Below are positions 1 through 25,765 of a DNA stretch of 25,765 nucleotides, one piece after another; position 1 is the stretch's first letter, and each line of letters begins with the position of its first letter. The DNA lies in the IMG/VR virus record IMGVR_UViG_3300038309_000241, positions 1 to 25,765 of that record, one strand, 5' to 3'. Both the position numbers and the translations under genes were made by a program. The DNA comes from a virus. The notes below the pieces were generated by a model. It did not search any database, had not been told where the DNA came from, and saw only the letters and a program-made list of their open reading frames with translations.

Positions 1-27
1 AATAAAATATCTAGTGTAAATTTTCAT

Positions 28-94
28 CAAAAACAAGAATTCTTTGCAACAAAAACAAGAAAAGTCAAACTTTTGGAATGTAAAAAAGTCAAAC
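28..94. repeat. A-rich short direct repeats in presumed host flank
   Basis: The 12-mer CAAAAACAAGAA occurs at 28-39 and 50-61 (22 bp apart). The 10-mer AAAGTCAAAC occurs at 61-70 and 85-94 (24 bp apart). Spacings near two helical turns and runs of A suggest bent DNA or a binding region, but no gene or protein can be assigned. No coding region is seen in 1-213. Confidence 0.5.
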
Positions 95-151
95 ATTATG
101 GACAGAAACTAAAATGCCCTGGGTAAACAGCCTGGTCAATAGTTGGTGATG

Positions 152-184
152 AAGAGCTCCTTGCCGATGGTGGGAGCTTTTTTA
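152..184 (+). terminator. Rho-independent terminator, plus strand
   Basis: AGCTCC (155-160) pairs with GGAGCT (173-178). The stem can be extended by AAG at 152-154 pairing with the following T residues, one of these pairs being a G-U wobble. The loop is about 12 nt and a run of six T residues follows (178-183). It would stop plus-strand transcription entering from left of the window, probably a host gene, and it sits about 30 bp from the proposed prophage end. Confidence 0.75.
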
Positions 185-213
185 TTGGCACTATACTGAA
201 TGTGGTGGATTCG

Positions 214-250
214 TGTCCGTTAGCCAGCCGGATGTCCGTTAGCCAGCCGG
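214..250. repeat. Two tandem 19-bp repeats; candidate prophage terminus
   Basis: TGTCCGTTAGCCAGCCGG is present at 214-231 and again at 233-250, identical over 18 bp with a period of 19 bp. The copies lie 16 bp beyond the stop codon of the last phage gene and before AT-rich DNA with a host-type terminator. Phage Mu and its relatives begin with TG at both ends and carry repeated transposase-binding sites there, so these may be end-binding sites with the phage boundary at 214. The boundary and the role are inferred; the repeat itself is seen directly. Confidence 0.55.
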
Positions 251-266
251 CGAAGACCTCGCAAAT

Positions 267-827
267 TTAAATTCCTATCGCTTTTTTGAGATTAGAACTA
301 TTGACCCCTAAAAAATGTGACAAAGAAATTCCAGAAACACCATTTACAATACCAAACCATCCGTCAGGGGATGGCTCTGATCCGCAACCGTATAAACAAT
401 GTACAATATCCGTAAATGTTTGCCAGGCAATCGCATCGCCTGCAAATAAATCACCGGCACCCTTGCGTGCCCCACCAGCACCAACATCTACAGATCGGGA
501 CCCAAGATAGCTCGGATATATTGGATGAGCTGATGTATGATAACACGCGATTTGATCGCGTAATTCACACTCAATATCTAATCCGGAAAATGTCTGTAAA
601 GATCCAGCAGCAACTTCTCCCAAATCAACATAATCACGTGGTGTTGGCGGGAGGCCTATAATCGATCCGACTTTGCATATAGCTGTTGCCCAGTTCGATA
701 CCCTAATTTCAACGTAATTTATCCGCCCGGCACCAGTAGCCGGATTAGCTGTACTAACCGCAGTATAGCCGCCACCGACCCAAGCAAGGTTGGACTTCAC
801 CATTTGACCTATCGTAAAATCAGTCAT
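267..827 (-). CDS. Hypothetical protein, last gene of the late operon
   Basis: A 186-residue protein that I do not recognise. It starts MTDFTIGQ at an ATG preceded by AAGGAAAA, and the stop of the upstream gene overlaps this ribosome binding site, so the two are coupled. It is rich in Gly, Ser, Ala and Val with short alternating hydrophobic stretches, which suggests a beta-structured virion protein. There is no signal peptide or membrane segment. Five cysteines (in ICK, IEC, IAC, VHC and YGC contexts) are unusual for a fibre protein. Its place after the tip protein and fibre points to a distal-tail or receptor-binding accessory. A fibre chaperone is an alternative, but none of its features is diagnostic. 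Confidence 0.75.
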   Translation of the reverse strand: MTDFTIGQMVKSNLAWVGGGYTAVSTANPATGAGRINYVEIRVSNWATAICKVGSIIGLPPTPRDYVDLGEVAAGSLQTFSGLDIECELRDQIACYHTSAHPIYPSYLGSRSVDVGAGGARKGAGDLFAGDAIAWQTFTDIVHCLYGCGSEPSPDGWFGIVNGVSGISLSHFLGVNSSNLKKAIGI

Positions 828-835
828 TTTTTTCC

Positions 836-1261
836 TTATTTTAGTGCTTTAATGACAGCGACTCTATGTTTACATGCCGCTATCCTGTCATCCGTCACAA
901 CTTCTGGTCGCCGAATCATATTTTGTGATATTATGTTCGGCAAGCAACTTTTACTCCATTTCGCGTATGCCTGTATTAAAAATTTTTCTCCATCAGCCTG
1001 CAATTCTGTATCACTAACTGATGGATCATAATATGCAAAATGACTATGAAACGGATTAAGCTGTTTTTTCTGGGGAAGTCCCTTGACCCATTCTGCGTAT
1101 TCTTCTTCATTTTTTTTGCCTGGATAATGGTTAGTAAAATCTGGCACATCGACATGATGCTCATCATATCTGGCATCTCCTGGATCCAAAAAAAATGAAA
1201 ACCGAACCTGCACCAGACCATTTCTCTCGCAACACCCAGATGGTTCTATCGTAAAATACAC
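836..1261 (-). CDS. Hypothetical tail-region protein (MYFTIE/CCER type)
   Basis: A 141-residue protein starting with GTG; the upstream gene's TAG overlaps it in TAGTG, so translation is coupled by reinitiation. The N-terminus contains MYFTIEPSGCCERNGLVQ and a conserved-looking FFLDPGDARY stretch, followed by a charged, mostly helical C-terminal half. I have an impression that similar short proteins occur beside fibre genes in other siphophages, but I know of no assigned function. It is not secreted and has no membrane segment. A structural or fibre-assembly role is inferred from position only. Confidence 0.75.
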   Translation of the reverse strand: MYFTIEPSGCCERNGLVQVRFSFFLDPGDARYDEHHVDVPDFTNHYPGKKNEEEYAEWVKGLPQKKQLNPFHSHFAYYDPSVSDTELQADGEKFLIQAYAKWSKSCLPNIISQNMIRRPEVVTDDRIAACKHRVAVIKALK

Positions 1262-2043
1262 TATGCCACCTCCGCCAGGGCAAGTTCAGGACAAAAATAT
1301 ATAATTGTAGCGCTGTAAATTGAACCGATTGCCTGCGATAAATACCCGCTGGCTGAAACAGGATTTTCTGATATCTCTCCGGCCGAATCACCTGACACAT
1401 ATAATATTTTTTTCGTTCCGTCTGTTATCCAGGCCCATGAATCATCACGAACATAACCGTGCGTCATTACCAAGCAGGAAGCATTCTGATCGGCTGCGGA
1501 CAATGTCAAAGCTGCCCCAGGCATGGTTGCCAGGGCATCAGCTTTGGCCTTTTTCCATGACTGGTCAGATGGGTCCAGATACACGACATCATGCACAGCC
1601 ACAGTCTCACCGACTGTCACTGTTTGAGTCAGCCCTGAATAATCCAAATCGTCCACTATCTGAGCGGCGGAAATAACGCCATATGCACCGGTAAGAGGCG
1701 CTGCCAGGGATCCGTCGGCATAAGTGTCAGGATCAATCTTGAGATGAAGCACATCTACCACACGGCCGTCCGGATAATCGGTATCATATATAATCAACTC
1801 ACAGTTTTCGTCATCACCGGCGGTAAAATCCAGCATGCCGATATCGACAATAAGTTTCCCTAACGCTGCCAGGGAAGCCCAATCAAATGAGCTGGAGTGC
1901 GCATCGCTGTCGGCATACGCACCCATGCATTTCAACCGACAGCGCGCTATAGACGCCATTTCCTCAGCTGTATACGCTCTGCCGTCAATGCCTCTGATCT
2001 TGTGTGCAAACGGAGAATTCCGCCCCTTATAAACGGTAATCAT
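1261..2043 (-). CDS. Tail-associated protein with C-terminal decoration-like beta domain
   Basis: A 260-residue protein. The start is the ATG at 2043, which overlaps the fibre gene's stop as TAATG; the frame is open for 38 codons upstream, but that stretch lies inside the fibre gene. Roughly the first 95 residues form an alpha/beta domain (MITVYKGRNSPFAHKIRG, then IIYDTDYPDGRVVDVLHL). From about residue 125 to the end there is a beta-rich domain with VGETVAVHDVVYL, LVMTHGYVRDDSWAW and IYFCPELALAEVA. Its layout resembles the small beta-barrel domain of capsid decoration proteins, which also appears on some tail proteins. I infer a distal tail or fibre accessory role. Confidence 0.78.
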   Translation of the reverse strand: MITVYKGRNSPFAHKIRGIDGRAYTAEEMASIARCRLKCMGAYADSDAHSSSFDWASLAALGKLIVDIGMLDFTAGDDENCELIIYDTDYPDGRVVDVLHLKIDPDTYADGSLAAPLTGAYGVISAAQIVDDLDYSGLTQTVTVGETVAVHDVVYLDPSDQSWKKAKADALATMPGAALTLSAADQNASCLVMTHGYVRDDSWAWITDGTKKILYVSGDSAGEISENPVSASGYLSQAIGSIYSATIIYFCPELALAEVA

Positions 2044-2882
2044 TATGCCCACCCATTTGTTAATGTGAAGTAATAATTGGTTCCGTCGAAATAAATTTCC
2101 AAAATATCGATCGCACCAGCAGATGTTGAAAATGTTCCAGCCACGCCTCCCTCCCATTTCCCAGAAGGCAGGGTCGGAATTCGGCTTCCGGTACCGTCCT
2201 GTATAACCCTCAGCTGCAATTTCCCGACAACAGGATTGGCGAATGTCAGGGTAACACTATCGCCCAGTGTGGCAGACTGGTAATTCCCATTTGCCCAATC
2301 GATTTCCGTGTTTGTCGAGACCGAGCCGTTTGAATATTCGGATGAAAACCCGATTTTTGTTATGCCGGTCACAATGCCGCCGGTAATATTCACATTGCTG
2401 GCATCCTGGCTGGCCATGCTGCCCAGCTCTCCAATCTCAAGAGACGTGTTTACCCACACAGCCGCCCCTTCGGTGGCGTCAACGCACCGGAATGCCTCAC
2501 GGGGAGTAGATGACGTGTTTATCCATACAGATCCGACGGCATACCCATCGCCGCTGTCATCGTCCACCGTGGGATCAGCCGTGGCTGAAAAATTGTGCTT
2601 TAAAAATGCCTGGACATCTACCCCGATCTCAACCCCCAGGTTCTGACGAGCCGTGGCCGCGTCAGAGGCCCCTGTGCCGCCATCGGCCACGGCCAGGTCG
2701 GCAATACCAGCAATAATGCCGCCGGAAATATCGACGTTGTCAGAATTCTGATTGGCGATCGTTCCTGGACGCCACTTTTTTGTTACCCATCCGCCGGCGC
2801 CATCATTCCAGGAGACTTCGACATAATCCAGTCCTGTTACAGATAGTAACTCTGATACAATTTCTGAGATTTTTTTGGCCAT
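2043..2882 (-). CDS. Tail fibre protein
   Basis: A 279-residue protein. ATG at 2882 is chosen over GTG at 2885 because AGGAGG lies 5 nt before the ATG. The N-terminal part (MAKKISEIVSELLSVTGLDY) probably joins it to the tail. A motif then occurs twice, around residues 42-63 (NVDISGGIIAGI) and 156-177 (NVNITGGIVTGI), as is common in fibre shafts. ADGGTGASDAATARQNLG (66-83) and GYAVGSVWINTSS (113-125) are common fibre modules. The C-terminus (about 205-279) is a beta domain ending in TNYYFTLTNGWA, probably a tip or trimerisation unit. It follows the tip protein gene by 12 bp. Confidence 0.88.
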   Translation of the reverse strand: MAKKISEIVSELLSVTGLDYVEVSWNDGAGGWVTKKWRPGTIANQNSDNVDISGGIIAGIADLAVADGGTGASDAATARQNLGVEIGVDVQAFLKHNFSATADPTVDDDSGDGYAVGSVWINTSSTPREAFRCVDATEGAAVWVNTSLEIGELGSMASQDASNVNITGGIVTGITKIGFSSEYSNGSVSTNTEIDWANGNYQSATLGDSVTLTFANPVVGKLQLRVIQDGTGSRIPTLPSGKWEGGVAGTFSTSAGAIDILEIYFDGTNYYFTLTNGWA

Positions 2883-2894
2883 CACGACCTCCTA

Positions 2895-5800
2895 TCAACT
2901 GATATAATATAATGGAAGCACCAATCGCGTACGGTTATAATAAATCTGTTTCAGCTGCTCTGCGCATGCGATTGCGGACTCGCTGGCTGTGGCATTCCTT
3001 AGCCCGGAAATCTCGATCATATCTATTGTCGGATTTTGCGACCAATTTCTGTTCCCGGAACTCAACGCCGTCCGTAACCCGCATAATACGTCGTCGACAT
3101 TTGTCAGTCCACAGGCACCGGCATAAAAAGACACGATATTATAACAATCCTCAGTGCCTGTGATAGTTGGTATCGTTTGTGTCTGTGCTACCCCCGCATT
3201 GCAATTAAAATACCGCAATTGAGTTTGCCCCGACAAGTCAAACCCATGCTGAATATTACAGCAGTGTTGTGGCTGAGCCGTTCCTGCTGGGGCGCATGAA
3301 AAATATTCCAATAAACCAACACCCAAATCTATCGATGTAATGGGGTTTCCGGCCACGTCAAGATACGTTAATGGCATTCCGGCCGTGTCGATCACAGATA
3401 AAAAACAATCACGTGCTATTAACACTGTAAGCAACAATCCGTCCATGTTCAGGGCCGTCATATTGTTATTGTGAAATAAATTCAACTCTTTCAGGTTGAC
3501 AGCCGGAGATGCATCTAATTGAGTTATTAAATGAGCCCACGTCAACGATAGCTTTGTCAATGATTCCGGACAATTTGTTAAATAAAACTCTGTGATTATC
3601 GATGCGTAATACATATGCAGTTCTTCGAGATTAACCAGATTCTCAAAGTTTATGCCGGTGTAAAATGCGTCTGATGTCACAATTTTTCTAAATGTAGCAG
3701 CTATTGGGTCCAAAGTATTACCAGCATGTCCTCTTAATCCAAAGCCGCTGACATCTAAACCGATCACATGGCCGTTTTCGATCTCAACCCCAAGCCATTC
3801 TGACACAGGTTTGGCTGACAACCAATTATGGTTTGGCTTTGTCCATTGGTTACCGCCGGTGGCATAGAAAAATGCGATAAGAGCATCTTTTTCGAATTTA
3901 GGCACCACATCGGCTGCAGACGTCACGAATTTTTGCAGTGTCGACCAGCCAGTAAATCCGATATCTGTGATATATTGCACTCTGGCATAATAAATGGTGT
4001 CATCAGCCAAAACACCGTCTTGCACAACAACATTCGTCAGATTTGATTCATCTGATAATGATTGCCATACCGCCGGGCTGTGAAAATAATCATCTGATAT
4101 CTGCCAGTTTGTAGCCAGGTGAGTGGCCGGGATAGCGGATTCAAGATCGGTCGCTACCATGACGACGCTTTCTTTTCCGACTGATTCGCCGTATGCCGGT
4201 ATAATAATAGATGGTGTTGTTAGATTGTCGTTACCGACCGGCCCGTCCGTCTCGATAATTCTATATTCAGTCCCGTCTTCAATTACTCTTAATTCGCCAT
4301 TCTCAGTTTCCCGATATTCAGCTCTGGCATATAAAACCGTCCGCGATTGAGTTTGCCATGATTCCACTCCGTCCCGGACACTAAATAAATAGATATCTAT
4401 TTCACCGTCATAGTTAATATCAGACCATGACACAAACAGCTCTTCGTCCGGTATACCGGTGCATTCATACAATAAAGATCCGTCAGCATGTCTGTTAATC
4501 TGTACGGTATAACTTGTGCCTTCCTCCGGCCCGACACTAACATCATCTTCGGTATCATATATGTCAATTTCGACTTGTTTCCTGTTCCTGTGGCGCCATT
4601 CGATCAATATATCGCCGACAATTTCCGCCCCTATTTCACCGGCATTATTATTAATGCGTAACCGTGCCGGCGGATAAGGTCGGCCCGGCCGAGCTGCCAG
4701 AGTAATACTATTTTCGATCGCATCAGCGATATTCAACGTTCCCAGAGATGTCGTGGGTAGCAGCTTGCCGTAAATGGTCACTCCAATCGTATTCTGCCAC
4801 CCGCAAATCGCACAATCCTCGGAGACCATGTATAAAATGGCCCCGGCGTCGTGAGCCGCCGGTACTGTATCCAGGCATCCACGGCCGACACCGATGGTGT
4901 CAGTACCAATGTCGTCTATCCTGACGACCTCAGCGCCGATGATGCCCCATGATCCGATCAAAACATCAGCGTCATAATCCCATGAAACATTAAACGACGT
5001 GTCAGTAATACCCACACCGGACGCCAAAATTGCATACGGCATAAAACTGGTGGTCCCGATCTGGCCGTATCCGTTACCGGCGTTAAACCATGCCTGGGCA
5101 TCAAAGGCATCACTACTCGGTTCTGATCCAGACAGGCACGCAAAACCGGCGTCGCTTGGCAGCGCTCCCAGATCTGCATTGGCCAGCCCGGTTCGTAATA
5201 AATGATAGGGAGCCTCAAACATGATTCGCAATGGGCAATTTGCCGGCTCATGAATGGGATCTTCCCACTCGCTGGTCGGTAAATCAGAATATATTGCATC
5301 GTCTATACCATACACATCTTCGACGCATTCGACCCTGATACCGCTTTCATCGTTCAGCCCGGAAAAGTCCATCGCCGTGACTCGCATGACAGATTCGTCA
5401 ACCCCATATCGCGGCCAGGATAAAACAAAGGCATCACCGACATTAAGTGCCGATCCATCCAAATTTGTATATATTACCGCATCGGCTAATGGATTCGACA
5501 TGGCGCGCAAATCACGAGACGCCACAAATGCAGCTAGTTCCAAGTTCGCAATGCCGGCGTAATCGATTTCTTCGGAAACAGTTCCGCCCATCGAGGCAAT
5601 GAGGGCCGTATCGTAAACAGTATAAGAGCTGTCCTCACGATTTTCACGATCCCAGAATTTTACGGTAACCGTATTAATGATATCGTCCGTTGTACGCCTT
5701 CTGAATCGCTCGACCTTTATAATATTAGACTCATCAAATACAGGTAGTGATTCTACATCATAGTCATCTCGTATTAGCTTTAATGTAAACAAACCAAATT

Positions 5801-6695
5801 GCCGGTCTATATATAACGACCCATCAATATGTTTCAGGACTTCACGTATAAAGGTTTCTACTGTGCTGCCGTGGTCCCATAAAATTGACAACCCGAAACC
5901 TTCATTATACAAAATGTCAGCGGCGGACTCGAAAGAATCTTTATCTATATCTTTTTCAGGGTATCCCATACCCCACTTTTTATCTGTTAAAACATCATAA
6001 ATAATATGTGCTGGATTACAATCGCTTCCTATTAACGATCTCGGTGAGTACCATTTAGATGGTATATGCCGTGAAAAGAACGACCAGTTTTTCAAATATG
6101 GCGATGTACCCAGGTAAACCTGTTTTAGAATTATGCAGCATACGCCGCGAAATGCCGGCATGTTAGGCCCGATTGCTGAAACTAGGTAAGCGTTCTGTGT
6201 TTGCGTATCCAACCCCATTTCCACATCCACATCACCGGATATACCGCCGTCACTTTTTTCGCCGCCGAATAGCTCCTCCTGGTCGATTGTAATGGTTCCT
6301 CCGGTGCAAGATCCGGCCCACAGCTCTTTTGTACCATCAACAAATATGGCGGTAATGGCATCAATTTCATGTGCCAACACCATGTGGATCCCGAGATAAT
6401 ATTTATACCCGACAGTAACGCGTTTGGTGCCCATCAGAAAACCGCCGTCCACTTTTTCCTTGACAGGCTTCGTCTTAAAATCACCGTACCAGACCACATT
6501 TGGACCTTTTAATTCTTTAGTGCCAAATAATACAGGTATGGCCCGGCCGACCTGTGCCGTCGGCACTTGAAACTGATCAAGACCCGCCGGGCCCCGTCCG
6601 TCAGGCGTATCGGTACTCGGCCGCAAGGCATAAGCAATGGCCAGGCTGAGCGCCACTTTCGCTACTACCCACAGTGCAGTTACCCACCAAACCAT
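2895..6695 (-). CDS. J-like tail tip/host-specificity protein with C-terminal leucine-rich repeats
   Basis: A 1266-residue protein. Residues 3-24 are hydrophobic. Residues 50-77 (GRAIPVLFGT, then GPNVVWYGDF) are the N-terminal signature of lambda J/GTA-type tip proteins. The block near residues 330-430 (IINTVTVKFWDRENRED and the MSNPLADAVIYTNLDG region) fits the Phage-tail_3 (PF13550) core. Fibronectin-III-like segments follow, one at about 826-928. Residues 937-1266 form a leucine-rich-repeat domain: a cap with ALIAFFYATGGNQW and NWLS, then repeats beginning at about 1023, 1046, 1068, 1089, 1109, 1129 and 1160. The start is 7 nt after the previous stop with no strong ribosome binding site, so it is coupled. 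Known relatives sit at the tail tip and bind receptors; the repeat domain is the likely receptor binder. Confidence 0.92.
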   Translation of the reverse strand: MVWWVTALWVVAKVALSLAIAYALRPSTDTPDGRGPAGLDQFQVPTAQVGRAIPVLFGTKELKGPNVVWYGDFKTKPVKEKVDGGFLMGTKRVTVGYKYYLGIHMVLAHEIDAITAIFVDGTKELWAGSCTGGTITIDQEELFGGEKSDGGISGDVDVEMGLDTQTQNAYLVSAIGPNMPAFRGVCCIILKQVYLGTSPYLKNWSFFSRHIPSKWYSPRSLIGSDCNPAHIIYDVLTDKKWGMGYPEKDIDKDSFESAADILYNEGFGLSILWDHGSTVETFIREVLKHIDGSLYIDRQFGLFTLKLIRDDYDVESLPVFDESNIIKVERFRRRTTDDIINTVTVKFWDRENREDSSYTVYDTALIASMGGTVSEEIDYAGIANLELAAFVASRDLRAMSNPLADAVIYTNLDGSALNVGDAFVLSWPRYGVDESVMRVTAMDFSGLNDESGIRVECVEDVYGIDDAIYSDLPTSEWEDPIHEPANCPLRIMFEAPYHLLRTGLANADLGALPSDAGFACLSGSEPSSDAFDAQAWFNAGNGYGQIGTTSFMPYAILASGVGITDTSFNVSWDYDADVLIGSWGIIGAEVVRIDDIGTDTIGVGRGCLDTVPAAHDAGAILYMVSEDCAICGWQNTIGVTIYGKLLPTTSLGTLNIADAIENSITLAARPGRPYPPARLRINNNAGEIGAEIVGDILIEWRHRNRKQVEIDIYDTEDDVSVGPEEGTSYTVQINRHADGSLLYECTGIPDEELFVSWSDINYDGEIDIYLFSVRDGVESWQTQSRTVLYARAEYRETENGELRVIEDGTEYRIIETDGPVGNDNLTTPSIIIPAYGESVGKESVVMVATDLESAIPATHLATNWQISDDYFHSPAVWQSLSDESNLTNVVVQDGVLADDTIYYARVQYITDIGFTGWSTLQKFVTSAADVVPKFEKDALIAFFYATGGNQWTKPNHNWLSAKPVSEWLGVEIENGHVIGLDVSGFGLRGHAGNTLDPIAATFRKIVTSDAFYTGINFENLVNLEELHMYYASIITEFYLTNCPESLTKLSLTWAHLITQLDASPAVNLKELNLFHNNNMTALNMDGLLLTVLIARDCFLSVIDTAGMPLTYLDVAGNPITSIDLGVGLLEYFSCAPAGTAQPQHCCNIQHGFDLSGQTQLRYFNCNAGVAQTQTIPTITGTEDCYNIVSFYAGACGLTNVDDVLCGLRTALSSGNRNWSQNPTIDMIEISGLRNATASESAIACAEQLKQIYYNRTRLVLPLYYIS

Positions 6696-6702
6696 AATAA
6701 AA

Positions 6703-7509
6703 TCACTTAATGCTTTGAGAAAAAGGATTCCGTGCCGGTATCCAGGGAAATCCTTTAAAATTTATGACATTGTTAAATTTCAATATACACGTTGCCCATG
6801 TATGATTGCACCCGGGATATAATGCCACTTCCATTTGCACGGCAAGCAAATCCATAGGCCTTGACAGTGTGATGGTGTTACCTACATGCTTAATGATAAA
6901 GCGGCTATCGCTTAGATGCTCCAAAATTCCGCCGTTAAAATACCCGTCATCAAATCCGGATATGGATTGCATTGTAATAACAGGTCCGGACACGCCTGAT
7001 ATTATATCGTCTACACGATACTCAGGCTGATTCACACCGCATCCGGAGGAATACAAAGCATGTTGACAAATCCGCTCTGTTTTTTCACGGAGCCCGCGTC
7101 GTTTAATAGAGGTAAAAATAGATTCACAATTTATCTCCACTTTTTCTCCGCTACCCTTAGCTCCAATGACGCGTCCCTTCCAAATAACCACAGACTCAGA
7201 AAAATCAAGACCGTGATGTTGCCTAATAATTGTGACGGATGTCGACTCTTCAGGAGAAAACAATAAAAACTCACTCGCAAGACTGTGTGAACGTGGTATT
7301 GTGAGCGTTATCGAGTCTTTCAGTGTATCCTGCCCCTGACGTAATTTTGTGCGTTCAATTGGTACAGGCTTGTAGCTGTGTGAACCGCCGTTATAAACTC
7401 CGGCAGACGTCGTTATATATACAGCCCAATTAGCACCACGCCGGAACTGATAAAGCTCGAAAGGTGCCGCGGAATCTACGCTATGTTCCAGATCAGCAAA
7501 CGTTGTCAT
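6703..7509 (-). CDS. Phage BR0599/DUF2163-family tail tip protein
   Basis: A 268-residue protein whose ATG overlaps the upstream stop (ATGA). The C-terminus has the family signature: ICQHALYSSGCGV (147-159), YPGCNHTWATC (231-241), then FNNVINFKGFPWIPARNPF (245-263). Cysteines 148, 157, 234 and 241 are placed to bind a metal or an iron-sulfur cluster, as in the lambda gpL-type tip protein and the gene transfer agent homologue. The first 130 residues form the baseplate-like beta part. It lies directly before the J-like gene, as expected for a hub component that docks that protein on the tail tip. Confidence 0.9.
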   Translation of the reverse strand: MTTFADLEHSVDSAAPFELYQFRRGANWAVYITTSAGVYNGGSHSYKPVPIERTKLRQGQDTLKDSITLTIPRSHSLASEFLLFSPEESTSVTIIRQHHGLDFSESVVIWKGRVIGAKGSGEKVEINCESIFTSIKRRGLREKTERICQHALYSSGCGVNQPEYRVDDIISGVSGPVITMQSISGFDDGYFNGGILEHLSDSRFIIKHVGNTITLSRPMDLLAVQMEVALYPGCNHTWATCILKFNNVINFKGFPWIPARNPFSQSIK

Positions 7510-9164
7510 TCAGCTACTTCCATAACAGGTATTGACGTACGCGTCCGTGTCGGTTTTTCGTGCATTATTTCGATATTGTCAGAATTCAATCTGACTAAAT
7601 TCATAAAGCAGCAAATCGCTATTTCCGTTGTGGATACTTCTCGTCCAAGATCACTATCAATGACAATCATCTCCAGATTAGTAATTGTTGATACATCCAA
7701 TATCCGACGATAAAACACGGTACCATCATGCAATGAAATCATTATATCGACCGGTAGAGCTGTAAATCTTGTCATTCCGATCGTCATAATCTGAATAGCC
7801 AAATCGCTGGAACCGATATCTGATATAATAGTCAAATCATTGTTCCATGTTGGTAACCAAAACGCCTTTTGGCGGCCACGGCGCGAATGTAGCCAGCATC
7901 TCCATGCCCATCTTAAATCTTTTCCATGTGTGACCTTGCCAAGAGTGCGTGAAAAGTTGGTCCAATCCTGTCCAGTTTCATATGTTACGGCTCCCTGACC
8001 GTTATCAAATGTGATCAAAGGACGTGATATATTTTCGTTTATATTACCGATAATTATATCTCCATCGACAAGTACGTCATAATCTCTGTATTGATCATAT
8101 ATAGTATCAGCTAAATCGGCATTGTCGGTTACCATAAACTGTGCATTTATGATCGCATAGTGATTATCAGGCCGCGAAATGGATATACCGTTAGTGGTGT
8201 AAGCCAGCCGAAGTGGCATAATAAATACGTTGGTGTAATTTTGGCTCACGCCATGTTCAATGTCGATCCCATTAACGCGCACGGAACTGATTTCTACAGC
8301 CTCTAATTTATCCGGAGATTCCCATAACACAGCAAGTCCACCAGATCGAAAATCGGCTGCGGTGGTTGAAAAATTTATTGATGTTGCATCTTTAACAACA
8401 CTATTTAAATGTACCTGCTCGAACCAAATTGGCAACCCCCACAGGCGAAAATTCCATTCCATAGATGCTGTTTTAATAGCTGCAAATTCATGGGCTCGTT
8501 TGGTAAAACTGAACGATAGGATTTGTCTTGGATAATTCCTCAACGCAACTCGTTGTTCACTATCGCGAGTACCTAGTATTTTTGTGTTCCATTCCAAGCG
8601 TTCTGTCAACGGTAGATCTGGTCTCCATCTCCATAACACGACCCTGCTACCGGTAATCGGTAATACGTAAGAATCATCAAAATTAAAAATAATACTGGCA
8701 TCAATTGTCGGGGGCCCCTCCATGCTTATAGAGATTATATATTGACGTTCTTCCAGGGCATTATATGTGGTCGGCGCCGACTCAGGTTCTGTGAGGACAA
8801 TTCCGCTGGCACCCTGCATATCAACAGAATACAGTATTTTTTGTTCAAAAAACGCATTCCACAGCCATACGTTTTCGGCCATATCGGAGAGCATGTTCCC
8901 AAGATTAAGTGGGTTCGGATATAAGTGGATCCGGAAATAGAAATCATGCAAATAACAATTATCCAAAAATCCGTTTACTTGTGGTGCATAAACATAAGGG
9001 TAAACGATTGTGCGTTGAGCATGTATTGATAGTAAGCCTGATTCTGCGGTCTCCAGGTCGAGATATATGCCCTGATCAAAACCTGATAGATCAGTCGACC
9101 AATTATCATCATTATCCGCTCCGTAAATGCAAAGCAGCGTTATAAATCCGTTTAATAAAGTCAT
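7506..9164 (-). CDS. Tail tip/hub structural protein
   Basis: A 552-residue protein. ATG at 9164 directly follows the upstream TAA; the frame is open for 57 more codons, but these lie inside the upstream gene and lack a clear ribosome binding site. The N-terminal half carries a segment I associate with a conserved siphophage tail protein (NLGNMLSDMAENVWLWNAFF). The C-terminal third has RQKAFWLPTWNNDL and a terminal beta region ending in CCFMNLVRLNSDNIEI, which resembles distal tail and hub proteins. Its position between the post-tape-measure proteins and the BR0599 protein fits a baseplate hub. No enzyme motif is visible. The gene is markedly AT-rich compared with the head genes. Confidence 0.8.
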   Translation of the reverse strand: MTLLNGFITLLCIYGADNDDNWSTDLSGFDQGIYLDLETAESGLLSIHAQRTIVYPYVYAPQVNGFLDNCYLHDFYFRIHLYPNPLNLGNMLSDMAENVWLWNAFFEQKILYSVDMQGASGIVLTEPESAPTTYNALEERQYIISISMEGPPTIDASIIFNFDDSYVLPITGSRVVLWRWRPDLPLTERLEWNTKILGTRDSEQRVALRNYPRQILSFSFTKRAHEFAAIKTASMEWNFRLWGLPIWFEQVHLNSVVKDATSINFSTTAADFRSGGLAVLWESPDKLEAVEISSVRVNGIDIEHGVSQNYTNVFIMPLRLAYTTNGISISRPDNHYAIINAQFMVTDNADLADTIYDQYRDYDVLVDGDIIIGNINENISRPLITFDNGQGAVTYETGQDWTNFSRTLGKVTHGKDLRWAWRCWLHSRRGRQKAFWLPTWNNDLTIISDIGSSDLAIQIMTIGMTRFTALPVDIMISLHDGTVFYRRILDVSTITNLEMIVIDSDLGREVSTTEIAICCFMNLVRLNSDNIEIMHEKPTRTRTSIPVMEVAE

Positions 9165-9165
9165 G

Positions 9166-10101
9166 TTACACGTCGTATTTAATGGCCCATCCAAACGTTC
9201 CCGTATGCGTAATTGCCAGTCCGCCATCACGCTCCGATACATTCCGTCGATACCAGGGGAACACCATCCATTGATCGCTGCCAAGCGTAATAATTTGTCT
9301 ATTAAGCAAATTATCACAACGCACATGCCTGGCATTTGTCACTTCTACAAGTTGGCTGCATTTTGACGATTCTCTCAATTTATAGGCACGTATCGGCAAA
9401 AAGGTACTTTCTCCGGTCATGGTATTAGGCTGGGTATTCAACAGCTCAGTCATATAGGTTGGCCCTACCATCGTGCTTCCGAAATTGCTCCCCAAAGCGA
9501 ATGACCAGGGATATGATGCTTCAATCGCATTATGCAACCAGCAATTGCGGGTTTCTCCATACGATGATTTAAAGTTTGTACCCCAGAATAACGCTGCCGA
9601 TGTAAAATCGTGCGACGAATATGTTCCGCCTCCCCCTGTTGTTGGTGTTATATATATAGCGCCATTGTTGTTTGGTATATTTGACCCTATTGACGCTCCG
9701 ACCCAATTTCCACTGCCTGGCAGCCCTGACATGTTGGATTGCCCAAAGGCGCACCACTGATAAAAGCTGCTGCCATAATTTATAACCATGAAAACTTCAA
9801 TGTCAGAGAATGTGAAAACATGATAAGTCAGCGGAAAAGAAATGCCGACAATACCCATCGTCCTCATTGACACGACATTTGGCGCATCCCCACCGTCAAG
9901 TGATGTCCTGCCAAGCAATTCAAGGCACGGATTACTCGCTTCGTCTATGCCAGACTCGATCCTGACATAACATCCGGATTTAGACAAAACCGTCTTTCCT
10001 TCGGCGTCGGTATTATCGGTCCATCCGTCACCGGTACACGCATTTACCAGGGCTGTTTTAACTGCGGCCATGTTGGCCGCGTCACCTGTCGCGTAACTCA
10101 T
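9166..10101 (-). CDS. Siphophage tail structural protein B, following the tape measure
   Basis: A 311-residue protein; ATG directly follows the previous stop (TAAATG). It begins MSYATGDAANMAAVKTALVN and ends FGWAIKYDV, with a Gly/Ser/Asn-rich beta middle and many aromatic residues. The start resembles that of the neighbouring upstream gene product (MSYDIGYVDNSVQTAHYAFL), and both are similar in size, so they may be diverged paralogues. C-terminal strands (QIITLGSDQWMVFPWYRR) look like a small beta-barrel. Proteins of this kind occur between tape measure and hub genes in B3-like phages and are thought to be structural. No detailed function is known to me. Confidence 0.75.
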   Translation of the reverse strand: MSYATGDAANMAAVKTALVNACTGDGWTDNTDAEGKTVLSKSGCYVRIESGIDEASNPCLELLGRTSLDGGDAPNVVSMRTMGIVGISFPLTYHVFTFSDIEVFMVINYGSSFYQWCAFGQSNMSGLPGSGNWVGASIGSNIPNNNGAIYITPTTGGGGTYSSHDFTSAALFWGTNFKSSYGETRNCWLHNAIEASYPWSFALGSNFGSTMVGPTYMTELLNTQPNTMTGESTFLPIRAYKLRESSKCSQLVEVTNARHVRCDNLLNRQIITLGSDQWMVFPWYRRNVSERDGGLAITHTGTFGWAIKYDV

Positions 10102-10956
10102 TTAAGCCTCCATTTTGAGGGCATAAAAATCATTGAACCCGGTCCGATATACGTCCTGTATGACGACATAAGTCGTTCCGTCGATCAATAAAGTGTTTTC
10201 CGTCGTATTATCAAATCCGGGCACAAAATAGATTCCATCCAGGGCGCCGTACAAATTTGTGTTACCGGAGCCGTCAAACAATTCCACCGGCATCAACGGA
10301 TAATATGTACCGGTGTCTCGAAGCGCCGCCGTCCCCCCTGCTAAAATCGAGTTGCTGAACGGGTAACAATAAATTTTCTGCCAGGTCCCATCAGTATCCC
10401 TCATTTTCATATTTTCGACATTGCCGTTGTAAGGCATGGCATAACCTGTGTTTGAAAACCTGTACGCCTGATCACCATTAAGCATGCCGCCGCAGACAAC
10501 TGGGTAAGGAAATTGGGATGGCTTGGCATATGGTAAAAACTTGCCCACATAACATGACTCATACACCGGCGTTCCCACCTTCAACGCGAACGCGATCCGC
10601 TGAGGATTCCATGTCAACCAATAATCTATACGCTGATTGTGCGCCGGGATCCCGGAATAAATGGCATTCGGTTGGGTGTCGAACGTGTTACCGGATACAT
10701 ATCCGGTGGCGACCATTGCCAGCAGGTTATAATAATCGGCGGAGGCATCCTGGTAGGTTCGAAAACCGACGTATATTTCCTCGAGCCCGGAAAACCCCTC
10801 GCCTTTTAAAATAAGCTCATGATTAGAACCGGAGGTGCCATACCGCATGGTTGACCAGCCTTCCCCGGAGGCTGTGACCAGGCCCTCCAGGGCGGCCAGA
10901 AACGCATAATGCGCCGTCTGCACGGAATTGTCGACATAACCGATATCATATGACAT
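10102..10956 (-). CDS. Siphophage tail structural protein A, following the tape measure
   Basis: A 284-residue protein whose ATG overlaps the tape measure stop (TAATG). Features are ELILKGEGFSGLEEIYVGFR (about 47-66), YYNLLAMVATGYVSGN, YWLTWNPQRIAFALKV and CYVGKFLPYAKPSQFPYPV, which I associate with a family repeatedly found just after the tape measure in transposable and related siphophages. It ends with a beta segment (YVVIQDVYRTGFNDFYALKM). Its position suggests a tail-tip component below the tube. No signal peptide, membrane segment or enzymatic motif is seen. Confidence 0.8.
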   Translation of the reverse strand: MSYDIGYVDNSVQTAHYAFLAALEGLVTASGEGWSTMRYGTSGSNHELILKGEGFSGLEEIYVGFRTYQDASADYYNLLAMVATGYVSGNTFDTQPNAIYSGIPAHNQRIDYWLTWNPQRIAFALKVGTPVYESCYVGKFLPYAKPSQFPYPVVCGGMLNGDQAYRFSNTGYAMPYNGNVENMKMRDTDGTWQKIYCYPFSNSILAGGTAALRDTGTYYPLMPVELFDGSGNTNLYGALDGIYFVPGFDNTTENTLLIDGTTYVVIQDVYRTGFNDFYALKMEA

Positions 10957-13124
10957 TAGAGTGAACTCCTGTTCTTCTGGACGACATTCATGATCATCTG
11001 TTCGCCTTCATCGGTATTCATATAATTGCCTACGATGGACGGATCCAGGACGTTAATGATTTTCGGACTGACGGTCACCTGCGGCGCCGGCGTATCCTGT
11101 TTGCCGACCGGCTGGACGTTCTCTCCGGCATGCAGCTGGTAGCGGTTGCCGGATTTGCCGTACCCGTAAATATCTTCGGGGAGAATACCGCCGGAATCAT
11201 ATGAAAAAAGGCTGCCTTTTAGCCAGTCCATTGCCGCACCGGCGCCAGATTGTATCAATCCGGCCGATCCGCCGCCGCCGCCGAACCATCCGCCGCCGAT
11301 GCCGCCGTTTCCGCCGGTGCCCAGCAAACCGCCCAGGATGTCTTTTGTGGCGCTCTGGAGCAGCATTTCGGTCAGCATGCGGCCGAAGGATTCCAGTATG
11401 CCGTCAAACGTTAGTTCAGAGCTCCACAGCATGTCGTTCAATGACGATGTATAGCTGTTGGCCCACCCGGCGAACGCCTGGCCCATGTCTCCCAGGAAAC
11501 TGTCCTGCTGCTTTTTCAATTCGGCATCTCGGTTCAGCTCGGCCAGCTTGATCATATCGTTTTTAGTGTTGGTGTATTCAACTTCTTTTAGCCCGGCCGC
11601 CTTCCAGGCTTTTTCCAGGTCGGCGATGCGGGCCATCTCGATTTCAAAAGTGGATTTGCCGAAGGTCTGAATTTTAAATTCCGTGTCCTGGCTCATTTTG
11701 GCCAGATCGTCCAGGGCTTTTTTTCTGGACTCTGTCATGGCTTTGGCCAATTGCAACTGCTTGATCACGTCGGCCGACGGCATATCGCCACCGACAGGTG
11801 TTCGGCGGGTGATTTCAGGTGCCGTGACTTTGCCGGATTCCATCGATTCTATCTCTTTTTTAAGCTTCTGAACGGTATCGATCACACCGGTATATTTTCC
11901 CTCAACGGATGCGATTTCTTTGGAAATCTCCTCCATGTTGGTTTTGGTGGCCCATTTTAAGTCCTCGAATGTCTGATCGATGGTGTCAAACGGATTGGTT
12001 TCTATTGCGCCCAGTTTATCCAACCCCTCCATCAGCAGATTTAGAGGACCAAGACTTGTTTTTTTCAGGGCGTCAAATAAAAAGCTCATCGATTTGACTA
12101 TGGCATCTATGGCCGCTGTTCCAGCCAGTTTGATGTCCAGCCAGGCACTATGAAAAAATTTGATGACCGACAGGACTTTTTCAATACCGCCCACGATCGC
12201 AACTATCCCGTTTTTAGCCAGGGCCATCATTTCTTCGCGGTTTTCTGCGATATACGCTGACCACTGCCGGAAGTACCCGGCCGCCTTGTTGACCAGGTCG
12301 ATAAAAAACTGGTTTTTGGTAATCACGAATCCCAGCTCTTCTTTCAGATCGCCAAAGTCTCCGGCGGCGCCCTGAACAGCCCCGCCAAACGTGTTTCTCA
12401 GTGCTTCGGCAGCGCCTCCGAACTGGCTTTCCAACTCTTTGAGGATAACGGCCTGGGCCTCTGCCTCCCGTCCGGCTTCCCACAGGGTTTTGATCATCTC
12501 TTTCTGATCGTTGGTAAACTGGATTCCTGTCCTGGACAGGGCGCCCAGGTTGGCGATGGGGTCGTTCAAAGCTTTGCCCAGTTGCACCATCGAGCTGTTT
12601 AAATCCTGTCCCATGACGGCAGACACGTCCAGTGCGGCCTTTGTCGTACGCTCAAAAGCCTCTCCGCGGATCTGTTTGAATGTCAAGAGGATCGACTGAG
12701 CGTTTAAAATCGTCTCATCGCCCACGCCGGTCAGGGCCTGCATGCCGGACGCCATTTTTTTAAGTTCGCCGAGCGTGAACCCGGCGGCATGTCCGGTGGA
12801 TTCGATGACCGCCGCAACTTTGGCTTCCGCCTCTTCTTGTACTTTAGCCAGGCCGACCATCTCGGATATAACGGATTTCAGCTTATTGAACACCACAAAG
12901 GCCGTGGCGATCCCAGCCGCCGCCGCCGCCAGGCCGACCAGGGCGATCTTGGCGGCCACGGCCTTCAGATTGAAATCGTGAAGGCTTTTCTTCGAACGAT
13001 CGAACGCCTTTTCGCTTTTGTCGCCGGCCTTGGCCGACTCTCCGGCAAACTGGCGTACCTTTACCGTCCCTTTATCATCGACATCCAGGGTAACATTGAT
13101 TGAAGAGACGTTTCCCGCAGCCAT
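10956..13124 (-). CDS. Tail length tape measure protein
   Basis: A 722-residue protein. ATG at 13124 follows AAGGG at suitable distance, and the first 64 nt overlap the end of the frameshifted chaperone product. After a charged N-terminus (VRQFAGESAKAGDKSEKAFD), residues about 55-80 form an Ala-rich hydrophobic segment (ALVGLAAAAAGIATAFVVF). Long alpha-helical coiled-coil stretches follow (KVQEEAEAKVAAVIEST, TWEAGREAEAQAVILKELE-like heptads, then about 440-540). The C-terminus has a Gly-rich stretch and the YDSGGILPEDIYGYGKSGN/HAGENVQPV region typical of lambda-type tape measures. It sets tail length and is threaded in the tube. At 722 residues it predicts a tail of roughly 100 nm (about 0.15 nm per residue). 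Confidence 0.95.
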   Translation of the reverse strand: MAAGNVSSINVTLDVDDKGTVKVRQFAGESAKAGDKSEKAFDRSKKSLHDFNLKAVAAKIALVGLAAAAAGIATAFVVFNKLKSVISEMVGLAKVQEEAEAKVAAVIESTGHAAGFTLGELKKMASGMQALTGVGDETILNAQSILLTFKQIRGEAFERTTKAALDVSAVMGQDLNSSMVQLGKALNDPIANLGALSRTGIQFTNDQKEMIKTLWEAGREAEAQAVILKELESQFGGAAEALRNTFGGAVQGAAGDFGDLKEELGFVITKNQFFIDLVNKAAGYFRQWSAYIAENREEMMALAKNGIVAIVGGIEKVLSVIKFFHSAWLDIKLAGTAAIDAIVKSMSFLFDALKKTSLGPLNLLMEGLDKLGAIETNPFDTIDQTFEDLKWATKTNMEEISKEIASVEGKYTGVIDTVQKLKKEIESMESGKVTAPEITRRTPVGGDMPSADVIKQLQLAKAMTESRKKALDDLAKMSQDTEFKIQTFGKSTFEIEMARIADLEKAWKAAGLKEVEYTNTKNDMIKLAELNRDAELKKQQDSFLGDMGQAFAGWANSYTSSLNDMLWSSELTFDGILESFGRMLTEMLLQSATKDILGGLLGTGGNGGIGGGWFGGGGGSAGLIQSGAGAAMDWLKGSLFSYDSGGILPEDIYGYGKSGNRYQLHAGENVQPVGKQDTPAPQVTVSPKIINVLDPSIVGNYMNTDEGEQMIMNVVQKNRSSL

Positions 13125-13788
13125 TGGTTTACCCTTCCCAGATCATGCCATTCATCGTATTCCAGGTCGTTTGCCCGGAACGGATAACCGCCCTGTTGCA
13201 TAAGCCTGAGCCGCAGCAGTTTGACGGTATACAAAGAAAGATCCCGGAGGCGTTTTTTGGGGCAGTTTGAACATGACCATTCGAGGTTTTCTCCGAATTC
13301 TTCAGCGCATTTTGATTCCTCATCGTCATCGCACAAACCCCTTGAAATCGCCTCCAGGTCTTCAATCAGTTTTTTTCCGGTCCCTCATCAAGATCATCGT
13401 CTTCGTCGTCGCCTTCGGGATCCTCCACTTCCGCAGACCCCTCGAACACCGTCGCTGCCAGGAGTTGTATCAAATCGGCAGCGTGCTCACAGATCTGGTC
13501 CTTCCAGTTTGCCTGATAATTGGGCGAGTCATTATCGGACGATATCGGATTGCCGCCGGGTGATATAAAATCACCCTCGCGGAACCCGACCAGGATTTTC
13601 GCCCCGAATTTTTGCCTGGTCTCGCCAAACGCCATCTTCACTTTGTTGCGCTTCCGGCTGATGGTCTGGTTGCTGTATGCGGCCCGTTCGTCCGTGGTCG
13701 GATTGCGATAATAGAGCTCGATATTGCTGCCGCTGATATTGTCGTACAACCTCAGGGTATTGCGGTCTGTCCCAAGAATTCTTGCCAT
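13061..13788 (-). CDS. Tail assembly chaperone, -1 frameshift product (gpGT-like)
   Basis: The 140-codon upstream frame ends KN-TGA on the heptamer A AAA AAC. A -1 slip there enters an open frame starting CTG ATT GAA that runs to 13061 and adds 102 residues (242 in total). The added part has no good start of its own. It contains a protein-like domain with LYTVKLLRLRLMQQGGYPFR and EYDEWHDLGRVNQWL, typical of the second half of siphophage tail chaperones, and a Cys pair (CSNC). In lambda the short form coats the tape measure and the long form recruits tube subunits. The extension overlaps the tape measure start by 64 nt. The frame relation was checked by codon phase; protein evidence is lacking. 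Confidence 0.85.
13366..13788 (-). CDS. Tail assembly chaperone, short form (gpG-like)
   Basis: A 140-residue protein starting MARILGTDRNTLRLYDN, with AGGAGG just upstream of the ATG. The body (FGETRQKFGAKILVGFREGDF) is followed by a segment with NYQANWKDQICEHAADLIQLL and a very acidic tail rich in Asp and Glu, ending PEKN at a slippery heptamer. Its size, its position between the tube and tape measure genes and its frameshift site match the short tail assembly chaperone of siphophages. It is expected to be made in excess over the frameshifted form and not to be part of the finished virion. Confidence 0.85.
   Translation of the reverse strand: MARILGTDRNTLRLYDNISGSNIELYYRNPTTDERAAYSNQTISRKRNKVKMAFGETRQKFGAKILVGFREGDFISPGGNPISSDNDSPNYQANWKDQICEHAADLIQLLAATVFEGSAEVEDPEGDDEDDDLDEGPEKN
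13369..13375 (-). promoter_or_regulatory. Programmed -1 ribosomal frameshift site (A AAA AAC)
   Basis: In the zero frame the codons are GAA AAA AAC TGA, so A AAA AAC is a standard X XXY YYZ slippery heptamer, placed directly before the stop. An SD-like GAGGGA lies at 13381-13386, 5 nt upstream of the heptamer, and could help slippage. No strong downstream hairpin is obvious by eye. Slipping by -1 joins the 140-residue chaperone to a 102-residue extension. Confidence 0.85.
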
Positions 13789-13807
13789 ATTTTCCTCCTG
13801 GTTTGTT

Positions 13808-15085
13808 TTACGCGGCGTATGTCGCCACCTGGTTTAATACTTCCACGATGACGCTGCCGTAGGTATCGTCCTCGAGTACCTGCAAATCCCCGGCCTCGGC
13901 CAGCAGCTTGCCGTTAACGGAGATCGGGGCCGACAAAACCCCCAGCTTCGGGAATGTCAGTTTGACCTCGTAATTTTCTCCGGTGGCGAACTCCGCACCG
14001 GTGCACACGATCTGCAGGCCGATGGTATCGTTGTCGGCGATGTGCTGCTGGATGATAAAATCACGGAACTCCCGGTCCAGCTTCAACGTCTGTGCCCGGC
14101 CGTTCCGAAACGCCCTGGCCGCGTATGCTCCGCCGCCGCCGAAGGTAAATTCGATGGCCATGTCGTTGTTCAGATTATGCTCGATAGAGTTGACCTCGGC
14201 CGACATGGTCCGCCCGCCGGAAAACGCGGATCCGGTCCAGGTACCGCCGAAATTGACAGTGGCCTCGGATATCCGTAATGGCGTTTCGGTTACCCGGGAC
14301 GGCAGGCTCATCCAGCCGCTTTCAGTCGGCACGTAAATCACCTTGTAGGTAATATCGTCACCCGCCACACCCGGCGCCGAAATGGTAATCACGGCCGGTG
14401 TCGCGTCGGATACGGCGGAAAAACTCACGTCCGTCCAGACGCCGGTCGTCAGCTCGGCCTTGATGGCCTGGACGTTGTCCAGCCTGGCGGCGGCCGTGGC
14501 GCCTTCAACGCCGTTGGCGGCCAGTGTCAAGGAGGTGGCGTCGGGACCATCGGTGATCGTTTCCTCGGTCACGTTATCCGTGTACTTGCCGGTGCCTTTC
14601 AGCTCGCCGACAATCTTGACCCAGTCGTCTTTGGTAAACGTGGCCGTCACGCTGTTGACGAACATGGAAGCAAACCGTCGTTTTAACACCGTCTTGCCGA
14701 AGCGCTGGGCCAGGGTGAACCCGGGGTTGGAACGGTCGGACGCCAGATCGCCGTCCAGCGGCGTAATGGTATGGCGATAGCCGTTACCTTCGGAGGCCGT
14801 GGAAACCGACCCCAAACCGAACGCATACAGCAGCGCAAAATGCTGCGGCTGGGCTTTTTCAAAGTTTAGCGTCATGGCGGCCGTGGCGCCGTTGTCGTAG
14901 ATGGTGTCCGCCTCTTCCTTGCCGGTCAGCTCGTTGGCGTTGTTCTCCCGCCGTGTCTCCAGGTTGCAGACATCGTTGACGCTGCACAGCAGGGAAGTAT
15001 CCAGGGTCTGCTCGGTATTCAGGGCGGTCTCGGCATTGTTGGCAGACACCGCCACGATGTTATGATTGGCTCTGCTCGATCTCAT
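13808..15085 (-). CDS. Siphovirus major tail tube protein
   Basis: A 425-residue protein. ATG at 15085 is chosen because GAGGAG lies 7 nt upstream; this overlaps the end of the previous gene by 26 nt. The N-terminal part (AVSANNAETALNTEQTLDTSLLC, and FALLYAFGLGSVST further on) and C-terminal part (YEVKLTFPKLGVLSAPISVNGKL) fit the tube proteins of non-contractile phage tails. The middle (around residues 170-270) looks like an inserted or appended beta-sandwich. The presence of this protein and the absence of a sheath gene define the tail as non-contractile. It is followed by the chaperone and tape measure, the standard order. Confidence 0.82.
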   Translation of the reverse strand: MRSSRANHNIVAVSANNAETALNTEQTLDTSLLCSVNDVCNLETRRENNANELTGKEEADTIYDNGATAAMTLNFEKAQPQHFALLYAFGLGSVSTASEGNGYRHTITPLDGDLASDRSNPGFTLAQRFGKTVLKRRFASMFVNSVTATFTKDDWVKIVGELKGTGKYTDNVTEETITDGPDATSLTLAANGVEGATAAARLDNVQAIKAELTTGVWTDVSFSAVSDATPAVITISAPGVAGDDITYKVIYVPTESGWMSLPSRVTETPLRISEATVNFGGTWTGSAFSGGRTMSAEVNSIEHNLNNDMAIEFTFGGGGAYAARAFRNGRAQTLKLDREFRDFIIQQHIADNDTIGLQIVCTGAEFATGENYEVKLTFPKLGVLSAPISVNGKLLAEAGDLQVLEDDTYGSVIVEVLNQVATYAA

Positions 15086-15314
15086 CGCTCATCTCCTCGT
15101 TATTTTTGCCCGCTACGGGGCCGGAGCGGCCGTCAGGATGGTCTTTTTTTCGTCCGCGCCTCGTTACAGCGGCATTTTCTTCAATGGCCTTAAAACGGCT
15201 CTCATCGCCCGCCGGTATATTTTCGTAATCAACCCCGTGACGGAAGGTGTGTCCGGCCAGCTCGCCGTCCACGGCCGTAAACTCCGGGGCGTTTGATTTC
15301 AGTCGGTATTTCAT
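15060..15314 (-). CDS. Small hypothetical protein between tail terminator and tube genes
   Basis: An 84-residue protein. The start is the ATG at 15314, which overlaps the upstream stop (ATGA) and has AGGAGG 5 nt before it; the frame stays open upstream but that part lies in the previous gene. The N-terminal 50 residues (KYRLKSNAPEFTAVDGELAGHTFRHGVDYENIP) form a compact domain. The C-terminus is highly charged (RRGRKKDHPDGRSG, then EEMSDEIEQSQS). Mu has a small DUF2635 protein at this place. Whether this belongs to that family I cannot tell, and its role is unknown. Confidence 0.75.
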   Translation of the reverse strand: MKYRLKSNAPEFTAVDGELAGHTFRHGVDYENIPAGDESRFKAIEENAAVTRRGRKKDHPDGRSGPVAGKNNEEMSDEIEQSQS

Positions 15315-15754
15315 CTGTCCTCCTGTTTCTGGAACAAGAAAGTGATTGTTTTGCGGGCCATCGCCGTCTGGCCGTCGGATACAGACTCGGTTTTTCCTTC
15401 CGACCCCGAAAACGCGTAAATAAATGCGCGGGTCGGCAAATATTCGTCCAGGGCGGAATTTACGTCGGCGATGATACCCAGGGTGCCTTTGGCGGTGGTG
15501 GCCGCGTCGCCCATAAGGGCGGCCTCGGTTTTCTGGATGCCGACATATACGACTACGGTCACAGTCAGATCGGATTCGATCACATCGCCGGCCAATTCCC
15601 TCCTGATGATCGTGCCGTCGGTAATGCCCACGCATGGCCGCCGGCACCCCTGGGGCACCAGGTCGATATCGGGCGTGATGTAAATATCATCATCCCGGAT
15701 ATAATCCAGCTTGTCGATCAGGCGGGCCTTGACGTATTCCAGCAATTCTTTCAT
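15311..15754 (-). CDS. Tail terminator/completion-type protein (gp37-like position)
   Basis: A 147-residue protein with an ATG overlapping the gpG stop (ATGA). It begins with a helix (MKELLEYVKARLIDKLDYI), then beta strands (ESDLTVTVVVYVGI) and a final strand (ARKTITFLFQKQ). This alpha/beta layout and its position between gpG and the tube gene match neck or tail-terminator proteins that cap the tube and join it to the head; Mu gp37 holds the same place. The assignment rests on layout and context rather than on a signature motif. Confidence 0.72.
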   Translation of the reverse strand: MKELLEYVKARLIDKLDYIRDDDIYITPDIDLVPQGCRRPCVGITDGTIIRRELAGDVIESDLTVTVVVYVGIQKTEAALMGDAATTAKGTLGIIADVNSALDEYLPTRAFIYAFSGSEGKTESVSDGQTAMARKTITFLFQKQEDR

Positions 15755-16209
15755 CTGCCCTCCAGATGGTCTTTGACAATCATGACAAACTCCTGCCGGT
15801 TTTCATCGGTAATGCCCAGATACGGCCTGGCCGGTATGGTGACCTGGCGGTTCGGGCCGGCCTGGCCGCCGAGCTGATGAATGGCGCCATAAACCTTGTT
15901 GGTGCCCACAGCCACTTTTTTCTTATCGGCGCTGTAGGAGATCGTGCCGCGCAGGCCGCCCCGGTGGCCCCGGCCGGTCAGGATCTTAGTGCCGTATTCT
16001 TTATTTTCCAGAGTGGTCCGTGACAGCGGTTTCCAGGGCCGGCCTTCAGGGTCGTGCTCTCCGGCGAACCGCTTTTCGGTTTCTACCAGCATGTATTCGC
16101 CGAAGGCCTTCATCACCGGTCGCAAATCATCCATGCGGCCGATGACTTTTTTCAGCATGGCCTGCGTTTCCCGGTCGTCCCAGGTTAGGATGTTGCTTAC
16201 ACCAGCCAT
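15751..16209 (-). CDS. Virion morphogenesis protein, Mu gpG-like
   Basis: A 152-residue protein with TAATG overlap at its start. The sequence DDLRPVMKAFGEYMLVETEKRFAGEHDPEGRPWKPLS, then RTTLENKEYGTKILTGRGHRGGLRGTIS, and the late VYGAIHQLGG are diagnostic of the phage virion morphogenesis family (PF05069, Mu gpG). Members take part in head-tail joining and tail completion. It lies between the gp36-like and tail terminator genes, as in Mu. Confidence 0.92.
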   Translation of the reverse strand: MAGVSNILTWDDRETQAMLKKVIGRMDDLRPVMKAFGEYMLVETEKRFAGEHDPEGRPWKPLSRTTLENKEYGTKILTGRGHRGGLRGTISYSADKKKVAVGTNKVYGAIHQLGGQAGPNRQVTIPARPYLGITDENRQEFVMIVKDHLEGR

Positions 16210-16634
16210 TAAAATCCCTCCATGTTGCTGCGGGAAAAAACCCGTGTGGCGGATTCTATGCTGACCCGGTCGGCGGCCGACTCTGTCGTGCCTTCCACGC
16301 CGGTCACCACAGCCTTTCCGTCGGCCACCCGCTCCAGGAATTTGATGGCGGCATCATAACGGGTTTTGCGGCCTTCCGGAGCCCCCTGGCGGCGGGAGAA
16401 CAGGTTGTAAACAGCGATATCGACCGACAGCTTGCGGATCATGGCCGGAACGGTGGTAAACGGCACGGTGTAGCGTTGGCCGCAATACCCGTCAATCTCG
16501 GCGTCGGCATCGGCAATGGCCTTGGTGACCACGGATTCATCCACCACGCCGGCATCATCATCGTCGGTCAGCTGGATCAGCTCGGTCTCGGTCAACTGGT
16601 CGGGCTTGATATCGTCAAGCGTGCAATAAGCCAT
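16209..16634 (-). CDS. Head-tail adaptor, Mu gp36-like (DUF1320)
   Basis: A 141-residue protein beginning MAYCTLDDIKPDQLTETELI, followed by DAEIDGYCGQRYTVPFTTVPAMIRKLSVDIAVYNLFSRR, which is the DUF1320/gp36 signature. This is a helical head-completion protein that docks below the portal. AGGAG is present about 9 nt before the ATG. It follows the gp35-like gene and precedes gpG, as in Mu. Confidence 0.92.
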   Translation of the reverse strand: MAYCTLDDIKPDQLTETELIQLTDDDDAGVVDESVVTKAIADADAEIDGYCGQRYTVPFTTVPAMIRKLSVDIAVYNLFSRRQGAPEGRKTRYDAAIKFLERVADGKAVVTGVEGTTESAADRVSIESATRVFSRSNMEGF

Positions 16635-16646
16635 TGGGGCGATCTC

Positions 16647-16895
16647 CTATTTTCTGCCGCGCTTGGATGAATTTTTCCGGGCCGATTTATCGGCGCCGCC
16701 TTCTCCGGCCATGTCATCCCCGGCGAAGTCGGACTCCGAGGCCTCGACAAACTCCACCGTCAACATGGGTTCGGTCATCAGTTGTGCCAGTTCATCCTTG
16801 CTGAAACGTTCTTCCGGATGGTCTACCGCCTCGTGCGGATGAAAAATCCCGCAACGCCTGAAACCTTCTTTTCGATTGGCTCTTATTCGGATCAT
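16647..16895 (-). CDS. Small gp35-like protein
   Basis: An 82-residue protein. The start is the ATG at 16895, with CAGGAGG 5 nt upstream; 45 codons of the same frame lie upstream but run through a hairpin and lack a ribosome binding site. The sequence has an N-terminal basic and hydrophobic part (IRIRANRKEGFRRCGIFHP), FSKDELAQLMTEPMLTVEFVE and a basic C-terminus (KSARKNSSKRGRK). It resembles the HI1506/Mu gp35 type in size, place and core. Its function is unknown; it may bind DNA or the head interior. Confidence 0.82.
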   Translation of the reverse strand: MIRIRANRKEGFRRCGIFHPHEAVDHPEERFSKDELAQLMTEPMLTVEFVEASESDFAGDDMAGEGGADKSARKNSSKRGRK

Positions 16896-16914
16896 GTTTT
16901 CCTCCTGTTTGAAA

Positions 16915-16976
16915 ATCCCGGGCGGGGGAACCGTGTGCTTTAGTCCGCATTGGAAGAAAACACACCCGCCCGGGAT
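16915..16976 (-). terminator. Strong stem-loop between decoration and gp35-like genes
   Basis: ATCCCGGGCGGG (16915-16926) is perfectly complementary to CCCGCCCGGGAT (16965-16976). Five more pairs (GTGTG at 16933-16937 with CACAC at 16961-16965, sharing one base) could extend it with a bulge. On the minus strand only four T residues follow, so it is at best a weak or leaky terminator. It may instead protect the mRNA ends of the capsid genes. Confidence 0.6.
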
Positions 16977-16984
16977 GGGTATAT

Positions 16985-17857
16985 TTAGACCGTGGACAGC
17001 GCCCAGCCGTCGTTGGCCGCCACGCGCCATACCAGGGCGCCGGCCACCTGAACACCGACCAGCCGGATGTGGTCGCCGGCATCGGCGCCGGTCAGGGTAT
17101 TGTTGCCGGTCTGGTTGACGGCCGCGGCAACGGTGATAACCGCGTCGCCGGCGTCGACATCCAGGGAGATGTCCAGGACCTGACCGGCGAACGTGGGAAT
17201 GGCCAGGGTCCGGGTGTCATCCACGCCGGTCGTTGTCAGGGCGCAGGTTCCGCTTTTGGTAACCGGTATGGCGCCGCCGTCGCCCGGGTCGGCGATTACC
17301 GTGGAGGACTTTTTGCCCAGTTCCTGTGTAAATGTCTCCAGCTCGGTGGCCGCGGTATATCCGCCGGCGTCGGCGATGGAAACGGCCGAGGCTGCATGTG
17401 CTCCGGACGCGTCGGCAATATGGGTGGCAACGTCCGCCTGCTGGGTGGCCGGCTGGATGTCGATCCAGGCGTGGGTCGTGTCCATGTACTCGGCGATCAC
17501 CCCGCAGAAAATGTTGTTGGTGACATTGGCCACCAGGTCAACGGTCTGGTCGTCCACCAGGTAAACCTGGTCGCCCACGTTAGCCCTGGTGATGGCCGTG
17601 TCAAGGGTCATCAAAAACAGTCCGTTGCGCCAGTATTCCGCGGTTTTGTCGCCCGAAGATCCGGAGCTGTTATCAACCTGCTTGGTGGCCACGCCCGCGA
17701 AAATGCAGGAAGCGGTGTCCGCCCCCGGGATGATGTATCCGGTAGCGTTGAGCATGACCAGGGCGCCGCCATAAATTTTAACGGCCTGGTAGGCCGGGTT
17801 CTGACCCAGCAGACCTTCTTTCCGCCGGGGGTCTCTGTCTTTTGATAAAGCCGTCAT
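16985..17857 (-). CDS. Head decoration protein with head-fibre-like C-terminal extension
   Basis: A 290-residue protein, with AAGGAG before the ATG. Residues 1 to about 138 form a beta-rich decoration-type domain (VKIYGGALVMLNATGYIIPG, then VGDQVYLVDDQTVDLV and HAWIDIQ). Residues 143-180 are a helical linker with THIADASGAHAASAV and ATELETFTQELG, seen in phage fibres as a trimerising segment. Residues 195-290 are a beta domain ending in WRVAANDGWALSTV. It sits directly after the major capsid gene, where decoration proteins lie. I infer that it stands out from the head as a fibre. The last domain resembles the end of the tail fibre at 2043-2882. Confidence 0.75.
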   Translation of the reverse strand: MTALSKDRDPRRKEGLLGQNPAYQAVKIYGGALVMLNATGYIIPGADTASCIFAGVATKQVDNSSGSSGDKTAEYWRNGLFLMTLDTAITRANVGDQVYLVDDQTVDLVANVTNNIFCGVIAEYMDTTHAWIDIQPATQQADVATHIADASGAHAASAVSIADAGGYTAATELETFTQELGKKSSTVIADPGDGGAIPVTKSGTCALTTTGVDDTRTLAIPTFAGQVLDISLDVDAGDAVITVAAAVNQTGNNTLTGADAGDHIRLVGVQVAGALVWRVAANDGWALSTV

Positions 17858-17893
17858 AATATGTCTCCTTGTTGCGTTTTTGGTATTAAATTA

Positions 17894-17917
17894 TCCGGGG
17901 TGGTAAGCCACCCCGGA
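17894..17917 (-). terminator. Perfect 10-bp stem-loop after the major capsid gene
   Basis: TCCGGGGTGG at 17894-17903 pairs with CCACCCCGGA at 17908-17917 around a 4-nt loop. It begins 10 nt after the major capsid stop. On the minus strand the stem is followed by TAATTTAATA, not a clean T run. It could stop part of the transcription or stabilise the capsid mRNA. Confidence 0.6.
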
Positions 17918-17926
17918 ATGGATCGC

Positions 17927-18847
17927 TTACGCCGCGCCGGTGGACCCGTAGGACAGTTGCCACAGGCCGTATCCGCCGGCCGCCCGGGCTTCCGCGCCGA
18001 ACTTGTATTTCTTGCGCATAAACACGTCGGAGGCGTTCAGATCGGTCTGGGATACGAATACCGGCGCCTTGCGTTCCTGGTAGATGAACGGCTTCAGCGG
18101 CCGGTTGGTCACGTGCAGAAACCAGGCCGTGGTGGACGTCAGCCGGGGATTGACCAGGACTTTTGCCGTGCCCTTGTACGGGTTCGGCGATTCGTCGGTC
18201 AGCTTGTCGCCTTCGCAGAGCAGGCGGCCGGTGGCTTCCAGGGCCGGCGGAACTTCCAGGGTATCCGGAATCAGCCCCAGGGGACGGCCTTCGTCGTCTG
18301 TGAAGCTCATGACGGCGATCCGGGCCGCGCCATAGGAAGCGGCCGCCAGGGCAGTGGTGGCCGCCGACAGGGCCGCCGTGCCCTTGTTGGACACCGAGCT
18401 GCTGGCACCGTTTTCATCCGTTACCGGGTGGTCGGTGTCGTAAAAATACTGGCCGTCGTAGCAGGTGTTGGTAAACGCATTGTTTTTCAGGTCGGCGTCG
18501 ATTTCATCCGGCAGCTGCTTGGCTGAAAAACCCGCGTCCTGGGCCATCGGGTTGTAAATGCCGATGTTGTCGTCCTCGATGTCGTTCCGGTCGACCTCCA
18601 CCGTGGCTTCCCAGTCGTCGTTGACAACGGTGTATTTGTGCGCGGACAGCGCCCGGACGACCTTGTCGCCCAGCCATTTGCGCATTTTCGGAAATCGCCC
18701 CAGCCAGGAATAATCGTTCTGGGCGGATCCGGACGGGACCTTCATGGTGGTTTTTTCCCAGATGCTGGGAGCGGCATCAAACGCCTTGTTGAAGATGGTT
18801 TTCAGGGTGATGAAAACCGCCGTAAGGTTGCTCTGATTCAGTAACAT
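17927..18847 (-). CDS. Major capsid protein, Mu gpT-like
   Basis: A 306-residue protein starting MLLNQSNLTAVFITLKTIFNKAFD, with AGGAGA before the ATG. WLGRFPKMRKWLGDKVV, KYTVVNDDWEATVEVDRNDIEDD and the DTDHPV segment are characteristic of the Mu gpT major head subunit family (PF10124), which forms the HK97-fold shell. Its length matches Mu gpT (about 305). It follows the protease/scaffold gene and is expected to be among the most strongly made late proteins. Confidence 0.95.
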   Translation of the reverse strand: MLLNQSNLTAVFITLKTIFNKAFDAAPSIWEKTTMKVPSGSAQNDYSWLGRFPKMRKWLGDKVVRALSAHKYTVVNDDWEATVEVDRNDIEDDNIGIYNPMAQDAGFSAKQLPDEIDADLKNNAFTNTCYDGQYFYDTDHPVTDENGASSSVSNKGTAALSAATTALAAASYGAARIAVMSFTDDEGRPLGLIPDTLEVPPALEATGRLLCEGDKLTDESPNPYKGTAKVLVNPRLTSTTAWFLHVTNRPLKPFIYQERKAPVFVSQTDLNASDVFMRKKYKFGAEARAAGGYGLWQLSYGSTGAA

Positions 18848-18895
18848 ATCGCGTCTCCTTGTCGTTTTGTGTCGTTAAAACCGATCCTCCGGCCG

Positions 18896-19438
18896 TTATT
18901 CGGCCGTCAGTCCGCCGTATTGTTTCAGGTCATCAGCCGTCACGCCCATCTTTGCCGCAACGGTTTTCAGGTCCTCATCAACCACGGCCGCATCGGACTT
19001 TTTCTTTTTGCCGGGCAACTGATCCATCGGAACCACAACGGCCGCCTTGGCGATGAACGTGGTGAACCCGGCCATGTCCTTTTTGGCGTAAGCCATCGCC
19101 CAGTCCTTCTGATCCGGTGTGATCTTGCCGGCATTCATTGCCGCCGTGACGGCGTCGGTGGCGTCCCGCTCGGCGATCTTGGCTTCCAGGGCCGCGATGC
19201 GGGCGTCCGCCTCCGCCTTGCCGTTCTGTTTCAGAGCATGGATTGAGGCCACAACCGTCGAGACATCGGATTTTTCATCCGTTATGGCCAGGGCCTCGAC
19301 GATCTCTTTGGCCACGACCGGGGTTTCCTGTGCCCGCTTGGCTTTGGCCACGACGGTGTCCACGGCGGCCAGGGTGTCTGTCTCGTTGGTGCCTTCCGCC
19401 AAGCCGAGTTTTGCGAATAATTGCTTGAAGAAATCCAT
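18896..19438 (-). CDS. Internal-start scaffold protein (Mu gpZ-like)
   Basis: A 180-residue protein made from an in-frame ATG at codon 168 of the protease gene, beginning MDFFKQLFAKLGLAEG. AGGAGG lies 5 nt upstream, one of the best ribosome binding sites in the window, which argues for real initiation. The product is Ala-, Lys- and Glu-rich and helical, with a coiled-coil middle (ADARIAALEAKIAERD) and a basic KKKK patch, as expected for a scaffold. In Mu, gpI protease and gpZ scaffold are related in the same way. The scaffold should be degraded by the protease after head assembly. Confidence 0.85.
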   Translation of the reverse strand: MDFFKQLFAKLGLAEGTNETDTLAAVDTVVAKAKRAQETPVVAKEIVEALAITDEKSDVSTVVASIHALKQNGKAEADARIAALEAKIAERDATDAVTAAMNAGKITPDQKDWAMAYAKKDMAGFTTFIAKAAVVVPMDQLPGKKKKSDAAVVDEDLKTVAAKMGVTADDLKQYGGLTAE

Positions 19439-19939
19439 AGTTTCCTCCTCTTGTGTGTTGGTGTTGTGAAAGGATCCCAGCTTGGCCAGGATCGGCTTTA
19501 GGTTGTTGTGTTTGGGACTGTTGGTCAGGGCCGCGTTAAACAGCGCCGCCAGGCGGCCGTCAGACTTGCGCACGGCAAACACCGGGGAAAAATAGCGGTA
19601 TTCGCCGTTTTCGATGTAACCCTTGGCTTTTTCCGTCCAGTCCACCTGGGCGACGATCCCGACCCCGGGTTTATATTCAAGGGCATTGGCGCCGCGTATC
19701 CATCCCGCTGCCGGCGCTTCGGCGTCAGACAATGTCTGATGCTCGTAATCAAACACCATGTCGATGCCGCGCCGCGCCACTTCGGCCACTACGTTGTCGA
19801 ATGCGGCCTGATCCACCAGGTACCGGGACGGCTCACCGGTCGCCGCGTCAAGCTCGTTCCAGCCTTCGGCGAACAGTAGAATCCGCTCGGGCGCATCACC
19901 TATTTTCTGAATAACCTTTGCAACTACCGTCTTAAACAT
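18896..19939 (-). CDS. Capsid maturation protease with scaffold domain (Mu gpI-like)
   Basis: A 347-residue protein. The ATG overlaps the MuF gene end by 8 nt. Residues 1-160 form the protease (family PF10123): GIDMVFDYEHQTL (59-70) with a candidate catalytic His67, AAGWIRGANALEY (77-89), and EYRYFSPVFAV (113-123) with a candidate catalytic Ser118. Residues 168-347 are the scaffold domain. Catalytic residues are proposed from motif position only. It acts inside the procapsid, cleaving the scaffold and probably itself. Confidence 0.93.
   Translation of the reverse strand: MFKTVVAKVIQKIGDAPERILLFAEGWNELDAATGEPSRYLVDQAAFDNVVAEVARRGIDMVFDYEHQTLSDAEAPAAGWIRGANALEYKPGVGIVAQVDWTEKAKGYIENGEYRYFSPVFAVRKSDGRLAALFNAALTNSPKHNNLKPILAKLGSFHNTNTQEEETMDFFKQLFAKLGLAEGTNETDTLAAVDTVVAKAKRAQETPVVAKEIVEALAITDEKSDVSTVVASIHALKQNGKAEADARIAALEAKIAERDATDAVTAAMNAGKITPDQKDWAMAYAKKDMAGFTTFIAKAAVVVPMDQLPGKKKKSDAAVVDEDLKTVAAKMGVTADDLKQYGGLTAE
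19444..19449 (-). promoter_or_regulatory. Ribosome binding site for internal scaffold start
   Basis: AGGAGG on the minus strand, 5 nt before the in-frame ATG at 19438, within the protease coding sequence. It is a full match to the anti-Shine-Dalgarno core and decides the scaffold start. Confidence 0.85.
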
Positions 19940-20624
19940 TGACCACCTCGCTGTCCGCCGCTTGTCCTACGTTGTAGGCCCAACCGGCATCAATTCCGAC
20001 AGGAACCCGCCGGGTTTCTCCGGTGCGTGGGTTTGTCCAATCGTAATATTCAATTTTCGGTGCCGTGTCCGGTCCGTCTTTTCCCATTTTTTCAAGGTCC
20101 CTGGGGCCTGCTGTTTGAGCGAAACAAGAACATCCCCACCCGTTTGGCGGATAATGCGTGTTCCACCAGGGATCGTCAGCCGGCAAAACCAATCCGTCCC
20201 AGCTCAAATGCTCCGGCCGGGGATTGTCGCTATCGCCGTGTCGATACACCATGTACGGCCTCAGCTTCACCACTTCCGGATCAGTCATCTGTCGCCACCT
20301 GCCGGCGGAATACATGGTTTTGATATTGGTCTCGTAAATTAACCGGCTTCTCCAGTTACGGCCGCCGACATATTCCCAGCCATACTTGGCCACGATATTG
20401 TCAAAATCATTTCTGAAATCCTTGATTGTGACGCCGTCTTCAATGGCTTTTGACACCGCATCCCGAAAGTCGGCCACGATATCGTCGCGCATGGCTCCGG
20501 CAACACTAAACGCCCGCATGTGCTCGGCTTCCCATATTTCATCCCAGGTGGCTGTAGGCAGGTTTAATTTTTGCCGCAAGAGAGTAATCGCTTCATCAAA
20601 CGGCAGGTTGCCGTATTTAATCAT
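19932..20624 (-). CDS. Phage head morphogenesis protein, MuF/gp30-like
   Basis: A 230-residue protein. The N-terminal part has FDEAITLLRQKLNLPTATWD. The MuF signature is at about 136-168: RPEHLSWDGLVLPADDPWW, then THYPPNGWGCSC. A terminal GIDAGWAYNVG (210-220) is also typical. MuF proteins bind the portal, enter the head with the DNA and are few per particle. At 230 residues it is shorter than many MuF proteins and no toxin domain is fused. The ATG overlaps the portal gene end by 8 nt. Confidence 0.95.
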   Translation of the reverse strand: MIKYGNLPFDEAITLLRQKLNLPTATWDEIWEAEHMRAFSVAGAMRDDIVADFRDAVSKAIEDGVTIKDFRNDFDNIVAKYGWEYVGGRNWRSRLIYETNIKTMYSAGRWRQMTDPEVVKLRPYMVYRHGDSDNPRPEHLSWDGLVLPADDPWWNTHYPPNGWGCSCFAQTAGPRDLEKMGKDGPDTAPKIEYYDWTNPRTGETRRVPVGIDAGWAYNVGQAADSEVVNV

Positions 20625-22197
20625 CGATTTCCTCCATCACCTGCATTCGCCCGGCCAGCTCTGCAGCGGCAAAACACTTTTGCAGCACGGATCTGGCGGC
20701 GGACAAATCGACTTTTCCAGAGATATTATCCAGGCCAGACGCGATCGCGGACATATTATCCGCATTTTTGATCATGTCCTTGACTGCTGACACAACGTCA
20801 CCAGGCAGGTCTTTCGCCTCTCTTTCAAACATGGACACCAGCACGTTGACCTGGTTATCCTGGGGTATCTTTTTTTTGGCCGAAATACGGCTCTGTTCGG
20901 CCATCATAGGCGCTTCCTGATCTGCCGGTGGGTTACTGCCACCAGTAGAACCGCCCACCATCTCCTCATCGCCTTCGGGCTCCGGAATGCCGAATTCACG
21001 TCGTACCCATGACACCGGCACGGCCACGCGGTCTAATATTTTTTCCAGCCAGGTGGCTTTTTTCTCCAGGTCTTCTTCTTCCTCCCAGACAGGCCCGTAA
21101 AACGGCACGGGCGTGTCCCAGCCAAAGTTAAACCCCACAATTGGGGCCAGCAGCTGACTGCGACGGGTAACGGCAATGGCCCTGGAATCGGCTTTGGCCA
21201 GATCGATGCGGATCTCATTATGGGTCTGGGCGGCGGCATAGCTGCCAACGTCGCCAACATCCGCTGACAGGGTTTGGCCGACAATGGCCTTGGACATCTC
21301 TTTGTTGGCAAAATCACACAGGGCCTTGTACAGTTTGGCCGACGTGGCCGTGCCCTGGGCCTGGACAAATTCGATTTCAGTGGCCTTGGAAATAACACCG
21401 GCAGCGTCCGTGCCGATGGAAGCCAGGGCAGTGACCAGGGCATCACGGTCCTCGGCGGCCGCGCCGGACTCGTATTTGCCCAGCCGGATCGGCATGCCGT
21501 ATATTTCGCAGAAGGTTACCCAGTCCTTGATGGCGTAGTTTTTGAACAAATACATCCAGGTACAGACCCGCAAAATTCCGGACCGGGTGGGATGACCGGT
21601 CTTTCCGCCATAAGCGTGAAAAATCACTTTCCACGGAGGTATTTCTTCGCCCATAAGGTTGTCGTCCGTTATCAACCGGGGATAGTTACGCAGCAGCCCT
21701 TCAGGGTCTGTAAACGTCAGCCGCTCCGGCTCGATCCATGAGAGCGCCCTGGGGACAGCCTGGCCGGCCGACACATCCCAGTTGATCTCCATGCAGGAAT
21801 AACCGTTTCCAACGGCGGCCTGCATGGCAACAATGTCCTCATCATCTTCCGTGGTCTTGTCGAACAGGGCCTGGACAAACTCAGCCACCTGAAGGTCACG
21901 GGCCGAATCCGTGGCCGGTGTGACCCGGTACTCAACATCGGTAATGGCCTCGCGCCGCTTGGTGATTTCACCCAGAATATGACCGTCTTTTTCACAGATC
22001 GCGGTAAAAAGCTCTGCCTGGCGGCGCATGTCGCCGGCATCCGCCTCGCGAAACACGGTGGCCAGGGTCAGCGGCGTCAGCCCCTCGGCGATGTATTCGC
22101 GGGACGAATACGCCCGAGGCGCCGCGCCCAGGGGCCGGCGATCCGGTTTTTTTACGGTTTGAATTTCCCGTCCGAATTGATCATATAAAAGCGCCAT
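20617..22197 (-). CDS. Portal protein, DUF935 (Mu gp29-like)
   Basis: A 526-residue protein whose ATG overlaps the terminase stop (TAATG). YIAEGLTPLTLATVFREADAG and the AELFTAICEKDGHILGEITKRREAI stretch lie near the N-terminus; VAMQAAVGNGYSCMEINWDV-like and WVTFCEIYGMPIRLGKYESGA sequences and the SKATEIEFVQAQGTATS segment follow; these define the DUF935 portal family. The C-terminal region is charged, with SARSVLQKCFAAAELAGRMQ near the end. It forms the dodecameric ring at the head vertex for DNA entry and tail attachment. Length fits the family (about 510-530). Confidence 0.95.
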   Translation of the reverse strand: MALLYDQFGREIQTVKKPDRRPLGAAPRAYSSREYIAEGLTPLTLATVFREADAGDMRRQAELFTAICEKDGHILGEITKRREAITDVEYRVTPATDSARDLQVAEFVQALFDKTTEDDEDIVAMQAAVGNGYSCMEINWDVSAGQAVPRALSWIEPERLTFTDPEGLLRNYPRLITDDNLMGEEIPPWKVIFHAYGGKTGHPTRSGILRVCTWMYLFKNYAIKDWVTFCEIYGMPIRLGKYESGAAAEDRDALVTALASIGTDAAGVISKATEIEFVQAQGTATSAKLYKALCDFANKEMSKAIVGQTLSADVGDVGSYAAAQTHNEIRIDLAKADSRAIAVTRRSQLLAPIVGFNFGWDTPVPFYGPVWEEEEDLEKKATWLEKILDRVAVPVSWVRREFGIPEPEGDEEMVGGSTGGSNPPADQEAPMMAEQSRISAKKKIPQDNQVNVLVSMFEREAKDLPGDVVSAVKDMIKNADNMSAIASGLDNISGKVDLSAARSVLQKCFAAAELAGRMQVMEEIDD

Positions 22198-23621
22198 TAC
22201 CAGGCTCCTCGCTTGTGAAATCGACGTTTTGAAACCGTTTTGTACTCCACCGGTCCGGACGTGTTGCCGGCGGCATGAATGGCCAGGGCCAGCGCCCAGA
22301 ACCGGTCAGAATGGCCGTCAGGGCCGCTGTCGGCCTCAAAACGGATGTTCCCGGCCCCGGTGGTCGTCTTGCGTATCCCCCGCAGATCGCCCCGGATAAA
22401 ATCGTCATGCGGAATCCGGATGGACTTGTCCTCGAAAGCGGCCCTCACCGGGTAGGCCAGTTCCTCCTTGACCGGCCCGGTAAAGCGGACCGCTTCCACC
22501 CGGTAGGTGCCGAACTTCTCCTGGGCCCGCTCAGCGAACTGCATGCCCAGGCCGGTGTTGTCGATGCAGCAGCGACGAATTGCCGGAATGGCCAACAGGT
22601 CGTTGTACAAAACCTCTTCCTGCTCGGAAAACGTCCGTCCCTGCATGCAGATCACGGCCCGGGTGAAAAACATGCCGGACACCCGCTCGATCACCCAGAA
22701 CACTGTCAGGTCGTTGCTGCGGCCGACATCGACGCCAAGGTACAGCTCGGTCATCTGACGGCCGTCCGGGGCATGTCCGGCCCGGGACATTTCCCAGTCT
22801 TCATCGGCCCGGTACTCGCATGCCGCGATCATGTCGTATGTCAGGAACGCGCCGGCGTCGTCGGCCGGAACGCACATGTATTCTTGTAAAAACTGTTCTT
22901 CCGTGGCGCATCCGGAGCGGATGAAATTAAAATAATCGGCCTCTGTCATGCCCTGCCGTTCGTCGTCTTCGGGCAGATTCTGCTGCAGTTTGAACAAAAA
23001 TCCCTGGTCCAGGGCGTCTTCCAGGGTGACCCGGTGATGAGAAAACTTCCGGGGGTTGCCGCGATGAACGATGTCTTCTATCAGTTCGTTGAAAAAATTG
23101 GCGCTGCCACGGTGCGTGGATACGATTTCAAGCTGCCCGCCCCAGGTGATACCCGGGTACGCGATGGAATACAGTTTTCTCGGGTCCGGATGCAGGGCGA
23201 ACTCGTCCAGGATGCGCCCGCCCTTTTTGCCGGCCTGGGCGTCCGGGTTGGAGCTCATGGAGTGGATCCGCCGGCCGTTGGCGAACTGCAGGACATACGC
23301 GGAAATTTTTTTGTCTTCGTCGATCATGAGCATACCCAGGTCACGGGCGGCCATGTCGTACATGCGGGCAAAACGCTTGCAGTCTTCAAGGAAAATCCGG
23401 GCCTGGAGATCGTCACGGGACGACACCCATTGATCGACCCGGGCCTCGGCCGGTGCCGTGCGCTCCACGGCGGCGTCGGCCGTTCCGAAGGAAATGCCGA
23501 TCTGTCGGCTTTTTTCCATGAGTTTCAGCCGGGAATCATCATCGATCCACCTGGACTGATACGGCAGGAAAAAACGGTCCGGATCAGACGGAATATTTTT
23601 AGCATTCCCTGGATGGTTCAT
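22197..23621 (-). CDS. terL: Terminase large subunit, Mu gp28-like
   Basis: A 474-residue protein with ATGA overlap at its start. The ATPase has a Walker A-like SRQIGISFGT (38-47), a Walker B RILDEFA (136-142, with D139 and E140) and a coupling motif VSTHRG (167-172). The RNase H-like nuclease has GVDVG (296-300, D298), CIDNTG (352-357, D354) and GHSDRFWA (436-443, D439), which supply the three acidic residues. It is shorter than Mu gp28 but complete in motifs. It cuts and pumps phage DNA with the small subunit; in transposable phages the substrate is inserted copies, packaged by headful. Confidence 0.95.
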   Translation of the reverse strand: MNHPGNAKNIPSDPDRFFLPYQSRWIDDDSRLKLMEKSRQIGISFGTADAAVERTAPAEARVDQWVSSRDDLQARIFLEDCKRFARMYDMAARDLGMLMIDEDKKISAYVLQFANGRRIHSMSSNPDAQAGKKGGRILDEFALHPDPRKLYSIAYPGITWGGQLEIVSTHRGSANFFNELIEDIVHRGNPRKFSHHRVTLEDALDQGFLFKLQQNLPEDDERQGMTEADYFNFIRSGCATEEQFLQEYMCVPADDAGAFLTYDMIAACEYRADEDWEMSRAGHAPDGRQMTELYLGVDVGRSNDLTVFWVIERVSGMFFTRAVICMQGRTFSEQEEVLYNDLLAIPAIRRCCIDNTGLGMQFAERAQEKFGTYRVEAVRFTGPVKEELAYPVRAAFEDKSIRIPHDDFIRGDLRGIRKTTTGAGNIRFEADSGPDGHSDRFWALALAIHAAGNTSGPVEYKTVSKRRFHKRGAW

Positions 23622-24187
23622 AACTTGAGCTGTTCCCGTATTTCTTTGAGCTGTTGACTGGTCAACGTCTTTTTCTGGTTATCGTCCGGGCCGATATATT
23701 TTGATTTTAATTTGTCGATCAGCTCCAGGCACTGCTGGATTTGCTTCACGCCCGCCAGGTCTATTTTCCCACCGGCCATTCTGGCGATACGATGCTGCAT
23801 GGCCAGTTCAAGTTTGGCTATGGCGTCTTGTGGCGTTTCGATATTGATATCCGCCGGTATGAGTTCGGGGCTTTGAACATCGTTTAATTTTGCGGCCGAA
23901 GCAGCCACCTGTTCCATCCTGGCGGCGGCATAAACGTCCTGTGGATCCAAAGATTTCATGGCTTGAGATATCAGCTTGCTTCGAAGCAGCACGGTATCCC
24001 GCTTGATCCGGGACAAAGATTCCCGATGCTCTCGTTTACGCTCCATCCACTTGCCCTGTTTTCCCCATCGTTTCAGTTGAGATATCGATACGCCCGTTTT
24101 TTCCGCGATCTGGTCATATGTCAGCCCATCGGTAATATACATATCTTCGGCAGCGCATCTGGTTTCCCACGGAATTTCAACACCCAT
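23618..24187 (-). CDS. Terminase small subunit, DUF1804/Mu gp27-like
   Basis: A 189-residue protein starting at ATG in a TAATG overlap. The N-terminus (MGVEIPWETRCAAEDMYITD) is followed by a helix-turn-helix, LTYDQIAEKTGVSISQLKRW (22-41), and a long helical C-terminal part (IAKLELAMQHRIARM, then IDKLKSKYIGPDD). It binds the packaging start site and directs the large subunit, which is encoded immediately after it. HTH, length and place match the Mu gp27-like small terminase. Confidence 0.88.
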   Translation of the reverse strand: MGVEIPWETRCAAEDMYITDGLTYDQIAEKTGVSISQLKRWGKQGKWMERKREHRESLSRIKRDTVLLRSKLISQAMKSLDPQDVYAAARMEQVAASAAKLNDVQSPELIPADINIETPQDAIAKLELAMQHRIARMAGGKIDLAGVKQIQQCLELIDKLKSKYIGPDDNQKKTLTSQQLKEIREQLKL

Positions 24188-24438
24188 TAATCCACCCCCA
24201 GGGCCTTTTTAATTGCAGCGATTTCGGCCATTACGGCGCCGTAATCGATCAGATATGTCGCCATCTCGATCGACAGTTGCATTATTTTTTCACCGTTCAT
24301 GTCTTTGGGATCGGCAAACGGGTCAAGCAAATCGCGCAACTGATCACGTCTTAGATCGATCTTTATTTTAAGTTGGTGACGTTCATCATCCTTTTCCGCC
24401 AGCCTCCCCCGAAACTTGGTTCTTTCCGTATCAGCCAC
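24187..24438 (-). CDS. Small helical hypothetical protein (gp26-like position)
   Basis: An 83-residue protein starting with GTG that overlaps the previous gene by 8 nt; AGGG lies 7 nt upstream. The sequence is charged and helical (RLAEKDDERHQLKIKIDLRRDQLRDLLDPF, written in part) with a second helix ending EIAAIKKALGVD. There is no signal or membrane segment. It occupies the place of small Mu genes before the small terminase. Function unknown. Confidence 0.78.
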   Translation of the reverse strand: MADTERTKFRGRLAEKDDERHQLKIKIDLRRDQLRDLLDPFADPKDMNGEKIMQLSIEMATYLIDYGAVMAEIAAIKKALGVD

Positions 24439-24784
24439 GATTCGGCCCTTTCTCCCGCACCAACGGGCAAAACATATTGTGTTTTATTTGGTCTACCAGG
24501 CTGGTCAGGGCCTGGGTATTGAGTCTGATGATGGTGGCCAGTTCCCCGGCAAGTGATTCGTATTTTTCAACCAGCCGGACATTGGTCTTGTACATGGTTT
24601 CAAGCTCGTGCATGTCATCCCTGTATTGCTTCAAAACCTTGTTCATTTCCGTCTGGTGACTCTCAATGATATGGCTGATCCGCCGCTGGTCGACGTACCA
24701 TAGAATCAACACCAGCCCGGGCAGCCCCAGGACATTTACAATACCGATGATGTAAACCAGCGGCAGCTCAGTCAGAAATTGCAT
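24431..24784 (-). CDS. Membrane-anchored coiled-coil protein; possible spanin or holin-like lysis protein
   Basis: A 117-residue protein with GGAGGTGAC before the ATG. Residues about 8-30 form one membrane segment (VYIIGIVNVLGLPGLVLILW), followed by DQRR and then a long charged coiled coil (about 34-95). This layout, placed just after an endolysin candidate, fits either an inner-membrane spanin (Rz-like) or the TM plus coiled-coil DUF2730-type proteins of Mu relatives. A cysteine near the C-terminus is not a lipobox. The membrane and coil features are visible; the lysis role is inferred. Confidence 0.78.
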   Translation of the reverse strand: MQFLTELPLVYIIGIVNVLGLPGLVLILWYVDQRRISHIIESHQTEMNKVLKQYRDDMHELETMYKTNVRLVEKYESLAGELATIIRLNTQALTSLVDQIKHNMFCPLVREKGPNRG

Positions 24785-24796
24785 GTCACCTCCGTG

Positions 24797-24979
24797 TTAT
24801 TCGCCGGCGCATTCCGGACAGATAATCCTGTCGACGACATTGAAAATCATGTTATCGATCTGGCTTCCGGTTTTTTCGACCATCTCTTTGAGCTGCGGCC
24901 GTACATACGGATACAGCATTTTCAGGATGGCCATGATCTGCAGCGCCGTTTCGACATTCTGGGTGTTTTTTTCGTTCAT
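24797..24979 (-). CDS. Small hypothetical protein after endolysin
   Basis: A 60-residue protein. The ATG overlaps the peptidase stop (ATGA) and has AAGGAGG upstream. It is helical, with VETALQIMAILKMLYPYVRPQ and a DNMIFNVVDRIICPECAGE end containing a CPEC pair. The first helix is too polar overall to be a convincing membrane segment, so calling it a holin would be a guess. It is held in the lysis gene block. Confidence 0.75.
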   Translation of the reverse strand: MNEKNTQNVETALQIMAILKMLYPYVRPQLKEMVEKTGSQIDNMIFNVVDRIICPECAGE

Positions 24980-25416
24980 TGCTGTCCTCCTTGTTTGACG
25001 GGATACACGATTTTGATTTGTCCACCGGAATCAGGTACCCGGCAATCAATGTGCAGGTGCGGCACTTCGGCCTCGATGCAGGTGATCAGCCCGGAGGCGA
25101 CTTTACCGGCCATGATATCGATCCGGATCTCTTCGGCGGTCACATCGCGCGGGGTGATATCCTCGGCCCGGCCGAACTTGTGCTGGGATAACAATGCGCC
25201 GATCGGGCAGTCCGCCGGCCGGAATCCCCGGTAATTATCATAACCGCACCAGTACCAGGTGTTGATATAACATGGTCCGTATCGCCTTCGGATCAGGTCT
25301 CCGGCCAAAAGAATACGGTCATCGAACAGGTACCAGAGGATATCCGAACCGTGGTACAGTTCGAAAATCTCGCGCGGAACAAGTTCAAAAAGCTGAAAGT
25401 AAGTCGGCTTATACAT
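24976..25416 (-). CDS. M15-family peptidase, endolysin candidate
   Basis: A 146-residue protein, first gene of the late operon. ATG at 25416 is the only plausible start, since upstream codons give no start before a stop. The motif SQHKFGRAED (77-86) is SxHxxGxAxD, giving His79 and Asp86 as zinc ligands. EAEVPHLHID (115-124) supplies Glu115 as base and His122 as ligand; the usual Trp two residues before that His is His120 here. M15 enzymes cut peptides of peptidoglycan, and this layout is that of small phage M15A endolysins. No signal peptide is seen, so export would need a holin. A weak AGGG lies upstream. Confidence 0.85.
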   Translation of the reverse strand: MYKPTYFQLFELVPREIFELYHGSDILWYLFDDRILLAGDLIRRRYGPCYINTWYWCGYDNYRGFRPADCPIGALLSQHKFGRAEDITPRDVTAEEIRIDIMAGKVASGLITCIEAEVPHLHIDCRVPDSGGQIKIVYPVKQGGQQ

Positions 25417-25431
25417 GGCCGGACCCTTTTT

Positions 25432-25483
25432 TGACGGGGTGTGACAGGGCCGGCAGGCGGTGGCTTTCCGTCCCCGTCACCCC
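25432..25483 (-). other. Late mRNA leader with two competing hairpins
   Basis: TGACGGGG (25432-25439) can pair with CCCCGTCA (25472-25479). The overlapping stretch GGGGTGTGAC (25436-25445) can pair with GTCACCCC (25476-25483) with one bulge. The two structures exclude each other. They lie between the candidate late promoter and the first gene, so they would be in its leader. No known riboswitch class is recognised. Confidence 0.4.
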
Positions 25484-25518
25484 ATTCCAGGAACAAACCA
25501 GCTAAGGTTTATGGGGTG

Positions 25519-25524
25519 ATTATA
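25519..25524 (-). promoter_or_regulatory. Candidate late promoter -10 (TATAAT)
   Basis: On the minus strand the sequence reads TTTTTATAATCACC. TATAAT is a perfect sigma-70 -10. At the right spacing upstream (17-18 bp) there is only CCATTT/ACCATT, a poor -35. It lies between the terminator at 25558-25591 and the first late gene at 25416. A good -10 with no -35 is what activator-dependent Mu late promoters look like, but no activator gene is identified here. Confidence 0.5.
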
Positions 25525-25557
25525 AAAAAGAGGTGTGCGAGAAATGGTAAAACTTAT

Positions 25558-25591
25558 ATAAAAAAAGCCCCTGATGTATTCTCAGAGGCTT
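25558..25591 (-). terminator. Rho-independent terminator, end of upstream operon
   Basis: On the minus strand AAGCCTCTGA and TCAGGGGCTT form a 10-bp stem with one mismatch and a 7-nt loop, followed by a run of T residues (25560-25566). It lies 33 bp after the stop of the helix-turn-helix gene and before the late promoter, so it separates the early or middle operon from the late one. Confidence 0.85.
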
Positions 25592-25623
25592 AATAAAAGA
25601 TTTGATCACAGAAAAAACTGCCT

Positions 25624-25765
25624 TTATTCTACTAAATAACCGCTCCTAATCCCTTCGTTGATAACTACCCCATTATCCAGCCTGATCGGGAACAGCGTTG
25701 ATGCAGATCTGATCATGCTGTACGTTGTTCTTTTTGAACACCCCATTTTTTCTGATAACGTATCA
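25624..25765 (-). CDS. C-terminal part of a winged helix-turn-helix protein (partial)
   Basis: The frame is open from the window edge to TAA at 25626-25624 and 46 residues are visible: DTLSEKMGCSKRTTYSMIR, then STLFPIRLDNGV and INEGIRSGYLVE. The first part fits helix-turn-helix (LSEKMGCSKRTTYSMIR). The rest, ending in GYLVE, resembles the wing of an HTH_11/DeoR-type domain. Position immediately before the late operon and its own terminator suggests a regulator, possibly the late activator. The domain call rests on a short fragment. The N-terminal part lies outside the window. Confidence 0.6.
   Translation of the reverse strand, partial: DTLSEKMGCSKRTTYSMIRSASTLFPIRLDNGVVINEGIRSGYLVE

What the first reader, a model, noticed from the sequence alone, without database searches (positions are those of the whole stretch)
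2898..3887. Leucine-rich-repeat domain fused to a phage J-like tail tip protein
The last 330 residues (about 937-1266) of the tip protein begin with a cap (ALIAFFYATGGNQW, NWLS, WLGVEIENGHVIGLDVSGFG) of the type that starts bacterial and plant leucine-rich repeats. At least six repeats of 20-23 residues follow (LxxL starts near 1023, 1046, 1068, 1089, 1109, 1129), then a longer Cys-rich one at about 1160. Repeat domains of this kind usually bind proteins. I know of no well-described phage tip with this fusion. It occupies the position where host-specificity domains sit, so it may be a new receptor-binding module, perhaps captured from a host surface protein.
Basis: partly seen in the sequence, partly recalled or inferred. 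Interest (0 to 1): 0.72.

Follow-up and report, generated by a model that had tools for sequence, protein, structure and literature searches.

The report
Leucine-rich-repeat module on phage tail tip
A phage of the Pseudomonas/Sphingomonas/Erythrobacter-phage type carries, welded to the very end of its tail-tip protein, a horseshoe-like protein-binding module that other phages encode as separate proteins, which suggests that phages pass this module around to touch their hosts' surfaces.

Summary
Residues 931-1266 of the 1266-aa J-like tip protein (window 2898-3905, minus strand) form a capped leucine-rich-repeat (LRR) domain. A cap HMM built only from other phages hits at 59.5 bits (best of 1000 shuffles 7.4). 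A chain of six 20-23-residue repeats occurs in 0 of 5000 shuffles. An AlphaFold2 model is a solenoid (pLDDT about 70-95 over residues 926-1135) that aligns to LRR structures with Z up to 21. The last ~100 residues are poorly modelled. In the nearest relatives J stops where the window continues, and the same kind of next gene follows 3-12 nt later, so a ~110-residue linker plus the LRR sits exactly at the J C-terminus. None of the 80 nearest related contigs has it. It is better read as a circulating phage module, ultimately kin to bacterial (Bacteroidota-type) surface LRRs. The J fusion was found only here. The most likely role is host-surface binding at the tip, which is inferred and untested.

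The parts
2895..6695 (-). J-like tail tip / baseplate hub protein, 1266 aa
   Evidence: ORF; phrog_1101 tail protein E 8.8e-265, Pfam Phage-tail_3 above cutoff
4248..6695 (-). Conserved J core (residues 1-~816); relatives' J proteins end here with '...EYRIIE' or similar
   Evidence: 38-47% identity to the nearest phage and viral-contig J proteins; C-termini compared
3906..4247 (-). Linker of ~114 residues (817-930), Fn3-like by eye only; weak matches to phage tail-fibre/hypothetical proteins
   Evidence: tblastn E 9e-3 to Prochlorococcus phage P-HM1, 1e-2 to a Melvirus tail fibre; no Pfam match
3720..3905 (-). LRR N-terminal cap (residues 931-992)
   Evidence: HMM of phage caps built without the window: 59.5 bits, E 1e-17; best shuffle 7.4 bits
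3291..3719 (-). LRR repeats (residues 993-1135), parallel strands every 20-23 residues
   Evidence: repeat-chain test 0/5000; AF2 model pLDDT about 70-93 here; LRR fold matches
2898..3290 (-). C-terminal part (residues 1136-1266): one or two longer Cys-containing repeats, then an unresolved end
   Evidence: pLDDT mostly low; C-cap HMM from phage modules does not score above shuffles
2043..2885 (-). Next gene, tail-fibre-like, ATG at 2882; an orthologue directly follows J in relatives without the LRR
   Evidence: 51-60% identity to L007, start 12 nt after J in both; weak phrog tail-fibre hits

Best explanation
The tip protein is a normal J-like hub with an accessory receptor-contact module at its C-terminus: a ~110-residue linker and a capped LRR solenoid. 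The J core builds the distal end of the tail; the linker holds the LRR beyond it; the LRR's concave face probably binds a host-surface molecule, most likely a protein. The module belongs to a phage-circulating family of capped LRR proteins that are usually separate genes, and it was joined to J by recombination exactly at the J stop codon. Shown: the LRR fold (by sequence and prediction), the fusion, the empty site in relatives, the phage kin. Inferred: exposure on the virion, ligand binding, direction of the gain, and effect on host range.
For: LRR domain confirmed by sequence and model. Empty site: in L007, L011, L004, L005 and L050 J ends at the core and the next gene starts 3-12 nt later; in the window the orthologous gene follows the extended J by 12 nt. 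J C-termini in this group vary, with long extensions in some relatives. The C-terminal region of lambda J is essential for receptor binding (stated in PMC12312913). Phage LRR kin: L095/L096, L098, L099, L179, L181, L182, L183, L185 and L187, several on contigs with portal, terminase, tape-measure or minor-tail genes, one followed by a CBM5/12 protein. Cap tree: all 11 phage caps plus two Coprenecus rows in one group, 98/92; the phage label needs 2 changes against a shuffled mean of 10.2.
Against: No ligand, virion or host-range data. The next gene looks like a tail fibre, so primary recognition may lie there. No second J-LRR fusion was found, so persistence under selection is not shown. The tree rests on ~100 columns and the window has a long branch (2.29). 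The window's C-terminal end does not match the other phage modules' end. The contig is a virus fragment of unknown host.
Confidence: 0.66

Rival explanations
1. Recent capture from a host surface protein: the phage took the LRR from its bacterial host's own LRR surface protein and uses it for mimicry or self-type adhesion.
For: The cap is widespread in bacterial LRR proteins (231 confirmed stretches in genome contigs; 48 of 395 and 35 of 395 sampled genomes of two phyla). The second-best cap match and the highest phmmer score is a Bacteroidota protein, Coprenecus L100.
Against: Nearest caps by tree path are from phages. Window identity to any cap is at most about 41% over the 95-100 aligned columns, so nothing recent is visible. 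GC of the LRR part (0.436) is near that of the core (0.476). The isolate phages with a related J infect mostly Proteobacteria, not Rikenellaceae.
Confidence: 0.13
2. Decoration: the LRR adds weak, non-specific stickiness (like Ig-like decorations) and the downstream tail fibre does the specific recognition.
For: A separate fibre-like gene follows J. In L187 the LRR gene is followed by a carbohydrate-binding CBM5/12 protein, fitting a general adhesion cluster.
Against: Position at the end of J, the part used for receptor contact in lambda (PMC12312913).
Confidence: 0.17
3. Assembly chimera joining a J gene to an unrelated LRR gene.
For: Only one contig has this fusion, and it is a virus record without isolate.
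Against: The frame is open through core, linker and LRR, and synteny resumes with the expected next gene 12 nt after the stop.
Confidence: 0.04

Closest known systems
J-like tail proteins of phrog_1101 (Nipunavirus/Queuovirinae, Mesyanzhinovviridae, Erythrobacter and Sphingomonas phages)
   Same: Core residues 1-~816, gene order, next gene
   Different: Relatives mostly end at the core; the window adds linker + LRR. In the annotated relatives the first ~77 residues are a separate gene.
Stand-alone phage capped-LRR proteins found here (L095, L098, L099, L179, L183, L187 and others; phrog_7816 for some)
   Same: N-cap, 'GHV..LDL..N.L.GAAG.TL'-like start, LRR repeats
   Different: Separate genes rather than fused to J; several have a 'GTNAAPS' end module that the window does not detectably share.
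Bacterial capped LRR proteins (Bacteroidota, Chloroflexota, Gemmatimonadota; e.g. Coprenecus L100 with peptidase M64 and BACON domains)
   Same: N-cap and LRR repeats
   Different: Cellular multi-domain proteins; no tail core.
Listeria internalins and plant LRR receptor ectodomains (PDB: InlJ, InlF, FLS2)
   Same: LRR solenoid fold (VIA Z about 17-21)
   Different: 14-20% identity, fold level only; no shared function shown.
Synechococcus phage S-CBWM1 gp93 'putative tail protein'
   Same: A phage tail-region protein with BspA/DUF285-type repeats
   Different: PKD + BspA-type repeats, no detectable homology to the window domain.

Membership tests
J-like tail tip protein (phrog_1101) | Full-length core match | tested here: met
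   E 8.8e-265 over residues 9-835
J-like tail tip protein (phrog_1101) | Position between tail assembly genes and tail-fibre gene | tested here: met
   Upstream phrog_778 and phrog_1082 genes, downstream orthologue of relatives' next gene
Leucine-rich repeat domain | Tandem LxxLxL repeats of 20-29 residues | tested here: met
   Chain of six, 0/5000 shuffles; LRR_4 29.1 bits vs cutoff 27 on the domain alone
Leucine-rich repeat domain | Solenoid fold | tested here: met
   AF2 model pLDDT about 70-95 for 926-1135, LRR matches; prediction only
Phage capped-LRR module | N-cap | tested here: met
   59.5 bits, tree group 98/92
Phage capped-LRR module | 'GTNAAPS' C-terminal end module | tested here: not met
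   C-cap HMM gives the window -2 to -3 bits, below the best shuffles; the window is kin by cap and repeats only, not a full member of that architecture
Receptor-binding protein | Binds host receptor / decides host range | not testable with these tools
   No experiment; inferred from position
Internalin family | Secreted surface protein with internalin cap and Ig-like inter-repeat region | not tested
   Only fold-level similarity to InlJ/InlF

The most novel reading that the evidence does not exclude
Tailed phages share a so far undescribed, mobile capped-LRR adhesion module that moves between stand-alone genes and the J tip itself, giving some phages an LRR-based, probably protein-recognising, receptor-contact device.
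Probability: 0.4. Interest if true: 0.65.

Novelty: new variant of a known kind. Interest (0 to 1): 0.5.

Why it matters
Phage tip specificity is usually ascribed to beta-rich, Ig/Fn3, lectin-like or trimeric fibre domains (general knowledge). An LRR, a fold known for easily re-targeted protein binding, at the J C-terminus would be a new class of tip recognition module. The empty-site relatives make the gain directly testable.

Tried and rejected
Single-sequence AF2 of residues 820-1266 was useless (pLDDT 33). Direct tblastn/pattern searches with the whole domain found no phage kin; kin appeared only through cap alignments. By eye the window's last 70 residues resemble the 'VD..L / GTNAAP' end of other phage modules, but the HMM test does not support it, so this was dropped. 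S-CBWM1 gp93 was considered as a homologue and rejected. Most Listeria LRR hits in the phage collection come from short unannotated records that look like host fragments and were not used. A repeat scan found no long repeat of the kind a diversity-generating element would leave. Literature searches found no paper on LRR domains in phage tips; only open-licence papers are held. Plasmid search gave only two weak hits. The viral pattern scans are exact-residue scans of low sensitivity, so 'no other J-LRR fusion' is a statement about what they could see.

Full report
What was checked. The finding points to the last 330 residues of a tip protein. The ORF is window 2895-6695, minus strand, 1266 aa. 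The window itself is a 25,765-base virus record with no host genome. Its gene order (terminase, portal, protease, major head protein, neck proteins, tape measure, tail proteins, J) is that of a tailed phage with a tape-measure-built tail.

The core. Residues 9-835 match phrog_1101 (E 8.8e-265), and Pfam Phage-tail_3 is above its cutoff. 752 phage records have a related core, the nearest at about 40-45% identity: Xanthomonas, Pseudomonas, Stenotrophomonas, Erythrobacter and Sphingomonas phages.

The LRR. Scanned alone, residues 936-1266 pass Pfam's LRR_4 cutoff (29.1 vs 27 bits); in the whole protein they do not (19.6). An HMM of ten caps from other phages, window excluded, hits residues 931-992 at 59.5 bits; the best of 1000 shuffles reaches 7.4. 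A chain of six repeats spaced 19-24 residues is seen in no shuffle of 5000; the tiles of J that lie wholly in the core give chains of one. The AF2 model, with 13 sequences, has mean pLDDT 70, about 70-95 over residues 926-1135, and low confidence over most of the rest beyond ~1168. Foldseek's best hits are LRR proteins and VIA-align gives Z 21.1 to the FLS2 ectodomain (rmsd 5.1, 285 aligned). Matches in the viral structure library are mainly giant-virus and poxvirus LRR proteins; those to phage proteins are weak (E 5e-3 to 4e-2).

The fusion point. In relatives without the extension (L007, L011, L004, L005, L050) J ends at the core ('...EYRIIEN', '...LRVLEA' and similar) and the next gene starts 3-12 nt later. 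In the window 'EYRIIE' is followed by ~450 more residues, and then by a gene that is 51-60% identical to L007's next gene, again 12 nt after J. So linker and LRR were gained at, or lost from, the exact C-terminus; gain is favoured because none of the 80 nearest related viral contigs has an LRR there. A few of these have other long C-terminal extensions.

The kin. Scans with cap alignments found the same capped LRR in viral contigs L095/L096 (two LRR domains in one 464-aa protein, directly after a fibre-like gene), L098 and L179 (LRR + further repeats), L099, L181, L182, L183, L185 and L187. Phage hallmark genes lie on the same contigs: portal in L098, L099 and L181; terminase in L099 and L185; tape measure in L187; minor tail protein in L183. 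In L187 the following gene encodes a CBM5/12 protein. Bacterial proteins of many phyla share the cap. Among 209 caps the window's best BLAST hit is phage L099, then Coprenecus L100, then phage L098. In the first tree four phage caps including the window's group at 98/88. In the second, all eleven phage caps plus the two Coprenecus rows group at 98/92, and the phage label needs 2 changes against a shuffled mean of 10.2; one phage clade is not rejected (p-AU 0.28). Caveats: about 100 columns, a long window branch, and a sample fetched with patterns partly built from the window.

Mechanism. In lambda-like phages J forms the distal tail end and its C-terminal region is needed for receptor binding (general knowledge; PMC12312913). 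By position the LRR would sit at or beyond that end. LRRs bind mostly proteins (general knowledge). The simplest account is an extra or replacement receptor-contact module. Exposure, ligand and effect on host range are not shown. A decoration role is the main rival, and direct capture from a host is less likely than transfer among phages.

Novelty. J-like tips and LRR domains are both well known. The fusion appears undescribed in the papers that could be searched, and so does the phage-circulating LRR module; hence 'new variant of a known kind'.

Noticed in passing
window 6450-6695 (J residues 1-82): The first ~82 residues of this J correspond to a separate 77-aa gene (phrog_1180) in annotated relatives, and the 67-aa gene that lies between it and J there is missing here.
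   Followed up: partly
L004 6454-9201; L005 6430-8982: Erythrobacter phage R6L and Sphingomonas phage Lucius J proteins carry different large inserts at the same site of the core; R6L's looks like a VWA domain by eye.
   Followed up: no
L020, L021, L022, L024, L028; L083: J proteins with ~520-residue C-terminal extensions, and L083 with a LamG-like end by eye: J C-termini look like a general site of domain gain in this group.
   Followed up: no
L090 5182-6192: Synechococcus phage S-CBWM1 gp93 'putative tail protein' is a PKD + DUF285/BspA-type repeat protein.
   Followed up: partly
L100, L101: Gut Bacteroidota (Coprenecus) LRR proteins nest among phage caps in the tree, hinting at exchange between phages and Bacteroidota.
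   Followed up: partly

Follow-up and report, generated by a model that had tools for sequence, protein, structure and literature searches.

A pair of overlapping tail genes, G and T, is very probably joined by a -1 ribosomal frameshift at an A_AAA_AAC heptamer, so that two tail assembly chaperones would be made from one start in the manner of phage lambda; we put the probability of this reading at about 0.93. The genes lie on the minus strand of IMGVR_UViG_3300038309_000241, a 25,765-bp virus contig that was analysed at its full length and is called the window below. The pair adds to the known lambda-type kind of frameshift, in an unannotated protein family found largely in virus contigs and Desulfobacterota genomes, and its 110 unique junctions represent a natural experiment in which the phase stays and the types of site change.

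The G/T Locus

The head side of the window matches Mu-like families for portal and capsid (PF06074, E 1.9e-96; PF10124, E 3.7e-92), matches on the tail side are to tape measure and tail proteins, and the gene order around the junction is tail protein, G, T and tape measure:

13808..15085, minus strand: 425-aa tail protein frame, occupying the major tail protein's position ahead of G (PHROG matches at E 1.6e-9 to minor tail protein and at E 0.01 to major tail protein)
13366..13788, minus strand: G, the gpG-like zero-frame gene, 140 aa, ATG with SD AGGAGG; homologue in 225/225 loci
13381..13386, minus strand: SD-like GAGGGA, 5 nt 5' of the heptamer, a possible stimulator (predicted anti-SD pairing -6.1 kcal/mol)
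13369..13375, minus strand: slippery heptamer A_AAA_AAC adjoining TGA, read from the sequence; common to 25/110 unique junctions, window included
13366..13368, minus strand: zero-frame stop TGA, read from the sequence
13061..13369, minus strand: T, the -1-frame extension, 102 codons plus stop, with a four-cysteine domain (sequence and alignment of 45 members)
10956..13124, minus strand: tape measure protein, 722 aa, starting 64 nt inside T (PHROG tail length tape measure, E 5.6e-41)

G begins with the ATG at 13788, its SD AGGAGG lies at 13799-13794 (minus strand), and its final codons are GAG GGA CCG GAA AAA AAC TGA. The original prediction, made from the letters alone, had described a zero-frame gene ending in GAA AAA AAC TGA, and such a gene is found as a minus-strand reading frame from 13788 to 13366, with the heptamer (13375-13369) directly before the stop (13368-13366) and GAGGGA (13386-13381) 5 nt upstream of the heptamer, both as predicted. 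The arithmetic of the proposed slip holds as well: the open -1 frame spans 13384-13061 and, counted from CTG at 13369, comprises 102 codons, giving a predicted G-T fusion of 140 + 102 = 242 residues, and the extension overlaps the start of the tape measure gene, an ATG at 13124, by the expected 64 nt. The claim that T has no usable start was a little too strong, as the T frame holds a TTG at 13336; this codon is without a well-spaced SD and lies inside the conserved T domain, 3' of LIEDLEAIS. Elsewhere in the window, weak matches to leucine-rich repeats (LRR_4 at E 0.001, below the cut-off) lie towards the C-terminus of a 1266-aa tail protein frame (2895-6695).

The G and T Proteins

Scans of Pfam and PHROG with 45 members of the G and T alignments found no family save one weak Pfam match of a single member (PknG_rubred, E 0.008), and a fold search of the PDB gave best matches of E 1.6 for G and E 3.0 for T. 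The AlphaFold model of G (pLDDT 90) has no match in BFVD below E 0.001, all matches being at E 0.002 or more with TM-scores mostly of 0.2-0.5. Among the 50 BFVD matches listed, 12 are named for a function and 10 of these are tail assembly or tape measure chaperones, the best of them at E 0.004 and with low TM-scores, so that the modelled fold of G weakly resembles that of tail assembly chaperones. T is modelled as helical (pLDDT 93). Its cysteines C15, C23, C35 and C38 are invariant in the 45 aligned members, and in the window their spacing is C-x7-C-x11-C-x2-C, followed by GGYPF..NDL...EW; the four-cysteine domain is probably a zinc site in the extension of a tail chaperone. The conserved residues of T begin right after the slip site, 5' of the TTG.

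Relatives and Conservation of the Phase

Used as single queries, the G and T of the window gave no match among 50,697 phage records, and in viral contigs they gave no locus for G and two for T; a three-row T alignment returned the same two contigs. A three-row G alignment retrieved 45 loci in viral contigs, and a 45-row G alignment retrieved ten loci in titled genome contigs, seven of them under Desulfobulbus, Desulfobulbaceae, Desulfobacterium, Desulfobacter vibrioformis or Deltaproteobacteria and one each under Bacillota, Bacteroidota and plain bacterium. From searches with larger T alignments the best 80 of 143 and the best 80 of 121 matches were kept. The pool comprised 227 sequences, window included, and 225 loci remained after two of ten pattern matches (L142 and L143), which carry neither gene, had been left out. 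Many of the 225 are repeats of one contig, and merging of junctions with at most 3 differences per 120 nt left 110 unique ones.

In all 225 loci (110 unique junctions), drawn from viruses and prophages and with the window counted in, T lies in the -1 frame of G, its opening being ahead of the G stop, which bears out the conservation of phase for which the original prediction had proposed a check in relatives. Downstream of T, a reading frame of at least 400 aa occurs within 900 nt in 95/110, and 14 of the remaining 15 run off the contig; an upstream frame of at least 400 aa is present in 36 of the 38 loci inspected (37 non-canonical or otherwise unclassified loci and the window). Among 20 close pairs, dN for T is 0.07-0.27 and dS 0.25-2.8 (undefined in two), with dS above dN wherever it is defined, showing from the codons that T is under purifying selection. 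Between -30 (or the opening of the frame) and the first conserved cysteine, 85/110 unique junctions have no ATG, GTG or TTG in the T frame, and 25/110 have some such codon. None of the 110 has ATGA, GTGA or TTGA at the stop, and all 37 TGA junctions read CTGA. In one relative (L009:4394-4413), inspection by eye found that the G stop is followed at once by an 8-bp inverted repeat, part of which then recurs, as if a small element sat in the T frame without breaking it.

Putative Slip Sites Across the Family

An in-phase X_XXY_YYZ heptamer, searched for up to 60 nt before the stop, is found in 78 of the 110 unique junctions, within -30 to -3 in 76/110 and exactly at -7 in 47/110. The 78 comprise A6 types (28, of which 25 share with the window an A_AAA_AAC that adjoins the stop), GGGAAA(C/G) (17), CCC types (28), A_AAC_CCT (4) and G_GGT_TTT (1); at C_CCT_TTG loci the site often precedes the stop by 16-25 nt. 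Over the final 27 nt, -1-phase heptamers occupy 81/990 places, against 7/1100, 20/4400 and 31/7700 farther upstream in the same 110 junctions, a 13- to 20-fold enrichment of phase-matched heptamers near the stop, and the other two phases hold 1 and 23 heptamers in the same stretch, 21 of the 23 being the A7 run itself. On trees built without the junction, the site labels require 33-37 parsimony changes compared with at least 59 for shuffled labels, these counts being rough for a tree with low support at many nodes. The site types so seem to follow descent in part, yet to turn over often, with the phase constant.

The heptamer is absent from the remaining 32 unique junctions, among them L002, the relative most alike to the window in T (74% in the best segment). 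The conservation of the heptamer, on which the original prediction had staked itself in naming heptamer-less relatives as a refutation, is therefore partial. The 32 junctions all keep the -1 phase, and in 23 of them no usual start precedes the conserved domain, which points to other slip sites and not to an absence of frameshifting.

Junctions Without a Heptamer

The 32 junctions fall into class i (14), class ii (13) and five others. Class i, to which L002 belongs, has C-N-G-G-A-(C/G)-stop at the exact place of the heptamer, in the forms CAG GAC TGA (10), CCG GAC TGA (2), CGG GAC TGA (1) and CAG GAG TAA (1), and is invariant at positions -6, -4, -3 and -2. GAC is chosen in 13/13, and elsewhere in these genes GAC stands at 72 versus 65 for GAT (chance 2e-4); the preference for CAG over CAA carries less weight (p 0.03). 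TGA is the stop codon of 13/14, versus 23/78 heptamer loci (Fisher p 1e-5). Elsewhere in the G genes the pair CNG GAC makes up 59 of 10,670 codon pairs, from which 0.6 would be expected in 110. Two members (L040 and L108) have a -1 frame that is closed upstream of -7, which confines a shift to the final two codons. The 14 tips are scattered over the tree and require 10-11 parsimony changes, near the mean of 13.4 for shuffled labels, and the class thus appears to have had many origins or exchanges. For six of the 14 an ATG, GTG or TTG precedes the first cysteine, which counts against a slip in those six.

From these patterns class i looks like a selected, non-canonical -1 site. It departs from both the Z_ZZN and the X_XXY_YYZ rule, as re-pairing from CAG to CCA and from GAC to GGA would be non-cognate, and the sole re-pairing common to the whole class, GAC or GAG to GGA, needs U:G at the mid-position. 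According to the available text of PMC5009743, almost every -1 shift needs at least Z_ZZN, although very low product without re-pairing is also cited there; class i would accordingly be an exception. We consider the odds about even that -1 recoding also takes place at C_NG_GAC_UGA, without heptamer or tetramer, where the peptidyl-tRNA-Asp would slip from GAC to GGA through a G:U mid-position pair with the slow UGA in the A site, the site having been swapped with heptamer sites some ten times by parsimony. If true, the minimal rule for bacterial -1 sites would need widening. A restart at the CTG of CTGA is judged less probable and was rejected as the main reading of class i, since the upstream GGA is invariant in 14/14 and too close for an SD, and one member reads GTAA. 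No report of C_NG_GAC_UGA was found in the literature on non-heptamer tail chaperone sites, in a survey of literature listings and of excerpts from the papers cited here.

Class ii is defined by G_GAC_CCT, with A_AAC_CCT as its sister form, and G_GAC_CCT occurs elsewhere at 3/10,670 positions. The filter for this class demanded the leading G, and a locus from a host genome (L253) has C_GAC_CCT; the idea that the site requires GAC to re-pair with GGA was dropped on this ground, leaving the Z_ZZN tetramer C_CCT as the common, firm part. The five others are GAA AAG TAA (2), AAG GAG TAA, and L009 and L047, both without a clear site.

Possible Stimulatory Elements

SD-like pairing is enriched at a similar position in four of the five site classes, class ii being without such an element. 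It exceeds, at 3-10 nt upstream of the site, that in a control window 20-27 nt upstream for the A6 (p 0.0002), GGGAAA (p 0.0003), CCC (p 0.016) and C-NG-GAC (p 0.005) sites, and is strongest some 6 nt 5' of the site in A6, GGGAAA and class i, the corresponding distance in CCC being about 10 nt, with peaks of -5.2 to -6.7 kcal/mol compared with control means of -0.9 to -1.3. Against synonymous resampling the excess has p 0.003 (A6), 0.02 (GGGAAA), 0.13 (CCC) and 0.15 (class i), significant for A6 and GGGAAA only, which makes the element in part a side effect of acidic codons; pairing in class ii is weaker than expected under the same resampling (p 1e-4).

Downstream RNA structure was rejected as a general stimulator, being clear in GGGAAA loci only (mean z -2.5) and least in class i (-0.36), with A6 at -1.05, CCC at -0.9 and class ii at -0.75, and control windows near 0 except in one small mixed group. 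The downstream RNA of the window folds at -10.8 kcal/mol over 65 nt, versus a mean of -20.1 over 60 for the A6 class.

Host Genomes

Relatives of T are present in 17/395 genomes of the phylum of G001 (the genome of L061, Desulfobacter vibrioformis), in 8/389 of the class of G002, in 5/291 of the order of G588, in 1/8 of the order of G168 and in 21/29 of the class of G010, these draws overlapping between groups. The host loci with both genes, some of them on contigs already counted, have T in the -1 frame in 34/36, four loci with T and no G by the G model (L235, L250, L256 and L258) having been left out of the 36; in the two exceptions, L260 and L262, both from the class of G010, T opens after the G stop.

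In this Desulfobaccia-like class, a Mu-like portal is present in 25/29 genomes versus 0/14 controls, and T in 21/29. The head module lies within 3 kb of ftsH in ten genomes (L272, L273, L274, L276-L278, L280, L282, L283 and L289), and folP and cdaA follow ftsH in nine of the ten, L280 ending too soon; four (L275, L279, L284 and L285) have at least 6 kb on that side without ftsH, and in all the remaining genomes the contig ends too soon. By its distribution the Mu-like head/T module of this class is a candidate gene transfer agent; the word 'phage' is absent from the accessible portion of PMC3156406, on Desulfobacca acetoxidans. In one genome the reading frame after T, in the place of the tape measure gene, is about 254 aa long and has no Pfam match (L270:4650-5414), which suggests a very short tail. 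Among 20 loci of this class (L234, L236-L244 and L259-L268), 13 end G in GG, then GAC, GGC, GAA or GAG, and then the stop, with TGG GAC TGA in 4 and TGG GGC TGA in 5, a mixture, at a single position, of G_GAC with the Z_ZZN tetramer G_GGC. In most of these loci the -1 frame is already open some 40 nt farther up, so that the slip site is not fixed.

Proposed Mechanism and Alternatives

From the reading frames, their phase, the site, its conservation and the selection on T, all read directly from the DNA, we infer the slip itself, its rate, its helpers and the roles of the products in tail assembly. The phage would have a Mu-type head and a siphovirus-type tail. Most ribosomes would stop at TGA and release G (140 aa), and a minority would slip back one base on A_AAA_AAC, the Lys and Asn tRNAs re-pairing with AAA AAA, to give G-T (242 aa), probably helped by the adjacent stop and by the upstream GAGGGA, which would pair with 16S rRNA. 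With lambda as the model, G would coat the tape measure protein and the T domain would recruit the major tail protein. The window site fits ordinary tandem slippage. For E. coli tRNA-Asn only double slippage is possible at its codon (PMC5009743, in the part available), and the behaviour of A_AAA_AAC in E. coli would suit a low ratio of G-T. Weighing against this course are the 32 unique junctions without a heptamer, L002 among them, the modest fold of the window's downstream RNA, the TTG in its T frame, an SD-like signal that stands up to resampling for A6 and GGGAAA alone, and the weakness of the fold matches.

That G and T are instead two separate proteins, with T started independently or by stop-restart coupling at the window TTG or, in others, at the CTG overlapping TGA, appears unlikely. 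The TTG is indeed present in the T frame, some usual start precedes the first cysteine in a quarter of the unique junctions (25/110), 37/37 TGA junctions read CTGA, and T opens after the G stop in L260 and L262. Most junctions (85/110), however, have no usual start in that interval and none has the usual coupling overlaps, the in-phase heptamers are 13- to 20-fold enriched, and the conserved residues of T start directly after the slip site, upstream of the TTG.

Slippage of RNA polymerase on the A7 run, and not of the ribosome, as the source of the -1 product is suggested by the seven consecutive A of the window and is very improbable, since the GGGAAAC, CCCTTTG and CNGGAC sites of relatives stand in the same phase at nearly the same place without a long single-base run. 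A sequencing error behind the change of frame, or a T that is a decayed remnant, would be conceivable in relatives that are mostly metagenome contigs, but the identical phase in 225/225 loci from many contigs and a dS above dN in every pair with a defined dS leave hardly any credence for either. For the preferred -1 ribosomal frameshift there is also a practical consequence, in that a gene finder which insists on a start codon or on a heptamer would overlook T at many junctions.

Comparison With Known Frameshift Systems

The likeness to lambda gpG/gpGT on which the original prediction rested is supported by gene order, the fixed -1 phase, phase-matched heptamers in 78/110, purifying selection on T and the lack of start-stop overlaps. 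Shared with lambda are the gene order, the overlapping reading frames and a probable -1 shift near the end of G, with putative chaperone roles as described in the available text of PMC5009743; A_AAA_AAC directly before the stop is a feature of the window, lambda's own site lying outside the comparison, and G and T differ from their lambda counterparts in having no PHROG or convincing Pfam match. Compared with the g-t frameshift of the haloarchaeal viruses HCTV-1, -2 and -5 (PMC5009743, in part), site swapping is wider in the present family, which also has C_CCT_TTG, C_CCA_AAC, A_AAC_CCT, G_GAC_CCT and C_NG_GAC_UGA. The Mu-like siphophages of Pseudomonas (PaMx73/D3112 group) likewise combine a Mu-like genome with a siphovirus tail and a putative T_TTT_TTC -1 site between overlapping tail assembly frames, but their site lies 43 codons before the stop and their second frame has a putative AUG (PMC4378225, in the sections available).

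The C_NG_GAC_UGA site bears on the extent of codon re-pairing that a -1 shift in bacteria requires, and parts of it have precedents. GGA is tolerated as a -1 P-site codon at G_GAU_UUY of insect flaviviruses and in plant viruses, with G_GAU_UUU in PEMV, and in PEMV the stop codon 3 nt 3' of the site matters (PMC4342338, PMC5009743, both in the portions available); those sites are eukaryotic and, unlike C_NG_GAC_UGA, are followed by a slippery second codon. The PRFect motifs GGGGGAA and CCCGGAA are phage sites, chiefly of tail chaperones, at which a G:U pair would let the second tRNA re-pair with GGA, as has been proposed for phage sites in the available text of PMC10885494, although these use GAA and not GAC, and their first codon re-pairs, unlike that of C_NG_GAC_UGA.
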